Of a stretch of 58,266 bases of DNA, positions 1 through 58,266 are shown piece by piece. This DNA is from a virus. Under the pieces are notes generated by a model, which worked only from the letters and a program-made list of their open reading frames with translations, made no database searches and had not been told where the DNA came from. The stretch spans positions 1-58,266 of IMG/VR virus record IMGVR_UViG_3300043570_003543. The stretch is one strand, 5' to 3'. Positions within the stretch are counted from its first letter, which is position 1; each line of letters starts with the position of its first letter. The position numbers and the translations under genes are program-made.

Positions 1-932
1 ACGTTTACTCGGGTCTGCCAACAACAGCAGTAACCGATAGCCGTCTTGGTTCATTTGGTTCCGTACAGCGTGACCCAATGGTATTGCCACCAACACGTAC
101 AAAGCGTGTTCGTGACTTGTTCCCAGTTCGCAAGACAAACGCTGCTGTTATCGAATACTTCCGTCAGCTTGGTTTCACAACCTTGCAGGCTGGAGCAGGC
201 GTAAACAGTGCATCATCAGTTGCAGAGCGCAACGCCGGCAATACCGCATTCGGTATCAAGCCACAGTCTTCATTCGCCTTCGTTGGTGAGCAGGCTCCAG
301 TGCGCACACTTGCACATTGGGAAGCAGCACACCGCAACGTTCTTGCAGACGAGCCACAGCTTCGAAGCATTATCGACAACGAATTGATGTACGGTCTCCG
401 TCTCCTTGAGGATAACCAAATCCTTAACGGTAACGGTACTGGTGAAAACTTGTTGGGCGTTCGTAACACACCAAACATCCAGACATACAACTGGTCAAGC
501 GGTGCAACTCTGCCAGTGAAGGACACAAAGGCTGACGCGCTTCGCCGTGCGGCAACCCTTTCCTTCCTTGCTTACTACGAGCCAAGCGGCATCGTTCTTC
601 ACCCGAACGACTGGGAAGACATCGAACTTACTAAGGACTCACAAGGCCAGTACCTCATCGCAGTTTCGGTTGCAATGGGTGGCGAGCCACGCGTCTGGCG
701 TATGCCAATCGTTGACACTCCTGCAATGACTGAAGGTAAGGCACTTGTTGGAGCCTTCGGTACCGGAGCACAGTTGTACGACCGTGAAGAAGCAAGCATC
801 CGCATCAGCGAACAGCATTCGGACTTCTTCGTCCGTAACGCAATCGTTATCCTTGCAGAGCAAAGACTTGCGCTTGCTGTCAAGCGTCCAGAAGCATTCG
901 TTGAAGTAACCTTCGACAACGCACCAGCCTAA
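1..932 (+). CDS. HK97-fold major capsid protein, 5'-truncated
   Basis: The open frame runs from base 3 of the window to TAA at 930-932 with no start inside that suits the family, so the gene begins upstream; about 309 residues are visible. The protein shows the usual order of the HK97-type capsid family: a segment with DEPQLRSIID, the E-D-x-x-ILNGNGTGENLLGV stretch, a later LHPNDWEDIELTKD segment, then LVGAFGTGAQLYDRE, the SEQHSDFFVRN motif and a terminal RPEAFVEV. It would form the icosahedral shell. It is followed by a strong terminator, which marks the end of a highly expressed structural transcript. The missing N-terminus could hold a delta domain. Family call is confident; fold variant is not. 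Confidence 0.92.
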   Translation, partial: VYSGLPTTAVTDSRLGSFGSVQRDPMVLPPTRTKRVRDLFPVRKTNAAVIEYFRQLGFTTLQAGAGVNSASSVAERNAGNTAFGIKPQSSFAFVGEQAPVRTLAHWEAAHRNVLADEPQLRSIIDNELMYGLRLLEDNQILNGNGTGENLLGVRNTPNIQTYNWSSGATLPVKDTKADALRRAATLSFLAYYEPSGIVLHPNDWEDIELTKDSQGQYLIAVSVAMGGEPRVWRMPIVDTPAMTEGKALVGAFGTGAQLYDREEASIRISEQHSDFFVRNAIVILAEQRLALAVKRPEAFVEVTFDNAPA

Positions 933-946
933 TAAGCACTAAGCGG

Positions 947-986
947 AACCCCGCCTGTACCTTCGAACGGTACGGGCGGGGTTTTT
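947..986 (+). terminator. Rho-independent terminator after the capsid gene
   Basis: A 15-bp stem (947-961 with 969-983, only one G-T pair) closes a 7-base loop and is followed by a T run. It lies 15 bases after the capsid stop and should end the structural transcript. Confidence 0.93.
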
Positions 987-1024
987 GCCTTTTATAACCC
1001 AAAAACTATGAGAAGATATCTTAT

Positions 1025-1846
1025 ATGACTAATCCATTTGATGACATCGAAAAAACGTTTGAAGAACTTCAGGGCTTATCTGACCAAATAGAGGTAGAAC
1101 TAGCCCTTGAGCAAATAGCTAACCAGTCCATGATTGAGCTGAAGCATATTGAAATGCACCCAATATTCGATGAATATTACGGTTCTTTTGTTTTCCAAGA
1201 AGTACTAGTCAAAGGTTCAAAAAAACCAGTACTTAAAGACCCAAAGGGTGGCCTGACTGCTGCCGGACGAGCTTACTTCAAAAGAAAAGAAGGAGCTAGC
1301 TTGAAGCCAGGAGTAAAGGGGGCTGCCGATACTCCTGAAAAGATGAGAAGAAAAGGTTCTTTCTTGACTCGTTTCTTCACAAACCCATCAGGCCCTATGA
1401 AAGACGAAAAGGGCAGAGCAACTAGATTGGCTCTATCGGCTGCAGCCTGGGGCGAACCAGTACCTCAAAATATCGAAGACGCCAAAAAGCTTGCAGCAAA
1501 AGGAAGAAGAATGCTGGAAAGATACCAGAATTCTAAATCTAAGAAATCACATTTTTCTTACGACTACTTTAATAAGTTTTCGCCAGATAGTTATAACGAA
1601 TTTATTAATTCAGAAGAACTTAAAGGACTTATCCCTCCTGATGGAATGTTGTTCTTAAATGAATCCATGTCCGAAGAGCAGCAAGCGATACGCGCATCTC
1701 TTCGGAGAAGTGTCTCCGAACTAGCGCCTTCGTCCAAAACCGCATCACAGTCTTATATTTCAGAAGATTCAGAAGAACTAAAAAGAATGTCTAAGGCAGC
1801 AAAAATGATGAAACAGCGTCGTAAGGCTAAGCAAAAAAATGGCTGA
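1025..1846 (+). CDS. DUF6321-like phage protein
   Basis: 273 residues, first gene of a rightward operon after the capsid terminator. Residues about 76-165 carry the diagnostic string of conserved pieces: KGGLTAAGRAYF, then LKPGVKGAADTPEKMRRKGS, FLTRFFTNPSGPM, and TRLALSAAAWGEPVP followed by AAKGRRMLERY. As I recall it, this block is shared by proteins of marine and freshwater phages grouped as DUF6321; the function is unknown. The N-terminal 70 residues are acidic and helical; the C-terminus is Lys/Arg-rich and ends in KQKNG. It overlaps the next gene by 8 bases, so the two are probably translationally coupled. The domain name is from memory; the motif itself is plain in the sequence. Confidence 0.75.
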   Translation: MTNPFDDIEKTFEELQGLSDQIEVELALEQIANQSMIELKHIEMHPIFDEYYGSFVFQEVLVKGSKKPVLKDPKGGLTAAGRAYFKRKEGASLKPGVKGAADTPEKMRRKGSFLTRFFTNPSGPMKDEKGRATRLALSAAAWGEPVPQNIEDAKKLAAKGRRMLERYQNSKSKKSHFSYDYFNKFSPDSYNEFINSEELKGLIPPDGMLFLNESMSEEQQAIRASLRRSVSELAPSSKTASQSYISEDSEELKRMSKAAKMMKQRRKAKQKNG

Positions 1847-2240
1847 GCAATACTGGTACACAGCAAAAGTACTCAAGGTAATAGACGGAGACACTCTCGA
1901 CGTCATGATAGACCTAGGGTTCAGTATTCACCACAAAGCCAGAGTGAGGCTCTATGGAGTAAACACTCCAGAATCCCGTACAAAGGATTTGGCTGAAAAG
2001 GAAATGGGTCTAAAGGCAAAGAGTTTTACTTCAGACTGGACAACACGGCACTCTATTGTCTTTTTAAAGACAATCGCCGGCAAGGATGACAAGTACGGAA
2101 GAGTCTTGGCTCAAATATATTCCGACAAGGACGTCAAGTCCGAATTAACTGCATGCCTTAATCAGGACATAGTTTCATCGGGCTACGCTCGTGAGTACTA
2201 CGGCCAAGGGGATAAAACTTGGGAAGAATTTAAAAAATGA
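1839..2240 (+). CDS. Staphylococcal-nuclease-like (SNase/thermonuclease) protein
   Basis: 133 residues, close to a bare SNase domain. The expected motifs are in order: VIDGDTLDV (Ca-binding Asp), ARVRLYGVNTPES (first catalytic Arg and Glu), and DKYGRVLAQIY (second Arg), then SSGYAREYYG near the end. No signal peptide, so it should act in the cytoplasm or be packaged. It would hydrolyse DNA or RNA in a Ca-dependent way, perhaps degrading host DNA. It starts inside the preceding gene and shares 4 bases with the following one, forming a tight operon. Confidence 0.9.
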   Translation: MAEQYWYTAKVLKVIDGDTLDVMIDLGFSIHHKARVRLYGVNTPESRTKDLAEKEMGLKAKSFTSDWTTRHSIVFLKTIAGKDDKYGRVLAQIYSDKDVKSELTACLNQDIVSSGYAREYYGQGDKTWEEFKK

Positions 2241-2695
2241 ACGACAATACATGGGGTTCCTATAAAGGACCCATAAAAGGCCTTCGCATAGAAGTGAAAG
2301 CAGACGAATCCGCTAAATGCCCTACGGCAACAAAAGACGTTTCGGTAAACCTGCTTAATCGCAAAAAGGCAATCGCTGTTGCTGACTACGGCCCGCTTAA
2401 TCCAGAAGAGAAAAACGAAGAGTTCTGGTCCAAGCTTGCCGACGAGTGGGAAGTAAGCACCGAAGAGGCTAAGAAACAGAAATGCGGCAATTGCGCAGTT
2501 TTTATTGTCACCCCACAAATGAAGTCATGCATACAAGGCGGACTTGTCGGAGACGATAGAAAAGACGAATGGGAAGCAATAGACGAAGCTGGTGAACTAG
2601 GATACTGTGAAGCATTCGACTTTAAGTGCGCTTCTAAGAGAACTTGTCGCGCCTGGGTCACCGGAGGACCAATACGTGAAGAAAAAGATAAATAA
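2237..2695 (+). CDS. Cys-rich conserved phage protein, probable metal binder
   Basis: 152 residues. The C-terminal half has six cysteines in a recognisable order: KKQKCGNCAVF, then KSCIQGG, GYCEAFDFKC and RTCRAWVTGGPI. This arrangement is shared by small phage proteins of aquatic viruses; four to six Cys suggest a zinc or Fe-S site, but no catalytic residues are evident. The N-terminus contains NTWGSYKGPIKG and is otherwise charged. It overlaps the SNase gene by 4 bases (ATGA) and the following membrane gene by 20. Function unknown. Confidence 0.72.
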   Translation: MNDNTWGSYKGPIKGLRIEVKADESAKCPTATKDVSVNLLNRKKAIAVADYGPLNPEEKNEEFWSKLADEWEVSTEEAKKQKCGNCAVFIVTPQMKSCIQGGLVGDDRKDEWEAIDEAGELGYCEAFDFKCASKRTCRAWVTGGPIREEKDK

Positions 2696-2801
2696 CGTCA
2701 TTAACTGGCTAGCGGCAATTGTTTCAGCCGTTGTTGTGGCAAGAACAGCTATAAAGATGAAAAAAGCAGTGAGTCACCCCAACCCTGAAATGTGGGAATG
2801 A
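2676..2801 (+). CDS. Small single-pass membrane protein
   Basis: 41 residues from GTG at 2676. The start is chosen because a GGAGG box lies 8-9 bases upstream, inside the preceding gene. Residues 7-26 (starting NVINWLAAIVSAVVVARTAI) form one hydrophobic helix preceded by four Lys, then a basic and Pro-rich tail. It could be a holin-like or anchor peptide; the sequence gives no more. Its 3' end overlaps the convergent gene on the other strand by 28 bases. Confidence 0.6.
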   Translation: MKKKINNVINWLAAIVSAVVVARTAIKMKKAVSHPNPEMWE

Positions 2802-3157
2802 ATTTCGTGCTCGTCGCAAGACGTATAACGCATTCCTGATGTCTCCACCTTGCGTGGATATCCTGGTTCACCGCATTTCTCACATACGCTGAAAGAATCC
2901 TGCTCGATAGTAAGAATCAGTGAATTGACTTTACTATATTCTTCCATGTTTGAAAGATTGAAGTAAAAACGTAGTCCACCAAACTTTTCTTTTATTTGCA
3001 CAATCGTGTAATTCGGGTCCTGCGTAAATAAAACAGTATCGCATTTCCTTATTAATTCCGCCCAGCCATAACCACAGTCAATGGTTGCCGGTATGCCGTC
3101 AGCAAAACGGTCAAGGATGTTTTGGAAATCCGGGTCTGAACCTATGTTGATATTCAT
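2774..3157 (-). CDS. Conserved hypothetical protein with C-terminal zinc ribbon
   Basis: 127 residues. The N-terminal part includes CGYGWAELI, then VQIKEKFGGLRFYF, a motif found in a family of small hypothetical proteins from phages and bacteria. The C-terminal part has CEKCGEPGYPRK followed by a CDEH pair, consistent with a four-ligand zinc site. Last gene of the leftward group and convergent with the membrane-protein gene. Function unknown. Confidence 0.72.
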   Translation of the reverse strand: MNINIGSDPDFQNILDRFADGIPATIDCGYGWAELIRKCDTVLFTQDPNYTIVQIKEKFGGLRFYFNLSNMEEYSKVNSLILTIEQDSFSVCEKCGEPGYPRKVETSGMRYTSCDEHEIHSHISGLG

Positions 3158-3210
3158 GGCTAAATCCTATACTCGTTGCGCGTCGGGCAGGGCTTAGGCT
3201 TTGTAAGATT

Positions 3211-3285
3211 TGGTGCCCCATGAGAGAATCGAACTCCCGTAAAATGCTTAGAAGGCATTGACTTTATCCACTAAGTTAATGGGGC
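3211..3285 (-). tRNA. tRNA-Arg(TCT), CCA encoded
   Basis: On the minus strand, GCCCCAT pairs with ATGGGGC for the acceptor, the anticodon loop is CTTCTAA (anticodon TCT), the T arm is GGGAG-TTCGATT-CTCTC, and the discriminator A is followed by genomically encoded CCA. It reads AGA and AGG, which are common in the genes to the right. The upstream HNH gene runs 15 bases into its acceptor end. Confidence 0.93.
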
Positions 3286-3705
3286 CCGATATGAGTGCTT
3301 TGCCCAGTTAAATTGTTGTGCCGTTCTAATTTTATGACAATTTGCACATACAATATCGCATTTTTTAATTTCTTCGTATGCCGCTTTGTCTCTTCCAGTA
3401 TTTACCAAGTGAGACACATTGTACTCTTTTTCCCCACGATGGTCAAATTCTAAAACACGGATATCACTATTTCCGCAGTCCATACATGATTTATCTGCTA
3501 ACCATTCAATGAATTCTTTTTGAATCCTTAATTTTCTATCGTACGCTTTGTCGATATAGTATTTTTTATTTTCTTCATAATGCGTCTTAAAATAAACCTT
3601 CCTACACTCCCTACAGGAGCTTTGTAACCCATCTTTTTTTCCTACATTTTTAGCAAAACAATTTTTAGGTTTTACGGTTTTGCACGATGGGCATTCTTTG
3701 GTCAT
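3271..3705 (-). CDS. HNH homing-type endonuclease with zinc ribbon
   Basis: 144 residues from ATG 3705; an in-frame ATG at 3738 is an alternative, and neither has a good Shine-Dalgarno. The N-terminus has CPSCKTVKPKNCF and CRECRK (zinc ribbon). The core has CMDCGNSD, VLEFDHRG and CDIVCANCHKIRTAQQF, the usual layout of a zinc-finger HNH nuclease. It sits between a tRNA-Arg-like fragment and the intact tRNA-Arg, and its last codons overlap the tRNA. Such enzymes are usually selfish and cut a target site in related genomes. Confidence 0.85.
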   Translation of the reverse strand: MTKECPSCKTVKPKNCFAKNVGKKDGLQSSCRECRKVYFKTHYEENKKYYIDKAYDRKLRIQKEFIEWLADKSCMDCGNSDIRVLEFDHRGEKEYNVSHLVNTGRDKAAYEEIKKCDIVCANCHKIRTAQQFNWAKHSYRAPLT

Positions 3706-3740
3706 ATTTAAATTGTACACATTTGGGATTCTGACCATTG

Positions 3741-3784
3741 TTACTTTTAGAAGTCTGTTGCCTTATCCCTTGGGCCACCGACGC
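3741..3784 (-). pseudogene. 5' half of a tRNA-Arg(TCT)-like gene, no matching 3' half
   Basis: The minus strand reads GCGTCGG, then TGGCCCAAGGGATAAGGCA, very close to the D-arm region of many bacterial tRNA-Arg genes, then CTTCTAA as an anticodon loop. The anticodon stem does not close and no acceptor 3' strand follows; the HNH gene begins there instead. It looks like a decayed or split tRNA. It could also be chance similarity. Confidence 0.45.
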
Positions 3785-4353
3785 TAGAGGGTTGGTTTGT
3801 TCTTGCGAGAATGATACAGGTTTCTCTTTTGTTCGTTCAGTTTGTCCCGGTTCACGCGGTTGTACTCCTTCATGGACTCAATGTTTTTCCCTTTCCTTTT
3901 TAAGTCATTGATTCGTTTGCATTCCCTGCAGACCCTATATTCTTCACCAATTTGCCTGCCCTGTTTCTTTACATATACAAGAGGTTCGAACTCCTCAAAA
4001 GAATGACCCTTTTTACAGTGAGTCTGTTTTTTCGTCTGAGGGGGATTTCTTCCTTTTTTGAACATGTCCTTCATGTTTCCTGAATTTGTATCTAGAAAAA
4101 GATGTTCGGGGTTAACGCACGGCGGGTTGTCGCAATGGTGGCAGACAAGTAGGCCCTTTGGTACTTCACCTATATGAAAAAGGTAGCTTGAAACATGAGC
4201 CCCAATCGCCGGCCTGTCTTGGTAGTACTTGAACGAACCATACCCCTTACTCGTTGGTGCGCCAGTCCAAATCCAGCAATCTGGAAATTTATCGTTACCA
4301 GACTTATCGACCTTCTGAAAAAATCTTTCAATGAGAGGCATATTCTTAGCCAT
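3784..4353 (-). CDS. HNH endonuclease
   Basis: 189 residues from ATG 4353 (MAKNMPLIERFF), overlapping the end of the upstream HNH gene by 8 bases. Central motif: LLVCHHCDNPPCVNPEHLF followed by DTNSGNMKDMFKKGR, the classic HNH_3-type His-Asn-His core with two Cys pairs. A second Cys/His cluster (THCKKGH, then CRECKR) forms a likely zinc ribbon near residue 140. The front has PDCWIWTG, typical of these phage enzymes. Tandem with a paralogue and next to the reductase gene, a frequent home for such elements. Confidence 0.9.
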   Translation of the reverse strand: MAKNMPLIERFFQKVDKSGNDKFPDCWIWTGAPTSKGYGSFKYYQDRPAIGAHVSSYLFHIGEVPKGLLVCHHCDNPPCVNPEHLFLDTNSGNMKDMFKKGRNPPQTKKQTHCKKGHSFEEFEPLVYVKKQGRQIGEEYRVCRECKRINDLKRKGKNIESMKEYNRVNRDKLNEQKRNLYHSRKNKPTL

Positions 4354-4978
4354 TTTTTTTCTTTTCGTTTCTAATTCGCATACACTCCGCGCACGTCCGA
4401 TACTTTCGCCCACTTTTTTTCACGAACCACTTCTCCCCATAAACACTAAAGTCATGACCTTTTCTACAGTGGTTTAGTTTTTTAGGCTCTATTCCCTTTT
4501 CCTCGCGTCTGCGCGCAAGTCGCTCTTTCTTCCATCTTTTGTGACAAGCCTTACAATCCCGTGTGACAAAACCGGTATGTTTGCTGATTCTGTGGATTGT
4601 GTTTTCCTCATCATAGAGATGACCGTGTTTGCAGTGCGTCTTTCTGCTCTCTTTATGATTCCCGTGCGTAACCGAATAGCGCTGATTGTGAGAACGGGTC
4701 TCAGCTTCTAAATGGTCCGGACGAACACATGGAGGGTTGTTACATGTATGGCAAACTTCGCGCCCTTCTGGGACTCGCTTGCCATTTGCTTTTTGCCAGC
4801 TATAAACATGGGCACCAAGTTTCTTGTTTACCCCATCTTGCTTGATTGCAAAGTGACCATATTTTTTCACAACATAGCCAGTCCATTCCCAACAGTCTGG
4901 ATAATCTGGATTAGGTCCAGATTTGTCTACCTTCTCCCAGAAACGTTCTTCTTCTGGTATTGGTTTTCTTCCTGCCAT
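4346..4978 (-). CDS. HNH endonuclease, paralogue of its downstream neighbour
   Basis: 210 residues. Same architecture as the next gene: PDCWEWTG, CHTCNNPPCVRPDHLEA with the RSHNQRYS tail of the core, then THCKHGH and CKACHKRW. A further repeat NHCRKGHDFSVYG plus CAECMRIRN near the C-terminus suggests two zinc ribbons. It begins 4 bases after the reductase stop, so it is probably co-transcribed with the reductase. The pair may have arisen by duplication followed by divergence. Confidence 0.9.
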   Translation of the reverse strand: MAGRKPIPEEERFWEKVDKSGPNPDYPDCWEWTGYVVKKYGHFAIKQDGVNKKLGAHVYSWQKANGKRVPEGREVCHTCNNPPCVRPDHLEAETRSHNQRYSVTHGNHKESRKTHCKHGHLYDEENTIHRISKHTGFVTRDCKACHKRWKKERLARRREEKGIEPKKLNHCRKGHDFSVYGEKWFVKKSGRKYRTCAECMRIRNEKKKNG

Positions 4979-4982
4979 GTGT

Positions 4983-6908
4983 CTACTTTACTGGGCAGGC
5001 TCCTGTTGCGCAATCTTCCATGTCAATTTCTCCGTCAAACTTTGACTGAACAAGTGGAATAGTGAAATCAATCTTTGCGACAGTCTTTTCATATTCTTCT
5101 TTTGTAATTTCCTCGTATGGAGGAAGAACGAAGTTATGGTCTGTGTGAAGAAGGAATGAAACAGACTTAACGCTGTCGTTGTAATTCTTTGAAAGCCATT
5201 GCTTGATTTCTTCAAGTTCTTCTTTTCTGTAATACACAGTTACCGAGACGGCATTGTCTGCCCATTCTGTCTGAAGCTTCTTGACCCACTCCAATTGCTG
5301 AACTGCTGTCATTTCGCTGACCAAAATTGACCCCTGCGGTGATTCACAAGGGAACTCAACAACATAACGGGTGTGGTCTTCTCGTCCATCGATGCCAATA
5401 TCCCAGACGACCTTGTAACCCCTCTTGCGACAGGCTTCTACGAGCGGGTCGTTCGAGCCAAAACGGACCCTACGGGTGTAATAGGCTGCAAAGGCCGGAT
5501 GTATGCCCGGAGTGACTCCAGGGAGCAGAGAGAGCGTCCCAGAGGGCTGTACGGTGGTAAGACGGATGGACTTCGGAAAGCCTTTTTCTGCTGAGTACTC
5601 GGCGTCAAGGTCACGAAGGTAGTCGTATGTCGTGGAGAGCCAAGAAACCTGCTGTTCGGAGGCTTGAAGCACTCCTGTGACGCTTTGTCCAATTCTGGCG
5701 TTCTTGCGAACAATCTTGGTTGTCTTTTCAAACGGGTAAGAAAGTCGTGTTATCTGCTTTTGTGTCATATAAAGAAGACGAGAGATAGACATCAACTGTT
5801 TTACGGACTCTACGTTCGGCAGGAAGATTGTGGACAAGTTGCACGACTCTCCATCTGCTAGGCCAATTTCAGCGCATGGATTAAAGCCTTCAATTGAGTT
5901 GTCAACGTTCTTTTCGCCAAGTCGACCAACGGCTCTTGCAAGCTTTCTGTTAAGGAATCCGTATGGTTCGCCAGAACCGTCGTAACCCTTCCAAATCTCA
6001 GCAGGAATCTCGTCCCAACCATCGGCATAGATAGAGTTGTTGCTGTTTGCTCGCCATGCAGGAATGTTTCCACTTCCCCAGTTCTTGGCACGCTGGAAAA
6101 GAACGTCGTCAGGGTCACCTGCGGCTATTTGCGCCGACCGACGCGACGAGCCGGAAACAACAACGCGACCAATAATGTTACAAATATCCAAAACATCGAT
6201 AGACCGAAGCTTCTTTCCTACTCTGTTTTCCAGAACCTTGCAGATATCCTCCACGCCCTCAATAAGAGCGCCAGGACCCGATGCGGTTCCGCCCATCTTG
6301 CTCAACTTTGCTCCGTACTCTCGTACAAGAATTGTTGAATAAGTAAAAGACTTACCAGTATCAAAGTATGACTTCAATACGGCATGTAGTAGACGGCTCC
6401 AGCCCTCTCGTGAGTCTGGAACAATAATATTTGCATCGTTTGTTCTTTCGTGCGAGATAACAACGCCAGATTTGACCTTTGGAAGGTCGTGAATCTTTGA
6501 ACGCTCTACTGAAAAACCAACTCCGCCGCCAAGCATCAAGTAATTGAAAAGAAACTCAAAGTCATCTATCTTTTCAATGTTTGTGAAGTAGCAGTTGTTC
6601 AAGGATGCTCCGCCAAAAGATTCAACCATTGGGGTTCCAAGCTGCCAAAGCGCCCTACCGCTTACTGAGCACCTCAAGTGATACATGTGGTCAAAAAGTT
6701 CTTCGGCTTCTTCTCTAGTGTAAGGAACGCCGATAGCAACTGCTCCATTGACAACTCGCTGAATTGTTTCAGCCCATGTTTCTATGTTTCCATTCTCTTT
6801 CAAGCGACCATAGGTGCGCAAAAAAACGATTTCTCCCATTCCGTTAAAGCCCCAAGGGACTTGCTTGTTCGCGTATGAAGCAATAAATTCATCGTCAATG
6901 AGGTTCAT
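4983..6908 (-). CDS. nrdJ: Class II adenosylcobalamin-dependent ribonucleotide reductase (monomeric RTPR type)
   Basis: 641 residues. It reduces ribonucleotides to deoxyribonucleotides, using B12 to make the thiyl radical. Visible motifs: SLNNCYFTN (first redox Cys), FNPCAEIGL (radical Cys and Glu), GESCNLSTI (partner redox Cys), TVQPSGTLSLLPGVTPGIHP (substrate loop) and a C-terminal CATGACPVK that resembles the shuttle Cys pair of the Lactobacillus RTPR. It is somewhat shorter than the roughly 740-residue RTPR, as in phage versions. A CAGGAAAT box precedes the ATG. No B12 riboswitch is seen in the 89-base leader. The thioredoxin at 24144 is the natural reductant. Confidence 0.95.
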   Translation of the reverse strand: MNLIDDEFIASYANKQVPWGFNGMGEIVFLRTYGRLKENGNIETWAETIQRVVNGAVAIGVPYTREEAEELFDHMYHLRCSVSGRALWQLGTPMVESFGGASLNNCYFTNIEKIDDFEFLFNYLMLGGGVGFSVERSKIHDLPKVKSGVVISHERTNDANIIVPDSREGWSRLLHAVLKSYFDTGKSFTYSTILVREYGAKLSKMGGTASGPGALIEGVEDICKVLENRVGKKLRSIDVLDICNIIGRVVVSGSSRRSAQIAAGDPDDVLFQRAKNWGSGNIPAWRANSNNSIYADGWDEIPAEIWKGYDGSGEPYGFLNRKLARAVGRLGEKNVDNSIEGFNPCAEIGLADGESCNLSTIFLPNVESVKQLMSISRLLYMTQKQITRLSYPFEKTTKIVRKNARIGQSVTGVLQASEQQVSWLSTTYDYLRDLDAEYSAEKGFPKSIRLTTVQPSGTLSLLPGVTPGIHPAFAAYYTRRVRFGSNDPLVEACRKRGYKVVWDIGIDGREDHTRYVVEFPCESPQGSILVSEMTAVQQLEWVKKLQTEWADNAVSVTVYYRKEELEEIKQWLSKNYNDSVKSVSFLLHTDHNFVLPPYEEITKEEYEKTVAKIDFTIPLVQSKFDGEIDMEDCATGACPVK

Positions 6909-6997
6909 AATTTCCTGTCAGGTAGGTCACTTAATAACTGTGAGTAAATGAGTGTAGCGCAAAAACGAATAAAGAAAAAGTCGAGAGACGATGAAAT

Positions 6998-7327
6998 TTA
7001 TTTTATGAAACCGTATTCTTTTGCGGTGGTCAAAGGAATGTTTTTTCCCTTTTTAAAGACAAGAATCTTCGTAATTATGCCGGGTGCAATTTCACGTTCT
7101 TCAAAATAATCTTCTTCAATATAAAAAGTTAACGAGTTGTCTAACGAAGATGAAGTGTTGTATCCCCATATTGTCTCCGGAGCGGGAGTATCTCCTACGC
7201 AGTCCCCAGTAGGGTGACCACAGACCGGACATGGTTGTCTGTCTGCCCTGTGGATATCTATTCCGGAGGAGTCGTTTCTAAAGAGCGATGATTCGCCAAA
7301 TCCAGCGCTGTTATAAAATTCAGACAT
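6998..7327 (-). CDS. Hypothetical protein with CPVCGHPTGDC motif
   Basis: 109 residues. The N-terminal half has RADRQPCPVCGHPTGDCVGD, a compact Cys cluster that may bind zinc and is seen in small actinophage proteins next to head genes. The C-terminal half has a beta-rich segment (LTFYIEEDYFEEREI) and ends in TAKEYGFIK. No function can be assigned. It lies between the reductase and the 212-residue unknown gene on the same strand, with 13 bases separating it from the latter. Confidence 0.6.
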   Translation of the reverse strand: MSEFYNSAGFGESSLFRNDSSGIDIHRADRQPCPVCGHPTGDCVGDTPAPETIWGYNTSSSLDNSLTFYIEEDYFEEREIAPGIITKILVFKKGKNIPLTTAKEYGFIK

Positions 7328-7340
7328 AATATAAGTTTAC

Positions 7341-7979
7341 TTAAATTAATCTCTGCATTATAAAACCTAGGTCGGAAATCTTAGATGTTGCTGTGGTTAG
7401 ATTGTCTCCAATGACGGAATCGTCTGGGTCCATCTGCAAAACCCTGCGGAGCATGGTCGGGTACTTGGTCTGGCGAGTGTATTCGTCGGCTTTTTCTGGA
7501 TAAACCAACACCTCTTTCCAGCTCACTTTTCTGCCTACTTCAATCTTGTACGGCGCTGCAACCATTGAAACGGGAGAAACGTGGTCAGTATCTTCATCAA
7601 TGGACGTGTGGCTAACGGTTATGCATTCGTAAACCGGGAGACTTTGGTCAGCAAAAGCGGTGGCAAGGTCCATGTTCTTGGTCTTATAAGAGTCCAGGGA
7701 GCAATATCCTTCTGAAACCATAGTTATCGCAGTTGACCACATGTCCGTCCTGAGGACTTTGCATAACTCTTTACATCTATTAAATCTAGTTTCAGGGTCA
7801 AGCTTGCCAGTTTCCCCATTCATTTGGCAAATCGCTATGAGGGTGTTATCTAGCCATGCTAAAAAATGAATCGAGAGCTCTTCTCCTAGTCCATGTTCAC
7901 TGACTGCTTCATCCTTGGCCATTTGGGCCGAGGTCAATGCCAGTGCCATTTTACTAAAATCATTTACATATTGCTCCAC
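7341..7979 (-). CDS. Hypothetical protein, 212 aa
   Basis: I do not recognise it. It is soluble, without signal peptide or membrane helix, mostly helical in the first 110 residues with three Cys (ICQMNGETG, RCKELCKVL) and more beta-rich later (YKIEVGRKVSWKEVLVYPEK). First gene of the leftward group; it faces away from the basic-protein gene at 8072, so the 92 bases between must hold divergent promoters. Confidence 0.65.
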   Translation of the reverse strand: MEQYVNDFSKMALALTSAQMAKDEAVSEHGLGEELSIHFLAWLDNTLIAICQMNGETGKLDPETRFNRCKELCKVLRTDMWSTAITMVSEGYCSLDSYKTKNMDLATAFADQSLPVYECITVSHTSIDEDTDHVSPVSMVAAPYKIEVGRKVSWKEVLVYPEKADEYTRQTKYPTMLRRVLQMDPDDSVIGDNLTTATSKISDLGFIMQRLI

Positions 7980-8011
7980 GAAAAAATCTTAGTCAATGAC
8001 CCCCGGAATCC

Positions 8012-8038
8012 GGGTAAACAAATAAAGTTGTTTTACCC
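8012..8038. promoter_or_regulatory. Imperfect inverted repeat between divergent genes
   Basis: GGGTAAAC at 8012-8019 and GTTTTACCC at 8030-8038 form an inverted repeat with one unpaired base. It lies midway between two divergent starts, a plausible operator or promoter overlap. No regulator is identified. Confidence 0.4.
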
Positions 8039-8071
8039 TGTACGACATACCCGTACGCTATTGTTTTAGCC

Positions 8072-8398
8072 ATGAGCGATAGCAAGAAAAAAACATCATC
8101 AAAAAAAGCACCAGTCAAGAAGGCTGTAGCCAAGAAAAAGGCTCCGGCCAAGAAGGCTCCCGCTAAGAAAGCTGCGGCTCCAAAGAAGAAGAGCGTTAAG
8201 CCTGCCGTTGAAGCAGCAGCAATTCATGAAGCATTGCACGAATTGGAAACGATTAAAATTAATTTTGTTGATGGAACATCTGAATTCAAAGATTTCATTT
8301 CATCCACTACAAACGAGATTAAAGACCTTGTGAAAAAGGAAGCCCCTGCTCGCGTTGGCACCCTGAAGAGAATCTTCTCAAAACTGTTTAAGCGTTAG
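8072..8398 (+). CDS. Lys/Ala-rich basic protein, histone H1-like N-terminus
   Basis: 108 residues. Residues 5-50 are a run of Lys/Ala/Pro repeats (KKAPVKKAVAKKKAPAKKAP and similar), like the H1-type tails of actinobacterial HU (Lsr2-era HupB) and phage nucleoid proteins. The second half is an amphipathic helical segment (LHELETIKINFVDG, FKDFISSTTNEIKDLVKK) and ends in a basic RIFSKLFKR. It should bind DNA non-specifically and may be a packaged or nucleoid-compacting protein. Codon use in the repeats varies between AAG and AAA. Confidence 0.65.
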   Translation: MSDSKKKTSSKKAPVKKAVAKKKAPAKKAPAKKAAAPKKKSVKPAVEAAAIHEALHELETIKINFVDGTSEFKDFISSTTNEIKDLVKKEAPARVGTLKRIFSKLFKR

Positions 8399-8425
8399 TC
8401 TTTCCGAGAGGAAAGCTTCGCCCAA

Positions 8426-8836
8426 ATGACAACAGAACGACGAAAAGCCCCACGTAGGGCCATTGTTTCTATTGAAAAAATAGGAGCATGGGGACAACTA
8501 ACGTATCAGCACAAGCTTTCTTGTGGTCATATTGATGTTAGAAAACGCAAAGCTTCATCGAGTGATATTGCGTGCATGTGGTGCTTGCGCGCTAAAGAAA
8601 AACAAGTAGAGCTCAAGTCTTTTACCGCACCTTCTCCTTCAAACGTTTTTTACGATGACGATTTAGCAGAACAAGAAACTCGGATAGAAAAAACCAGAGC
8701 AGCGATTGCTTCTAGAATAGGTGTTCCAATGGAAGCAGTAGATGTTGCTTCAGAAGATATCAATGGTCAACTTGTGATTCGCAGCGCAGTCGTGTATCTT
8801 TCATCACGCGATGTAATCCGTATCGCAGGAGAATAA
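8426..8836 (+). CDS. Small zinc-ribbon-like protein, 136 aa
   Basis: Residues 30-55 hold LSCGHIDVRKRK and CMWCLRAK, a C-x2-H...C-x2-C pattern suited to one zinc. The C-terminal half (IASRIGVPMEAVDVASEDIN then LVIRSAVVYLSSRDVIRIAG) is beta-rich. The gene follows the basic protein and precedes WhiB by 30 bases on the same strand. Phage proteins of this shape often flank whiB; function unknown. Confidence 0.65.
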   Translation: MTTERRKAPRRAIVSIEKIGAWGQLTYQHKLSCGHIDVRKRKASSSDIACMWCLRAKEKQVELKSFTAPSPSNVFYDDDLAEQETRIEKTRAAIASRIGVPMEAVDVASEDINGQLVIRSAVVYLSSRDVIRIAGE

Positions 8837-8866
8837 TTTCGCTTCACGGCAAGACAGGGTTTACTA

Positions 8867-9190
8867 GTGAACAATATTGAACGTATAGACAGTATTCCCG
8901 AAGGTGGTAGTTGCACCGGAAAAGACCTCAATATGTGGTTTCCCATGGCGGACAAATCTCAGCCAGGAAAATTCTCAGACAATTATCGCAAAGCAAAAAA
9001 AGATGCTGTGCTCGCGAAGAGCATTTGCAAAGATTGTTCCGTTCGTTTAGAGTGTTTGTCTTACGGCTTGTATCACGAATCTTTTGGTATATGGGGTGGA
9101 GCGTCAGAACGTGAGAGGCATCAAATGAGAAGAAAACTAAACATCATTATGATTCCTAAAGTCCCCGTCAACCTACTCCTGCCTCGGTGA
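8867..9190 (+). CDS. whiB: WhiB-family Fe-S transcription regulator
   Basis: 107 residues from GTG 8867. It has the four-Cys arrangement of WhiB proteins: GSCTG near residue 16, then CKDCSVRLECLSYGL, followed by the turn GIWGG and a basic C-terminal tail (RERHQMRRKL). The 4Fe-4S cluster binds sigma factor region 4 and steers transcription. WhiB is essentially confined to Actinobacteria and their phages, so this is the best single host marker in the window. Phage WhiB such as TM4 gp49 can block host whiB2 function and exclude superinfection. Confidence 0.93.
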   Translation: MNNIERIDSIPEGGSCTGKDLNMWFPMADKSQPGKFSDNYRKAKKDAVLAKSICKDCSVRLECLSYGLYHESFGIWGGASERERHQMRRKLNIIMIPKVPVNLLLPR

Positions 9191-9198
9191 CCATCTAG

Positions 9199-11040
9199 AT
9201 GACAAATCCTTCTTTAGAAACTGAAAATTTTCTAGCCTTATTGGACGGTGTTCGCAAGGCTGGCTCTGGATGGATTGCACGCTGCCCATGCAGAAACGAT
9301 GACGCCAACCCGTCTCTCTCTGTTGGACAAGGAATGGACGGCAGAGTTCTCGTTACCTGTCATCGAGGAATGTCCTGCAACGTAGAAGAGATATGCACTG
9401 CCGTTGGTTTAAGTGTTGCTGATTTGATGCCACGAAAAGACGATTCTGACTATCTACAGAACAAAGATTATCGTCCAGTTTCTCCACCAAAAAGCTCAGA
9501 ACAGCAGAAAAAGCCAGTGGTCGCAAAATCTACACCCTCAACAAAACAAACATTAGTAGCAACCTATGACTACACGGACGAAAACGGAAAGCTGATATTT
9601 CAAAAGCTTCGATACGTAGACGAGAATGGTAAGAAAACATTTAGTCAGCGAAAGCCAGACTCCAGGGGTGGCTGGGAGTACAGTCTCGGCGACATTCCTA
9701 AGGTTCTCTATAATCTTCCCGCAGTTGTAAACTCAAAGCAGTTCGATGCTCCTGTATGGGTTGTGGAGGGCGAAAAAGATGTAGACACGTTGACTGACGC
9801 TGGTTATATTGCTACAACCATGCCTGGTGGTGCTGGGAAATGGCTTGATATTCATACCGAACCACTTGCTGGTTTAGTTGTAGAAATAATCGCCGACAAA
9901 GACGAGGTTGGATTAAAACACGCTTTAGATGTTTGTAAAAAACTTAAGGCAGTGGGATGCGACGCTCAAGTGTGGGTATGTCCAGAACACAAGGACATAA
10001 CAGACCATCTTCAGGCTGGTAGAGCCATTGACGAGCTGATTCCGTATATTCCGGAAGAAGAGGAACCGCAACAAACTTCTGCAGATGGATTTAATGAAGT
10101 AGTCGTTTCTGAATCAAAGATTACAGACGAACTTTCTCCTGAAGATTTGGCTCTAACCAAAATTCAAGAAATCTTAGACAGAAGCGACCTGAATAATAAA
10201 CAAAAAATAGCAAAGAGTGGCCTTATTCTCGCAACGGCTACCGTGTCTTTCACATTAGACACTGGTCGTCTTGTTCACTGGAACGATTTCATCAACGAGT
10301 CCGATGGTGACACTTACGATTGGGCTATACCTGGCCTTATTGAAAAAGGAGAAAGAGTTATTGTTGTTGCTGCCGAAGGTGTCGGTAAAACAATGTTGGC
10401 TAGACAGGTTGCGCTTCTTTCAGCGGCTGGAATACATCCGTTTTCGTTTCAGCCCATGAAACCAATCACAACACTTACTGTTGACCTTGAAAACCCAGAC
10501 AGAATCATTAGAAGAACTGGTCGCTCCATAGCGCTTCAAGCCATGTCGCAGGGTCGCGTGTCTCGCCTGAACGCCGAATTGTTAACTCGTCCGTCTGGTA
10601 TGGATTTACTCAAGGCGAGCGATAGGGCGATTCTTGAAGAAGCGCTTGATACGGTCAAGCCTGAGCTTTTGGTTATAGGTCCTCTTTATAAAGCGTTTCT
10701 AGACCCAGGTGGCAGAACTTCTGAGTCAATAGCGTTAGAAGTTGCAAAATACTTGGACACGATTAGAACCATCTATAAATGCGCTCTCTGGATTGAGCAT
10801 CACGCTCCACTTGGGACAAGCATGACAAGTAGAGACCTGCGTCCGTTTGGTTCAGCGGTCTGGTCTAGGTGGCCAGAGTTCGGTATTTCTCTCCAGCCAG
10901 ACCCAACGGCATTAGGAGGCTACGTTTATGATGTACGCCATTTCAGAGGTGCTCGTGACGAGCGCCAATGGCCTACTAAAATAAAGAGAGGCGTCAGATT
11001 TCCATTTGAGGTCGTCGAGTGGTCTAAGGCTGTTAAATGA
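9199..11040 (+). CDS. Primase-helicase (CHC2-like zinc, TOPRIM, RecA/AAA_25-like ATPase)
   Basis: 613 residues. Residues about 25-75 form a zinc-binding primase head (RCPCRNDDANPSLSV, VTCHRGMSC). Residues about 185-265 form a TOPRIM domain (WVVEGEKDVDTL, GGAGKW, EIIADKDEVG). From about 370 a RepA/DnaB-like ATPase follows: Walker A AAEGVGKTMLARQ, strand TLTVDLENPDR, Walker B-like ELLVIGPLYK and a sensor IEHHAPLG. It should unwind DNA and prime at the fork. It overlaps the following gene by 4 bases. A plain plasmid-type RepA is the alternative, but the zinc and TOPRIM parts favour primase-helicase. Confidence 0.88.
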   Translation: MTNPSLETENFLALLDGVRKAGSGWIARCPCRNDDANPSLSVGQGMDGRVLVTCHRGMSCNVEEICTAVGLSVADLMPRKDDSDYLQNKDYRPVSPPKSSEQQKKPVVAKSTPSTKQTLVATYDYTDENGKLIFQKLRYVDENGKKTFSQRKPDSRGGWEYSLGDIPKVLYNLPAVVNSKQFDAPVWVVEGEKDVDTLTDAGYIATTMPGGAGKWLDIHTEPLAGLVVEIIADKDEVGLKHALDVCKKLKAVGCDAQVWVCPEHKDITDHLQAGRAIDELIPYIPEEEEPQQTSADGFNEVVVSESKITDELSPEDLALTKIQEILDRSDLNNKQKIAKSGLILATATVSFTLDTGRLVHWNDFINESDGDTYDWAIPGLIEKGERVIVVAAEGVGKTMLARQVALLSAAGIHPFSFQPMKPITTLTVDLENPDRIIRRTGRSIALQAMSQGRVSRLNAELLTRPSGMDLLKASDRAILEEALDTVKPELLVIGPLYKAFLDPGGRTSESIALEVAKYLDTIRTIYKCALWIEHHAPLGTSMTSRDLRPFGSAVWSRWPEFGISLQPDPTALGGYVYDVRHFRGARDERQWPTKIKRGVRFPFEVVEWSKAVK

Positions 11041-11705
11041 GTGACGAAAAATCAAAACCAATTACTACTAAAGAGTTTCTGAACGAGAGAGACATGCGCA
11101 TTTTCAAAATGCGTCAAGCAGGAACTTCCGTAAATGAAATAGCCAGAAGATTTGGCGTTTCCTCAGCCTCGGTGTCTAGGTCTATTCAGCGCCAACTTGA
11201 AAAGATGAACAAGGAAGCCATCCTTGCCTACCCTGAGGTACTGAGAATGGAGCTGGAGCGTTTAGACAACCTACAGCAAGCAATATGGCCCATGACGCAA
11301 CACAGACGCATAGTCGGTGACGATGGAACAGAAATGCAGATAGAGCCGGACCTGAAGGCGATACAGCAAGTTCTTTCCATAATGGACAGAAGAACGAAAT
11401 TGCTTGGCATGGAGCAGACAAACGTGAACGTAAACGTTGACGGAACACTGAACCAGACAGTTCGCGCAACTATTGCTGGACAACCAGGCGTAACTATGCC
11501 TGCAGTTGGTTTCGACGCCGAATCAGAAGCAAGAAAACTGTTGGAATTGATGGCAATTTCTGGAGTGTTGCCAGAGGAGACTGTTTATGCAATTCTTAGA
11601 AAAAACCAAGAAGATGAAGGTTTAATTATCGACGCTGAAGTAGTATCTGACTCAACGGATGAGCCAAACTACAGGGACCCAAGCGATGATGATATCGAAC
11701 AATGA
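11037..11705 (+). CDS. HTH DNA-binding protein, possible small terminase subunit
   Basis: 222 residues. An N-terminal helix-turn-helix (MRQAGTSVNEIARRFG, VSSASVSRSIQRQL) is followed by helices and the segment LSIMDRRTKLLGMEQTN, which resembles the oligomerisation part of phage small terminase subunits and related HTH proteins. The C-terminus is acidic. As a small terminase it would recognise the packaging site; no large subunit lies in this window, so a regulator role remains possible. Confidence 0.6.
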   Translation: MSDEKSKPITTKEFLNERDMRIFKMRQAGTSVNEIARRFGVSSASVSRSIQRQLEKMNKEAILAYPEVLRMELERLDNLQQAIWPMTQHRRIVGDDGTEMQIEPDLKAIQQVLSIMDRRTKLLGMEQTNVNVNVDGTLNQTVRATIAGQPGVTMPAVGFDAESEARKLLELMAISGVLPEETVYAILRKNQEDEGLIIDAEVVSDSTDEPNYRDPSDDDIEQ

Positions 11706-12012
11706 AAATGAAGAACTTGACAATATTCGCGTAGCTATGGACAAGGTTGCAGAAACCTTGACACCCACCATCTCGCCTTTAATTGACGCTTCAGACGGTC
11801 CAGCAGACAAACAGGTCCTTATTCGTACCAACGACTACGAAAGAGGCAGATGGAAAGAAGCTGCCAATATAGAGCAGGTAACCCTTTCTGCGTGGATTAG
11901 AAACATTCTTAATTCCGAAGCCAAGAGACTGCTTGAATGCGACCACCCAATGGAAATGATGCGTTTCTATCCTTGGGCCAAGATATGCACCAAATGCGGC
12001 AACCGCCTTTAG
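11686..12012 (+). CDS. RHH/Arc-like protein with C-terminal zinc motif
   Basis: 108 residues from ATG 11686 (ATG 11689 also possible); AGGGA lies 9 bases upstream, inside the previous gene. Residues about 45-80 (QVLIRTNDYERGRWKEAA, then VTLSAWIRNILNSEA) have the strand-helix-helix of Arc/MetJ-type DNA binders. The tail has LECDHPM and CTKCGNRL, a likely zinc site. Probably a small transcription regulator. Next comes the giant ORF after 35 bases. Confidence 0.6.
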   Translation: MMISNNENEELDNIRVAMDKVAETLTPTISPLIDASDGPADKQVLIRTNDYERGRWKEAANIEQVTLSAWIRNILNSEAKRLLECDHPMEMMRFYPWAKICTKCGNRL

Positions 12013-12047
12013 TTTACGCATATCTTCTAATGGTATTATTTAACTAA

Positions 12048-15000
12048 ATGTCTTCCGATAATGAATTCCCCATCCCTTTCGAGGAGTCCAGACGCGGTCT
12101 GGCGGCTAACCAAGAGGAAAAAGCGGCCGTAGGGCGACTTGGTCAGTATTTAGCTTCTCGCGGAGTTAATAGACCGACAATCGGCGAAGGGCGCAAAAAA
12201 AGAAGAAGCGGCAATATCGAGCTTCCCACTGGCGGCAAGCCAGGCCAAAGAAACCCTACCGGTTCGAGAAGAGACGTTGACGGCGATGGCTGGGCAGACG
12301 AGGGAACCACCAAGCCAGTATGGGTCGGCACCGAGAGTCAAGCAGGTAAGCCAAATACTGTTGCTCGTCTTTCTAGTGGCATGGTGCAACTTTCACCAAC
12401 AGAGCGGCACGACTATGGCGCTCTTGTGGCGTCAAAAAAAGTTCAAGCGAAAGACGTCAAAGGCAAAGGCGGAGAATACAGAATAGTCATAACGACATCG
12501 GGAACCGTAGCCGCATTTCTTGATTCAGACATTGAGAAAGAAAGAAACAACCTTCTCGACAGATTTAACGAGCTAGGCAAAAATCCTTTTACAAACAAAG
12601 AAGCCCCCCTTGCATTGAAGGACATTGATGACCGGGATGTACTAAGAGGACTGCTCGATGACCAGCGAAAAATTAAACCATCAGCAGGAATGCAGGTCTA
12701 CCTATCCGGCAAAGGCATTGAAGTTTTCGGAATAGAAACAAGAGAAAAACACCGCCGTCGTGGATTAGCAACAGAGATGTTTAACTTTCATCGTGAAGTA
12801 TTTCCCGACCAAGACCTCCAACATAGCGACGCGTTGACTGATGACGGTAGGGCTTTTGCCGACGCGACTCCCACTGTCTCCGTATCGGCAAAACTTTCCT
12901 CTGGCAAAGGACGTAATACAAAGCTAAACGTTACGCGCTATGGAAAAGACGACGAATACGCGCAGGTATCGTCTTTTGAAATTGACGGCAAAGTGTTTGA
13001 GATTTCTCGTGGTGGAGACTCTCCCGGCAGAGACATGTACAACGGTTACATCTCTGCGTTCGACGAGGATAAAAACGTTGCATACATCGACTACAATATG
13101 GATACAGAAAACAAGAAAGCCGTTGTGGCAATGGTTTTCACCGATGAAGAATATCGTCGTCAAGGAATAGCCGAAGCCCTTCTTGATTCTTTTGTGACAG
13201 AAAATCCCGACTACGAGATAAGCCCTGGTGGCACCACCGACGAAGGTGGAGACTGGTGGCGTTCGGTTACTGGTGGGGATGGACCAATAAAAGCAGAAAA
13301 AGCTACACAAACGCAAGAAGGTCTCTTTTCACCACGCAAAGGAGAGCAGGGAGACTCCGGCTCAAGGCTTTCTTCTGGAAAAAAATATCAGGAGATAGTT
13401 GATTCCCAGCCATCGTTAAGCGAAGATAAAAAACAATCGATAGCTAATTTTCTTGATGATATTGTGTCAGAAGAATTTCAAAAAGAAGATATTTATGTGC
13501 TTGATACCGGTCCGACGCCACCAAGGCCTCCCGGAATGCCAGAACCAAAGCCGAGACAAATACTTAAAGACGATGAAAAAAGAACTCTAGAAAAAGAACG
13601 AGTTCGCAACTTGTTAGCCGAAGTATTTAAAGGCGAGATGACCCTAGACAAAGACGTCATCATCACCGCTGACGACGGGACACAATTAAACATAGGAAAA
13701 AAAGTCCTAGTAGAAATAATGCCGCAATCTTCCTATGCGCCAGCGATAAAGGTAAAAAAGGCTTCTGAAAAAGACCTTGCGGAACAGGATGAATTAGGAC
13801 TGTATGAAGAAAATATAAAAGAGGGTGACTTAGTAACAGAACTGCAACTTGAATTCAGGATTAAGCCACTTCCTGAGTACAGCGACGCACTCTTGGCTAT
13901 ATTTAATGATGAAGATGGAAAAAGATACATTTCCAGAGAAGACGGTACACCGGCTCTTGCGACGGGATACAGAACATTCATTCAGGTGTCTGGAGATGAC
14001 AAAGACGTTCGAATTGTCTCTCACGATTCTTTTTACATCAACAATCGTGCCCAAGGTCAAGGAATTGGGTCTGTTTTTAATGCTAGAAATGAAAAATTAT
14101 ACAACGAACTTGATGTTCGTTCCATAATTACTTGGGGTAATTCCGGCAGTGGTTCAACCGGTGCTGTTCATTGGCCAAAAAATGGTTTCTCTTGGGCAGG
14201 AGAGAAAGATAAGCAGGATTTTATAAAATTAATTGATGAGGCAATCGTCAATACTCCAGAAATGTTTTCTGAAGAAGATAGAAAAAAGATATCTTCCCTG
14301 TACAGAAAAAATAACGATACTGGATTGTTTGAGACGGAAGCCACGGCAGAAGAGTTTGTAGATTTTCCTAAAGCAGACGAAGTTTTTTCTAATGCAAATG
14401 CTCAATTCTTCTACTCAAGACCACTAAGAGAGCTGGCTGGGGCTTCTTCTGGAAGTAGCGGTTCAGCAAGGCTTTCCAGTGGTAGAGCTCCTCGATACCC
14501 GCGCGAACCAACGCTGGGTGCTTTCCTTGAAGGAGCGCAAGAAAGATTTGAAGGCGTTGATTCCTGGGAGGAGTTCAAGGAGCGCTATGCCGAAACCGAA
14601 ATGGTATTTCTTGACTACGAAACAACCGGATTAGATTTCGACGAATTCGGTAAAGCAACCACAAACGGTAACCCAACGCAAATTGGTCTTGTAAGAATGA
14701 AGAACGGCAAAGAAATAGGCCGTTTAAATCTTTTCATGAACCCCGAACAGCCTCTTGGTGAATGGTCTTTAGCAAACCTTAAAGATGCAGATGGTAATCC
14801 AATAACCAACGAATGGCTTGCTACGCAAATGCCAATGGCGGAAGCCCATAGACAAGTTGCTGAGTTTATTGGACCAGACGCAATCATTGGTGTACAGAAT
14901 GCAACGTTTGATAAGAGAGTGCTTGAAGATGCGTTAGAAAGAGACGGCATAGATTGGCGTCCTTCTGGCTATCTTGACACAAGAGACATAAGTGCAATGA

Positions 15001-18000
15001 CCTTGCCTGTATGGAGCGAAGAGAGCCCAGAAGGTCCCTATATAACCGATAGAGACGGAAATAAAAAACCATCCAGCAGTCTTGCTGCAATAACCGAATA
15101 TTTGGATGTTGAATTAGGTGAGGGTCACCACAACGCCGATGCCGACGCTTTCGCAACCAGTCAGGTTATGCAGAAGATAATCGATAGAGCCATTGAGAAC
15201 GGATGGTCCACTGACGTCTTGGATAAAGAAAAAAGAGACGCAAAACTAAAAGCAGACAACGATAAATTTAACGCAGATATTGAAAAGTTTGAATCAGACA
15301 AAGAGTCTTTTGTTTCAGCCCAGAAAGAAGAGGAAAGCACAAGGCTTTCTTCTGGAGCTAGAGCCAAAAGAAGCATTCCGCCGATATCTGAAATTAGGAA
15401 AGAAGTAGGGAGATTCTATAGAGAATCAGAAATGTCAGATGCAGATGTTGTTCGTACGTATCTTCAAATTAGAAACCGTGATGCAGAGGAATTATACGAA
15501 TCAAGACATACTAGCGGCAGGGAAATATCCGACGAAATAGGTGAGCATTTCTCAAGGTTTCGAGACTTCATAGATAATGAGAGAATCTCAATAGACGGAA
15601 TGAGCGATAGTGAAATTCTAGAAATCTTAAAAAAAGGAAAATATCGTTCAACAATAGATTCGTACGACAACGCAATAGACAATATTGGACCTGTTCCCTC
15701 AAAGAATTCAAATCGTCTTTCTTCCGGCAGACAGCGCGAATTAATACCAATGAATGCTCCGTCAAAGGAGCGAAAAGGAACTGGTGCTACTGGCTACAGA
15801 ACTCAAGACTCTTCAGGAAATTTGATTAGTAGGTATTCCTCAACGTGGCTTTCCGGTTTGAGTTCTGATGAAATTTCTAAGGTTGTTGTTCCTGTCAATG
15901 CTGATGAGCATTTCGAGATGTGGGCTGACGATATTGCTGGACCAAACTGGCGAGCCAGTAAAAAACAGCAAAAATTCATCAAGAACTACTATGAGGAGCT
16001 ACAAAAAGACTCAACTAATATTCCTGTTGATTATTCTCCAGAATCAATAGCTGCTACCCAGAAATTAGTAAAAGACCTGCTGGATTCTTCCCCTTCTGTT
16101 ATGTGGGTAATGCAAAACTTCGGAGCACCATTGATTGTTCCGTTCACTCGCGAAGGAATGGACGCTTACGAAAACAGTCCAGACATGAAAGAACGACTAG
16201 AGCTTCTTGCCAAGCAACGCGGAACAGAAAAAATCCCATTTGTTAGCGGACTTGCAAATCGTTCCTTGGGGTCTATAGGTATTTCTCCACGAGCCCTGAT
16301 AGATAGAGAATCGTTACTTAATGACGACAAGGGTGTTTACCCAATAAGTTTAGACCCAGACCGGGTTCCGGCACCACGAGATGCTCACATAGATAGGTCC
16401 CTAGAAGGAACACTCGTTCACGAGTTTGGACACTGGATACATCACAGAGCGCTTTGGGATACGGAAACAAACGGCGCTTCAGGAAAAATGCGCTCATATT
16501 ATGGAACTGGAAAGCTTTCTGACCCAAGATACGTAGCTTCGCTTGATGTTGCAGAAGAATACGGTGACTACGAAACTGACGACAAGAGAATAGAAATCTA
16601 TTCGCAGTTCATCGACCTGACTGGAAGAAGCCCTGAAGAAATGTTCAGAGCCCACCCCGATGAGCCTCTCCTATCCACCTCTTACGGAAACATAAACAAA
16701 AGAGAGGCCATGGCAGAAGCCTTTGTTGCAATAATGCATCCAAACAAGGAAATGCCAGAAAAGACCCTGAGCAAGAAACTCAGAAAAGACATTTATACGC
16801 TAATTGGCGTTGACGAAAAAAACCTTCCATGGAGCGATTCTAAAGCTGGCTCGGAAAATCGCCTTTCATCGGGTGCCAAAAAAGACAAACGCAAAACAAT
16901 TTTCTCAAGATTCAGAAAAGAAGAAACTGAAGAAGCAACCGTTGAGGAAAAAAGGAAACCTCCAGTAGTGGAGAGACCTGAAGGCCTGGTTTCGTTCGCT
17001 ACCGAACCGTCAGAAGAATTGCTTAAAGCCTTACCAATACCTGATGAAGACACCTTAAAGAACGAGTTACTAAAAGACGTACAGTCTATAGCGTTGGAAT
17101 TCGACAAAGGAGCCTATGGAAGTATTGACTCGATAGGGATGGGTTCAAGAGCTTCTATTATTGCCAAGAAAGCAATTACCGCAAACCTGTCTCGCTCGGT
17201 AGATTTTGATGTTGAAGATTTTATTAAAGTTTTTTCTGCAGGCAACGACCGTTTCGGTTTTCACAGTACGGAAACTTTTAAAGCAGTACAAAAAATGTAC
17301 GAAACTGTAAAAAACCTACCAGCAGATGCTGCGAGCACGGAAAGAAGAACGGCTGCTAGGGGTGCTTTTGATACAAAAAGCGGACGTATTATTTCGGCAA
17401 AAATACATGACGACATTCTTGGTAGAGCACGATATTACGACGAAATATTAGACAGGCTAGAAAAAGAAAACTTTGACGAACTTTTTGGCTCCTCTTTTGA
17501 TGAATTAATGGCTACAGACGGTAGCGAAAAATCACTTTTTACCCCTTATTTAATGACGAAACTTGGAACTGACGATATTAGAAGAGAGTTTCTAGAAGAG
17601 ATAGAGCCACGGCGTGGACTTTTAAACCGCCTTATCGAAGCAGTTGAACTACAAGAAAGTAAAGCTTTCGGGCTTGCCAGAATAGGGGAAATAAATCCCA
17701 ACACGGGAGAACGCGATTATGAAGTAATTTCATTACTGGGTCGTGGAGTAAACATGGGCGTCATGGATGCAATGTCGTCTCTTGATATTAGTGATGAAGA
17801 TTATGGTCAAAAATTTGCAGATATTATGTCTGAGTTTAAAGGTTGGCTAACGGCAGAAAAACTCATGAAAATACGCGACTCGGGTTTGCTTAAAATAGAT
17901 AGTTCAAACATTGATTCGCCAGAAATTAAAAAAGCACTAAAAGAGCATCTAGTAGCAAACGTACGTTCTAGAGCTGGAAATTTTGAATCAAAGCGGGAAA

Positions 18001-21000
18001 GCTACACAAACAAAACGGGAGTTGTGTTCTTTGATTTAGAGACAACCGAAGGAAAACGACTTGTTCGAGAATCTCTGATTTCCGACCTTATTCATACTTG
18101 GGCAATCTCGGCCAACAACGCAAACCCGGTTGCTCTTGCAGTTCAGCATGAAATAAGAAAGATGTTTGGATTGACCGAAGCCGTGGGTTGGTCAACTTGG
18201 CCGCTTAAAGCTCTTCTCCCGGAAGAAAGGGAGGAAATGTCGGCTCACGAATTTGACGGAGCTCCCGAATTGACGGATGCTCAATCAGCAATGATTAGAC
18301 CGATTCTCCAAAATATATATGATGCTACTCAGCTTTATTACAAAACAAAAGGGGTTACACACGTACCCATATACAGAGGATTTTCTCAGAATAATATAGA
18401 TTTAACCCCGGGAGTTATTTCACCGATAGAAACAACAATGCGGCCACTATCTTCATGGAGCACGAGCTCGGGAGTCGCTTTGGGTTTTAGTAATTCTGGA
18501 GGAGAAGTAGGTGGACCTTTGGAGCCTACACTGCTTAAAGCTTTTGTTCCCGTTGAAGATATATTTTCACACCCATTGAGCGGGTTTGGGTGTCTTTCTG
18601 AAGATGAAGTAGTTGTTATTGGCAAGCCGGTCAAGGCTTTTGCGATTCTCGCGTACGACAGTGAGGAAGCAACACGTGCTAGAAACAGATTAAAAAACGC
18701 ATCGATGTCAGCTATTGCCGGAGAAGGGAGAGCGTCTAAATTAACTACTTCAAATATTGAAGAGCTTATAAAGCCTGGTTCAGATTTGTCATTCATAGAC
18801 GGAAGCGACCTAGACATAGAAGACGCAGACCTACGCAGTGCAGACCTCACTGAAGCAAACTTATCCGGCGCAAGCCTGGTTGGTTCCAACCTGTCTGGCG
18901 CAAACTTAACAAACGCAAAGCTGAATAACGCAAACCTGTCTGACTCAAATCTGATTGGCGCAGACTTGTCTCGTGCAGACTTGCGTGGTGCAAACCTGGG
19001 TGGCGCAGACCTGTCCGGTGCAGACCTGACGGGTGCAAACCTAATAGATGCTGACCTCTCAAATGCAAACCTGGAAGGCGCAAGACTTGAAAACGTAAGA
19101 CTGGGTAGCGTAGACCTGTCTGGTACAAACTTGACTGACGCAGACCTCACTGGTGCAAACGGCCACAATATAAACCTGAGTGGTGCTGACCTGACCAATG
19201 CAAACTTTACTGCTGGATTCCTTATGAATGCAAACTTGACTGATACAAACCTGAGCGGTACAGAATTGAGTTCTGCAAACCTAATGGGTGCGAAGCTGAA
19301 TAAAGCAAACCTGACTGGCGCAAATCTGTCTTCTGCAGACATGGCTGATACAGACCTGACTCGTGCAAACCTAAGTGGTGCAAACCTAAGTGGTGCAGAC
19401 CTAAGAATAGCAAACCTCACTGAGGTGGACTTAACGGGCGCAGACTTGACTGGCGCAGACCTAACCCAAGCAAACCTCACTGGCGCAAACCTTGAAGCGG
19501 CAAACCTGACTGGTGCAAACCTCACTGATGCAATAATGCCCGAGGGATACGTCACGGCCGATAACCAGTCCTCTGAATCGGTCCAAAAACTTTCTTCAGG
19601 CAAGAAATCACACACTCCAGAATGGAAAACAGTTGAAGAGATTGTTGATTTTGAAGTTCTTGGAGCATCTCCTGATGATAGCGAAGAAGACAGAGACGAT
19701 ATAGTCAAAGAGTCTGTTGGTGGAGACTGGATGCAATGGGACCCATGTCGCGAAATAAGAACAGCCGCATACGAACTTGCTGGAATAGACGAGTACTCAG
19801 AACGAGACCCAAATATCACTCAAAGTGGTGGGTTCTTTGGAAACTCAAGATTTGACACAGCTATTTCTCCCGAAAAGAGAACCGAACAAGCCCGCTATCT
19901 TATGGCAAGCATTGTCGATTCTTTAACGAACAAAGCAAGATACGAAAAACAGCCTTATCTATATAGAGCAATGGCGTTTTCGTCTCCAGAAGAAGGAAAA
20001 CAGTTCTTCGACACAATGAAGGTCGGTAATCAGGTAGATATACCGTTACTTGCTTTTGTTGAAATAGGTCCATCTCCTAGTGGGGACCATTTCTTGACAA
20101 GATTCGGCAACGACGCTCTCTTGGTGCTAGAAGACTTCCCTGGGTCATATCAAACGGGCGGAACATTTGAGCCAGTCTTCTCTAGCAGGTATGAAAGCGA
20201 CACTCTTTACAACGTCAATGAATTTGCAGAAGCAATATTGGCTGATATAGAAAACGGAGTCTCTGACGAAGAGAATATTGAGAACGATACCGAGTTTGCT
20301 AACAGGCTTATAAAACTTGTTGATGATTATCAAAAGTCCAGAGACCCGGCAGAGAGACGACAACTAAAAACAGACATAAAAGACACGCTGGATGAAGTGG
20401 GGAATGAAACCATAAAGCTTGAATGGGAAGGTGAGTCACTGCCTGAAGACCACGAAGATTATTACCTCGCTATGGAAGACGAGGAAACAGGAATGACTCC
20501 ACGTGAATACGTTTCTGGAGGAAGACTTGAAGTTGTTAGCGTAAATCCAGACCCAACAAAGACTTACAAAGAAATAATCACGCTTCGCCAAGTTGGTGCT
20601 TTTGACCCACAAGAAAAGGGTGCTCTAGTTCTCAAAACCGACGGAGAAAACAGCACGAGATTATCCTCTGGCAAAAATCCTTCAAAGAAAGCAAAGCCAA
20701 AGAGCGTTCAGCTTCACGATGACGAATTTGAGAAAAAGTTTAATCAAAAAGTCCCCGATGGAGAGGGTGACTGCTTTAGTGAAGCAATACAGCAGGCTAG
20801 AAAACTGGCCGATGCCTACGAAAATGTAAAAATAGTACATGGCTATCCTCTTGGTACCGGAGGAGAAGCAGAAGGGCTCAGATTCCCACATGCATGGACA
20901 GAGTTCGAGAGAGACGGTCTGGTGTGGGTACGGGATTACTCAAACGGCAACAGAGTAGAGTTTCCACAGATTCTCTACTATGGCATTGGAAATATTGAAG

Positions 21001-21077
21001 AAGCAGACGTAAGTAGATACGACATTAAGGAAGCAGAAGCAAACATGATAGAAAACGAACACTATGGCCCTTGGTAA
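12048..21077 (+). CDS. Giant multidomain polyprotein with nine [RK]LSSG junctions
   Basis: 3009 residues. The pentapeptide [RK]LSSG occurs at residues 107, 282, 440, 808, 1099, 1223, 1605, 2514 and 2871, each in a polar linker between domains. Blocks: 1-106 basic leader with an EF-hand-like DVDGDGWADE; 112-281, 287-439 and 445-807 GNAT-like, with RRRGLA at 236, RRQG at 370 and RAQGQGIG at 667; 813-1098 DEDDh exonuclease (FLDYETTGLD, D856/E858; H1028/D1033); 1104-1222 unknown; 1228-1604 zincin (HEFGH at 1458, E1553/E1557); 1610-2513 unknown region, then ADP-ribosyltransferase (R2110, STS 2138, E2185-D-E2187) and pentapeptide repeats 2250-2498; 2519-2870 ART-like remnant; 2876-3009 Cys-His-Asp peptidase-like fold (C2909, H2948, D2963). 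No signal peptide. Probably virion-borne effectors, cut at the motif (inference). Confidence 0.88.
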   Translation: MSSDNEFPIPFEESRRGLAANQEEKAAVGRLGQYLASRGVNRPTIGEGRKKRRSGNIELPTGGKPGQRNPTGSRRDVDGDGWADEGTTKPVWVGTESQAGKPNTVARLSSGMVQLSPTERHDYGALVASKKVQAKDVKGKGGEYRIVITTSGTVAAFLDSDIEKERNNLLDRFNELGKNPFTNKEAPLALKDIDDRDVLRGLLDDQRKIKPSAGMQVYLSGKGIEVFGIETREKHRRRGLATEMFNFHREVFPDQDLQHSDALTDDGRAFADATPTVSVSAKLSSGKGRNTKLNVTRYGKDDEYAQVSSFEIDGKVFEISRGGDSPGRDMYNGYISAFDEDKNVAYIDYNMDTENKKAVVAMVFTDEEYRRQGIAEALLDSFVTENPDYEISPGGTTDEGGDWWRSVTGGDGPIKAEKATQTQEGLFSPRKGEQGDSGSRLSSGKKYQEIVDSQPSLSEDKKQSIANFLDDIVSEEFQKEDIYVLDTGPTPPRPPGMPEPKPRQILKDDEKRTLEKERVRNLLAEVFKGEMTLDKDVIITADDGTQLNIGKKVLVEIMPQSSYAPAIKVKKASEKDLAEQDELGLYEENIKEGDLVTELQLEFRIKPLPEYSDALLAIFNDEDGKRYISREDGTPALATGYRTFIQVSGDDKDVRIVSHDSFYINNRAQGQGIGSVFNARNEKLYNELDVRSIITWGNSGSGSTGAVHWPKNGFSWAGEKDKQDFIKLIDEAIVNTPEMFSEEDRKKISSLYRKNNDTGLFETEATAEEFVDFPKADEVFSNANAQFFYSRPLRELAGASSGSSGSARLSSGRAPRYPREPTLGAFLEGAQERFEGVDSWEEFKERYAETEMVFLDYETTGLDFDEFGKATTNGNPTQIGLVRMKNGKEIGRLNLFMNPEQPLGEWSLANLKDADGNPITNEWLATQMPMAEAHRQVAEFIGPDAIIGVQNATFDKRVLEDALERDGIDWRPSGYLDTRDISAMTLPVWSEESPEGPYITDRDGNKKPSSSLAAITEYLDVELGEGHHNADADAFATSQVMQKIIDRAIENGWSTDVLDKEKRDAKLKADNDKFNADIEKFESDKESFVSAQKEEESTRLSSGARAKRSIPPISEIRKEVGRFYRESEMSDADVVRTYLQIRNRDAEELYESRHTSGREISDEIGEHFSRFRDFIDNERISIDGMSDSEILEILKKGKYRSTIDSYDNAIDNIGPVPSKNSNRLSSGRQRELIPMNAPSKERKGTGATGYRTQDSSGNLISRYSSTWLSGLSSDEISKVVVPVNADEHFEMWADDIAGPNWRASKKQQKFIKNYYEELQKDSTNIPVDYSPESIAATQKLVKDLLDSSPSVMWVMQNFGAPLIVPFTREGMDAYENSPDMKERLELLAKQRGTEKIPFVSGLANRSLGSIGISPRALIDRESLLNDDKGVYPISLDPDRVPAPRDAHIDRSLEGTLVHEFGHWIHHRALWDTETNGASGKMRSYYGTGKLSDPRYVASLDVAEEYGDYETDDKRIEIYSQFIDLTGRSPEEMFRAHPDEPLLSTSYGNINKREAMAEAFVAIMHPNKEMPEKTLSKKLRKDIYTLIGVDEKNLPWSDSKAGSENRLSSGAKKDKRKTIFSRFRKEETEEATVEEKRKPPVVERPEGLVSFATEPSEELLKALPIPDEDTLKNELLKDVQSIALEFDKGAYGSIDSIGMGSRASIIAKKAITANLSRSVDFDVEDFIKVFSAGNDRFGFHSTETFKAVQKMYETVKNLPADAASTERRTAARGAFDTKSGRIISAKIHDDILGRARYYDEILDRLEKENFDELFGSSFDELMATDGSEKSLFTPYLMTKLGTDDIRREFLEEIEPRRGLLNRLIEAVELQESKAFGLARIGEINPNTGERDYEVISLLGRGVNMGVMDAMSSLDISDEDYGQKFADIMSEFKGWLTAEKLMKIRDSGLLKIDSSNIDSPEIKKALKEHLVANVRSRAGNFESKRESYTNKTGVVFFDLETTEGKRLVRESLISDLIHTWAISANNANPVALAVQHEIRKMFGLTEAVGWSTWPLKALLPEEREEMSAHEFDGAPELTDAQSAMIRPILQNIYDATQLYYKTKGVTHVPIYRGFSQNNIDLTPGVISPIETTMRPLSSWSTSSGVALGFSNSGGEVGGPLEPTLLKAFVPVEDIFSHPLSGFGCLSEDEVVVIGKPVKAFAILAYDSEEATRARNRLKNASMSAIAGEGRASKLTTSNIEELIKPGSDLSFIDGSDLDIEDADLRSADLTEANLSGASLVGSNLSGANLTNAKLNNANLSDSNLIGADLSRADLRGANLGGADLSGADLTGANLIDADLSNANLEGARLENVRLGSVDLSGTNLTDADLTGANGHNINLSGADLTNANFTAGFLMNANLTDTNLSGTELSSANLMGAKLNKANLTGANLSSADMADTDLTRANLSGANLSGADLRIANLTEVDLTGADLTGADLTQANLTGANLEAANLTGANLTDAIMPEGYVTADNQSSESVQKLSSGKKSHTPEWKTVEEIVDFEVLGASPDDSEEDRDDIVKESVGGDWMQWDPCREIRTAAYELAGIDEYSERDPNITQSGGFFGNSRFDTAISPEKRTEQARYLMASIVDSLTNKARYEKQPYLYRAMAFSSPEEGKQFFDTMKVGNQVDIPLLAFVEIGPSPSGDHFLTRFGNDALLVLEDFPGSYQTGGTFEPVFSSRYESDTLYNVNEFAEAILADIENGVSDEENIENDTEFANRLIKLVDDYQKSRDPAERRQLKTDIKDTLDEVGNETIKLEWEGESLPEDHEDYYLAMEDEETGMTPREYVSGGRLEVVSVNPDPTKTYKEIITLRQVGAFDPQEKGALVLKTDGENSTRLSSGKNPSKKAKPKSVQLHDDEFEKKFNQKVPDGEGDCFSEAIQQARKLADAYENVKIVHGYPLGTGGEAEGLRFPHAWTEFERDGLVWVRDYSNGNRVEFPQILYYGIGNIEEADVSRYDIKEAEANMIENEHYGPW
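18795..19541 (+). repeat. Pentapeptide-repeat array inside the giant ORF
   Basis: About 50 tandem A(D/N)LxG-type pentapeptides (residues about 2250-2498), each 15 bases, for example SGADLTGANL. They should fold as a right-handed quadrilateral beta-helix. In the pentapeptide-repeat family such rods mimic DNA (Qnr, MfpA) or act as rigid spacers. Here the array lies directly behind the ART domain, before the eighth LSSG junction. Confidence 0.95.
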
Positions 21078-21297
21078 AAAAGAAGACCAGAAAAAAGTTT
21101 TTAGCTTAGAACTGAACCAAATAGGGGCCAGAGGGCTGCCTACTGTAAAAAGACGCACAACTGGGAAAAATAAATCAAAGCCCGAACCAGAAGAGAGCAA
21201 ACCCTCTTTCCTGGACATACCGTCTTTAAATACCCCGATGCCATCCAGATACGTCAAGCCACTCAAGACTCGAAAGAAAAAAGATGGCGACGAATAG
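21064..21297 (+). CDS. Small basic protein, 77 aa
   Basis: It overlaps the end of the giant ORF by 14 bases, so it is coupled to it. Very rich in Lys, Arg and Pro (for example VKRRTTGKNKSKPEPEE), probably disordered. No motif recognised. Position suggests a packaged or structural accessory protein that belongs with the giant ORF. Confidence 0.55.
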   Translation: MALGKKEDQKKVFSLELNQIGARGLPTVKRRTTGKNKSKPEPEESKPSFLDIPSLNTPMPSRYVKPLKTRKKKDGDE

Positions 21298-21538
21298 AGT
21301 AAACATTGACGATTCCCAAGAGAACGCAGACTGGGCCAAGTATCGACAGATAGACATCCCTGGTGTTGAAAGCATCTATGACGTGCTTAGATTCGTAGGG
21401 ATTGACTTCAGCGGGGAAGACGGCTCACAGGTAATCGTTGACTTCGCAAAATCCCATCCATGGCTTTACACGTTAAACGCCGAAACTGCATGGATAATAG
21501 GTGAAGCGGAAAAAGCGATTAAAGAAAATGAAAAATGA
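21284..21538 (+). CDS. Hypothetical protein, 84 aa
   Basis: Acidic, soluble, overlapping both neighbours (14 and 4 bases). It contains IPGVESIYDVLRFVGIDF and ends with a helical NAETAWIIGEAEKAIKE. No recognised family. Its place in the tight run behind the giant ORF implies co-expression. Confidence 0.6.
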   Translation: MATNRVNIDDSQENADWAKYRQIDIPGVESIYDVLRFVGIDFSGEDGSQVIVDFAKSHPWLYTLNAETAWIIGEAEKAIKENEK

Positions 21539-22020
21539 GAGACCATAAAAATTCCCCAGATTCACCAGCATGGGTCGAAGAGGCCGCATCTGTTTTTACA
21601 GACGGAGCGCCAGATGTTCTTGAAAAAACAGCAAAGATGTCCTACACGAAACCAGACGTGCGTGAACGGATAAAAAATAGAATAATGGCTGGCTCCAAAG
21701 GTGGCAAACCTGGACAGTGGAGCGCCCGCAAGGCTCAGTTACTGGCTATGGAGTACAGGAAGGCCGGTGGAGGCTACAGAGGGGCTCCACGTAAGGCGCA
21801 GCGCTCATTAAAGACGTGGACTCGTGAGAAATGGAGCACGTCAGATGGCAAGCCAGCGATACGTAAGGGCGGAACCCGTAGGTATCTTCCAGCAAAGGCG
21901 TGGGCAAAACTGACGCCAGCACAAAGAGCTGCGACAAACAGGAAAAAAATACTTGGCAGCCGAAAAGGTAGCCAGTTCGTTTCAAACACTGAAGCTGCTA
22001 AAAAAGCAAGAAAAAGATAA
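21535..22020 (+). CDS. DUF5872-like basic protein
   Basis: 161 residues, overlapping the previous gene by 4 bases. The middle and C-terminal part carry a conserved order: RIMAGSKGGKPGQWSARKAQ, EYRKAGGGY, SLKTWTREKWSTSDGKPA, RYLPAKAWAKLTP, then RKKILGSRKGSQFV. This pattern is shared by proteins of large phages and giant viruses that I recall as DUF5872. Highly basic, so DNA or capsid binding is plausible; function unknown. Confidence 0.75.
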   Translation: MRDHKNSPDSPAWVEEAASVFTDGAPDVLEKTAKMSYTKPDVRERIKNRIMAGSKGGKPGQWSARKAQLLAMEYRKAGGGYRGAPRKAQRSLKTWTREKWSTSDGKPAIRKGGTRRYLPAKAWAKLTPAQRAATNRKKILGSRKGSQFVSNTEAAKKARKR

Positions 22021-22032
22021 TAAGGTATTCCT

Positions 22033-22218
22033 ATGCCATCACGTTTTGATGAAAACAATGAAGAGTACTTAAGCCTCTTGTTTCAATACGAAAGATACGT
22101 ACAGCACAGTGTTGGAACTTACGAGGACTTTGACGACTGGCTAGAAATAAGCTATGGTTCCTCAAAGAAAAAAGTACTCAAAAGAAATACTAAAAATCAC
22201 AAAGACAAGGACTCCTGA
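22033..22218 (+). CDS. Hypothetical protein, 61 aa
   Basis: Short protein from ATG 22033, with AAGGTATT about 8 bases upstream. It contains EEYLSLLFQYERYVQHS and DFDDWLEISYG, then a Lys-rich tail. It starts 12 bases after the DUF5872-like gene and ends 1 base before the next start, so it is in the same operon. Unrecognised. Confidence 0.6.
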   Translation: MPSRFDENNEEYLSLLFQYERYVQHSVGTYEDFDDWLEISYGSSKKKVLKRNTKNHKDKDS

Positions 22219-22219
22219 T

Positions 22220-22381
22220 ATGACTTTCCCCGGAATCGACGCAGACATAAAACTCCTTGCTGACTTAAACGCCATTGACTCAAAAAGAAATCATGACGGA
22301 GAAGAAAGAGGACTCGATTTGATAGCCGTCCTAGAACACTCCTACAGGAATGCCAAAAAAGAAGCCGAAACAGAAGACTAG
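22220..22381 (+). CDS. Hypothetical protein, 53 aa
   Basis: ATG 22220 is chosen because an AAGGACTCC box lies 6-8 bases upstream. Acidic and helical (IDADIKLLADLNAID, LDLIAVLEHSYRNAKKEAE). Last gene of the rightward operon behind the giant ORF; it overlaps the convergent next gene by 4 bases at the stop codons. Confidence 0.55.
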   Translation: MTFPGIDADIKLLADLNAIDSKRNHDGEERGLDLIAVLEHSYRNAKKEAETED

Positions 22382-22626
22382 TTTTTTGCGGACTTCTTCG
22401 GTGCGTTTTTTTGAGCTGTCGAAAGCTCTTTAACGAGGTCTTTCATCTCTGCCTCATAAATTGCATTGAATTCTTCGGCATGACGTGCCTTGAGAACCAT
22501 ATGAGCCCTCCGACGTGCTTCCTGTCGGACCGAGTTGCGCATTTGTGATTCAGCCTTTTGTTCCGGACTGTGCTTAGGCCGACCTCGGTTGATTCCCTTT
22601 TCGCGAAGCTTGCTATATTCTGACAT
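22378..22626 (-). CDS. Arg/Lys-rich helical protein, 82 aa
   Basis: Begins MSEYSKLREKGINRGRPK and continues with a long charged helix (SVRQEARRRAHMVLKARHAEEF). The RGRPKHSP piece resembles an AT-hook, which suggests minor-groove DNA binding, though only one copy is present. Convergent with the preceding operon. Unrecognised family. Confidence 0.6.
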   Translation of the reverse strand: MSEYSKLREKGINRGRPKHSPEQKAESQMRNSVRQEARRRAHMVLKARHAEEFNAIYEAEMKDLVKELSTAQKNAPKKSAKN

Positions 22627-22748
22627 TATTGACTCCCAGTTTTATGTAGGTGGATGGGTAAGGAAATCATAAACAAGGTTTTGGTTTTTTGCAACATATT
22701 TCAAACATTTTTTAAAAATATATATCTATGTAAGCTTGGACAAAACAA

Positions 22749-22787
22749 AACACCCAGCCTTTGAGAAAATCTCGCCAGCTGGGTGTT
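22749..22787 (-). terminator. Terminator after ssb
   Basis: A 10-bp stem (22749-22758 with 22778-22787, arms AACACCCAGC and GCTGGGTGTT) followed on the minus strand by a T-rich stretch. It lies 50 bases downstream of the ssb stop and faces the right way. The 211 bases between the two leftward genes hold only this and an AT-rich stretch. Confidence 0.75.
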
Positions 22788-22837
22788 CTGTTGGTTCTGT
22801 AAACCGTTCTCAGACGCTCAGTGCGCCCGTGAGCGGA

Positions 22838-23314
22838 CTAAAACGGGTCTGAGTCAATTTCCTCAAGAAGGCCGCCAGCAGGTACCTTTGCGGTATTTGG
22901 GCGGGTTCTGCGCTGTTGGTCTGATTGTCCACGAGGGGCTGCTGACTGGGCATTCTCGCTTCGCTGACGACGCTCAATGGTCTCAAGTGACTTTGTTGAA
23001 ATAGCAACTTCTTCTGCTACGAGTTCAACTGCTGAACGCTTGATGCCTTCTTTGTCTTCGTATGAACGCTGCTCTAGGCGGCCATACACGATGACGCCAA
23101 TTCCCTTTTCGAGAGTGCGAGCTGAGTTCTCAGCCAAGTAACGCCAAGCGGCGATGTTGAAGTAGCTTGTCTTCTCTTGCTTCTCTCCAGCTTGGTCATA
23201 CCAAACATGTGTAGATGCTACGGAAAAGCTCAGTTTTGCTTGTCCTGATGTTGTGTAGGTGAGTTCGGGGTCTGCTGTCAGGTTCCCGACCACTGTAATT
23301 GGGGCCAAATTCAT
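22838..23314 (-). CDS. ssb: Single-stranded DNA-binding protein
   Basis: 158 residues. The OB-fold is clear: APITVVGNLTADPEL, KLSFSVAST, TSYFNIAAWRYLAENSARTL, KGIGVIVYGRLEQRSYEDKE and VELVAEEVAIS. A Gln/Arg-rich linker leads to the acidic tip DSDPF, close to the DDxPF tail that recruits replication partners. It protects single strands during replication and works with the primase-helicase at 9199. Single-gene leftward unit with its own terminator. Confidence 0.95.
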   Translation of the reverse strand: MNLAPITVVGNLTADPELTYTTSGQAKLSFSVASTHVWYDQAGEKQEKTSYFNIAAWRYLAENSARTLEKGIGVIVYGRLEQRSYEDKEGIKRSAVELVAEEVAISTKSLETIERRQRSENAQSAAPRGQSDQQRRTRPNTAKVPAGGLLEEIDSDPF

Positions 23315-23401
23315 GGGTTATCTCTTTTCTATATGGTTGCCCTCGGAATGGGTCATTCCTGGACAAGCACACGATACACGTCCTGCGCTAGTATGTCAAC
23401 C

Positions 23402-23656
23402 ATGAATTCAAAAAACGGAACAGAACTTAGACTCTCCCTCATAGACCTATTTGCCGAAACAATATCTAACTTTATGGGGCTAGAATCAGCTAGTCCGGAA
23501 GAGGCTCGTGAAACACAAATGGCTGCTGAAGACATCTCTGAACTAATAGCAGGAATGCTTGGATTGACTGTTGATGATGGCCTCAATGAAAAGGGTGAAA
23601 TGAGCGTAACGATGAGCCGTGAAACACCAGAAGAATATCAATTAGTAGCAGGATAA
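23402..23656 (+). CDS. Hypothetical protein, 84 aa
   Basis: Start placed at ATG 23402 (MNSKNGTELRLSLIDLF). Acidic and helical, with LSLIDLFAETISNFMGLES and EDISELIAGMLGLTVDD. No recognised family. It shares one base with the following gene (TAATG), so both are co-translated. Confidence 0.6.
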   Translation: MNSKNGTELRLSLIDLFAETISNFMGLESASPEEARETQMAAEDISELIAGMLGLTVDDGLNEKGEMSVTMSRETPEEYQLVAG

Positions 23657-24105
23657 TGAAGGAATCATTCGATATCCCAGCCCGGTCTTTTGACTTCAAA
23701 AAAGACTTAGAGTTTGGGCTACAAAGCGAAAAAGAGATAGAGGGGTTTCTTGATGATTTGTCTAACGGTTCCTTTGAGGTAAAAACAGACCGCTACCGAA
23801 ATGGGAGAATGGTCATAGAAACCGACCAGAACCCTAGAGCCATAACAGACGCAGACGGAAACAGAATCTGGCACAAAAGTGGAATAAATGTAACCACGGC
23901 CAAATGGTGGGTCTATGTATTTTCTCCGTCTCAGGGCTTTGTTGTTGTGGATGTTGCTCGCGTGAAAAGATACCTGCGGGCAAACCATGAAACATTCAAC
24001 GAGTCAACCAAGATAAATCTTGGCGGAAACGACAATCCTGCTCGTGGTTTTCTTCTAATGAAAGAACACGTTCAGGATTTGCTAATCAATCAAATCTACG
24101 ACTAG
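23656..24105 (+). CDS. PD-(D/E)XK nuclease-like protein
   Basis: 149 residues. The core reads SFEVKTDRYRNGRMVIETDQN (E-x-K, followed by an acidic strand), then SGINVTTAKWWVYVFSPSQG and VVVDVARVKRYLR. This arrangement of an ExK motif, a TT-A-x-W motif and a final strand-helix is typical of small phage PD-(D/E)XK enzymes, some of which resolve junctions or process ends. A strict PD motif before ExK is not obvious, so activity is uncertain. Confidence 0.6.
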   Translation: MKESFDIPARSFDFKKDLEFGLQSEKEIEGFLDDLSNGSFEVKTDRYRNGRMVIETDQNPRAITDADGNRIWHKSGINVTTAKWWVYVFSPSQGFVVVDVARVKRYLRANHETFNESTKINLGGNDNPARGFLLMKEHVQDLLINQIYD

Positions 24106-24143
24106 ATTAAAAGACATCAAGACACGAAAGCAGTATTAAAAAA

Positions 24144-24473
24144 ATGACAAAAGAACTAAACGCAAACACTTTTGATGAATTTATCCAAAGCGCAGATAAA
24201 CCAGTCATTGTTGACTTTTGGGCACCCTGGTGTGGGCCTTGCAGAATAATTGCACCACTCATCGATGAACTGTCAACAGAAATGGCCGAAGAAGTAATAT
24301 TTGCAAAAATGGACATAGAAGAGTTTCCAGAATTTGGCAAGCGTTACTCCGTAATGTCAATTCCTGCTTTTGCAATGTTTAAAGACGGCGCATTCGGCGG
24401 ACTAGTGCCTTCGAGGGGCGGTTACAGCAAAAGCCGCTTAACAGAAAACATTCGAATAGCCATCGCTCTTTAG
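24144..24473 (+). CDS. trxA: Thioredoxin
   Basis: 109 residues, normal length. Active site [14 protein letters not shown], followed by [21 protein letters not shown] with the cis-Pro and a C-terminal GGYSKSRL. It reduces disulphides; the obvious client here is the class II reductase at 4983, whose C-terminal Cys pair needs a thioredoxin. Phage thioredoxins of this kind usually accompany nucleotide-metabolism genes. It lies 38 bases behind the PD-(D/E)XK-like gene. Confidence 0.95.
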
Positions 24474-24488
24474 CCACAAAAAGCGATG

Positions 24489-24565
24489 GCTGGAGTATCC
24501 CCTCACTCTTATAAAGTGTAGAAAGGGTAGATGGTGACACGCGAGTTCAAGTCTCGCCTCCAGCA
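24489..24565 (+). tRNA. tRNA-like element without a normal D arm
   Basis: Acceptor GCTGGAG (24489-24495) pairs perfectly with CTCCAGC (24558-24564), and the T arm GCGAG-TTCAAGT-CTCGC is perfect. Between them, 45 bases do not give a normal D arm plus anticodon arm; one stem CACT-CTTATAA-AGTG is visible but in the wrong place. It could be a degenerate tRNA, an unusual tRNA or a tRNA mimic. The amino acid cannot be assigned. Confidence 0.5.
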
Positions 24566-24578
24566 CAAAGAAGGAATT

Positions 24579-24737
24579 ATGAAAAAATTAACAGATTACG
24601 AAAAACTAGTACTACACATATCGCGAGAGCTTCACGACCGTCTAGTACTGGTGTCGGAAAAAGAAAAACTATCAGTAGGCTCGCTTCTCAGAAAAGCAAT
24701 ACACGAGTACTTAGATAAAAACAGCAATCAAAAATAA
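24579..24737 (+). CDS. Ribbon-helix-helix-like small protein
   Basis: 52 residues from ATG 24579, with AAGAAGGAA just upstream. It reads LVLHISRELHDRLVLVSEKE followed by KLSVGSLLRKAIHEYLDK, matching the strand-helix-helix of Arc/CopG proteins. Probably a dimeric DNA-binding regulator. It begins 14 bases after the tRNA-like element and leads a run of small genes. Confidence 0.65.
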   Translation: MKKLTDYEKLVLHISRELHDRLVLVSEKEKLSVGSLLRKAIHEYLDKNSNQK

Positions 24738-24750
24738 AAGGGAATAAAAA

Positions 24751-25107
24751 ATGGAAATGCCTGACCTACCTCCAGAGCAAAAACGCGAAGAAGAGCGCAG
24801 AGCTCTCAGATTCTGGATTGAGCATTGTCACGCTCTTGAAGAAAAGCTCTCGCAAACAAGAGAAGAAGCAGAACAATTAAAAAGTCTTCTCAAAATCTGG
24901 ATGCCTGAAGTGATGAGTGCACGCTCGCAAGACTATTGGGCCGCTGGATGGCTTGACACTCTCGATACAGAACTCCCCAAGATGGATTCAGACATACACG
25001 ACGCAGCAACAATTCTCGGAGAAATCCCTACCTACTGGGACGGAAATAGTGACCCTGAGATACATGCGACTTGGCGAACATACTCACCCCCATCGAAAGC
25101 ACTATGA
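24751..25107 (+). CDS. Hypothetical protein, 118 aa
   Basis: AAGGGAAT lies 6-8 bases before ATG 24751. The first 60 residues are a charged coiled-coil-like helix (HALEEKLSQTREEAEQLKSL); the rest is acidic with several Trp. Conserved-looking but unrecognised. Part of a run of closely spaced small genes reaching the tRNA at 25691. Confidence 0.6.
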   Translation: MEMPDLPPEQKREEERRALRFWIEHCHALEEKLSQTREEAEQLKSLLKIWMPEVMSARSQDYWAAGWLDTLDTELPKMDSDIHDAATILGEIPTYWDGNSDPEIHATWRTYSPPSKAL

Positions 25108-25116
25108 AAGGTAAAA

Positions 25117-25419
25117 ATGCCAAACAATAAAGGAACCATAGGAAAATTTACACAAGCAGGAATTGAGAACGATGTCGTTTACGTCATATGGCATACGTCA
25201 GACCCAGCAGAAAGATGGTTTGTGACAATCGAAGAAACCAAAGAGCGAGCAATTCTAAAGTCACTAATCGACAGACGACCACACCCTGCAAATCATGGCT
25301 ATACCCAGGATGCATGGGCCTACGAAATAGTCAACGAAAAAACATGGCTACGAATGAACGCTGGGGGATTACCAATCCCGCCTAAATCTGTGATGCCGAA
25401 TTCAAGCACACATAAATAA
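25117..25419 (+). CDS. Hypothetical protein, 100 aa
   Basis: GAAAGG lies a few bases upstream of ATG 25117. Beta-rich N-terminus (NDVVYVIWHTSDPAERWFVT) then a helix and a Pro-rich tail. No family recognised. Nine bases follow the preceding gene, so it belongs to the same transcript. Confidence 0.6.
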   Translation: MPNNKGTIGKFTQAGIENDVVYVIWHTSDPAERWFVTIEETKERAILKSLIDRRPHPANHGYTQDAWAYEIVNEKTWLRMNAGGLPIPPKSVMPNSSTHK

Positions 25420-25435
25420 AAAGAAAGAAAGAACA

Positions 25436-25684
25436 ATGAGTAACACAAAATTCACCAACACCACTTATCGCGAATGGGAAACTGGCAAATACAAACTAGG
25501 CCCCATCCCAGAGTCGTCAGAAAAACAAATTGAATTACTGGAGCATGCCATTTATGAAATGTTTGAATGGCTCATGGAGGAACTCGACTACGACAATCCA
25601 GGCAGTGTTTCCGACCGCCTATCTGACCAAGTGAACAAGATTGCCCATAGGGCATACGAAAGAGGATGCGAGCTTAAAGGGTAA
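25436..25684 (+). CDS. Hypothetical protein, 82 aa
   Basis: AAAGAAAG precedes ATG 25436. It contains YREWETGKYKLGPIPESSE, then a helical acidic segment IELLEHAIYEMFEWLMEELD. No recognised family. It ends 6 bases before the tRNA-CAT. Confidence 0.6.
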   Translation: MSNTKFTNTTYREWETGKYKLGPIPESSEKQIELLEHAIYEMFEWLMEELDYDNPGSVSDRLSDQVNKIAHRAYERGCELKG

Positions 25685-25690
25685 TAAATC

Positions 25691-25767
25691 GGGCCCTTAG
25701 CTCAGTTGGTTAGAGCGCCGGACTCATAATCCGTCAGTCCTGGGTTCAAGTCCCAGAGGGCCCACCA
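25691..25767 (+). tRNA. tRNA with CAT anticodon (Ile2 or elongator Met), CCA encoded
   Basis: Acceptor GGGCCCT pairs with AGGGCCC, D arm TTAGCTCAGTTGGTTAGAGC, anticodon loop CTCATAA, T arm CTGGG-TTCAAGT-CCCAG, then ACCA. The acceptor and flanking bases look more like tRNA-Ile2 (lysidine-modified, reading AUA) than like elongator Met. The genes around use ATA often, so Ile2 would make sense. Confidence 0.93.
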
Positions 25768-25783
25768 AACAGAAAGTAAAAAC

Positions 25784-25945
25784 ATGAAATCCGAAAAACC
25801 GATTAACGTCACCATAGCTAACGTCGTGTCTTGGTATGAAGAATCTGAATCCTGCATACTTCATAATCATGCTCAGCGAATTCCAGTCACCAGGATTGAA
25901 GACAAAGATATTGTTCAATCCATAATTGACAGTGTTTATTCTTAA
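25784..25945 (+). CDS. Small hypothetical protein, 53 aa
   Basis: ATG 25784 is 16 bases after the tRNA, with AAAGTAAAAAC upstream. It contains VTIANVVSWYEESES and IEDKDIVQSIIDSVYS. Coding is supported by the following spaced start with an AGGAG box at 25957-25961. Unrecognised. Confidence 0.5.
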   Translation: MKSEKPINVTIANVVSWYEESESCILHNHAQRIPVTRIEDKDIVQSIIDSVYS

Positions 25946-25973
25946 AAATTATTAATAGGAGAAAAGTGAAGAC

Positions 25974-26168
25974 ATGGACGAACAGTACACAAAAGAAGAC
26001 TTATTTGACGATATGGAACATCTTCGAAAAGCAAACTTGATTGAAATAAAAGGCATGAACGAAGACGGAGAATGGCTGTGGGGACCAACTGCCGAAAGTC
26101 TAAATATGTCAGAAGAACATATAATGAAAATAATCGATGGTTGGATTGAAGAAGAAGATGACAAATAG
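25974..26168 (+). CDS. Hypothetical protein, 64 aa
   Basis: AGGAG lies 12 bases upstream of ATG 25974. Strongly acidic (KEDLFDDMEHLRKANLIEIK) with an SLNMSEEHIMKIIDGWIEE helix, possibly a winged-helix-like fold. It overlaps the next gene by 11 bases. Confidence 0.6.
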   Translation: MDEQYTKEDLFDDMEHLRKANLIEIKGMNEDGEWLWGPTAESLNMSEEHIMKIIDGWIEEEDDK

Positions 26169-26361
26169 TCCAGTTTACGCATACTCCTTTCCTCCAGATA
26201 ATCCGTCTTTCTGCTATCTACTGTGCTCAACTGCAGAGGTGGACGCATGGGAGGTTGTTGGCACACTTGACCGACAAATAGCACAACTTGTTGTTACCTC
26301 ACTAAATCATGCGACCAACGAGCGAACAAGAAATACCAATCAGACACAGGAACTGAGCTAA
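26158..26361 (+). CDS. Hypothetical protein, 67 aa
   Basis: Start set at ATG 26158, overlapping the preceding gene. It reads MTNSPVYAYSFPPDNPSF then VDAWEVVGTLDRQIAQLVVT. It ends on the first base of the rmlA start (TAATG), so it may be translationally coupled to the sugar operon. Unrecognised. Confidence 0.55.
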   Translation: MTNSPVYAYSFPPDNPSFCYLLCSTAEVDAWEVVGTLDRQIAQLVVTSLNHATNERTRNTNQTQELS

Positions 26362-27419
26362 TGAAGGGTTTAATTTTATCTGGCGGCTCTGGAACGAGAC
26401 TTAGGCCAATAACACACACGAGCGCAAAACAGTTAGTCCCCATTGCCAATAAGCCGATACTTTTTTACGGCATAGAAGACATGGTTAATGCTGGAATAAC
26501 CGACATTGCAATCATTGTTGGCTCTACGGCGAACGAAGTAATTGAGGCCGTTGGGGACGGTTCGGCTTTTGGTGCAAAAATAACTTACATAACTCAGGGC
26601 GCTCCGCTTGGCTTGGCTCATTGCGTATACATCGCTTCAGATTTTCTAGGTGAAGATAATTTCGTCATGTATCTAGGAGATAACATGATTGAGTCCAGTC
26701 TTACCTCTTTTGTACTTGACGGTATGGCCGGTTTCGACGCAAAACTTCTTCTGAAAGAAGTCGAAGACGCTAGCCAGTTCGGAGTTGCTGAAATAGGTGA
26801 TGACGGCCGAATAAAAACATTGGTAGAAAAACCAGCCAACCCAAAATCCAATTTGGCGCTAGTTGGTGTTTACATGTTTTCAAAAGAAATACATCAAAGC
26901 ATCAAAAGAATAAAAGCTTCACCGCGAGGCGAACTTGAAATAACGGACGCGATACAAAACTTAATAGATTCTGGCAGCAGAGTGGCTTACGAGATACTCG
27001 ATGGCTGGTGGATTGATACTGGCAAAAAAGACCCTCTTCTTGAGTGCAATAGGCTCGTTCTTGACGCTATCGAACGAGACATATACGACAACCCTCTTAA
27101 CTCTTTTACGGCAGACGGAAAAGTAAAAATAGGAAAGTCTCAGATATACAATTCCAGAATTATTGGGCCGGTATCTATAGCGGATAATGTAATAATTTCC
27201 GATTCGTATATCGGACCATACACATCCATAGGCCCTGACTGCGTTGTGAGAAATTCAGAAATTCAAAACTCCGTTCTTCTTAAAGGAAGCACAGTCACAG
27301 ATATTGCAAGAATGAGCGACTCTCTAGTAGGACGTTCGGCTATTGTAAAACAATCAGAACAAAAACCGTCAGCACTGAAACTGATGATAAGTGACTACAG
27401 CGTAGTAGAGGTAGAGTAA
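26361..27419 (+). CDS. rmlA: Glucose-1-phosphate thymidylyltransferase, long StrD/RmlA type
   Basis: 352 residues. It makes dTDP-glucose from dTTP and glucose-1-phosphate. The nucleotide site LILSGGSGTRLRPIT, KQLVPIANKPIL, the catalytic YLGDNM and EKPANPKSN, and WWIDTGKKDPLLE are all present. After residue 240 a left-handed beta-helix tail (SRIIGPVSIADNVII, SYIGPYTSIGPDC) gives the length of actinobacterial long-form enzymes such as StrD rather than the roughly 290-residue RmlA. First gene of a four-gene operon and overlapping rmlC by one base. Confidence 0.95.
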   Translation: MKGLILSGGSGTRLRPITHTSAKQLVPIANKPILFYGIEDMVNAGITDIAIIVGSTANEVIEAVGDGSAFGAKITYITQGAPLGLAHCVYIASDFLGEDNFVMYLGDNMIESSLTSFVLDGMAGFDAKLLLKEVEDASQFGVAEIGDDGRIKTLVEKPANPKSNLALVGVYMFSKEIHQSIKRIKASPRGELEITDAIQNLIDSGSRVAYEILDGWWIDTGKKDPLLECNRLVLDAIERDIYDNPLNSFTADGKVKIGKSQIYNSRIIGPVSIADNVIISDSYIGPYTSIGPDCVVRNSEIQNSVLLKGSTVTDIARMSDSLVGRSAIVKQSEQKPSALKLMISDYSVVEVE

Positions 27420-27985
27420 TGCCAAAATTTGAAGAGTGTACGGAAATAAAAGACGTATTAATAGTTCATCCCGACAAGCACGGAGACGAGCGTGGGTACT
27501 TCGTAGAGACATACAGGAGAAACTGGTTCCCTCTGGGTCGAGAAATGGTTCAAGGCAACAGGGGAGACAGAAAAGCTGGCTGCCTAGTAGGTCTTCATTA
27601 TCATTTACATCAAGCAGATTATTGGTACGTACCCTTTGGTGCGTGTTTGGTTATTCTTCACGACATTAGAGAAGGTTCCCCCACTTACGGCAATACCTAC
27701 ACGACACGGCTTGGAATGGTGGACGAGAACACCCACGACCACCGCGGCCTATTCATTCCGCCCGGCGTGGCACATGGGTTTTACTCAGTAACAGACATGA
27801 CTATCACCTATATGGTTGATAACTACTACAACAAAAACGACGAGTTGGGAATACTCTGGAACGACCCAGGCATACATATCGCCGATGCTATTGAAAATCC
27901 CACCGTTTCCGATAGGGATAAAAACAATCCGCTGATATTAGACATCCCGGCCGGGCTAAAACCAATTTACGACTCAAGGACATAA
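27419..27985 (+). CDS. rmlC: dTDP-4-dehydrorhamnose 3,5-epimerase (RmlC-like)
   Basis: 188 residues, standard cupin length. It epimerises C3 and C5 of dTDP-4-keto-6-deoxyglucose. Visible features: DERGYFVETYRRNWFP, GLHYHLHQADYWYVPFG with the His ligands, RGLFIPPGVAHGFYSV, and YMVDNYYNKNDE. The active-site His-Asp pair is in place. Third step of the rhamnose pathway. Two bases separate it from rmlB. Confidence 0.92.
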   Translation: MPKFEECTEIKDVLIVHPDKHGDERGYFVETYRRNWFPLGREMVQGNRGDRKAGCLVGLHYHLHQADYWYVPFGACLVILHDIREGSPTYGNTYTTRLGMVDENTHDHRGLFIPPGVAHGFYSVTDMTITYMVDNYYNKNDELGILWNDPGIHIADAIENPTVSDRDKNNPLILDIPAGLKPIYDSRT

Positions 27986-27986
27986 C

Positions 27987-28946
27987 GTGAAGCACTTTGT
28001 AACCGGTGGAGCTGGGTTTATAGGCTCCAACTATGTTCGCTACGTACTAAACAATACAGACGACGAAGTAACAGTTTACGACATGCTGACTTACGCAGGA
28101 TTATTGACGACGATGAGCGACTTCATAGATTCTCCACGTGTCCACTTTGCGTACGGAGACGTTTGCGACAAAGAATCTCTCCTTGCAGCCATGAAGGGGG
28201 CTGACTACGTAGTCCATTTTGCTGCAGAGACCCATGTTGATAGGTCAATACTTCTTTCCGATGATTTCGTACGTACCAACTGCACTGGAACCGATTCCGT
28301 AATGAACATAGCGCAACATATAGGCGTAAAAAAGGTTGTACACATCGGAACTGACGAGGTTTACGGCTCCGTTGAGACTGGTTCGTCTTTAGAGACCGAC
28401 CCACTAGAACCACGTTCCCCTTACTCGGCATCCAAGGCGGGCTCAGACCTAATAGCGCTGTCTCACTTCCACACACACGGCCTACCGGTCTCGGTTACTA
28501 GGTGTACGAACAATTTCGGGCCATATCAGTTTCCAGAAAAAGCAATACCGCTATTTGTCACAAACATATTTCAAAACAAAAAAATACCTCTATATGGAGA
28601 CGGTCTCAACGAAAGAGACTGGATTGACGTTCTTGACCACTGCGCTGCTGTACACAAAGTTCTTACACATGGTGAAAGTGGACAAATTTATAACATAGGC
28701 GCTGGCAACGGTACGTCAAATATAGACCTCGTAGGAATGATTCTTCGATACTTTGAGCAAGACCCCGCCGAGTGGATTGAGCGCGTTCAGGACAGAAAAG
28801 GACACGACAGACGTTATTCAGTAGACGTAAGTAAAATTACAAATCTTGGCTGGAAGCCTCTCCACAATATCGAAGACTCTCTTAGCTACACGATTGACTG
28901 GTATCGGTCTAATCGTTGGTGGTGGGAACCCCTCAAGGATGCATAA
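27987..28946 (+). CDS. rmlB: dTDP-glucose 4,6-dehydratase
   Basis: 319 residues from GTG 27987. Extended SDR family: NAD site VTGGAGFIGSNYVRYVL, AAETHVDRSI, DEVYGSVETGSS, catalytic YSASKAGSDLIALS, and TRCTNNFGPYQFPEKAIPLF. It converts dTDP-glucose to dTDP-4-keto-6-deoxyglucose. Complete and of the usual length. It overlaps rmlD by 8 bases. Confidence 0.95.
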   Translation: MKHFVTGGAGFIGSNYVRYVLNNTDDEVTVYDMLTYAGLLTTMSDFIDSPRVHFAYGDVCDKESLLAAMKGADYVVHFAAETHVDRSILLSDDFVRTNCTGTDSVMNIAQHIGVKKVVHIGTDEVYGSVETGSSLETDPLEPRSPYSASKAGSDLIALSHFHTHGLPVSVTRCTNNFGPYQFPEKAIPLFVTNIFQNKKIPLYGDGLNERDWIDVLDHCAAVHKVLTHGESGQIYNIGAGNGTSNIDLVGMILRYFEQDPAEWIERVQDRKGHDRRYSVDVSKITNLGWKPLHNIEDSLSYTIDWYRSNRWWWEPLKDA

Positions 28947-29784
28947 GGTTCTCGTAACTGGAGCTGGCGGACAGCTTGGCTTAGAAATAGTAGAACGCAG
29001 CATTGAGCACGGATACGAAACTGTCGCGCTTGACAAACGAGGACTCAACGTCAGCAATCAACAAGACGTAATTGATTCGATAAGAAAACACCAGCCAACA
29101 CACATCATTCACTGTGCAGCATGGACAGCCGTGGATGAGTGCGAGAAGCATCAAGTCAAGGCGGAGTCAATAAACGCTGACGGCACTAGGTTCATAGTGC
29201 AAGCTGCTGCACAAGTAGGCGCACACGTAACGTATATCTCAACGGACTATGTTTTTGACGGAAATAAAAAATCGCCTTACGAAGAAAACGATTCGCCTTC
29301 CCCTATCTCCACATACGGCTTAACAAAGCTTCAAGGAGAAACATGCATGAGGCCTACAGACTCGGTCATACGTGTGTCTTGGGTAAACGGCAAGAACGGT
29401 TCAAACATGGTCAAGACCATTCTTCGAATAGCGGAAGGCTCTTCGGAATTATCTTTTGTCGACGACCAGATTGGTCACCCTACATTTGCAGACGATGCTT
29501 CATTACGCATACTTGAAATGTCGATTTCTAATTCTCCCGGTATTTGGCACGTGACGAATCAAGGACAAACGTCTTGGTGCGATTTCGCAAAGAATGTACT
29601 AGATTTCGCCGGCATCAGCACCCCCGTGAAACCCGTAAAAACTGAAGACATCCGCAGCCAAAGGCCAGCTCATCGACCACTCAACTCTGTTCTAAGAAAT
29701 AAAAGAATGGAAGATGAAAAAATAACATTGCTCGACCATCATCTTGTTCCGATGGAGCGACTTGTTAGGAAACTTTTGTCTTAA
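28939..29784 (+). CDS. rmlD: dTDP-4-dehydrorhamnose reductase
   Basis: 281 residues from ATG 28939 (MHKVLVTGAGGQLGLEI); earlier in-frame codons lie within rmlB. SDR motifs: the Gly-rich NADP site, IIHCAAWTAVDECE, YISTDYVFDGNKKSPYEEND and YGLTKLQGE with the catalytic Tyr and Lys. It completes dTDP-L-rhamnose synthesis. Its stop overlaps the stop of the convergent endolysin gene. Confidence 0.94.
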   Translation: MHKVLVTGAGGQLGLEIVERSIEHGYETVALDKRGLNVSNQQDVIDSIRKHQPTHIIHCAAWTAVDECEKHQVKAESINADGTRFIVQAAAQVGAHVTYISTDYVFDGNKKSPYEENDSPSPISTYGLTKLQGETCMRPTDSVIRVSWVNGKNGSNMVKTILRIAEGSSELSFVDDQIGHPTFADDASLRILEMSISNSPGIWHVTNQGQTSWCDFAKNVLDFAGISTPVKPVKTEDIRSQRPAHRPLNSVLRNKRMEDEKITLLDHHLVPMERLVRKLLS

Positions 29785-30896
29785 CTACCGGAAGTTGCTT
29801 TCCAGTGACCTATCCCGCCGTTATCAAACAGATAACGAGCAACTTTTAGATTGCACTTAGAGTCAAGCAGTGCATCAATGTTTTTGACACCACATACGTT
29901 CTTTGTAACTGTCCGCCATGAAGAGTTGATTTGTAATAAACCGTAATCTCGCGTGCCATTTGAGTTCTTCTTCGAAATTACTTTTTCTTGGCAGCGGCTT
30001 TCACGCCACATTATTTGCGAGAACTTCTTTACCGGAACAAGCCCTTGCGCTTTCAGTTTACTTTCCCACTGAGGGCAACTTTTGACTACCGATACACCCA
30101 CAGAAGATTTACTAACTCCAGCAGTAGTTACCTGCTTGGGAGATTTCTTTACCTTGGGAACACCCGAAGTTGAAAGTTTCTTTTTCTTTAAGTAATGAAC
30201 GTGAGCTTGTCTGGTCTTTGGACCATACACACTGTCGACCTTGAGATTAAGAAACATCTGCAAGTCATGAACGGCTTTACTACTTTCGTTAAATTTAAAA
30301 GAGAACAAAAGAACATCTTTAAAATTCTCGTAGTAGAAGAACTTTGGCTTACTCATCCTGTACTTACCCGTGGATTGAGATTTGTAACAACCCCATCCTC
30401 CGAGACCTACTGGCTTTTGGTCCCATAAATACACGGCAGGAATTCCCTGACGACGAGCCCAATCTGGGTCACGATGAACGACCTGCTTATAACCTTCGAC
30501 AGAAATGCGGTTAGCCACGATTATCTGCTCTTCGCGAGTCGCCTTGTCTGGAGAAGAAGCGAACTGTTCGCCACCGTAACGCTCCCAAGTGCCCATCGAC
30601 CCCTTCGGGAAACGACTGCTGGTCATTATTCCTAAGCCGCCAGCCCAACGGCCACCATTGGACCAATCGTTCGCAGTTTCACACTGCGCCAACTTTATCC
30701 AAAAAGAATCTGGGGCAAAAGCGTGCTCTCTCGCTACAGCAGAAGCTCTAATAGATTCTGGTGTAGCTACCGACTGAATCGTCACATGTTGTTCTACCGG
30801 TACCTCCTCTTCTGGAGAGGAGGAGGCGCGAGCTTCAAAAGCTGGCCCCAAAAGTAAAGCAGACAATGCAAAAATAATCAGTCGGTGTGGTTTCAC
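29781..30896 (-). CDS. Secreted two-headed endolysin: Rpf-like transglycosylase, PG-binding, SLT-like domain
   Basis: 371 residues. A signal peptide (LIIFALSALLLGPAF, cleavage near ARA-SSS) begins it. Residues about 60-155 form an Rpf/transglycosylase-like domain (FWIKLAQCETANDW, GGRWAGGLGIM, ATREEQIIVANRI). About 205-240 is a peptidoglycan-binding-like repeat (DLQMFLNLKVDSVYGPKTRQ). About 285-371 is a lysozyme-like lytic transglycosylase (FSQIMWRESRCQ, DYGLLQINSSW, GIGHWKA). It should cut the glycan strand, exported by the host Sec system. A virion-associated or resuscitation role is possible. Confidence 0.88.
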   Translation of the reverse strand: MKPHRLIIFALSALLLGPAFEARASSSPEEEVPVEQHVTIQSVATPESIRASAVAREHAFAPDSFWIKLAQCETANDWSNGGRWAGGLGIMTSSRFPKGSMGTWERYGGEQFASSPDKATREEQIIVANRISVEGYKQVVHRDPDWARRQGIPAVYLWDQKPVGLGGWGCYKSQSTGKYRMSKPKFFYYENFKDVLLFSFKFNESSKAVHDLQMFLNLKVDSVYGPKTRQAHVHYLKKKKLSTSGVPKVKKSPKQVTTAGVSKSSVGVSVVKSCPQWESKLKAQGLVPVKKFSQIMWRESRCQEKVISKKNSNGTRDYGLLQINSSWRTVTKNVCGVKNIDALLDSKCNLKVARYLFDNGGIGHWKATSGS

Positions 30897-31313
30897 GATT
30901 TGTGCTCCTGTGTTAGGTGGATACAGCAGGCCCTGTTAGTAGTGGGCTCATTATCGGTAGTAGTTAATTCTACCATCTACACACCCTACCCCCGGAACGC
31001 CCCCGACGCAAGCCACCCCGCGGGTAACTCCATTGAATAGAAAAGTAAGGAACCAACGCGATTTTTTTTCTGAGACCCTCTTTTTGGATAAATTTATCCT
31101 AATGCGGTCCAGGACCTCAAAATTTGTGGGGGTGCCCTATATTTGGGCTGGGGGAAAATCCGTGCGCCCCTTTTCTAGCATCACGGCCTTCCACGTACTA
31201 GACGCGGCTTCAGGGGCTCAGGATTGCTTACAGGAGGCTTTCAGAGGCCCTGAGCGTTACCTGTAAGGGCAAAGACAAGCAAAAGCACCACAATGCAAAG
31301 AACAACAAAGTAG
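30897..31313. other. 417-base non-coding stretch with a perfect palindrome
   Basis: No convincing gene is seen; a 77-codon frame at 31033-31266 lacks a ribosome site and reads as low-complexity. The region holds the leader of the endolysin gene, a T-run, the perfect 14-bp palindrome GGATAAATTTATCC at 31086-31099 (an arm recurs as GGATAAATTTA at 31827) and short inverted repeats near 31207-31255. It marks the boundary to the accessory region and may hold an origin or operators. Confidence 0.5.
31086..31099. promoter_or_regulatory. Perfect palindrome GGATAAATTTATCC
   Basis: 14-bp dyad in the intergenic stretch upstream of the endolysin; a half with flank recurs about 740 bases on. Suited to a dimeric regulator; no binder identified. 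Confidence 0.4.
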
Positions 31314-31514
31314 TCACTCAAAAAAATAACCATCCTTGTAACAAGAATAGTGCCAGTGACGGCCTCTTGTGTCTTTGGACATATGCCTAGAGGGGCCAAA
31401 ACGACCACAGCCTGTGCACTTTTCCTCGGAGAAAAACTGCCCCAAAAAGACCGAAAATGCACCCAACCCCAACAAAAAAATAAAAAAAGCAAGAAACAAA
31501 TCAGATAATTCCAT
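31314..31514 (-). CDS. Small membrane protein with zinc-finger-like tail
   Basis: 66 residues. Residues 3-27 form one hydrophobic helix (LSDLFLAFFIFLLGLGAF), then CTGCGRFG and HWHYSCYKDG give a C-x2-C...H-x3-C cluster. N-anchored with a cytoplasmic or external metal-binding knob. Unrecognised family. Five bases after the upstream gene on the same strand. Confidence 0.6.
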   Translation of the reverse strand: MELSDLFLAFFIFLLGLGAFSVFLGQFFSEEKCTGCGRFGPSRHMSKDTRGRHWHYSCYKDGYFFE

Positions 31515-31519
31515 AATAT

Positions 31520-31786
31520 CTAGCTTTCCTCAATGCTTTTCAGCACCCGAGCATTCATCTCTTCCCATAAACCCTGGACATGCACATGGGTCAGAGGGGA
31601 GACTTCGCTCTTGTGGAAAGGGTCCATTTCCGTGGCACGAATCTCAGAGGCAATACTTGGCCGGAATTCCCACAAACAGTTAAAATACGTCTGCCCATAA
31701 CGAATCGTCGAATCCTCCGCAGAAAGCTGCTTGTGCTCTCGTGCGACAAAAAGAAGGAACTCGTCATAGTTGTAGATGGTGCTCAT
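31520..31786 (-). CDS. Conserved phage hypothetical protein, 88 aa
   Basis: It reads YDEFLLFVAREHKQL, then RYGQTYFNCLWEFRPSIASE and IRATEMDPFH. This 'YGQ-x-YFN-L...RP-A...DPF' pattern recurs in small actinophage proteins, usually in the early region. No function known. Acidic and soluble. Confidence 0.7.
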   Translation of the reverse strand: MSTIYNYDEFLLFVAREHKQLSAEDSTIRYGQTYFNCLWEFRPSIASEIRATEMDPFHKSEVSPLTHVHVQGLWEEMNARVLKSIEES

Positions 31787-31935
31787 GGGACAAGGCTACA
31801 CAGACAGGCTGCCACACGCAAGCAGATTGGATAAATTTAAGTAAAAAAAGATGAAGCATAAATTTTGATTTATAGCTGGCCCCCGGTATTCGGGCCTCGG
31901 TCGAAAGCTCGCGGGGCTATACCCCCACCCCCCCC

Positions 31936-31964
31936 TTTACTATGTACCACCCCTCGTGTACTGT
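31936..31964 (+). promoter_or_regulatory. Promoter of the leaderless gene at 31972
   Basis: TTTACT (31936-31941), 17-base spacer with GTACC, and TACTGT (31959-31964). The ATG at 31972 lies 8 bases behind the -10 box, so the transcript should begin at or just before the start codon. Confidence 0.55.
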
Positions 31965-31971
31965 CCTTCAC

Positions 31972-32205
31972 ATGAACACCATCACCCCATCACTAATAGA
32001 CCATCTACTCACCTCACACATCACTGACCTAGCATCAGAGGGGACAGTCACCTACATCAATGCCATAGGTAACATCGTGGAGGTGTGGATGTCAGTAACT
32101 ACATCAGGTGAGACGCATCGCATCATTAGGCGTATCCCCTGTACATCACCTCAACAGGCATCTAGTATCGCACGCCTATCTAAGGCTGTATGGTACAAGG
32201 CATGA
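31972..32205 (+). CDS. Hypothetical protein, 77 aa (likely leaderless)
   Basis: Start placed at ATG 31972, 8 bases after a -10 box (TACTGT), with no Shine-Dalgarno. Content: LIDHLLTSHITDLASEG, beta strand VTYINAIGNIVEVWMSV, and a helix SPQQASSIARLSKAV. It overlaps the next gene by 4 bases (ATGA). Unrecognised. From this point on, codon use differs from the left half (fewer AGA). Confidence 0.6.
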   Translation: MNTITPSLIDHLLTSHITDLASEGTVTYINAIGNIVEVWMSVTTSGETHRIIRRIPCTSPQQASSIARLSKAVWYKA

Positions 32206-32375
32206 ACACATACCGAATCACCGTCACAGTAGGTCAGCGCAGTGACCTTGACATACCATCATCAGTAGATGAGGCACTATCTCTAGTGCGTAACCTTCTC
32301 AGTCAAGGAGACATGCTCGAAGTGTTATCAGTAGAGCCCCAAGACAAACAGACCAAAGAAATCAAGTGGGGATAG
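32202..32375 (+). CDS. Hypothetical protein, 57 aa
   Basis: ATG 32202 overlaps the preceding stop (ATGA). It reads YRITVTVGQRSDLDIPSS then VDEALSLVRNLLSQGDMLEV, an alpha/beta mini-protein. Unrecognised; translation is coupled to the gene before it. Confidence 0.55.
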   Translation: MNTYRITVTVGQRSDLDIPSSVDEALSLVRNLLSQGDMLEVLSVEPQDKQTKEIKWG

Positions 32376-32411
32376 CTACCCCTCTCGTTAGTGGAGTGAT
32401 ACTCTGCGCAG

Positions 32412-32777
32412 ATGCCCGGCATCTACATACCGTCACATAGTGTCCATCAGGCTATTCGTGTGTCACGCATCGTCGATGACTACCTAACAGACGATGAGAA
32501 CCTCGAACAGATGCTCGTTGCCTCTTTGTTCATGTCAAAAGTATTTCAGGCATTGCGTGAAGCGAAGGTGAACACGCAGAGTGCCACGGGTAGTGAGGCA
32601 AACCTCTACTCCCTCATGGTAGAGGCAGAGACAGAGGCAGGTTGCTATCACTCACCTGCCAGTATGGACATGCTCAACAGGTGGCATAGGTACAAGGTCG
32701 AGAGAGAACAGACACGACGCAGACGATACTGCTATGCCATCTTCTACCGAATGACATCAGGCAACATTATTTCTTGA
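32412..32777 (+). CDS. Hypothetical protein, 121 aa (likely leaderless)
   Basis: ATG 32412 is 7 bases behind an extended -10 (TGATACTCT at 32397-32405), with no Shine-Dalgarno. Helical (VHQAIRVSRIVDDYLTDDEN, LMVEAETEAG) with an Arg-rich C-terminal part (REQTRRRRYCYAIFYR). Unrecognised. Confidence 0.6.
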   Translation: MPGIYIPSHSVHQAIRVSRIVDDYLTDDENLEQMLVASLFMSKVFQALREAKVNTQSATGSEANLYSLMVEAETEAGCYHSPASMDMLNRWHRYKVEREQTRRRRYCYAIFYRMTSGNIIS

Positions 32778-32814
32778 CCTTCTTGATGATTGCCTAAGAG
32801 GCCACGGGTACCCT

Positions 32815-32843
32815 ACGGGAGTCTGTACTCATGGTGGTACCAT
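32815..32843 (+). promoter_or_regulatory. GTCTGTAC-type promoter, leaderless gene at 32851
   Basis: Spacer GTCTGTACTCATGGTGG (32821-32837) matches the phage-specific promoter spacer seen at more than a dozen other genes; -10 is TACCAT (32838-32843). The ATG at 32851 lies 7 bases beyond. An earlier in-frame ATG (32842) lies inside the -10 box and cannot be the start. Confidence 0.7.
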
Positions 32844-32850
32844 GCTCTAC

Positions 32851-33303
32851 ATGAACCAACCCAACACACCTACCCGATACGCAACCTGCTCAGCATGTGC
32901 TCAACAGGTCATCTGTACTCAACAAGACAGTTATCCCGATGATGGTTGGGTCTTACCCTTCGACACCTTTGGTTACTATGGTGGCTTTTGTGACAACCTC
33001 GATGTGCTCTCAGGCAGAGTTCGTTCTCGTGAATGGATTATGTGTCATGACTGCGTTGCCAAGTTTCTCACCACGTTCCCTTTGCTCGCTCAGACAGTTG
33101 GTCAGAACTGTCATCCGAACAGTGACGTCATCCCTTGCTGTACGCACGCTTGGCAGAGCACTGAACTCTTTGGACAGAACGTTCATGGCGTTCACTCTCG
33201 TACAGCATGGCCTGATGGAGCGTGGCACGATGACCCTCCACACAACCCCTATGATAGGGCTTCGATAATCATCGAAGAACCAAAGGAAGAAGAACAGTCA
33301 TGA
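32851..33303 (+). CDS. Zinc-ribbon-type protein, 150 aa
   Basis: The N-terminus has ATCSACAQQVICTQQ, the middle has CDNLD and WIMCHDCVAKFL, and later CHPNSDVIPCCTH, so at least two metal sites are possible. Such proteins are common in actinophage early regions; function unknown. The start is fixed by the promoter just upstream. It overlaps the following gene by 4 bases. Confidence 0.65.
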   Translation: MNQPNTPTRYATCSACAQQVICTQQDSYPDDGWVLPFDTFGYYGGFCDNLDVLSGRVRSREWIMCHDCVAKFLTTFPLLAQTVGQNCHPNSDVIPCCTHAWQSTELFGQNVHGVHSRTAWPDGAWHDDPPHNPYDRASIIIEEPKEEEQS

Positions 33304-33560
33304 CACTCAATCTCGATAGAACAGTAGCCGACTGGCTTGTATGTGGATGCGGTAACGAACCGGACATTGATGGTTTCTACGCATGTCTGCCATCAGGAGA
33401 GATGGTAGAACCCGTTGCTAACGGTTCTTGGGATGGTCATTCATACCTCTGCTATCGCTGTGGTTGCATCTACGACATCGCGACACTTGACCAAACCGGA
33501 GAAGCCACTACCGAAGTAATGCGTGCCAACTACTTACGTGGCGATACTGACACAGAGTAG
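33300..33560 (+). CDS. Small Cys-rich protein, 86 aa
   Basis: It contains LVCGCGNEPDIDGFYACLP, then SYLCYRCGCIYDIATLDQTG, a two-pair Cys pattern like a rubredoxin knuckle or zinc ribbon. Translation is coupled to the previous gene (ATGA). Its stop codon is the TAG inside the first GAGTAGATAA box of the window. Confidence 0.65.
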   Translation: MTLNLDRTVADWLVCGCGNEPDIDGFYACLPSGEMVEPVANGSWDGHSYLCYRCGCIYDIATLDQTGEATTEVMRANYLRGDTDTE

Positions 33561-33629
33561 ATAACCGTCACAAACCCGGGGCTCTCACCACCATCACTGC
33601 TCTCAATGTGGGGGAGTAAGAGATAATCC

Positions 33630-33658
33630 TTGATAGTTTGTCCTGTGAGTGGTACAGT
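33630..33658 (+). promoter_or_regulatory. Promoter of the 33692 gene
   Basis: TTGATA (33630-33635), 17-base spacer beginning GTTTGTCC and ending GAGTGG, TACAGT (33653-33658). A related GAGTAAGAGATAA lies just upstream. CGAAAGGG gives the ribosome site before ATG 33692. Confidence 0.8.
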
Positions 33659-33691
33659 TCGTAAGTCACCACCAACCGAAAGGGAATCACC

Positions 33692-34015
33692 ATGACAAGC
33701 ATCATCAACCACCTAGACCGAGTAGAAGCACAGGCAACCAACTGGCTTACAGAAAATTATCCGACACTGATTTACAAACTTCTTGCAGGAACGCCATGGG
33801 TGTTCACCGCGCTTGGTCTGTATCTCGCATCGCTCTCACATCGGAGCCATACCGCCTACGACCTTTTCGCTGGTTTGTTCTTGACCGTCACGGGTACTGT
33901 GACGGGAACATTGCTTAGTGTTTGGGCATACGGAGAAATCAAAGGCATGCGCCACAATGCACGACGGACGCACCCTTCGTATCCATACAGTGCGCGTAAC
34001 TCACAGAGCAAGTAA
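33692..34015 (+). CDS. Two-helix membrane protein, possible holin-like
   Basis: 107 residues. Two hydrophobic helices are visible, around residues 33-50 (PWVFTALGLYLASL) and 60-80 (LFAGLFLTVTGTVTGTLLSV), then a basic tail. Size and topology would suit a holin, but the endolysin carries its own signal peptide and lies elsewhere, so this is only a guess. CGAAAGGGAATCACC precedes the ATG. Confidence 0.65.
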   Translation: MTSIINHLDRVEAQATNWLTENYPTLIYKLLAGTPWVFTALGLYLASLSHRSHTAYDLFAGLFLTVTGTVTGTLLSVWAYGEIKGMRHNARRTHPSYPYSARNSQSK

Positions 34016-34026
34016 ACAAATTCGGT

Positions 34027-34046
34027 ACACGACGTAAGCGTCGTGT
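34027..34046. terminator. Hairpin ACACGACG-TAAG-CGTCGTGT
   Basis: A perfect 8-bp stem with a 4-base loop, 11 bases after the membrane-protein gene and before the convergent gene. It lacks a T run; probably a bidirectional terminator. Confidence 0.6.
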
Positions 34047-34097
34047 CGGCACTTACCTATGAGAGTAGATAAGTATCGGCACGGCGCTTTTGCGTTC

Positions 34098-35300
34098 CTA
34101 TCGGTCTACCTTGATAATGCGTGGGCGCTCTGTTACTTCGTCTGTGATGTTTCCACCGCGACGATGAGCCTGTATCCATTTTGCACGATGGGTCTTGCGT
34201 GATGGGTACCACTGATTACGCCAGTGACCACGGACTAAATGAGCAAGCGTTATCTTTGCTCCCGTTCCATCTGTCTCGTCATACAGAGCGCGACGCAATG
34301 AAAGTGTGGTGACACTTTTTGCATCACCCTTACGACCACCACGCGTAGCGCGTCTCCCGAAAGCACGGGGTAGCGCGGTTGTTTCCACATCAACATATTC
34401 ATCCATCAAGCGAAACAGAGCAACAAGAAAACGACGCACCTCTCTGCTTCGTTCCCATGACGATTCGTTCAATTCGTTCTCTGAAAAGTTATCTACTCCA
34501 CTTGCTTTGCGTTCTATTTCCATTCCATCTTCACCATAGAAAAACGCGTACATGTCCATTAGTCGTAACGGAGCAATGTGTAGTTGTGGAACTTCTACCG
34601 TTAGTCCATTGACAGTAGTTGATACGAGAGTTCCAAAAACACGAACCTGAATAGCGTTGTCTTTTTCTGAGTTCTTAGAAACATTTTTAGCGAAATCATA
34701 TTCATTACTGTCCTTGCCGAACCGTCTCTCTATTTCTAAAAGTGCTTCGGGTGTTACGGCGTCCACGTCAGCCCACGCAAACGCTTGCACTTCCCAATTC
34801 TCTGTGCCTAAATAATTGCCGTCTTCATTGGGTTCATTATCGTTGCGTGTTCCGCTTATTATTGCGCCGTACTTTTTCGCAAGCGCAAATACTTCATCAA
34901 AATCTTCAACTTTTATGAGTGACTGTACGGTTTTGTGCAGTGGGGTTTCCATCACAATAAATCCACACGGGGTAAAAATGTCGGTCTCAAATAAAACTTC
35001 ATCAGGCATTGTTGCTTCTGCTGTCTTGACCAACTCACGCAGGTCATCAGTAAGAAACACGGTGTCACCGAGCGCGATGATTGTGTCGTCTAGTGCGCGA
35101 TGTACCTCATGATGGACTGCGCCTCTTTCTGCTTCCCTCTTCAATGTTTCACGGGTCACAATAGATGTATCGCTATCTGCCCACATGGCGCGAAAGTATC
35201 CGAGGTGCAAGAGCCTGTCCATCGTTGGGTGGCTCTCTCGGTATTGCAGATAATCGGTATGCAGGCTATGGGCTAGTGATGCTGTAGGTACTTGTCTCAT
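34098..35300 (-). CDS. Conserved actinophage hypothetical protein, 400 aa (leaderless)
   Basis: Start at ATG 35300: the -10 box (minus TACATT) ends 6 bases before it, so the mRNA probably begins on the ATG. Mostly alpha/beta with VQVRVFGTLVSTTVNG in the middle. The C-terminus carries LVRGHWRNQWYPSRKTHRAK and IQAHRRGG, a motif I have seen in actinophage hypotheticals. An in-frame GAGTAGATAA (34489) encodes GVDNF. No enzyme motif recognised. Confidence 0.72.
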   Translation of the reverse strand: MRQVPTASLAHSLHTDYLQYRESHPTMDRLLHLGYFRAMWADSDTSIVTRETLKREAERGAVHHEVHRALDDTIIALGDTVFLTDDLRELVKTAEATMPDEVLFETDIFTPCGFIVMETPLHKTVQSLIKVEDFDEVFALAKKYGAIISGTRNDNEPNEDGNYLGTENWEVQAFAWADVDAVTPEALLEIERRFGKDSNEYDFAKNVSKNSEKDNAIQVRVFGTLVSTTVNGLTVEVPQLHIAPLRLMDMYAFFYGEDGMEIERKASGVDNFSENELNESSWERSREVRRFLVALFRLMDEYVDVETTALPRAFGRRATRGGRKGDAKSVTTLSLRRALYDETDGTGAKITLAHLVRGHWRNQWYPSRKTHRAKWIQAHRRGGNITDEVTERPRIIKVDR

Positions 35301-35306
35301 GCACAC

Positions 35307-35335
35307 AATGTACCATCGCTGGTTCAGACTTGCAA
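35307..35335 (-). promoter_or_regulatory. Leaderless promoter of the 35300 gene
   Basis: Minus strand: TTGCAA (35330-35335), 17-base spacer beginning GTCTGAAC and ending GATGG, TACATT (35307-35312). A GAGTAGATAA box (35339-35348) sits directly behind the -35. Confidence 0.85.
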
Positions 35336-35375
35336 AAGTTATCTACTCTGTGTACGCGCGTCAAATAATTCCGAT

Positions 35376-35475
35376 TTATCTCTCATCATCCCCATCATGT
35401 TCCTGACGTCAGCAGGTTTGAGTGATAGCCCCGGCTTTTGTCGACTAACGCCCTTGCTTCGCTGCGGTTGTTCTC
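35376..35475 (-). repeat. Hairpin/GAGAGATAA cassette element 1
   Basis: Read on the minus strand: GGCGTTAGTCG, AGCCGGGGCT (35427-35436), then GGGGATGATGAGAGATAA (box 35376-35384), ending 28 bases before the GAGTAGATAA box of the downstream promoter. One of 16 related elements. Confidence 0.8.
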
Positions 35476-35484
35476 GCCCTGACG

Positions 35485-35530
35485 GACGGCACTCGGGGTC
35501 GGGGGGTGGACTCCGAGTGCCGTCTTTTTT
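35485..35530 (+). terminator. Strong terminator on the plus strand
   Basis: A perfect 12-bp stem (GACGGCACTCGG, 35485-35496, with 35513-35524) followed by six T. It is oriented for rightward transcription although both flanking genes run leftward, so it may block antisense transcripts or act in both directions. Confidence 0.8.
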
Positions 35531-35539
35531 GGGGTGGGG

Positions 35540-35938
35540 TCAGTAGGTGAACTCCCCGTCCCATCCATGCATGAACTGCGCCACGGCGTCTGAGTCAAGC
35601 GTGCAGTCTTGGTCTAGGAACGCTACCCAGTCCTCACGGGTTGCTTCCGTCCATTCCTCAGGGACGAGAGCCATGACCATGTTCACTGCGATGTGCATCA
35701 GGGCGAAGGTCGTCTCTCGTGAGATGACGCTCGTCCATTCGTTCTCCTCGTCGGATTCCCATGGGAAGCCACAGCCACCCTCGGTTGCGTCCTTGTAGTC
35801 CTGTGCGTCCCATGTGTCACGGGCTTGGTCTTGCATCGCCTGACGGCTTGCGCTTACATCGGACGCCATCAGGCGCTCCATGTGTAGGTGTGCGTTGATG
35901 CTCTCGGAAACTAGCAGAAGTGCTTGCTCTAGGTTCAT
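35540..35938 (-). CDS. Hypothetical protein, 132 aa
   Basis: Helical and acidic (LEQALLLVSESINAHLHMER, then ETTFALMHIAVNMVMALVPE). GAAAGGGGAACCCA precedes the ATG. Similar small acidic helical proteins are common in actinophage early regions; function unknown. Own promoter and cassette element upstream. Confidence 0.68.
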   Translation of the reverse strand: MNLEQALLLVSESINAHLHMERLMASDVSASRQAMQDQARDTWDAQDYKDATEGGCGFPWESDEENEWTSVISRETTFALMHIAVNMVMALVPEEWTEATREDWVAFLDQDCTLDSDAVAQFMHGWDGEFTY

Positions 35939-35967
35939 TGGGTTCCCCTTTCAGTTGGAATACCCAA

Positions 35968-35996
35968 ATCGTACCAGCAGGGGTACAGACTTGCGA
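35968..35996 (-). promoter_or_regulatory. Cassette promoter of the 35938 gene
   Basis: Minus: TCGCAA (35991-35996), spacer GTCTGTACCCCTGCTGG, TACGAT (35968-35973). The spacer and -10 contain the dyad GTACC-N6-GGTAC. GAGTAGATAA box at 36001-36010. Confidence 0.85.
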
Positions 35997-36042
35997 AAAG
36001 TTATCTACTCTGTTAGTGCGCCACTTCGCTCAAACCAGCGAG

Positions 36043-36097
36043 TTATCTCTCACACCCCCGTGTGTGCGTGCGCTCCCCAAAAGGGGAGAGCCCCGAT
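36043..36097 (-). repeat. Hairpin/GAGAGATAA cassette element 2
   Basis: Minus: GGGGCT followed by the stem CTCCCC-TTTT-GGGGAG (36073-36088), then GGGGGTGTGAGAGATAA (box 36043-36051). It lies just upstream of the cassette promoter at 35968. Confidence 0.8.
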
Positions 36098-36169
36098 AAT
36101 AACTGTTGCACTAGAAGTGGGCATCTTTCAGATAGATTTATCTATAAGAAAACAGAGACGGAGACGGCT

Positions 36170-37198
36170 ATGGCTCATCAGATAGAAATCAACAAAGACG
36201 GTACAGCACGCATGGCGTATGCGGACCGACAGATTCCATGGCACAAGCTTGGGCAGCCCATGAGAGGGCTACAAACGGCAGAAGCAATGCTTGCTGCAGC
36301 ACAGGCAGATTTCGACGTAGTAACCACACGGGTAGCCGTATGTGACGACGACGGGGAGCCAATTCGTCAACCGGACGGAACCACAATTCTTGTACCAGAC
36401 AGCAGAGCAACAGTACGGGTGAACACAGACGGGTCGTTTAACGGCCTAGCAACAGTGGGTACTCGCTATGTGGTGCAGCAGAATCGGGAATGTCTCAATT
36501 ACGCCCTCGACATAGTTGGTGCTTCGGATGGGGATGCAGTTGTTGATACATGCGGAGTCCTGAGAGACGGATGTGAATTCTTTGCATCTATTGACATGGG
36601 TGCGCTAATAATCGACCCAGCAGGAATCAATGACTCGATTGAACGTTATCTACTCGTACACAACGGGCATGACGGCAAAACAGCGATTACCTTTGCGAAC
36701 ACGAGTATTCGTGCCGTATGTAAAAACACAGTGATTGCCGGTGTTTCGTCAGCGAAGCGAGTCTTTACTGCGCGTCACACACGCAATGCAGATAGAGCAA
36801 TGGAGCAAGCGAACGAAGTTCTCAATATCTCAACCGAATGGGCTCGCGAGTTCACGCTTACAGCAGAAAAGTTGCTGTCAATAAATGTTCCTGCTTCTTC
36901 TCAAATACTTGACAAGACACTGAACCAAGTATTCCCGATAAGCAAAGACGCAACAGCACGTCAAGAAACAAACCACAAAGAAGTAACATCATTGGTACGC
37001 GCAATTTACGCAAACGACAACAACGCAAAGAACTACGGGTACAACGGCTGGTCTCTCGTCAACGCAATCGGTGAGTATCTCGACCACTATCGCGAAGCAA
37101 CACCTACCGAGCGAGCACTCGCTTCTATGAGTAACAACTCGTGGGTGACACGAGCAAAAGTAAAGGCTCAGGATTATCTATTGTCAGGGGTATCCTAA
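36170..37198 (+). CDS. DUF932 phage/plasmid-like protein
   Basis: 342 residues from ATG 36170 (MAHQIEINKDG), GACGGAGACGG before it. The family signature is clear: RQIPWHKLGQPM, then RYVVQQNRECLNYALDIVG, ECEF-like GCEFFASIDMG, VHNGHDGKTAITFANTSIRAVC and RHTRNADRAMEQA. DUF932 proteins occur in phages and plasmids, often early or replication-linked; biochemical role unknown. Located at the divergent junction with the 35938 gene. Confidence 0.93.
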   Translation: MAHQIEINKDGTARMAYADRQIPWHKLGQPMRGLQTAEAMLAAAQADFDVVTTRVAVCDDDGEPIRQPDGTTILVPDSRATVRVNTDGSFNGLATVGTRYVVQQNRECLNYALDIVGASDGDAVVDTCGVLRDGCEFFASIDMGALIIDPAGINDSIERYLLVHNGHDGKTAITFANTSIRAVCKNTVIAGVSSAKRVFTARHTRNADRAMEQANEVLNISTEWAREFTLTAEKLLSINVPASSQILDKTLNQVFPISKDATARQETNHKEVTSLVRAIYANDNNAKNYGYNGWSLVNAIGEYLDHYREATPTERALASMSNNSWVTRAKVKAQDYLLSGVS

Positions 37199-37242
37199 TC
37201 TCGGCTGTATCATTTAGATAGAGAAAGCCGAAGGGAACAATC

Positions 37243-37689
37243 GTGAATGAAAATGACGATAACGATGAAGTCTTTGACTTTGATGACGAAGAAGGCCCAT
37301 CGAGTGCAGAACTTGCCGTATGGCTCTCTGAGTTCATGTCTCAATCACAGAAAGCTCAGCGCTTGTACCGTAGCCATTACTGCAACATTGTTGTAAACCG
37401 CCTCTGGGAAGAGTTTGGTGCAGAAGGAATGTGCGAACTCATGATGTCGATAGATAAAAAAGCCGGATGGATTTCTGACATTTTAATCGAGGACACAGAG
37501 CTTCATGATGCGTTGTTCAATGCATACGGAGTGTTCGATGACGATGCAATCATCAAGGCGCGCATGAGTAGCGGGCTTACTGAGATGAATAGAAAGATTT
37601 GGCGCTTACGCCGCAAGTACGCAAAGCTTATTGCGCAAGAAATCATTGCCGGTGTCGATTCTTCCGAATCCCGAACAGCAGAAGATTAA
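37243..37689 (+). CDS. Hypothetical protein, 148 aa
   Basis: GTG 37243 with GAAGGGAAC upstream. Acidic N-terminus (DDNDEVFDFDDEEGP), then helical (AELAVWLSEFMSQSQKAQRL, VVNRLWEEFGAEGMCELM). Ends 4 bases into the convergent helicase gene. Unrecognised. Confidence 0.65.
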   Translation: MNENDDNDEVFDFDDEEGPSSAELAVWLSEFMSQSQKAQRLYRSHYCNIVVNRLWEEFGAEGMCELMMSIDKKAGWISDILIEDTELHDALFNAYGVFDDDAIIKARMSSGLTEMNRKIWRLRRKYAKLIAQEIIAGVDSSESRTAED

Positions 37690-39602
37690 GAAAGCTTATC
37701 TAGCAAGCTAAGAATCATCTGAGTAGAAAAATCAGAGTTATCTACTTCCCCACCGTCAACGGCAGCATTGACCACTGAACGTTTCTTTTGGATAATCTCG
37801 TAAATGTCTTCGTCTATGGTTCCAGCAGCGAGCATGTATGTTGCCGTTACGCTGCCTTTCTGTCCAATTCTGTGCAATCTACTGTAAGTCTGGTCCACGT
37901 CAGCGGGTGTCCACGGGAGTTCCACGAATAAACACTCCTCTGCTGCTGTGAGTGTGTGTCCCGTCTTTGCGGCCTGAATTGATAAAACGATTACGGGTGC
38001 GCTTTCGACATCTTCTGTCTGAAATCTGCGCTTACTCTCTTCGACTTCCTCAACAGACATTCCGCCTTGTATGCGAAGGTTGCCATACTTGCGAGCAAGC
38101 TCATCGACAATATCTCGATGGTGAGCAGCAACAACAACCTTCTTGCCGTTATCTATGCGGGCGTTTATCCACTCTTCTACGACTTCCATTTTTGCTTTAG
38201 CAGCGAGCTTGCGGAGTACAGACAGTCGAACCAGGTGTTCGTTCGCCTCTGCTTTAATCATTGCGTGTATGGCAGCGCCGTACGATGGCTTTCCTTGTTC
38301 GAGAGCGAGTTGACGTGCTCGTTCTGCGATGTACAACAAGATGTCTGTTTCGGCTTTTTTGTATTCTTTCATTGCAGCAGAGCTTCCCTCTACCAGCAGT
38401 TTGCTGTGCATTACGGGAGGGAGCTCTGACAGCACCTGGTCTTTCGTCCTTCTTATGTAGCACGTTCCTCGGAGGCGTTCGTTCAGTTCGTCGAGATGCG
38501 AGTGACCGGTGATGTTCCATTGCCCGAAGTTGTCCTGATAGGCAGCACAGTAGCGGCGATAAAAACCCCATAGGCCGCCAAAGTCTTTAAGTCTTCCCAG
38601 TATTTCCAATTGAGAAGCGTATTCGTTTGGACGATTGGTTACCGGCGTGCCAGTGAGACACAATACGAGACCCTCTTTGTGAGCAGACTTGGCCATCTTT
38701 ACTGCTGCCTTCGTTCTCTGTGCTGTTGGCGTCTTTGCGTAGTGACTTTCGTCGAAGATGTAAGAACGATGCCCAGTTAGGCGCTTTTCCCAGTGAGCAA
38801 TATTGCTGTAACCAACAACAACTACGTCATACGAGCCGCGTTCGGGGAAGTCCTTGCGATTAGTTACTGGCACAACCTTTCGATTAGGCAGCCACCGGTT
38901 CCATTCTGTTACCCAGTTGAGGACCAAGCTTGGTGGACAAACAACTACGGCCGGATACGAGTCCGTAACATATTCGAGGGTCGCTATCGACTGGAGAGTC
39001 TTACCCAACCCCATGTCGTCTGCGATAAACGTACGTCGAGCGCGTGCTGCATACACAACTCCGGCACGCTGATAGGGAAGAAGCTCTCCCTGTAGGCCTA
39101 CGATGTCAACTTCTGCTTCGGTTGCCCGTGAGGCCTCAACGAACTCGTTCATTCGCGCCGTTACCTGGTCTGACAGTGCTGCCACAGCAGGGTCTACTAC
39201 TACATCAAACTTTTCTGCCCACTCAATCGTGTTAAGAACGGATGATACGGGTGCCTGCCAACAATGTTTATCTGCATTCCACGAAACTGCGGGTATCTGC
39301 TTTACAGCTTTGACAACAACGCGCTCATACGGAACACGGATAGAAATCATTTCGTCTTCGAGCGAGACTTTTGCTGCTCCTGTTTTGATTTTAGGGGCGT
39401 TAAACGTGAGGACGTCGATAGTTACATTGAAGTCATGCTTTATGGCGAAATCTCGAGCCGCCTCCAGGGACGTAACAGGAACCTTCCAGAGCTTTGTCTG
39501 TTTATCCCAACGCGAGCCTTTTATTAGCTTTAATTCCGACACCTGTTGTGCGTCATATGGAAAATCCAGCACAATCTCGCTTTTATCTAAGTACAACCTC
39601 AT
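37686..39602 (-). CDS. SNF2-family helicase with HARP-like N-terminus (SMARCAL1/annealing helicase type)
   Basis: 638 residues from ATG 39602. Residues 30-45 (IKGSRWDKQTKLWKVPV) form a HARP-like domain and a second copy lies near 110 (SWNADKHCWQAPV), as in SMARCAL1. The ATPase follows: DDMGLGKTLQSIA, Walker B FDESHYAKTPTAQRTKA, LTGTPVTNRP, then QAAKTGHTLTAAEECLFVE and RLHRIGQKGSV. It remodels or rewinds forked DNA, so fork repair or replication restart is likely. The C-terminus has an in-frame near-copy of the repeat box. Confidence 0.95.
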   Translation of the reverse strand: MRLYLDKSEIVLDFPYDAQQVSELKLIKGSRWDKQTKLWKVPVTSLEAARDFAIKHDFNVTIDVLTFNAPKIKTGAAKVSLEDEMISIRVPYERVVVKAVKQIPAVSWNADKHCWQAPVSSVLNTIEWAEKFDVVVDPAVAALSDQVTARMNEFVEASRATEAEVDIVGLQGELLPYQRAGVVYAARARRTFIADDMGLGKTLQSIATLEYVTDSYPAVVVCPPSLVLNWVTEWNRWLPNRKVVPVTNRKDFPERGSYDVVVVGYSNIAHWEKRLTGHRSYIFDESHYAKTPTAQRTKAAVKMAKSAHKEGLVLCLTGTPVTNRPNEYASQLEILGRLKDFGGLWGFYRRYCAAYQDNFGQWNITGHSHLDELNERLRGTCYIRRTKDQVLSELPPVMHSKLLVEGSSAAMKEYKKAETDILLYIAERARQLALEQGKPSYGAAIHAMIKAEANEHLVRLSVLRKLAAKAKMEVVEEWINARIDNGKKVVVAAHHRDIVDELARKYGNLRIQGGMSVEEVEESKRRFQTEDVESAPVIVLSIQAAKTGHTLTAAEECLFVELPWTPADVDQTYSRLHRIGQKGSVTATYMLAAGTIDEDIYEIIQKKRSVVNAAVDGGEVDNSDFSTQMILSLLDKLS

Positions 39603-39728
39603 GGGTTCATCATAGTAGAAACCAACAGGGCTCACGCTGGGGATGTACCGAAAGGAGAGAGGTTGCGAGAGCCCTGTTAATTCCTATGCCGACATCTTAG
39701 TCAGCTTTCTACGTGAATGGCAAAACTA

Positions 39729-39759
39729 TTGAGATTTTAGTTAGGCCTCGCGCTAGGAT
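39729..39759 (+). promoter_or_regulatory. Weak promoter candidate of the 39791 gene
   Basis: TTGAGA (39729-39734), 19-base spacer, TAGGAT (39754-39759). CGAAAGG lies before ATG 39791. A minus-orientation repeat box at 39763 faces the helicase gene. Confidence 0.4.
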
Positions 39760-39790
39760 GCCTTATCTACTCTACGAAAGGTCCATCAAC

Positions 39791-39991
39791 ATGACCGGCT
39801 TACCTCCTCTTTTTGTCTGCTACGTCTGCGGCCTATCGCTGCGTCCTGGGGACAACACCGTCGAGCGCAAGGCTATTGTTTGGCTCAAATCGGGCGGCAA
39901 GGCCATCAATCGGGTAGTCGAAGAGCTCCACGAGTACAAACACATACATTGCAACGACCGGCCGCACGCCCTGGATGTTCCTCTTTTTTAA
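39791..39991 (+). CDS. Small zinc-knuckle protein, 66 aa
   Basis: Start ATG 39791 behind CGAAAGGTCCATCAAC. FVCYVCGLSLRPGD and EYKHIHCNDRPH give a C-x2-C...H-x-H-C pattern, probably one zinc. Conserved-looking but unrecognised. Divergent from the helicase. Confidence 0.6.
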   Translation: MTGLPPLFVCYVCGLSLRPGDNTVERKAIVWLKSGGKAINRVVEELHEYKHIHCNDRPHALDVPLF

Positions 39992-40048
39992 AACTCTGAC
40001 TTATCTCTCGCTACCCCATCTAATTTAGAAATTGTGAGAAAATAGAGC

Positions 40049-40186
40049 ATGACAGAAAACAACGAAGAACCAGAAGCTCAACTTCCAGCAGAAGCTCAAA
40101 AACCAGAACCTCAAGCTATTCCAATCGCTGACGTTCCAAAATTCAGCCGCTTGCATCGCAAACCACCAAGAGCATGCTGCCCCTAA
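40049..40186 (+). CDS. Small Pro/Glu-rich protein, 45 aa
   Basis: MTENNEEPEAQ followed by AEAQKPEPQAIPI and a basic end (SRLHRKPPRACCP). Low-complexity and short, so coding is only moderately supported. Its stop runs directly into cassette element 3. Confidence 0.4.
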   Translation: MTENNEEPEAQLPAEAQKPEPQAIPIADVPKFSRLHRKPPRACCP

Positions 40187-40236
40187 GCGGGGCTTTCCCC
40201 TTCGGGGAAAGTTGAGGCTGGGGGAGTGAGAGATAA
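40187..40236 (+). repeat. Hairpin/GAGAGATAA cassette element 3
   Basis: GGGGCT followed by the stem CTTTCCCC-TTC-GGGGAAAG (40193-40211), then GGGGGAGTGAGAGATAA (box 40228-40236). No promoter follows directly; only repeat boxes at 40281 and 40321. Confidence 0.8.
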
Positions 40237-40306
40237 CTCGGATTGCAGCGCTTTTGCAATGTTGGTGGCCAAACTATTGAGAGTAGATAACTCATTAATC
40301 AAAAAG

Positions 40307-40345
40307 AACGCCCCACAAGAGAGTAGATAACTCTTGTGGGGCGTT
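40307..40345. terminator. Perfect 15-bp hairpin with the repeat box in its loop
   Basis: AACGCCCCACAAGAG (40307-40321) and CTCTTGTGGGGCGTT (40331-40345) pair perfectly around the 9-base loop AGTAGATAA, the core of the dispersed box. T-rich sequence follows. Likely a bidirectional terminator at the junction of convergent genes. Confidence 0.85.
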
Positions 40346-40393
40346 TCTCTTGGGGGGTTCTCTCGGCAGGAAGGAAACCGAGAGAATCAGGAT

Positions 40394-40594
40394 TTACAGT
40401 AACTCAAACTGTGAAATGTCGCGTACTTCGTAAGTACCCTCATCAAGTTGCTGGCCGTTACGACGGAAGAAGAATACTCCGCGGACCGCATCGTACCCAG
40501 TGCACTCTCCGTCACAGTACCCCTGTGTCCAGCGTATTGAGTACAAACGTACCTTCTTGCCGATAATGTTTTTGGCCGTGATTTTGACCTTCAT
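40394..40594 (-). CDS. Hypothetical protein, 66 aa
   Basis: ATG 40594 behind GGAAAGGGGATATCG. It reads MKVKITAKNIIGKKVRLYS then CDGECTGYDAVRGVFFFRR and ISQFELL; an SH3-like beta barrel is plausible. Unrecognised. Driven by a cassette promoter. Confidence 0.68.
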   Translation of the reverse strand: MKVKITAKNIIGKKVRLYSIRWTQGYCDGECTGYDAVRGVFFFRRNGQQLDEGTYEVRDISQFELL

Positions 40595-40622
40595 CGATAT
40601 CCCCTTTCCTTGAGATGTCAAT

Positions 40623-40651
40623 AATGTACCACGCGAAGTACAGACTTACCA
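40623..40651 (-). promoter_or_regulatory. Cassette promoter of the 40594 gene
   Basis: Minus: TGGTAA (40646-40651), spacer GTCTGTACTTCGCGTGG, TACATT (40623-40628), with the GAGTAGATAA box at 40655-40664. Confidence 0.85.
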
Positions 40652-40663
40652 AACTTATCTACT

Positions 40664-40745
40664 CTTCCCACCACCCCCATCTTCTGTGCGAGAACAACCG
40701 ATGCGGAGCGAGGGCGTTAGTCGGCGTAGCCGGGGCTCTTTGTGG
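40664..40745 (-). repeat. Cassette element 4 (variant)
   Basis: Minus: AGCCCCGGCT, ACTAACGCCCTCG, GTTGTTCTCGC, then GGGGGTGGTGGGAA running straight into the GAGTAGATAA box; the GAGAGATAA box is missing here. Confidence 0.7.
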
Positions 40746-40783
40746 AGTTATCTACTCTCTCTAATAAAAGATTTATGAGCGTC

Positions 40784-41002
40784 TTACTCCTGTGGCTTGC
40801 GCCAGTCAGTGAGTTCGCCTTGGAAGTCAAGAATCGCTTCCATCGTTCCGCACTCTGAACAGATTTCGGTCTTGTTGTCAAGACGCGAGATAGCACCTGG
40901 GTATGCGCCTGGTGTGTCGTTGTTGGGAATGAATCCTTCACAGCGCGGGCACAGTACGAACTTGCTGTGCGTCTGTGTGTATGTGTTGTTCTGTATGTTC
41001 AT
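40784..41002 (-). CDS. Zinc-ribbon protein, 72 aa
   Basis: FVLCPRCEGFIPN and KTEICSECGTMEAILDF give two Cys pairs, a classic zinc ribbon. A GAGTAGATAA box ends 4 bases before the ATG and no Shine-Dalgarno is visible, so the box may be part of the start region. Possibly a transcription-factor-like adaptor. Confidence 0.7.
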   Translation of the reverse strand: MNIQNNTYTQTHSKFVLCPRCEGFIPNNDTPGAYPGAISRLDNKTEICSECGTMEAILDFQGELTDWRKPQE

Positions 41003-41017
41003 GGGTTATCTACTCTC

Positions 41018-41344
41018 TTAGTCCCAGGAGATGAAAGCGTTGCTGTCAGGGTGTGTGTAAAAATGTTCGCGGCTTTCTGTTTCCAGTTTCGCTAGCGCAA
41101 TGTCGTGTGGAGCAGAACGGAACGCCCAGTAGCAAGCGTTCGCTTTCATCGCGATGTCCTGGCACTTGTTGGAAATGTCGCGAACTGCGTTCTCGAAGTC
41201 GAGATAATTGTCAGCGTTTTCCTCAAGAGTGAAGCAGCAATCGCATGGCGTTGGCGTACTGAGAGCCGCTGCCATTTTCTTCACCTGGTCTGTCATTGCT
41301 TCTAGTTGCTCTTTGAGCATCTCTAGTTTGTCGGTCGTTTCCAT
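41018..41344 (-). CDS. Hypothetical coiled-coil protein, 108 aa
   Basis: GAAAGGGGTTCGTA precedes the ATG. The N-terminus is a coiled coil (DKLEMLKEQLEAMTDQVKKM), followed by CDCCFTLEEN and a helical acidic part. Own cassette promoter upstream. Unrecognised. Confidence 0.68.
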   Translation of the reverse strand: METTDKLEMLKEQLEAMTDQVKKMAAALSTPTPCDCCFTLEENADNYLDFENAVRDISNKCQDIAMKANACYWAFRSAPHDIALAKLETESREHFYTHPDSNAFISWD

Positions 41345-41373
41345 TACGAACCCCTTTCAGTTGGTCTGCCTTC

Positions 41374-41402
41374 ATCGTACCATCCAGGGGACAGACTTTC
41401 CA
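41374..41402 (-). promoter_or_regulatory. Cassette promoter of the 41344 gene
   Basis: Minus: TGGAAA (41397-41402), spacer GTCTGTCCCCTGGATGG, TACGAT (41374-41379). Here GAGAGATAA (41405-41413) takes the place normally held by GAGTAGATAA, showing the two boxes are related. Confidence 0.85.
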
Positions 41403-41404
41403 AC

Positions 41405-41515
41405 TTATCTCTCATCATCCCCGCGCGTAGTTGCTGGTTTAAGTGATAGCCCCGGCTTCGCTGACTAACGCCCTCACTGCGTGAGGTTGTTCACGCAATG
41501 AGGGTGAGAGTCGGG
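41405..41515 (-). repeat. Hairpin/GAGAGATAA cassette element 5
   Basis: Minus: a stem formed by 41471-41504 (CCCTCA..TGAGGG, one mismatch), GTTAGTCAGCG, AGCCGGGGCT, then GGGGATGATGAGAGATAA. Very similar to element 1. Confidence 0.8.
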
Positions 41516-41527
41516 GGTGAAAGTTAT

Positions 41528-41680
41528 CTACTCTGAAACAGTTTCACAATCATGGCCATAAAACCATTCGTTCGCTTCGTCCTCGTTCAGTAGGTCAAAT
41601 AATCGCAAACATTCTAGGCAAATAACATTCTCGTGACTTGTCAGCATTTCTTTGATAAGACTCGTAGTTGTTTCTTTCAC
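41528..41680 (-). CDS. Small protein, 50 aa
   Basis: GTG 41680 overlaps the preceding TGA (GTGA). It reads KETTTSLIKEMLTSHENVICLECLRLFDLL and ends FYGHDCETVSE in pieces consistent with one zinc site (C-x2-C...H-x-C). The TAG stop is inside a GAGTAGATAA box. Confidence 0.55.
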   Translation of the reverse strand: MKETTTSLIKEMLTSHENVICLECLRLFDLLNEDEANEWFYGHDCETVSE

Positions 41681-41916
41681 TTGATGCCCGCCAATTTCTT
41701 GAGTTCTTTCTTTATGTCTCGTGCTACTGGGCCACGCCATGTCGTAGCGTTGCTCAAAAAATACACCACGATATATTTCGCATTGTCCATGCCGTAAGTA
41801 TCGTCAATACTTCCTAACGTGCTCATGGCGTCTAGGTACGGAACGGCCCCAAAATACGGATTAGTCCAATCGGCCCGAATATCCTTTGCAATGTCTGATA
41901 GTAATCTAGTTTCCAT
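41677..41916 (-). CDS. Hypothetical protein, 79 aa
   Basis: ATG 41916 (METRLLSDIAKDIRADW) overlaps the upstream gene by 11 bases. Contains NAKYIVVYFLSNATTWRGP and a basic end IKKELKKLAGIK. Unrecognised; middle gene of a three-gene operon. Confidence 0.6.
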   Translation of the reverse strand: METRLLSDIAKDIRADWTNPYFGAVPYLDAMSTLGSIDDTYGMDNAKYIVVYFLSNATTWRGPVARDIKKELKKLAGIK

Positions 41917-42154
41917 TGCAAACCCATTCTTCCGCGAGCAAAGTCTCCATGTCGTCCATAATCGCTCCCCATACTTCGGGCATCGTGTAGTCCTCACCAT
42001 CAGTATCACCACCTTTACCAGTGTTGCCACTCTCGGTGATTAGACCCTCTGGTAAATCCACTGAATACCAAACGCCATTAAATCTACGAACCGTTATGGT
42101 TAGCCTATTGGCCCTAGCAAAAGCTTCACACTTTGCCTTGGTTGATGTCCTCAT
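41906..42154 (-). CDS. Hypothetical protein, 82 aa
   Basis: ATG 42154 behind GAAAGGGGACATA, 28 bases from the -10 box. MRTSTKAKCEAFARANRLTI then beta VRRFNGVWYSVDLPEG and an acidic helix PEVWGAIMDDMETLLAEE. Conserved-looking phage protein of unknown role. Confidence 0.68.
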   Translation of the reverse strand: MRTSTKAKCEAFARANRLTITVRRFNGVWYSVDLPEGLITESGNTGKGGDTDGEDYTMPEVWGAIMDDMETLLAEEWVCNGN

Positions 42155-42181
42155 TATGTCCCCTTTCACTGGTACGACACA

Positions 42182-42210
42182 AATGTACCACGCACAGTAC
42201 AGACTTTCCA
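42182..42210 (-). promoter_or_regulatory. Cassette promoter of the 42154 operon
   Basis: Minus: TGGAAA (42205-42210), spacer GTCTGTACTGTGCGTGG, TACATT (42182-42187), GAGTAGATAA box 42215-42224. Confidence 0.88.
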
Positions 42211-42229
42211 AAAGTTATCTACTCTCAAG

Positions 42230-42300
42230 TTATCTCTCACTCCCCCGTGCAATGTCCGCTACTTGGCCTGGAAGTGTTGGGAGCCCCGATAAAAAGGCGA
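42230..42300 (-). repeat. Hairpin/GAGAGATAA cassette element 6
   Basis: Minus: CGGGGCT, then GGGGGAGTGAGAGATAA (box 42230-42238), followed after 5 bases by GAGTAGATAA and the promoter. The second stem is not obvious in this copy. Confidence 0.75.
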
Positions 42301-42310
42301 ATTTACTTAT

Positions 42311-42517
42311 CTACTCTATTAATCCTTGTAGGCGCGCGAGATGTAGCGCGTTGAGGGAACAGAACGCACCGGTAGCAATAACAATTGTTGCCAGGAAATC
42401 TGAATTAGTAATCAACCCCATGTATCCGGCAAACAAGCTCATCAATAAATGAAACATTGCGCTCTGTCTAAGTAGCGCTGCGAGAGTATCTAATCCTTCG
42501 AGTAATGATTGCGCCAT
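42311..42517 (-). CDS. Small membrane protein, 68 aa
   Basis: ATG 42517 inside the previous gene. Two hydrophobic helices (AMFHLLMSLFAGYMGL and LATIVIATGAFCSLNAL). Possibly holin-like; no other evidence. A GAGTAGATAA box abuts the stop. Confidence 0.5.
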   Translation of the reverse strand: MAQSLLEGLDTLAALLRQSAMFHLLMSLFAGYMGLITNSDFLATIVIATGAFCSLNALHLARLQGLIE

Positions 42518-42783
42518 TGGCTCGGCGAGTGCGCGTCCTCTACCAATTGCCTGTGCTCTTCGCTCTCGTACATGCGAATTACGTGTATGCATGGGTCTCC
42601 CTCTTCGAATTCTTCTTCTTCTTCTTCGGACATTGGTAACCCATCATGGGTGTAACAAACCGGTGGGCCGCACCATCCGGAATCCAGGCCAATTTTCATC
42701 CATTCATCAAAAGTCATTTTTTCTCCTTCTCTTAACCTGGCCATCATAGCGGCAGGGTCGAATCCCCACGCATCTTTCCCCAC
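42490..42783 (-). CDS. Hypothetical acidic protein, 97 aa
   Basis: MGKDAWGFDPAAMMARLREG, MTFDEWMKIGLDSGWCGPP, then SEEEEEEFEEGDPCIHVIRM. The 'GWCGPPVC' piece is seen in small actinophage proteins. Overlaps the membrane gene by 28 bases and follows the basic protein by 2 bases. Confidence 0.65.
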   Translation of the reverse strand: MGKDAWGFDPAAMMARLREGEKMTFDEWMKIGLDSGWCGPPVCYTHDGLPMSEEEEEEFEEGDPCIHVIRMYESEEHRQLVEDAHSPSQWRNHYSKD

Positions 42784-42785
42784 GT

Positions 42786-43067
42786 CTACTTCTTTTCAGA
42801 CTTGTAGGAGATTTTGGTGCCTGGGTTAATAGACGTGCTGCTCACTTTTGTAACAGGAGTAACTCTCACTGTTGTAATAGACGCCGTACTAGACGTACTT
42901 GTAGACGCAATCTTTACTGGCTTTACTGTCTTACGTGGAAGAGCAATTCTCTTCTTGACTGCGGCCTTTATCTTGGCCGGTTTCTTTTCGACTGACTTCT
43001 TCTTCGGTGTTCCCACAGTTTTCTCCTTGACGTTACGCGACAGCTTCGCGCTGGCTGTGAGAATCAT
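42786..43067 (-). CDS. Lys/Ser/Thr-rich basic protein, 93 aa
   Basis: Lys-rich first half (GTPKKKSVEKKPAKIKAAVK), Ser/Thr-rich second half (ASTSTSSTASITT). Likely disordered and DNA- or RNA-binding. Low complexity limits confidence. First gene of a leftward trio. Confidence 0.5.
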   Translation of the reverse strand: MILTASAKLSRNVKEKTVGTPKKKSVEKKPAKIKAAVKKRIALPRKTVKPVKIASTSTSSTASITTVRVTPVTKVSSTSINPGTKISYKSEKK

Positions 43068-43092
43068 ACCCTTTTTTTCGCATCGCGCGCAC

Positions 43093-43149
43093 CAGCGGGG
43101 CTTTCGACCGAAGGGAGAAAGTCACGGAGGGGGAGACGAGAGATATGTC
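43093..43149 (+). repeat. Hairpin/GAGAGATAT cassette element 7
   Basis: GCGGGGCT, stem CTTTC..GAAAG (43101-43121), then GGAGGGGGAGACGAGAGATAT, with the last base of the box changed. Upstream of the 43261 promoter. Confidence 0.75.
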
Positions 43150-43203
43150 CGATTGAAATTATTCACAGGCAACGTTGAGCGCAAGCAACAGAGTAGATAA
43201 CTT

Positions 43204-43232
43204 TTGGAAGTCTGTACCTCGTGTGGTATGTT
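43204..43232 (+). promoter_or_regulatory. Cassette promoter of the 43261 gene
   Basis: TTGGAA (43204-43209), spacer GTCTGTACCTCGTGTGG, TATGTT (43227-43232); GAGTAGATAA box at 43191-43200. Best match to the consensus. Confidence 0.9.
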
Positions 43233-43260
43233 TATGGCAGCCAAGTGAAAGGGGCAGCCA

Positions 43261-43605
43261 ATGAAAAATAAAAGTTACACAAGTTTTGATGAGTGGTATG
43301 AAGCGTTAGATTGGGCGAATAAAGGCAATCGTGAATTGAGTTTTATCGGAACGTCGCTGGGCACCGATGTGGTGGACACATGGGAAAACGAAAAATCTCG
43401 TTTAGAAATCCACGCAGATTATTGCGAGTACATGGCCTATGGCATTGGGACGGATACACACTGTGTCATTAAGTGCTACAAGATTGTTATCTGGAAAGAC
43501 AAATCCATTATTCATGACCCCGTACTTGACGATGCTGACAGTCATAACGATGCTCTTAAAATGTTTACGGACTACAAAAAAATGATTTTGGACGGAAGGT
43601 ACTGA
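43261..43605 (+). CDS. Hypothetical protein, 114 aa
   Basis: GTGAAAGGGGCAGCCA before ATG. YTSFDEWYEALDWANKGN, then beta strands (THCVIKCYKIVIWKDKSII) and helix DALKMFTDYKKMIL. Unrecognised. Its stop is followed within 2 bases by a GAGTAGATAA box. Confidence 0.68.
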   Translation: MKNKSYTSFDEWYEALDWANKGNRELSFIGTSLGTDVVDTWENEKSRLEIHADYCEYMAYGIGTDTHCVIKCYKIVIWKDKSIIHDPVLDDADSHNDALKMFTDYKKMILDGRY

Positions 43606-43635
43606 GAGTAGATAACTCCCCGGCATCGTCTCCCG

Positions 43636-43752
43636 TCCATGCGAGAAAAGTCTCGTATGGATAGGGAATCCGATAGCCCCGCAACAGTCGGGGCGGAGCG
43701 GGGCTCCGTTTTCTGCGCTGGACTTGCCGCGGACGGGGGTTTGAGAGATAAC
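43636..43752 (+). repeat. Hairpin/GAGAGATAA cassette element 8
   Basis: Stem TCCATGCGAGA..TCTCGTATGGA (43636-43661), then AGCCCCG, two GGGGC runs, and GGGGGTTTGAGAGATAA. With the promoter it fills the 338 bases between the 43261 and 43944 genes. Confidence 0.75.
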
Positions 43753-43880
43753 CAGGGAGCTGGGCGCGGAGCTGGCAAAAAGCCAGGCAACAAGAGTAGA
43801 TAACGCGTGTTTGTGTTTGTAACGAAACTGACGGGTTGCTAAACGCCACTCGTTACAGGCAAAGGGTTTTAGAAGGAAAT

Positions 43881-43909
43881 AAGAAAGTCTGTACCACGCT
43901 TTGTACAAT
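43881..43909 (+). promoter_or_regulatory. Cassette promoter of the 43944 gene
   Basis: AAGAAA (43881-43886), spacer GTCTGTACCACGCTTTG, TACAAT (43904-43909). The repeat box at 43794 is farther upstream (about 80 bases) than in other cassettes. Confidence 0.75.
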
Positions 43910-43943
43910 TAAAATTAAAAAGCCAAAACAACAAGGAGCACAC

Positions 43944-44537
43944 ATGAACACCCACCCAAATCACACAGCAGTCGTAGAGGCCATCAAGGCGCTACCTGCT
44001 TACACAGACCCACAGACATTCTTTGAGTCCGAGCTGGCCGAGTGCTTCTCAGACGAGGAGCTCGTAGCAGCTTTCGGTTGGGACGGAGAGAAGGCGCTCA
44101 CACCAAAGCAAGCGGTCAAGGCAGTCAAAGCGCGTAACGAGGTTCGTAACGATGTCTACGGCTGGATAATTGAGGAAGGTGACCGCGAGCGCAATGCAGC
44201 CCTGGAAGCGAACGCCCGTGACCGCGAAGAAGCGAATCGCTGTGGTTGGCTCGTGGAAAAGAATTGGGAAGCAGCATTCCCGTTCACTCCGATTCCCGAG
44301 CTCTCGGATGAAGAGAACGCCCAATACGAGTTCGACTACTGGGAAGGCCTTGGCGAACGAGCTGCAGAGTCAGGCAACCGCTACGCAATCGTTGATTGCG
44401 GTGCGAAGGTCTCAGACGTCATCCGCAACGGCGTACGGGTTGGTTGGCAGTGCGAAGGTGGCCACCGCTCCATCAGCCTGGAGCACATGACGCAAGAAGA
44501 ACAGGACGAGCAGTACCGCCTGGATTACGCCGAGTAG
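43944..44537 (+). CDS. Hypothetical acidic protein, 197 aa
   Basis: ATG 43944 behind AAGGAGCACAC. Helical and acidic (HTAVVEAIKALPAYTDPQT, FSDEELVAAFGWDGEKALT), with ENAQYEFDYWEGLGERAAES near the end and a VDCGAKVSDVIRNG strand. Stop TAG lies in a GAGTAGATAA box. Unrecognised. Confidence 0.68.
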   Translation: MNTHPNHTAVVEAIKALPAYTDPQTFFESELAECFSDEELVAAFGWDGEKALTPKQAVKAVKARNEVRNDVYGWIIEEGDRERNAALEANARDREEANRCGWLVEKNWEAAFPFTPIPELSDEENAQYEFDYWEGLGERAAESGNRYAIVDCGAKVSDVIRNGVRVGWQCEGGHRSISLEHMTQEEQDEQYRLDYAE

Positions 44538-44560
44538 ATAATCCACGACCCGCTCCCGTT

Positions 44561-44695
44561 CATGCGAGAACAACCTCGCGAAGCGGGGGCGTTAGTCGGT
44601 GACAGCCGGGGCTTTCACCCCAAAGGGGTGGCAAGCAGGAGGCAGAGCCCCGTTGGGAATGGGAGTGCTGGCGAAATGGGGGAGAGGAGAGATAA
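44561..44695 (+). repeat. Hairpin/GAGAGATAA cassette element 9
   Basis: GGCGTTAGTCGGTG, AGCCGGGGCT, stem CACCCC-AAA-GGGGTG (44616-44630), then GGGGGAGAGGAGAGATAA (box 44687-44695). Confidence 0.8.
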
Positions 44696-44779
44696 GTGTG
44701 ATTGCGAGGGGGTTCAGACGGGGGCAATGGGGCTGACTTTGAGAGTAGATAACTCGCAAGCAAACAGAGTAGATAACTA

Positions 44780-44808
44780 TGGGAAGCCTGTTCCAGCGGT
44801 GGTACAGT
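44780..44808 (+). promoter_or_regulatory. Cassette promoter of the 44837 gene
   Basis: TGGGAA (44780-44785), spacer GCCTGTTCCAGCGGTGG, TACAGT (44803-44808); repeat boxes at 44743 and 44767. Confidence 0.82.
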
Positions 44809-44836
44809 TAGGGCGTTCCAACTGAAAGGGGAAATC

Positions 44837-45316
44837 ATGACCACACAAGCCGACTTTGACAAGGCGTATGACTACTTGCGAGATAACCATACTCGCAATG
44901 ACTTTTACAAAAGCCTGTTCATGCAATTTGAGAGCAAGGGCGTTCTGTCCGAGAAGCAAATACTCGCTGTTCTGCGAGGTATTGAGCGTGACCGCAATAG
45001 CGCAAAAGCGAGCCTTGACCCTGTTACCGAAATCGGTATGTACCGTGACGGCGAAACCGTTTACCGTGTCAAGCACAATAAGCAAAAAACAGCAATGTAC
45101 GCAATGCGTTTCGTTCCCGAGGGTGCAACGAAATCAGACCGTTTCGTATTTGAGGGCGGTGCGTTCTATCGCCTTACTGCGAGTATGCGTATGACCGTTC
45201 CCGAGTGCGCTGAACTTGGGCAACATTTCTCAATGTGCGTTATCTGTGGGGCAGACCTGACTGACCCTAAGAGCGTTGCTAGAGGCATGGGTAGCACCTG
45301 TGCAGGAAAGGTGTGA
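44837..45316 (+). CDS. DUF6011-like protein
   Basis: 159 residues, GAAAGGGGAAATC before ATG. The C-terminus has CVICGADLTDPKSVARGMGS followed by TCAGK, the mark of DUF6011 domains in actinophage and actinobacterial proteins (a small zinc-binding tail). The N-terminus is helical and charged (MTTQADFDKAYDYLRDNH). Role unknown. It leads a three-gene operon. Confidence 0.82.
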   Translation: MTTQADFDKAYDYLRDNHTRNDFYKSLFMQFESKGVLSEKQILAVLRGIERDRNSAKASLDPVTEIGMYRDGETVYRVKHNKQKTAMYAMRFVPEGATKSDRFVFEGGAFYRLTASMRMTVPECAELGQHFSMCVICGADLTDPKSVARGMGSTCAGKV

Positions 45317-45321
45317 GCGTC

Positions 45322-45495
45322 ATGAATGATGTATGTGCAAAGTGTGAGTGCGAACTCGCCTACTACGAGGCAAATGTAAGTTCACGCCTTGACGGTGCGT
45401 ACTGCGCCGAGTGTTACGACCTAGCCATTGAGGGCTTGTGTGAGAGCGAGGAGAGCGTTCGCTACGAGCGTTCTGCCTACGGATACGGAGATTAA
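45322..45495 (+). CDS. Zinc-ribbon mini-protein, 57 aa
   Basis: ATG 45322 is about 11 bases behind AGGAAAGG; GTG 45313 is also in frame but too close to it. CAKCECELAYYEANVSS and YCAECYDLAIEGLCE supply two Cys pairs. Probably a metal-binding adaptor. Confidence 0.6.
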   Translation: MNDVCAKCECELAYYEANVSSRLDGAYCAECYDLAIEGLCESEESVRYERSAYGYGD

Positions 45496-45498
45496 GCC

Positions 45499-45807
45499 AT
45501 GAATGAATTAGACGACACAGATACGCCCGTGCTGACGCATGAGGACTGCCTTGATTACGACAATCCTGACTCGCCTTGTGACGGTTCTGTGAACTACGAA
45601 ATCACTATTCCTGTGCGCTACTACCGTTCGGGTGCGTTCGTTACCTTCCCACGCTGTGAGAAGCATTATGAGGCGTACTACGAGGCGTGTGAAGCCCGTG
45701 AGAACCGTGAGCGTGAATATCAAGCCAGCCTGTATTGCAAGCACGGCACCTATGTGGGTGACGCTTGGGGTGCTGACTACCTGTGTGGCAGGTGCGAAAG
45801 CGAATAG
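45499..45807 (+). CDS. Cys-rich protein, 102 aa
   Basis: It contains HEDCLDYDNPDSPCDGSVNY, TFPRCEKHYEAYYEACE and a C-terminal YCKHGTYVG..CGRCESE, so up to two metal sites. The 'CDG..EY..........CEKH' pattern is widespread in actinophages. Three bases after the preceding gene. Confidence 0.7.
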   Translation: MNELDDTDTPVLTHEDCLDYDNPDSPCDGSVNYEITIPVRYYRSGAFVTFPRCEKHYEAYYEACEARENREREYQASLYCKHGTYVGDAWGADYLCGRCESE

Positions 45808-45814
45808 CCCGAAG

Positions 45815-45849
45815 TTATCTACTCTCATTAGCGTGATGGGAGTAGATAA
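45815..45849. promoter_or_regulatory. Inverted pair of repeat boxes between convergent genes
   Basis: TTATCTACTC (45815-45824) and GAGTAGATAA (45840-45849) face each other across 15 bases at the junction of two gene ends. One of five such inverted pairs. Confidence 0.7.
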
Positions 45850-45855
45850 CGCTGT

Positions 45856-46158
45856 CTAGTGTCCTCTACGGAAGTGCCAGCCCTCGGGGTATTCCTCGGG
45901 GGTGTACTCGCCCTCGGGGAGAATGAGGTAGAGCGTGAACTCGTGCCACGCTTCCTCTGCGACCCAGCAACCGTTCCAGTCCTCGCAATACGGCAGGAAG
46001 CGTTCTGTGAACTCGTGCCACTCACGAGAGCGATAGCGAACACGGGTAGCGCAACGGCAATACGAGTCCACCTCGTAATCAAAGAAGTCACGCCTGTTCC
46101 ATTCGTGGCGTGGTTTGAGCGTGTACGGGAGTGGGGTTCGTGAATAGTAAGTAGTCAT
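45856..46158 (-). CDS. Hypothetical protein, 100 aa
   Basis: ATG 46158 (MTTYYSRTPLPYTLKPRHEW). Rich in aromatic residues and Arg, with CRCATRVRYRSREWHEF and EEYPEGWHFRRGH. No Shine-Dalgarno. The frame stays open upstream to a repeat box at 46208. Unrecognised. Confidence 0.6.
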   Translation of the reverse strand: MTTYYSRTPLPYTLKPRHEWNRRDFFDYEVDSYCRCATRVRYRSREWHEFTERFLPYCEDWNGCWVAEEAWHEFTLYLILPEGEYTPEEYPEGWHFRRGH

Positions 46159-46242
46159 ACTTATTACAAGGGGCGTTGCGTGTCGGAATGTCAAACGCCC
46201 AGCAAAGTTATCTACTCTCATTGACCCAGCAAGGAGATGGAG

Positions 46243-46364
46243 TTATCTCTCATCACCCCCATGCGCCTTCGGCTCGCCTTTTGGGGAACAGCCCCGCCAT
46301 TGTCGGCGAACAGCCGGGGCTATCTCCATAAACTAAAAAGAATAAACGGGGGGGTGAGGGATAA
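46243..46364 (+). repeat. Hairpin/GAGAGATAA cassette element 10
   Basis: Starts with an inverted TTATCTCTC (46243-46251), then AGCCCCGCCATTGTCGGCGA, AGCCGGGGCT, and ends GGGGGGGTGAGGGATAA (46356-46364), one base changed. Confidence 0.75.
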
Positions 46365-46367
46365 GTT

Positions 46368-46396
46368 TGGGAAGTTTGTACCTACGCTGGTACAGT
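46368..46396 (+). promoter_or_regulatory. Cassette promoter of the 46439 gene
   Basis: TGGGAA (46368-46373), spacer GTTTGTACCTACGCTGG, TACAGT (46391-46396). The dyad GTACC-N6-GGTAC is perfect. Confidence 0.85.
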
Positions 46397-46438
46397 TCAC
46401 AGGTCAGCAACTACCAACCCTGCTGGCAGGAGAGAAAA

Positions 46439-46885
46439 ATGTCCACAAAAAATATCAGCGTGAAGGTGAAAGTAAGTGTTCTTATTGACGCCTTACAAAA
46501 AGCGTTAGCAGAGCGTGAAGTACGCTTCTCAAAAAACGAAAAAACAGAAGCCGATTACAAAAAGGCGCAAGAAAAATGGGAAGCCGATTTTGTGAAAGCA
46601 GTTGTAGCACTCGTAAAGAACGGCAAAGCGAAAGCCAAAAAAGCAAGCGAGACACACTTCTACCGTCACGGTTCTGACGCGAGTACCACTACAACATCAG
46701 TAGAACTCGTACTAGAAGTCCCTAATTCTGTTATCTCCGCGAAGCCTGAAAGCCCTGATACCTACCGCGAGTGGGAATACCGCGCAGACAAAGACGCCTT
46801 GGAAAGTGCCATTCGCGTATTACAAATGTGTGACAACGAAGTAGTGTCCACAAGTACCTACCACAGCGTGGTGAAGTACCTCTAA
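46439..46885 (+). CDS. Hypothetical protein, 148 aa
   Basis: ATG 46439 behind GGCAGGAGAGAAAA. Lys-rich helical first half (VLIDALQKALAEREVRFSK, KAVVALVKNGKAKAKKA), beta strand TTTSVELVLEVPNS, then EYRADKDALESAIRVLQMC. Followed by a proper terminator. Confidence 0.68.
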   Translation: MSTKNISVKVKVSVLIDALQKALAEREVRFSKNEKTEADYKKAQEKWEADFVKAVVALVKNGKAKAKKASETHFYRHGSDASTTTTSVELVLEVPNSVISAKPESPDTYREWEYRADKDALESAIRVLQMCDNEVVSTSTYHSVVKYL

Positions 46886-46920
46886 CCCCCTTTCACTCCA
46901 TAAGAGTGCTTCACCCCTAA

Positions 46921-46960
46921 AAACGGGCTGGCTTGCCAAATGGTGAGTTAGCCCGTTTTT
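46921..46960. terminator. Terminator after the 46439 gene
   Basis: AAACGGGCT (46921-46929) pairs with AGCCCGTTT (46950-46958), followed by T residues. It also faces the convergent gene ending at 46966. Confidence 0.85.
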
Positions 46961-46965
46961 TGTAT

Positions 46966-47139
46966 CTACTCTGTAATGGGAGTAGATAAGTCCGAAACGA
47001 GCCCGAACTTAGACCTAGCAAGAATGGCTCGCGTTTCGTCATTGGCTTCACGCACAAGAGTAGTGAGCCTGTTCGCCTCGCGAGTGAGTTGCTCTATTCG
47101 AGCCAATCGCTTCTCGTAATCCCATAAATAAATTGTCAT
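46966..47139 (-). CDS. Small coiled-coil protein, 57 aa
   Basis: MTIYLWDYEKRLARIEQL then TREANRLTTLVREANDETRA, a charged helix likely to form a coiled coil; ends with VSDLSTPITE encoded across the repeat boxes at 46963-46989. The frame agrees with a distinct coding pattern, but it is short and has no clear ribosome site. Confidence 0.5.
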   Translation of the reverse strand: MTIYLWDYEKRLARIEQLTREANRLTTLVREANDETRAILARSKFGLVSDLSTPITE

Positions 47140-47164
47140 TATTCACCACTTATTTTTGTCCCTG

Positions 47165-47222
47165 ATAGCGGGGCTTTTCCCCGAATGGGGCGAAAGTCGT
47201 ACACGGGGGGTTTGAGAGATAA
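47165..47222 (+). repeat. Hairpin/GAGAGATAA cassette element 11
   Basis: GATAGCGGGGCT, stem CTTTTCCCC-GAAT-GGGGCGAAAG (47174-47196), then GGGGGGTTTGAGAGATAA (box 47214-47222). Confidence 0.82.
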
Positions 47223-47273
47223 CCGTACTCCTGTGGGGTTTGTCGGGTGGGAACTATTGAGAGTAGATAACTT

Positions 47274-47302
47274 TGGCAAGTCTGTCCTAGTGGTGGTACG
47301 AT
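47274..47302 (+). promoter_or_regulatory. Cassette promoter of the 47333 gene
   Basis: TGGCAA (47274-47279), spacer GTCTGTCCTAGTGGTGG, TACGAT (47297-47302); GAGTAGATAA box 47261-47270. Confidence 0.87.
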
Positions 47303-47332
47303 ACGGGTGTTCACAAATGAAAGGGGACACAA

Positions 47333-47797
47333 ATGGCAACACGAGCAATCGTGGCACACTCAACATCAGAGAGTGCTGGCACATGGCAAGGCAGGTATTC
47401 ACATTGGGACAATTACCCAGAGCGAATGACTTATGTATTAGGCGAATTAGTAGCAAGAGATGGAGTAGATAAGGTCATCAAGACACTTATCACCGATACG
47501 GCTTCATGGTCACAAGTAGAACCAATGGCAAAAAGTGGCGAGCCTAATCTCTATGAGGACAAAGCACTAATAGAGGGCTACGGATACGCACACACAGACA
47601 TAGAACTAGACGACCCTTACGCATTGTTCACGGATACAGATACAGATTTTGCGTGGTGTGATTATGTGTACATTATTCATCACGACTATTTGGAAGTTCG
47701 CACAATCGTCAGAGATGAAACGACACACCTACTCACGACTGAACCTCTAAGCCGTCACGCTTGGGACACAATCGCAATCAAAGAGGTAACAGCATGA
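47333..47797 (+). CDS. Conserved actinophage hypothetical protein, 154 aa
   Basis: GAAAGGGGACACAA before ATG. It reads MATRAIVAHSTSESAGTWQG then RYSHWDNYPERMTYVLGELV, a 'GRY-x-HWD-x-YP' pattern shared by many actinophage proteins of unknown role. An in-frame repeat box encodes DGVDKV. It overlaps the LysM gene by 4 bases. Confidence 0.8.
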   Translation: MATRAIVAHSTSESAGTWQGRYSHWDNYPERMTYVLGELVARDGVDKVIKTLITDTASWSQVEPMAKSGEPNLYEDKALIEGYGYAHTDIELDDPYALFTDTDTDFAWCDYVYIIHHDYLEVRTIVRDETTHLLTTEPLSRHAWDTIAIKEVTA

Positions 47798-48081
47798 GAG
47801 TAGATAAGTACGCTCTACGCCGTTTCATAATCTCTATCCCGTTAGTCATCACCTTGCTAGGTGCTTGCTGGTGGGGACTGAATGAAGTAATACAACAGCC
47901 TTCATTCTCTTGTGACACGCACATCGTGGATATCAAAAGTGGGGACACTCTGTACAACATTGCTCACCGTCATTGTTCAGGTGACATTCAGGAAGTCATC
48001 AGCAGGCTCGTGTCAATCTACGGCACACAACTAGACACATGGCAGACCGTTCACCTGCCCATCACCTCGCCTCGCCCCTAG
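47794..48081 (+). CDS. Membrane-anchored LysM protein, 95 aa
   Basis: ATG 47794 (ATGA overlap with the preceding gene). One N-terminal helix (FIISIPLVITLLGACWWGL), then a LysM fold (IVDIKSGDTLYNIAHRHC, VSIYGTQLDTWQTVHLP). LysM binds GlcNAc of peptidoglycan; the anchor places it on the outer face of the membrane. A role in lysis or superinfection exclusion is possible. The second to fifth codons are a GAGTAGATAA box. Confidence 0.85.
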   Translation: MRVDKYALRRFIISIPLVITLLGACWWGLNEVIQQPSFSCDTHIVDIKSGDTLYNIAHRHCSGDIQEVISRLVSIYGTQLDTWQTVHLPITSPRP

Positions 48082-48186
48082 CACCACCACGCAGGGCGAG
48101 CCTGTTCGGAGTTATCTACTTTCATACCCCTTTCTATTAGAGAGTAGATAACTCCCCCCTCTCTTTTTTTGTTCGTTCGGGGGAAT

Positions 48187-48264
48187 AGCCCCGCTGCGCT
48201 CGGTTGTCCCCGGGGCTTTTCCCAAAAAGGGAAAAGCGGAGACGACGGGGGTGGTGAGAGATAA
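48187..48264 (+). repeat. Hairpin/GAGAGATAA cassette element 12
   Basis: AGCCCCGCTGCGCTCGG..CGGGGCT, stem CTTTTCCC-AAAAA-GGGAAAAG (48216-48236), then GGGGGTGGTGAGAGATAA (box 48256-48264). An inverted pair of repeat boxes (48112, 48142) lies just upstream. Fills most of the 382-base gap. Confidence 0.85.
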
Positions 48265-48320
48265 GTCCTGCTCGTGAGGGCGAACGGAAAGACAATCCCT
48301 GACATCACCACAACCAATTC

Positions 48321-48333
48321 ACGGTGGTGGAAG
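48321..48333 (+). repeat. ACGGTGGTGGAAG box, copy 1
   Basis: Thirteen-base motif preceded by CAACCAATTC; it lies between the hairpin element and the GAGTAGATAA box. Other copies at 49978, 52407 and 55448. Confidence 0.8.
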
Positions 48334-48375
48334 AAGCCTCGGAATGAGAGTAGATAACTTTCTGTCAAGCAATGT

Positions 48376-48404
48376 TGGAAAGTCTGTGGCAAGGGGTGTA
48401 TGCT
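48376..48404 (+). promoter_or_regulatory. Cassette promoter of the 48464 gene
   Basis: TGGAAA (48376-48381), spacer GTCTGTGGCAAGGGGTG, TATGCT (48399-48404); GAGTAGATAA box 48348-48357. Confidence 0.83.
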
Positions 48405-48463
48405 TGTGGCAAGCCACAAGCAACACGGCGTGTGGCGTTCATCTACCAGTGAAAGGGTATCCA

Positions 48464-48859
48464 ATGAACAAGGAAATAGACAAAGCAACCGAGGCGTTTC
48501 TAAACGCTCTCACAGCCAAAGAACAAGCCGAGCAGGCTCACGAGGAAGCACGAGAACTACTGGTTGCCGTGTACGCAAAGCATGGTGTTGAGACACTTGA
48601 CTACGCTGAAATCAACATCAAACTCAGCCCGTCTGACCGTCGTTCATTTGACATTGAGAAGTTGCGTGACCTAATCAGCGCACCATTGTTCCGTACCATC
48701 ACAAAGCCAAGCGTGGACACGCCAGCATGGGACAGAGCAGTTCGTGAAGGCAAAGTACCTACCAAGGTCATCAAAGCCGTTGTATCAGTCACATCATCTG
48801 TACGAGTGCTTGTACGACCAGCGAAGGGTGCAGTCAAGCCGACTGCCAAGACTGCCTAA
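48464..48859 (+). CDS. Hypothetical protein, 131 aa
   Basis: GAAAGGGTATCCA before ATG 48464. N-terminal coiled helix (AFLNALTAKEQAEQAHEEAR), then LSPSDRRSFDIEKLRDLI, and a basic C-terminus ending VKPTAKTA. Unrecognised. Confidence 0.68.
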   Translation: MNKEIDKATEAFLNALTAKEQAEQAHEEARELLVAVYAKHGVETLDYAEINIKLSPSDRRSFDIEKLRDLISAPLFRTITKPSVDTPAWDRAVREGKVPTKVIKAVVSVTSSVRVLVRPAKGAVKPTAKTA

Positions 48860-48876
48860 TCAAGCCGAGTAATTAG

Positions 48877-48894
48877 TGGGGGCGCAAGCCCCCA
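48877..48894 (+). terminator. Short hairpin TGGGGGC-GCAA-GCCCCCA
   Basis: Perfect 7-bp stem with a GCAA tetraloop, 17 bases after a stop codon. It stands where the other cassettes have the long double-hairpin element. Confidence 0.6.
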
Positions 48895-48930
48895 TTGGTT
48901 CGGCAGGTTCAGAGTAGATAAGTCCAAGTT

Positions 48931-48959
48931 GTGAAAGTCTGTACTACGAGTGGTACGCT
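48931..48959 (+). promoter_or_regulatory. Cassette promoter of the 48993 gene
   Basis: GTGAAA (48931-48936), spacer GTCTGTACTACGAGTGG, TACGCT (48954-48959); GAGTAGATAA box 48912-48921. Confidence 0.83.
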
Positions 48960-48992
48960 TCACATGTCATCCGCAAACGAAAGAGGTACGCA

Positions 48993-49439
48993 ATGGCAAC
49001 AGCAGTAGTAATTAGGTCTAGTGGTGAGGTATTCACACAAGACATTCCAACCGAGGACGGTCACACACTCATTCACGAAATCGTGGGTGGTTGGTTTGAC
49101 TGTGTAAGAGGCGAGGAAATCGTTGGCTATGTCCACGATGAAGGTTTGCTTATCGGTCTCCCCCTGAACGCTGTGGCGTCCATGTTGTTTCAGCGTCCAC
49201 TTGTGGGTGACTGTGTTGTTATCGGCTCTCTCAATGAGCAAGGCGAGTATGACGGAGAGAACCACGATGTGCCCGTTGCGTTCACATCAGGACGCTTCTT
49301 TGACTTTGCAAAAGAAATTGCGGAAAGCGAAGTAATCCAAGCAATGCTTGCGAAGGCAATTTCCGAAATGGACTTTGCACCTACCATCGTGCCAATGGAC
49401 GATGAGCAAATCAACGCATGGCTCAACGGGGAAGGGTAA
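48993..49439 (+). CDS. DUF3846-like protein
   Basis: 148 residues, GAAAGAGGTACGCA before ATG. It shows IHEIVGGWFDCVRGEEIVGY, VHDEGLLIGLPLNAVASML and GDCVVIGSLNEQGEYDG, the order seen in DUF3846 proteins of actinophages and plasmids. Function unknown. The next gene follows after 4 bases. Confidence 0.85.
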   Translation: MATAVVIRSSGEVFTQDIPTEDGHTLIHEIVGGWFDCVRGEEIVGYVHDEGLLIGLPLNAVASMLFQRPLVGDCVVIGSLNEQGEYDGENHDVPVAFTSGRFFDFAKEIAESEVIQAMLAKAISEMDFAPTIVPMDDEQINAWLNGEG

Positions 49440-49443
49440 GAAC

Positions 49444-49761
49444 ATGGGAGTAGATAAGTCACCTACCGAGACATACCCCATGCGCATACTGAAAGTGGGT
49501 GACTCGTTCACCCCTAGCAGTGGCAGTAACCCTGTCACCATTCTCGCATGCTGGCTATCTCGCCCGTCTGATATTGACGCCTACGCCGTGTGGGTGGTTC
49601 TCTGTCTGTTGCCACACAACACGCTCCACCCGTTCGCAGTGTGGAACGCCGTTGACCGTCCAGAGGGCTGGCACATGGAGAACGGCGATTACCGTGAGAC
49701 CATCACCGAGGCTACGGCTCAATACGAACGGCGTGGTGGGCAGTACCACCTATCTGATTAA
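49444..49761 (+). CDS. Hypothetical protein, 105 aa
   Basis: ATG 49444 behind GGGGAAGGG; its first codons (MGVDKS) are a repeat box. Beta-rich core (ILKVGDSFTPSSGSNPVTIL, AYAVWVVLCLLPHN) with EGWHMENGDYRETITEATAQ at the end. ATG 49480 is an alternative start. Unrecognised. Confidence 0.62.
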   Translation: MGVDKSPTETYPMRILKVGDSFTPSSGSNPVTILACWLSRPSDIDAYAVWVVLCLLPHNTLHPFAVWNAVDRPEGWHMENGDYRETITEATAQYERRGGQYHLSD

Positions 49762-49845
49762 TTCACCCGAGACTTATCTACTCTGCTTGCTCTCTCGGGG
49801 GTGAGTAGAGTAGATAACTTTTTTCTTGCCTTGCTTTGGGGGAAC

Positions 49846-49924
49846 AGCCCCGCTGCGCTTGGGTTCGCCCGGGGCTATTGCCCGAAAGGGCAAAGCAGGC
49901 GCACACGGGGGAGACGAGAGATAA
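49846..49924 (+). repeat. Hairpin/GAGAGATAA cassette element 13
   Basis: AGCCCCGCTGCGCTTGG..CGGGGCT, stem TTGCCC-GAAA-GGGCAA (49878-49893), then GGGGGAGACGAGAGATAA (box 49916-49924). An inverted pair of repeat boxes (49774, 49808) precedes it. Confidence 0.85.
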
Positions 49925-49977
49925 GTACGGCGAGGCGCAAGTGAACGGGAAGTGTGTCACCACGCCACAACACAATG

Positions 49978-49990
49978 ACGGTGGTGGAAG
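49978..49990 (+). repeat. ACGGTGGTGGAAG box, copy 2
   Basis: Preceded by CAACACAATG; followed after 4 bases by a GAGTAGATAA box. Confidence 0.8.
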
Positions 49991-50007
49991 AACAGAGTAG
50001 ATAACTC

Positions 50008-50036
50008 GGGGAAGTCTGTCCCGTGTGTGGTACGCT
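50008..50036 (+). promoter_or_regulatory. Cassette promoter of the 50073 gene
   Basis: GGGGAA (50008-50013), spacer GTCTGTCCCGTGTGTGG, TACGCT (50031-50036); GAGTAGATAA box 49995-50004. Confidence 0.85.
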
Positions 50037-50072
50037 GACGGTGTTCCACTAACACCAATGAAAGGGTACCCA

Positions 50073-50543
50073 ATGGACACAGTAGCAATAGCAGTAGAGA
50101 TAGAGAGTCAAATACACTCCCTACTCTCAAAGGGAGACGAGCCAACTCCGTTCGTCATGGAAGGCGCACACCTTTACGGTGTGGATTACACAGCCGAAGG
50201 CACGCCGAAACTCATGTTCATTGAGTCTCACGCTGATGTGTATGACCTGCTTGACAATGACTACAACGCCTTGGTAGCAAGCGCATACGCTTGGACACTT
50301 ATCGTCACGACAGGTTGGGCTGCACCACTCAATCCTGACGGCAACATTGACAAAGCACCTTCACAACACGCAGAGCGTCGTCGTGTTCGTCTGTCTTGTA
50401 TCGCTAACCGTCAGAGCGTTGCCAGCGTGTTGCGGTTCGCTGATGAGCCTGATGATGTAATCACAGACGAAGGTAGCGCAAGCGGTTCACTCGCTAACGC
50501 AATCCAGCAGTTCGTACAGTCAGGCGCAACCAAGAGCAACTAG
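50073..50543 (+). CDS. Hypothetical protein, 156 aa
   Basis: ATG 50073 behind GAAAGGGTACCCA. MDTVAIAVEIESQIHSLLSK, then FVMEGAHLYGVDYTAEGTPK and a helical ANRQSVASVLRFADEPDD. Similar to short actinophage proteins annotated only as hypothetical. Followed by a strong hairpin. Confidence 0.7.
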   Translation: MDTVAIAVEIESQIHSLLSKGDEPTPFVMEGAHLYGVDYTAEGTPKLMFIESHADVYDLLDNDYNALVASAYAWTLIVTTGWAAPLNPDGNIDKAPSQHAERRRVRLSCIANRQSVASVLRFADEPDDVITDEGSASGSLANAIQQFVQSGATKSN

Positions 50544-50570
50544 CGCACAGTCCTAAGTTCCCCTAATCGG

Positions 50571-50603
50571 AAGTCCCCGTCAGTCCCCCCCTGACGGGGA
50601 CTT
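50571..50603 (+). terminator. Hairpin terminator after the 50073 gene
   Basis: AAGTCCCCGTCAG (50571-50583) pairs perfectly with CTGACGGGGACTT (50591-50603) around TCCCCCC, followed by TCACTT. Confidence 0.85.
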
Positions 50604-50691
50604 TCACTTATCTACTCTCTTACCAACACGGCCAGCCTTTCGTCAGAGTAGATAACTTTTCAGCTCGCCGTGTTTCCAACCAATCTGTCGG

Positions 50692-50807
50692 TTATCTCTC
50701 ACTCCCCCACAGGCGCACTCTTGGCAGATAGCCCCGGCAGGAACCTAGCGAAGCGGGGCTTTTCACTCAAAGGGGGAGAAAGCGAACAACGGGGGGATGA
50801 GAGATAA
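50692..50807 (+). repeat. Hairpin/GAGAGATAA cassette element 14, inverted ends
   Basis: Begins TTATCTCTCACTCCCCC (50692-50708) and ends GGGGGGATGAGAGATAA (50791-50807), inverted copies with 15 of 17 matches. Between them AGCCCCGG and CGGGGCT. An inverted GAGTAGATAA pair (50608, 50646) precedes it. Confidence 0.83.
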
Positions 50808-50861
50808 GTCGGGGGCAGAACGGTCTCTCTGTGTTGCGAAAGAATGAGAGTAGATAACTAT

Positions 50862-50890
50862 TTGGAAGTCTGTACTCATCGTGGTACATT
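50862..50890 (+). promoter_or_regulatory. Cassette promoter of the ParA-like gene
   Basis: TTGGAA (50862-50867), spacer GTCTGTACTCATCGTGG, TACATT (50885-50890); GAGTAGATAA box 50848-50857. Confidence 0.9.
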
Positions 50891-50929
50891 GTGTTTGGCA
50901 ACAACTGCCATACCTGAAAGGGGTATCTC

Positions 50930-51520
50930 ATGAAAGTAATAGAAGTAAGCGCTCGCAAGGGCGGAGTAGGCACAAGTACCGTAGCCTGCTCAATCGCATT
51001 GGCATTGGGCAAGACCAATCCTGAACGAGTGTTGCTCATTGACACATCAGCGAACAACGATGACACGCTCATTCTTGGACTGGCTCCGTCATCAGGCGAA
51101 CAGACATACAAGGACATCACCATCGTGAATGCGCCATTTTCCGAGGTGAGCAATCTGCGTGGAGTTCATTACGATTTCGTAGTTATTGACACCGGTCTAC
51201 TTGGTGGCAAGAAGAACACCTACTTTGACTATGTGCCATTCCGTGTAGCAGTGGTTCGCAACTCATACCTGTCATTGCGAGCAGAGGCACTCGAAACCAC
51301 TCACACTGCTGACGCAGTAGTAGCAATCGTAGACGCACAGGACGCTCTAACAGCGAAAGATGTGGGTCAGGTTCTCAGACAGAAGGACACCACCATCGTA
51401 GAGTTTGACAATCGCACATCTCGTGCCATTGACGCAGGTCTCTACGGACATCGTGAATCACAATGGGAGTGGGCAGAGTTGTTCAATCAGAGATTCATTC
51501 CGTCCTATGAGTTGCCGTAG
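50930..51520 (+). CDS. ParA/MinD-type ATPase, short
   Basis: 196 residues, GAAAGGGGTATCTC before ATG. Deviant Walker A ARKGGVGTSTVACSIALAL, RVLLIDTSANNDD after it, and YDFVVIDTGLLGG as Walker B. The second half is less conserved (AVVAIVDAQDALTAKDVGQV). No ParB gene or obvious centromere array lies beside it, unless the dispersed boxes serve. It could position the genome or act as a plasmid-style partitioner in a phage-plasmid state. Confidence 0.85.
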   Translation: MKVIEVSARKGGVGTSTVACSIALALGKTNPERVLLIDTSANNDDTLILGLAPSSGEQTYKDITIVNAPFSEVSNLRGVHYDFVVIDTGLLGGKKNTYFDYVPFRVAVVRNSYLSLRAEALETTHTADAVVAIVDAQDALTAKDVGQVLRQKDTTIVEFDNRTSRAIDAGLYGHRESQWEWAELFNQRFIPSYELP

Positions 51521-51535
51521 AAAGAGAGTAGATAA

Positions 51536-51667
51536 GTGGTAACAGAAACAGAACCCGATGAATGTCTCTACTGTGGTAGGGACGACCCTGAATCCAACTA
51601 CACTTGGCATGAATACAATCGTGCCTGGATTTGTGAGGACTGTATGGAGGAGCGACCATGGAAGTAA
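51536..51667 (+). CDS. Zinc-ribbon mini-protein, 43 aa
   Basis: GTG 51536 directly behind a GAGTAGATAA box. DECLYCGRDDPESNYTW and AWICEDCMEERP give two clean C-x2-C pairs. It overlaps the next gene by 10 bases. Coding is supported by the Cys spacing, though there is no typical ribosome site. Confidence 0.6.
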   Translation: MVTETEPDECLYCGRDDPESNYTWHEYNRAWICEDCMEERPWK

Positions 51668-51918
51668 TTTTTAAGGATGAATTGGCAGAGTTGATTTGGG
51701 AGAATTATTACACTCTCGCTACTACTGCAATAGAGGCGCTGCAAATTATTTGGAGCGAGTACGAAAGTATTGCTAATTGGGTCGCTTTAGAACACGATGT
51801 GTCCGAGCGCAAATTGCTAGAAACTCTTTCGCTTCTCGTGGTGAAGGTTGCGTCAATGTCCGTAGCAGACAGACAGACACCCGCCATGGATTATCTCCCC
51901 ACAAGTAAGAGTAGATAA
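51658..51918 (+). CDS. Hypothetical protein, 86 aa
   Basis: ATG 51658 with GGAGG at 51647-51651, inside the upstream gene. Helical and acidic (EVIFKDELAELIWENYYTLA, RKLLETLSLLVVKVASMS). Its end runs into a GAGTAGATAA box (TAA stop). Unrecognised. Confidence 0.6.
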   Translation: MEVIFKDELAELIWENYYTLATTAIEALQIIWSEYESIANWVALEHDVSERKLLETLSLLVVKVASMSVADRQTPAMDYLPTSKSR

Positions 51919-51921
51919 CTC

Positions 51922-52239
51922 ATGTGGACGACTATCGGTATCTATTTCTCTGTCTTGATGTCCTACATTCGTCACGCACTGTTTCATAGAGACCTGATAC
52001 TGGTCGGGTCTGAATGTCGTGTTCGCTGGTCGTGGGAGCGCACACCGTCAGTGAGGGTTATCTCATTCGCCCCTGAACCAATGGAGCCATGTGACTTTGA
52101 CATGTATGGGTGGTCTCTTGATTCAGTGTTCATGCATGTACCGAGCATGTGGCAGATGCTCTCGTTCGTGAGACGTAGGAGCAACGAGGGACACTCGTTC
52201 GTCAGCGTCTCACTTATCTACGCCTCTCTATCAGAGTAG
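51922..52239 (+). CDS. Hypothetical protein, 105 aa
   Basis: ATG 51922 is only 3 bases behind a GAGTAGATAA box (GAGTAGATAACTCATG), the same layout as at 54329. N-terminal hydrophobic stretch (TTIGIYFSVLMSYIRHALF) may be an anchor, followed by CRVRWSWERTPSVRVISFAP. Unrecognised. Confidence 0.55.
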   Translation: MWTTIGIYFSVLMSYIRHALFHRDLILVGSECRVRWSWERTPSVRVISFAPEPMEPCDFDMYGWSLDSVFMHVPSMWQMLSFVRRRSNEGHSFVSVSLIYASLSE

Positions 52240-52262
52240 ATAACTTTCTTTCTTTTTGAGAA

Positions 52263-52340
52263 CAGCCCCGCCATGCTTGGTCCGTCCCGGGGCTCTTGCT
52301 GAAACAGCAGAGCAGGATGAACGGGGGGGATGAGAGATAA
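52263..52340 (+). repeat. Hairpin/GAGAGATAA cassette element 15
   Basis: AGCCCCGCCATGCTTGG..CGGGGCT, stem CTCTTGCTG-AAA-CAGCAGAG (52292-52311, one bulge), then GGGGGGGATGAGAGATAA (box 52332-52340). Confidence 0.83.
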
Positions 52341-52406
52341 ATCCGAAGAACGAAACGAAACCGAGCCGAGACGGAAAGAGAGTAGATAACTCTGTCCAAC
52401 CCATTC

Positions 52407-52419
52407 ACGGTGGTGGAAG
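52407..52419 (+). repeat. ACGGTGGTGGAAG box, copy 3
   Basis: Preceded by CAACCCATTC. In this cassette it lies after, not before, the GAGTAGATAA box (52380). Confidence 0.8.
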
Positions 52420-52426
52420 AGGGCTA

Positions 52427-52455
52427 GGGGAAGTCTGTGCCACGGGTGGTACGCT
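52427..52455 (+). promoter_or_regulatory. Cassette promoter of the 52486 gene
   Basis: GGGGAA (52427-52432), spacer GTCTGTGCCACGGGTGG, TACGCT (52450-52455). GTGCCAC-GG-GTGGTAC is a near-perfect dyad. Confidence 0.83.
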
Positions 52456-52485
52456 GTGTGAAGAAACCTACTGAAAGAGGAAGAG

Positions 52486-53232
52486 ATGCCTAACTGGTGT
52501 TACAACTACATGACCATCAAAGGAACAAAAAGAGAACTCGCCAAGTTCGTCAACGACATCACAGTTGCCGATGTCAAGGTTGAGGGAGACAAATCACGAG
52601 TTGTCGTTGAGTACGACCTGAACCAACTCGTACCACTTGACCCTCGGGCGTCAAAGGAAGTCAAAACCACCACCCCTGACGGAGTAGAAAAAGTATTTAC
52701 TGCGTTCAGTACCGAAAGTGACGGATTTGATGGATACTTAGACGCTGTTGCAACATGGGGTAGTAAATGGGGCGCATGCAATGTAGAGATAGACGACCCA
52801 ACCTCTAAGGAGAAAAACCTTTCCATGCGTTACGAATCTGCGTGGAGTCCATGTGATGGTCTAATTTGCAAGATTTCTGCCATGTACCCACAACTAATGT
52901 TCGGAGTTGTTTCCACAGAGGAATCCAGCGCCTTTGTTGCGTGGTCTTTCTTTCATAATGGAGAGGTCATTGAGGAAGGTGGGCGTGACCCCCAGATGCT
53001 CACGCCTGAACTTGACGAAAAATGCAAAAAAGCAAACGACCCTGAAAATCCCAACTTGTCCGAGGACGAGGAAGATTGGTACGAATCGTTTAGTGAATGG
53101 GAACATCACTTAGTGGAACTCTGTGATGACGAACTTGTAACTGTCATGACCGAATACCCAAAACATCTCGCATACATCAAACGGTGCGAAAAGAAAGGAA
53201 AAATGCCACAGCCGTTTATTTCATCAGTCTAA
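52486..53232 (+). CDS. Api92/YubB ferredoxin-like-fold protein
   Basis: 248 residues; GAAAGAGGAAGAG before ATG. The N-terminus MPNWCYNYMTIKGTKREL is the hallmark of the Api92/DUF1281-YubB group found on phages and plasmids. Then LNQLVPLDPRA, WGSKWGACNVEIDDPTSKE and a Trp-rich SAFVAWSFFHNGEVIEEGGR follow, as in that family. Function unknown. A GAGTAGATAA box follows the stop. Confidence 0.88.
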   Translation: MPNWCYNYMTIKGTKRELAKFVNDITVADVKVEGDKSRVVVEYDLNQLVPLDPRASKEVKTTTPDGVEKVFTAFSTESDGFDGYLDAVATWGSKWGACNVEIDDPTSKEKNLSMRYESAWSPCDGLICKISAMYPQLMFGVVSTEESSAFVAWSFFHNGEVIEEGGRDPQMLTPELDEKCKKANDPENPNLSEDEEDWYESFSEWEHHLVELCDDELVTVMTEYPKHLAYIKRCEKKGKMPQPFISSV

Positions 53233-53271
53233 ATAAGAGTAGATAACTACACAAAAGAAAAGAGAACCCAA

Positions 53272-53499
53272 ATGGGAACTACAAAAAACACACAATCCAT
53301 GGAAAACATTTCAGAATCAGTACGAACATACAGAACCAAGATGGGCTGGTCACAATTAGAACTTGCTAATCGTGCAGGCTTGGACAGAAAAACTGTAAAT
53401 CGTGTTGAGAACGGACGCTATGCACCAAGCGTTGAGACCCTACTTCTTGTAGGGGACGCACTTGGAGTGTCCATGAACAGTCTCCTAGGAAACAAATAG
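53272..53499 (+). CDS. Xre-family HTH regulator (Cro/CI-like)
   Basis: 75 residues. Residues 15-70 are a textbook HTH_3: VRTYRTKMGWSQLELANRAG, LDRKTVNRVENGRYAPSV, ETLLLVGDALGVSMNSLL. DNA-binding domain only, no oligomerisation or cleavage domain, so Cro-like. A GAGTAGATAA box lies 25 bases before the ATG. It is the best candidate in this half for a protein that reads the dispersed boxes, but that is inference. Confidence 0.9.
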   Translation: MGTTKNTQSMENISESVRTYRTKMGWSQLELANRAGLDRKTVNRVENGRYAPSVETLLLVGDALGVSMNSLLGNK

Positions 53500-53555
53500 T
53501 AATGCTGGCATGTAAGGGCTTGTACCGACCCTTGCCTGTCAGAGTAGATAACAAT

Positions 53556-53584
53556 TTGGAAGTCTGTACCGAGCATGGTATGGT
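53556..53584 (+). promoter_or_regulatory. Cassette promoter of the 53620 gene
   Basis: TTGGAA (53556-53561), spacer GTCTGTACCGAGCATGG, TATGGT (53579-53584); GAGTAGATAA box 53542-53551. Confidence 0.9.
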
Positions 53585-53619
53585 TTCCAGTAACACCACG
53601 AGCCTGAAAGGGGCATACA

Positions 53620-54321
53620 GTGAAATCACAAAAAATAAACAAAGACCTTGATGATGACATCACCAAGATTCTGAAAGACCTTCTTTACAGAAGCGTCTAC
53701 GCAAAGACAGAAGTTTGCAAGGACGAACCAATGTCAGATAATCCACCATTATTCTTGGTTGCTTTTGAGAGTATTGAGGAAAATAACGAGGAACACGAAG
53801 CCTGCCTCATCAACCAGCAAGAACTCTCCCTGTCTAAGCCTTATCAGGTGGCAATGGTTCCGTTGATTCACAAAGAGGACATGTATGACGCTTACGATGA
53901 TGTTGTTCGCTCACTACCTGTTCGCAAGTTTGAGTTCATTGCAGTAGTTGTTGAGGGCTACGGCAAAGACCTGTCACAAGAGACAGACCAGTCAGAAGTC
54001 AAGAAAATGAACAAAGGTGACTTGGAGAAGGAATACAAAGAAAACCCATTCACCGATGTTCGTGAAGGACTAATGATGAGTGCCGTTGATTGGAACATGA
54101 CTGGCGTATGGGGCGTTGCCAACATGTACCGCTATGACGACACGGGTGTACCGACATTTGATGAGCCGTTCTTTACTTCCTACCCGTATGACGACAATGA
54201 CGAGTACGGACGCTTGGTTGATGTAATGATTGCTACTGCTCAATACATGAACATCGCTACACAGACTCTCAAATACACAGACATACTCAAAAAAGCACCC
54301 AAGAGAAATAAAGGAGAGTAG
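53620..54321 (+). CDS. Hypothetical protein, 233 aa
   Basis: GTG 53620 behind GAAAGGGGCATACA. Alpha/beta with FLVAFESIEENNEEHEACLI, KFEFIAVVVEGYGKDL and a long acidic middle. A GxGKDL turn is not a P-loop. First gene of a four-gene operon with DUF4314. Stop TAG is in a repeat box. Unrecognised. Confidence 0.68.
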   Translation: MKSQKINKDLDDDITKILKDLLYRSVYAKTEVCKDEPMSDNPPLFLVAFESIEENNEEHEACLINQQELSLSKPYQVAMVPLIHKEDMYDAYDDVVRSLPVRKFEFIAVVVEGYGKDLSQETDQSEVKKMNKGDLEKEYKENPFTDVREGLMMSAVDWNMTGVWGVANMYRYDDTGVPTFDEPFFTSYPYDDNDEYGRLVDVMIATAQYMNIATQTLKYTDILKKAPKRNKGE

Positions 54322-54328
54322 ATAACTC

Positions 54329-54469
54329 ATGAATCAAGAAGTAATCGCCCTAGTGGACAAGGCAATAGCCAACTGTTCAGGAAGAGACAATGTGTCATCA
54401 CATGAAATGATGGACATGCTCTTAGACATTCGCCAACTACTAAACAAAGAAACGGAAGTACCGGCATGA
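54329..54469 (+). CDS. Small helical protein, 46 aa
   Basis: ATG 54329 follows GAGTAGATAACTC by one base. Reads NQEVIALVDKAIANCSGRDN then SSHEMMDMLLDIRQLLNK. It overlaps the DUF4314 gene by 4 bases (ATGA), which supports that it is translated. Confidence 0.55.
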   Translation: MNQEVIALVDKAIANCSGRDNVSSHEMMDMLLDIRQLLNKETEVPA

Positions 54470-54660
54470 GAACAAAAACAGACCTAATCGGTAAGCGAGT
54501 CAGGCTTGATGCATGCACCGACCCTTACACGAAACTACAACACGGAGACGAAGGTGTTGTAATGGACATAGATGACATTGGAACAGTCCATGTACTGTGG
54601 GACAACGGCAGCATTCTTGGCTTGATAGAAGAAGAGGGTGACGCTTTCTCTCTTTTGTAA
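54466..54660 (+). CDS. DUF4314 protein
   Basis: 64 residues. LIGKRVRLDACTDPYTKLQH, GDEGVVMDIDDIGTVHVLWD, and NGSILGLIEEEGDAFSLL match the whole small domain of DUF4314, a beta-barrel family found on phages and conjugative elements. Function unknown. Confidence 0.92.
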   Translation: MRTKTDLIGKRVRLDACTDPYTKLQHGDEGVVMDIDDIGTVHVLWDNGSILGLIEEEGDAFSLL

Positions 54661-54779
54661 GGGTGAGCGTTTCTGATACTCTCTAATAAAATAAAAAATC
54701 ACCCACTAAGTTTGGAGTAGATAAGTTTCCCCCTTTCAGGCTTGTCTACTCCATTAGGGTCAAATAAAAAGGAATAAAA

Positions 54780-55268
54780 ATGAACTTCACGATTGAGTTT
54801 GTAAATGAAGAGAACAAGCGTATGCATGATTCGTTCTACAAGAAATACAAAACAGACAAAGCACGAATGAAGCAGAGTGCAGAGCAATACCAAATGAGTG
54901 AGACTGTTCGTGGTCTTTACATCATGGAGAAGTGGCACAGAGAAGGACGCAACGGAAGTCCAGTAGCAATGCTGAAACATTATTCGCTAGGTACAGATGT
55001 GATGTCATCGTTCATAAAAAAGTATTTATCTACTGTTGTTAGTGACGAGCAAGCCGAGGACAGTAAGCCCGAAAAGCGCAAAGATAAATGGGGAGCATTT
55101 GACAAGTGGACTACCGAACACACTGGCGAACAATTCTCCACAGACCAACTTGTTGAGATTGCTGGATTCTCATATCAGACGACACTGAAATATGTCAGCG
55201 AATCTCCACTGTTCATAAAAATCAAAAAAGGTTTGTGGCAAGTGGCTGATGTTCAGAGGAAGAAATAA
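54780..55268 (+). CDS. Hypothetical protein, possible winged helix, 162 aa
   Basis: AAAGGAATAAAA before ATG. Helical and basic first part (NEENKRMHDSFYKKYKTDKA), linker of charged residues, then FSTDQLVEIAGFSYQTTLKY and FIKIKKGLWQVADVQRKK, which looks like a winged-helix pattern. Perhaps a DNA-binding regulator; low certainty. Confidence 0.6.
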   Translation: MNFTIEFVNEENKRMHDSFYKKYKTDKARMKQSAEQYQMSETVRGLYIMEKWHREGRNGSPVAMLKHYSLGTDVMSSFIKKYLSTVVSDEQAEDSKPEKRKDKWGAFDKWTTEHTGEQFSTDQLVEIAGFSYQTTLKYVSESPLFIKIKKGLWQVADVQRKK

Positions 55269-55300
55269 GAGAGTAGATAACTTTCTATTTTTTAGACAAT

Positions 55301-55386
55301 AGCCCCGCTTCGCTTGGTTCCCCCCGGGGCTGTTGCCCACAGGGGGCGCAGGCACAAGGCGCAGAGAACGGGGGGGTGAGAGATAA
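55301..55386 (+). repeat. Hairpin/GAGAGATAA cassette element 16
   Basis: AGCCCCGCTTCGCTTGG..CGGGGCT, a second partly paired stem (CTGTTGCCC..GGGGCGCAG), then GGGGGGGTGAGAGATAA (box 55378-55386). The 321 bases before the AAA+ gene also hold repeat boxes at 55271, 55472 and 55496. Confidence 0.82.
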
Positions 55387-55447
55387 ATCGGCGCAACGCA
55401 AGCGCACCGAGCCGAGCAAGAGGGAAGCGGAACTGTCCAACACATTG

Positions 55448-55460
55448 ACGGTGGTGGAAG
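55448..55460 (+). repeat. ACGGTGGTGGAAG box, copy 4
   Basis: Preceded by CAACACATTG; followed by GGGCGCAAACA and a GAGTAGATAA box (55472). Confidence 0.8.
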
Positions 55461-55520
55461 GGGCGCAAACAGAGTAGATAACTCCTCGCCAAACAGAGTA
55501 GATAAGTCTGTCAATAGATT

Positions 55521-55549
55521 AGGGAAGTCTGTACCGAAGGTGGTATGGT
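55521..55549 (+). promoter_or_regulatory. Cassette promoter of the AAA+/VWA operon
   Basis: AGGGAA (55521-55526), spacer GTCTGTACCGAAGGTGG, TATGGT (55544-55549); repeat box 55496-55505. In-frame ATG 55545 lies in the -10 box, so translation starts at 55590. Confidence 0.85.
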
Positions 55550-55589
55550 GAGTTTGTCCAACCAACAACGCTTACAAAGGAGCAATACA

Positions 55590-56321
55590 ATGGATACAGT
55601 AACAACCACCCAAGAGGCACTACCGCAGTGCTGGAAAGATGTCAAGGACGCACTTGACTCAGGAATTGACAGAATTATTCTGTTCGGACCTGCTGGAACA
55701 GGCAAGACCTATGCTGGTCTGTCATTCGGAGACATTGAGGCTGGCGCACACCGCCTAGTCTGCACCGAGGACATGACAAACATGGACGTAACTGGTGGCT
55801 TCATGCCATCATCATCAGGTGGCTTCCAATGGCTTGACGGCTCTGCTCTCAAAGCATGGAAAGGCAACGGAACCAAAGGTGGTCGTCTCATCGTGGACGA
55901 AGTAGATAAGGCTGGTGGCGATGTTTTCGCAACACTGCTCGCCATGTTGGATTCACCTGAATCCGCAACATTCCAACACCCTGAAAGTGGTGAACTGGTG
56001 CGCCCATTGGAAGGCTTCTCTGCTGTGATGACCACGAACATTGAGAACATGAGCGAACTGCCAACAGCACTCGCTGACCGTTTCCCAATCCGTGTTCGTA
56101 TCAACGAGCCACACCCGAACGCACTTCTCCGCTTGTCTCCTGACTTGCGTGGATACGCAGTCCGTATGGCTGACGGTGGTGAGGCTCGTATCTCATTGCG
56201 AGCATTCATGGCTCTTGACAAACTGCGTAAGGCAGTCGGTATGGAACGAGCATGCCAACTCACATTCGGTAATCGTGCCAAGCAGATTCTTGACGCTCTT
56301 GCAGTGGACGGAGTGAAATAG
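55590..56321 (+). CDS. MoxR-type AAA+ ATPase
   Basis: 243 residues from ATG 55590, behind AAAGGAGCAATACA. Walker A LFGPAGTGKTYAGLSFG, TEDMTNMDVTGGFMP (pore region), Walker B GGRLIVDEVDKAGGDVFATL, sensor 1 AVMTTNIENMSELPTALADR with the Arg finger, as in MoxR and CbbQ. Such ATPases remodel partner complexes with VWA proteins, and the VWA gene follows after 2 bases. VDEVDK also contains a near-copy of the repeat box. Confidence 0.93.
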   Translation: MDTVTTTQEALPQCWKDVKDALDSGIDRIILFGPAGTGKTYAGLSFGDIEAGAHRLVCTEDMTNMDVTGGFMPSSSGGFQWLDGSALKAWKGNGTKGGRLIVDEVDKAGGDVFATLLAMLDSPESATFQHPESGELVRPLEGFSAVMTTNIENMSELPTALADRFPIRVRINEPHPNALLRLSPDLRGYAVRMADGGEARISLRAFMALDKLRKAVGMERACQLTFGNRAKQILDALAVDGVK

Positions 56322-56323
56322 CA

Positions 56324-57871
56324 ATGGCTTACTCACCTGCTATCAACACAGGTACGGGCAAGGCGTTCCCCAGTAGAGTAGATAACTCTGAAAGGGGGGC
56401 GCACCGCCCTGAACCTAACATGCTCGGACGCAAGGACATGGAACACGAACGCTGGACAGTTAGAGATTGTCTGCCCGTTCGTGGCGAGCCTTGCACCGAC
56501 TTGACCAACCGTGTCATGTTCGCACCATCAACCGATGGTGAAATGGAGCGTGTAGTGCGTGGACATGAAATGATGCATGCGAAAATATCTCCGACACCTG
56601 AACAGATGACTCAATGGGTAGGACGCAGTATTGCTTCCGAGACAGCGATGATTGTTGTAGAGGAATTGCGAGTGAACTACTTGTGTCAAACTGCTGGATT
56701 TGATGTCAAGAAGTTTCTGTCTGACGGAAGTGAATTGGCAACTGGCGAACACCTTGCGAAGTCAAACGATTGGGCAGGCGCAGTTGCTATGTGTATCGCT
56801 ACTGCGAACACCGCTGGTCACAAGACATTCCTGAACGGAATCCGCAGGCACAATCGTGAGTGGGGTGAAGCATTGGTGACTATCGGCAAACGAGCAGTGA
56901 AAGAAATGCGTAAATCTCACAGTGGACGCACACTCGCAAGTACCGACACTTACGAAGGTATCGCTCCATACGGATTCACTCACACCGAGCGTCTTGCAGA
57001 ATGGGTGGACAGGCTTGCCACATTCCCACCACCACCAAAGAACCCAAACCCAAAGGGCAAGGCAGGCGAGGCAAAGGGAGTAGATAAGTCCGAAGGCGAA
57101 AGCAAAGAGGAACATCACGCCGAGTACGAGGAATCCAAAGAGGGTGACAAAGATGGAAACCCACACGGCAAAATCTCTCCTGCACCTGCTGGTGGCGCAC
57201 ACGGTTGGGCTGAACTTATTATCAGTCGTGAACCAATGCCACGCCACCACTACGGCTCAATGGGCAAGAAGCGCATTGCTACGAACATGGGGCGCAGACC
57301 ACGCCGACTACACCGTTACATGACTGACCCTGCGAAGCGTGTCTTTGACAAGACGATTCGTGGCAGTGGTGGAATGGTAATCATTGACGCAAGTGGTTCT
57401 ATGTCATTCACTACTGAACAGATTGCAGAAATCATTGAGAACGCACAAGGCGCAACAGTGGCTATCTATTCTGACCGAGGCAGGAAAGACATGCCGAACA
57501 TGTGGGTAGTTGCTGACAAAGGCAAGATGGTTGAGAATGTGGAATACATTGACTACGGACACGGTAACGGCGTGGACTTTCCTGCGATTGAGTGGGGCGT
57601 AAAGAATCGCCAGTACAAGAACACACCTCTTGTATGGGTGACAGATGGTGGAGTCTGTGGAGCGCATGACGGGTTCTCTGAACTGTTGTCAATGCAATGC
57701 ATTACTTACGCTCGCCAGCACAACTTCATTGTTGTTCCCCACATTGAGGGAGCGATAGAGCAGTTACGCAATCTGAAAGTGCATGGCAAGGCTCACAGCG
57801 TGTATCCTTACATGTTCCACCGCACCTACCAAAATTACATGGGCGTACCTCTCCCCGAAAAAGAAGAGTAG
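56324..57871 (+). CDS. VWA-domain protein with HExxH metallopeptidase-like motif
   Basis: 515 residues. Residues 77-95 hold VVRGHEMMHAKISPTPEQ, an HExxH motif, followed near 107 by SETAMIVVEELRVNYL, which may carry a third ligand. The C-terminal 170 residues form a VWA domain with MIDAS GGMVIIDASGSMSFTTEQ and WVTDGGVCG. A Pro/Lys/Glu-rich linker (220-290) joins them and holds an in-frame repeat box (KGVDKS). Partner of the MoxR ATPase. Compare cobalt-chelatase-like and NorQ/NorD-type pairs; metallopeptidase activity is inferred. Confidence 0.88.
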   Translation: MAYSPAINTGTGKAFPSRVDNSERGAHRPEPNMLGRKDMEHERWTVRDCLPVRGEPCTDLTNRVMFAPSTDGEMERVVRGHEMMHAKISPTPEQMTQWVGRSIASETAMIVVEELRVNYLCQTAGFDVKKFLSDGSELATGEHLAKSNDWAGAVAMCIATANTAGHKTFLNGIRRHNREWGEALVTIGKRAVKEMRKSHSGRTLASTDTYEGIAPYGFTHTERLAEWVDRLATFPPPPKNPNPKGKAGEAKGVDKSEGESKEEHHAEYEESKEGDKDGNPHGKISPAPAGGAHGWAELIISREPMPRHHYGSMGKKRIATNMGRRPRRLHRYMTDPAKRVFDKTIRGSGGMVIIDASGSMSFTTEQIAEIIENAQGATVAIYSDRGRKDMPNMWVVADKGKMVENVEYIDYGHGNGVDFPAIEWGVKNRQYKNTPLVWVTDGGVCGAHDGFSELLSMQCITYARQHNFIVVPHIEGAIEQLRNLKVHGKAHSVYPYMFHRTYQNYMGVPLPEKEE

Positions 57872-57885
57872 ATAAGTTTTCCCGA

Positions 57886-57922
57886 CAGGGGTGGTGGCTC
57901 CGACAGGACACCATCACCCCTG
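57886..57922 (+). terminator. Hairpin after the VWA gene
   Basis: CAGGGGTGGTGG (57886-57897) pairs with CCATCACCCCTG (57911-57922), 12 bp with one G-T pair. No T run. Confidence 0.7.
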
Positions 57923-58062
57923 AACGGAGACGGTGCATGGAGTTATCTACTCTATGTACCACCACTACCCCAAGCGTAGAAGTTTCATACTCCTTTGATT
58001 CTGCGTGAGGGGTGGTGGCAGGGGGATAAACAAAATTGACTACTACGAAAAAATGGATTTTT

Positions 58063-58266
58063 ATGACAGAGCCAACTGAATCACAATTACTAGATGACTT
58101 GTTCGCAAGTATCACAACCGCAATGCGCTACTACTCTGTGATACGAGACGAGATAATCACAGACACATACACGCCACAGAAGGCGTACGAGGACTACGAG
58201 AACCTGACATGCAATGAAGGCAACAACATTGTGTCCGTTCTTGCTGAACTCGCTGATAGGAAGTAG
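58063..58266 (+). CDS. Hypothetical protein, 67 aa
   Basis: Start uncertain: ATG 58063 (MTEPTESQLLDDLFASITT) or TTG 58036, which has an AGGGGG box 10 bases upstream. Acidic and helical (DEIITDTYTPQKAYEDYENL). Its TAG is the last codon of the window, so any following gene is outside. Unrecognised. Confidence 0.55.
   Translation: MTEPTESQLLDDLFASITTAMRYYSVIRDEIITDTYTPQKAYEDYENLTCNEGNNIVSVLAELADRK

Follow-up and report, generated by a model that had tools for sequence, protein, structure and literature searches.

The stretch of viral DNA analysed here, called the window throughout (58,266 nucleotides, IMG/VR record IMGVR_UViG_3300043570_003543), begins inside a capsid gene and carries, about 11 kb downstream of that gene and beyond ribonucleotide reductase and primase/helicase genes, a single open frame with an ATG start that encodes a protein of 3009 residues, giant protein H (P0001). 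The pentapeptide [RK]LSSG occurs nine times in H, exactly at the residues given in a preliminary description made from the letters alone, and a six-frame translation of the window holds no copy outside these nine. The nine copies, all exact matches to the motif, lie between ten modules.

78..932 (+): HK97-type major capsid protein, C-terminal part; the window begins inside the gene
8867..9190 (+): WhiB-family regulator (PF02467 at G001:64926-65147, which is window 8906-9127 by the overlap offset)
12048..21077 (+): giant protein H, ten modules with nine [RK]LSSG between them
12048..12365 (+): module 1, N-terminal leader, residues 1-106 (comparison with protein B of relatives)
12366..12380 (+): junction 1, RLSSG, residue 107
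12366..12890 (+): module 2, GNAT-like, residues 107-281 (motif by eye)
12891..12905 (+): junction 2, KLSSG, residue 282
12891..13364 (+): module 3, GNAT acetyltransferase, residues 282-439 (PF00583, E 1.9e-10)
13365..13379 (+): junction 3, RLSSG, residue 440
13365..14468 (+): module 4, possibly GNAT-like by eye, residues 440-807 (no Pfam match)
14469..14483 (+): junction 4, RLSSG, residue 808
14469..15341 (+): module 5, DnaQ-type 3'-5' exonuclease, residues 808-1098 (PF00929, E 4e-8; phrog_192, E 1.2e-22)
15342..15356 (+): junction 5, RLSSG, residue 1099
15342..15713 (+): module 6, residues 1099-1222 (no match in Pfam or among the other modules compared)
15714..15728 (+): junction 6, RLSSG, residue 1223
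15714..16859 (+): module 7, zincin-like, with HEFGHWIHH, residues 1223-1604 (weak MPTase-PolyVal match and conservation)
16860..16874 (+): junction 7, RLSSG, residue 1605
16860..19586 (+): module 8, ADP-ribosyltransferase-like region followed by pentapeptide repeats, residues 1605-2513 (PF00805, E 2.1e-65)
19587..19601 (+): junction 8, KLSSG, residue 2514
19587..20657 (+): module 9, residues 2514-2870 (no Pfam match; a relative precedes the exonuclease in L194/L195)
20658..20672 (+): junction 9, RLSSG, residue 2871
20658..21074 (+): module 10, candidate Cys-His-Asp (papain/transglutaminase-like) domain, residues 2871-3009 (by eye)

The junction peptide in protein H

Chance or a compositional artefact is a practically negligible explanation for the junctions: 20,000 composition-preserving shuffles of H gave a mean of 0.016 copies and a maximum of 2 where 9 are observed, and the motif is kept across contigs. 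The 45 bases of DNA on either side of the junctions are 0.275 and 0.28 identical, compared with 0.259 for random positions. With identity this near to background the copies are not recent DNA repeats, as the preliminary description had held, and we rejected a DNA repeat or recombination site as their source. Its statement that the codons vary from copy to copy is right for eight of nine codings, while residues 440 and 1099 use an identical one. It had also given S, N, T or A before the motif and K, R or A after it, within a short polar linker. That is the usual pattern, but the preceding residues are, in order, A, A, S, A, T, N, N, Q and T and the following ones M, K, K, R, A, R, A, K and K, so Q and M also occur, and the polar enrichment is mild (mean polar fraction 0.71 at the junctions vs 0.63 overall). 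In an AlphaFold2 model of residues 801-1640, which is of moderate quality (mean pLDDT 56, with 376 of 840 residues below 50), all four junctions lie in stretches with pLDDT below 50, which weakly supports their place at domain borders. A second model, of residues 1810-3009, was built from a four-row alignment and has a mean pLDDT of 44; it is informative in the pentapeptide repeats of module 8 only, where the repeat fold is confident.

Pfam GNAT matches to module 2 have E of about 0.1, under the cut-off. The exonuclease assignment of module 5 agrees with a Foldseek search, in which a DNA polymerase came first (E 9.9e-4) and Pol III epsilon second (E 2e-3). Module 7 matches MPTase-PolyVal across its HExxH, but with E 0.019 and 15.5 bits against a cut-off of 27.5, so we call it zincin-like only. 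The H, E and H of this motif are invariant in 7/7 aligned rows, the window included. A PDB sequence search with module 7 gave no match up to E 1, and a fold search with the 801-1640 model found the exonuclease, with no zincin among the 50 of 96 rows listed. The N-terminal region of module 8 is probably ADP-ribosyltransferase-like, judging by the R, STS and ExE motifs read by eye; there is no Pfam ART match in this module, and no significant Pfam match in module 10. On contig G008, the match to the zincin module (82417-83406) is interrupted by two stop codons, which suggests that the H gene of this phage is broken or split, and a separate open frame of 131 residues (53051-53380) matches module 10 with 49% identity.

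Phage, gene neighbourhood and host

The window overlaps contig G001 over 3980 bases with zero mismatches, and upstream of the window G001 carries genes for the large terminase subunit, portal and tail sheath and two further giant genes. The genes for the giant proteins B and D sit between the portal and capsid genes. All contigs are metagenomic and the gene calls are mechanical. A WhiB gene is present in 12/12 contigs tested, and among control genomes only Corynebacterium glutamicum matched. The nearest cultured portals, 38-44% identical over about half of the portal, are those of the actinophages Brevibacterium phage Cantare, Gordonia phage GMA6 and Streptomyces phage Gilgamesh, with which the group shares an actinophage head layout. 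Because of the WhiB genes, the hosts of the phage group are most likely Actinobacteria. GMA6 has an annotated ART, and Gilgamesh encodes a 4624-residue protein between its portal and capsid genes; none of the 16 structural-region proteins examined from the three cultured phages carries [RK][LMI][SATG][SATG]G. Further along the window, at 27419-28946, PHROG matches to dTDP-4-dehydrorhamnose 3,5-epimerase and a nucleotide-sugar epimerase mark a possible sugar-modification cluster.

The motif in other giant proteins

Protein B has 2916 residues and begins with a Peptidase_S78 domain (44.1 bits, Pfam cut-off 21), followed, in a domain scan that covered its first 2265 residues, by ArdcN, MPTase-PolyVal (133.3 bits, E 6.4e-39, above the Pfam cut-off) and UvrD. 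The WGH and EWSIGY sequences of the S78 domain, which we take to surround the catalytic His and Ser, are invariant in four B proteins. Protein D has 2389 residues from its start codon and an HEHAH motif found by eye.

Counts of [RK]LSSG were made for G001 (joined to the window) and for G003, G004 and G007, and gave 17, 14, 14 and 14 copies, 59 in total, which are not independent since the four phages are mutually related. Expected numbers are 0.15 (G001 with the window), 0.20 (G004), 0.18 (G007) and 0.08 (G003), and each of five scrambled controls gave zero copies. Every one of the 59 copies in called genes belongs to B, D, H or the tape measure, and all are in called proteins of more than 1200 residues, a class that makes up 26% of all residues. 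With flanks, the consensus is roughly S-S-x-[RK]LSSG-[KRA]. Reading the motif as a processing site of H alone was thus too narrow, although its conservation and its place at module borders (below) bear that reading out. The tape measure copy that lies in a linker has V or A in place of R/K in G004 and G007. KLSSG at residue 35 of the tape measure was considered as a junction and is doubtful, as it does not switch in G016.

The motif is also conserved in loci related to B. The B-relative searches kept the best 80 loci each and confirmed at least 514 of 600 listed stretches in one case and 341 of 343 in the other; S78 is present in every relative by construction, as they were found that way. Of the best 80 loci, 65 carry one or more [RK]LSSG within a frame of at least 300 residues, and some of these loci are 48% identical. 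The 15 loci without it comprise six that have no 900-residue frame and nine that do. With a marine query, the best 80 loci included 19 frames below 1000 residues and 22 of 1000-1199 residues, and 21 of these 22 have neither LSSG nor LASG and hold 0-4 copies of G[LF][SARP]S; in these shorter B relatives (1000-1199 residues) a clear repeated motif is therefore absent or unproven. A scan of genome contigs with two peptide patterns confirmed one relative, on a contig binned in a Phycisphaerae MAG and without LSSG. Locus L199 (JASLZV010000001.1) is a marine B relative with an adjacent portal gene and a GL.S.R repeat, assigned to a Phycisphaerae bin and possibly a mis-binned phage contig.

The leader of H resembles part of B: residues 16-53 (window:12093-12206) align with approximately residues 546-584 of B from relatives (L026/L039). 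Module 1 matches B of G007 and G004 at E 3e-4 and 1e-3, and the leader modules of G004 and G007 themselves match B with E down to 6e-6; H module 1 had no match at E 1e-3 to B of its own phage. This common stretch is a candidate virion-targeting signal. In both proteins it is followed by an Asp/Asn/Gly-rich segment, with DVDGDG in H and DANLNG in B.

Exchange of modules at the junctions

When the chains are cut at the motif, many modules match end to end and are reordered or replaced. Because that comparison had itself cut at the motif, we repeated it with uncut H proteins. There, homology ends lie a median of 12 residues from the nearest.[LF][SA]SG compared with 97 for random points, and 61% of them fall within 20 residues of it compared with 12%. 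This test used ten uncut chains (two partial), whose pairs are not independent, and 455 ends from 260 alignments of at least 80 columns, each end lying more than 15 residues from a terminus. The proposal that the junctions mark domain borders is upheld by this result. The counterpart of module 4, for example, changes position, coming directly after the leader in G004 and G007 and after the exonuclease in G011 (none was matched in G003), and the order in L194/L195 is module 9, exonuclease, a new module, module 10. These alignments establish, at the level of protein sequence, that modules have been exchanged at the junction peptide in this actinophage group. In protein D of G003 (residues 1451-2542), and in L045 and its neighbours, parts of a D module have two matches inside a single stretch that contains no junction, which suggests an internal duplication.

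Dialects of the junction peptide

In other lineages the junction peptide takes the forms [SA]LSSG, [KR]FSSG, GLAS or GF[SA]S, each found across several giant proteins of a phage. Of the nine long B frames that lack [RK]LSSG, seven use [SA]LSSG (L092, L093, L097 and L099-L102). In their contigs G016 and G017 position 1 of.L[SA]SG is nowhere R/K but S, A, T or G, plus one V per B; this covers B and D of both phages, H of G017 and the tape measure of G016, in which H was looked for and not found. Of the other two frames, L079 has [KR]F[SA]SG three times and L081 once, and D in the contig of L079 has RFSSG twice and SFSSG once. G037 and G032 are more distant relatives. In both, B, D, the tape measure and further large proteins carry the peptide, as GLAS in G037 and as GF[SA]S, in places GL[AS]S, in G032. 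The enrichment of these two forms is weaker (32 vs 7.0 expected and 28 vs 6.1 expected, with 6 and 7 in the reversed control), and for both phages the analysis covers motif sharing. Their giants of 3112 and 3212 residues showed no match when compared with H and are outside the module comparison. Further relatives have GLRS, and marine contigs GL.S[RH]. G037 also encodes, at 102412-106083, a protein of 1224 residues rich in short TG-containing repeats, a candidate collagen-like fibre.

Position 1 is loose in G028 (K, G, S and A in B; A, E, S, T and H in H) and is not strict even in the [RK] phages, where T, S, A, V, M, I and G also occur. R/K at position 1, with which the preliminary description defined the motif, is the form used in the phage of the window; since related lineages use [SA]LSSG, GLAS or GF[SA]S, it is not essential to the junction system.

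A tree of S78 domains was built from 42 rows, to which 103 usable ones had been reduced at 95% identity. The motif types can be placed on it with 9 changes, compared with a mean of 21 when labels are shuffled, and part of this clustering comes from linkage, because motif and S78 share one gene. A pure [SA] clade of four, with support of 99/96, lies inside an otherwise mainly [RK] group; 7/42 rows fit no motif type, and two [SA]-typed rows are mixed and stand beside [RK] rows.

Across the genomes compared, then, the peptide type is common to several giant proteins of one phage and different between lineages. Joint change in separate proteins of one genome is what would be expected if a single reader changed its specificity, and the dialects thus point to one reader acting in trans, most simply a protease. 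It is chiefly this shared change that favours a protease site over a passive linker. An uncut spacer, a linker for module exchange or a tag bound by a packaging factor, copied with each moving module, would suit the swapping of modules at the peptide; a mere spacer would have no reason to keep LSSG or to vary in step across the proteins of one phage, and the near-background DNA flanks argue against recombination sites at the DNA level as the cause. A binding tag whose partner co-evolved with it may still account for the dialects, but we consider this family of explanations as a whole quite unlikely. That the junction peptide is the cleavage site of some protease is, in our judgement, probable. 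The protease could in principle be the host's, as dialects could follow host lineages. Dialects differ, though, among WhiB-carrying phages (12/12 contigs tested, the [RK], relaxed, GLAS and GF[SA]S types being among them) and cluster on the tree of the phages' own S78, and while both points leave room for host differences within Actinobacteria, we consider a host protease very improbable.

Candidate proteases

The leading candidate for the junction protease is the S78 prohead protease domain of B, a tentative assignment to which we give slightly less than even odds. It is coded near the capsid gene and stands at the N terminus of a protein that itself bears junctions, and in phage SPN3US a single prohead protease processes several head proteins at a common motif (PMC10052503). 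At the boundary of the capsid delta region and N-arm, L[ST]S is present in 9/9 LSSG-type phages and at that place in 0/8 others, in a comparison from whose alignment the G030 fragment dropped out. The residue before it is S, Q or H in [RK] and [SA] phages alike, with no switch, and the restriction of L[ST]S to LSSG phages may reflect one inherited change. We considered the capsid site as proof of S78 and rejected it, since position 1 ignores the dialect, keeping it as weak support. The tape measure is a tail protein with copies of the motif, and so a poor fit to a reader that acts only inside the prohead.

The zincins in B, D and H are the second candidates. They, or the candidate papain-like module 10, might cut the junctions, perhaps after injection. 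B has the strong MPTase-PolyVal match, H the conserved HExxH module and D the HEHAH read by eye; a processing role has been proposed for the MPTases of polyvalent proteins (PMC5512222, in the text available); cutting of the tape measure would not require a prohead; and the capsid site stayed as it was when the dialect changed. Against this, three different zincins would have to read one dialect and switch together, where one reader is simpler, and the H zincin matches its family only below the cut-off. We consider cutting by these enzymes unlikely.

Relation to known systems

T4 and phiKZ, like SPN3US, mature head proteins with a prohead protease; that of SPN3US is of the gp21 type, and the one here is of the S78 class. 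One phage protease, several head proteins and one short motif are common to SPN3US (PMC10052503) and the phages described here, for which the scheme is predicted from sequence. Of the 14 cuts mapped in SPN3US, 13 take off an N-terminal propeptide and the last is a C-terminal cut in the protease itself; in the present phages each chain would yield between two and a dozen modules.

The general kind is already published as the polyvalent proteins of phages and conjugative elements (Iyer et al. 2017, PMC5512222). As there described, in the text available, many unrelated effector domains share a chain, ArdC-N, MPTase, GNAT and ART among them; delivery with DNA and release by a protease are predicted; domains are mosaic; and MPTases embedded in the chain are named as processing agents. 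Polyvalent proteins are recognized by at least two unrelated domains, and H has GNAT, DnaQ exonuclease and pentapeptide repeats, and B has S78, ArdcN, MPTase-PolyVal and UvrD; B and D also have the expected position, between portal and capsid genes, which H has more loosely. The uniform junction peptide, the lineage dialects that run through several precursors and the prohead-protease fusion set the present proteins apart from those in the accessible part of PMC5512222. As far as searches of open-licence papers reach, these three features are the new part: we found no report of them there, of RLSSG with phage, or of 'phage polyprotein' with cleavage. The statement in the preliminary description that it knew of no described phage effector polyprotein with this junction should be read with caution, as polyvalent proteins with predicted protease release are already on record (PMC5512222). 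As a whole its reading is partly supported, right in kind and too narrow in scope.

A polyprotein in the strict sense yields several mature products by proteolysis at defined sites, as is predicted here, and has uniform sites at module borders across the precursors of one virus, as the LSSG phages do. The polyproteins of eukaryotic RNA viruses, an analogy drawn in the available text of PMC5512222, likewise combine repeated sites, an embedded peptidase and ordered modules; unlike them, the proteins here show no homology to such polyproteins and are several precursors of a DNA phage.

A proposed model for the giant modular proteins

Taken as a whole, the best explanation is that these are giant modular proteins with a lineage-specific cut site whose modules would be delivered by the virion, a reading to which we give a probability of about 0.7. 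B, D and H would be made as single chains and enter the prohead, perhaps through the N-terminal element of H that is resembled in B. One phage-encoded protease working in trans would recognize and cut the junction peptide during head maturation. Acetyltransferase, exonuclease, metallopeptidase, ADP-ribosyltransferase-like, ArdC, UvrD helicase and other modules would then enter the next host with the DNA; we think it somewhat probable that what is released are effectors carried in the virion. Whether the phages hold a DNA-phage counterpart of the RNA-virus polyprotein, in which one protease, fused to one of its precursors and with a private dialect, frees dozens of effector modules, and perhaps the mature tape measure as well, from between three and five giant precursors, we regard as an even bet.

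The suggestion that polyvalent proteins may be processed thereby becomes a system open to testing, in which the sites, the precursors and the candidate enzymes are specified. For annotators, the motif is a pattern by which giant proteins of aquatic phages can be split into modules. The dialects are a natural experiment in the co-evolution of a protease and its substrates: if the model is true, site dialect and protease would co-evolve, channelling module exchange within each lineage.
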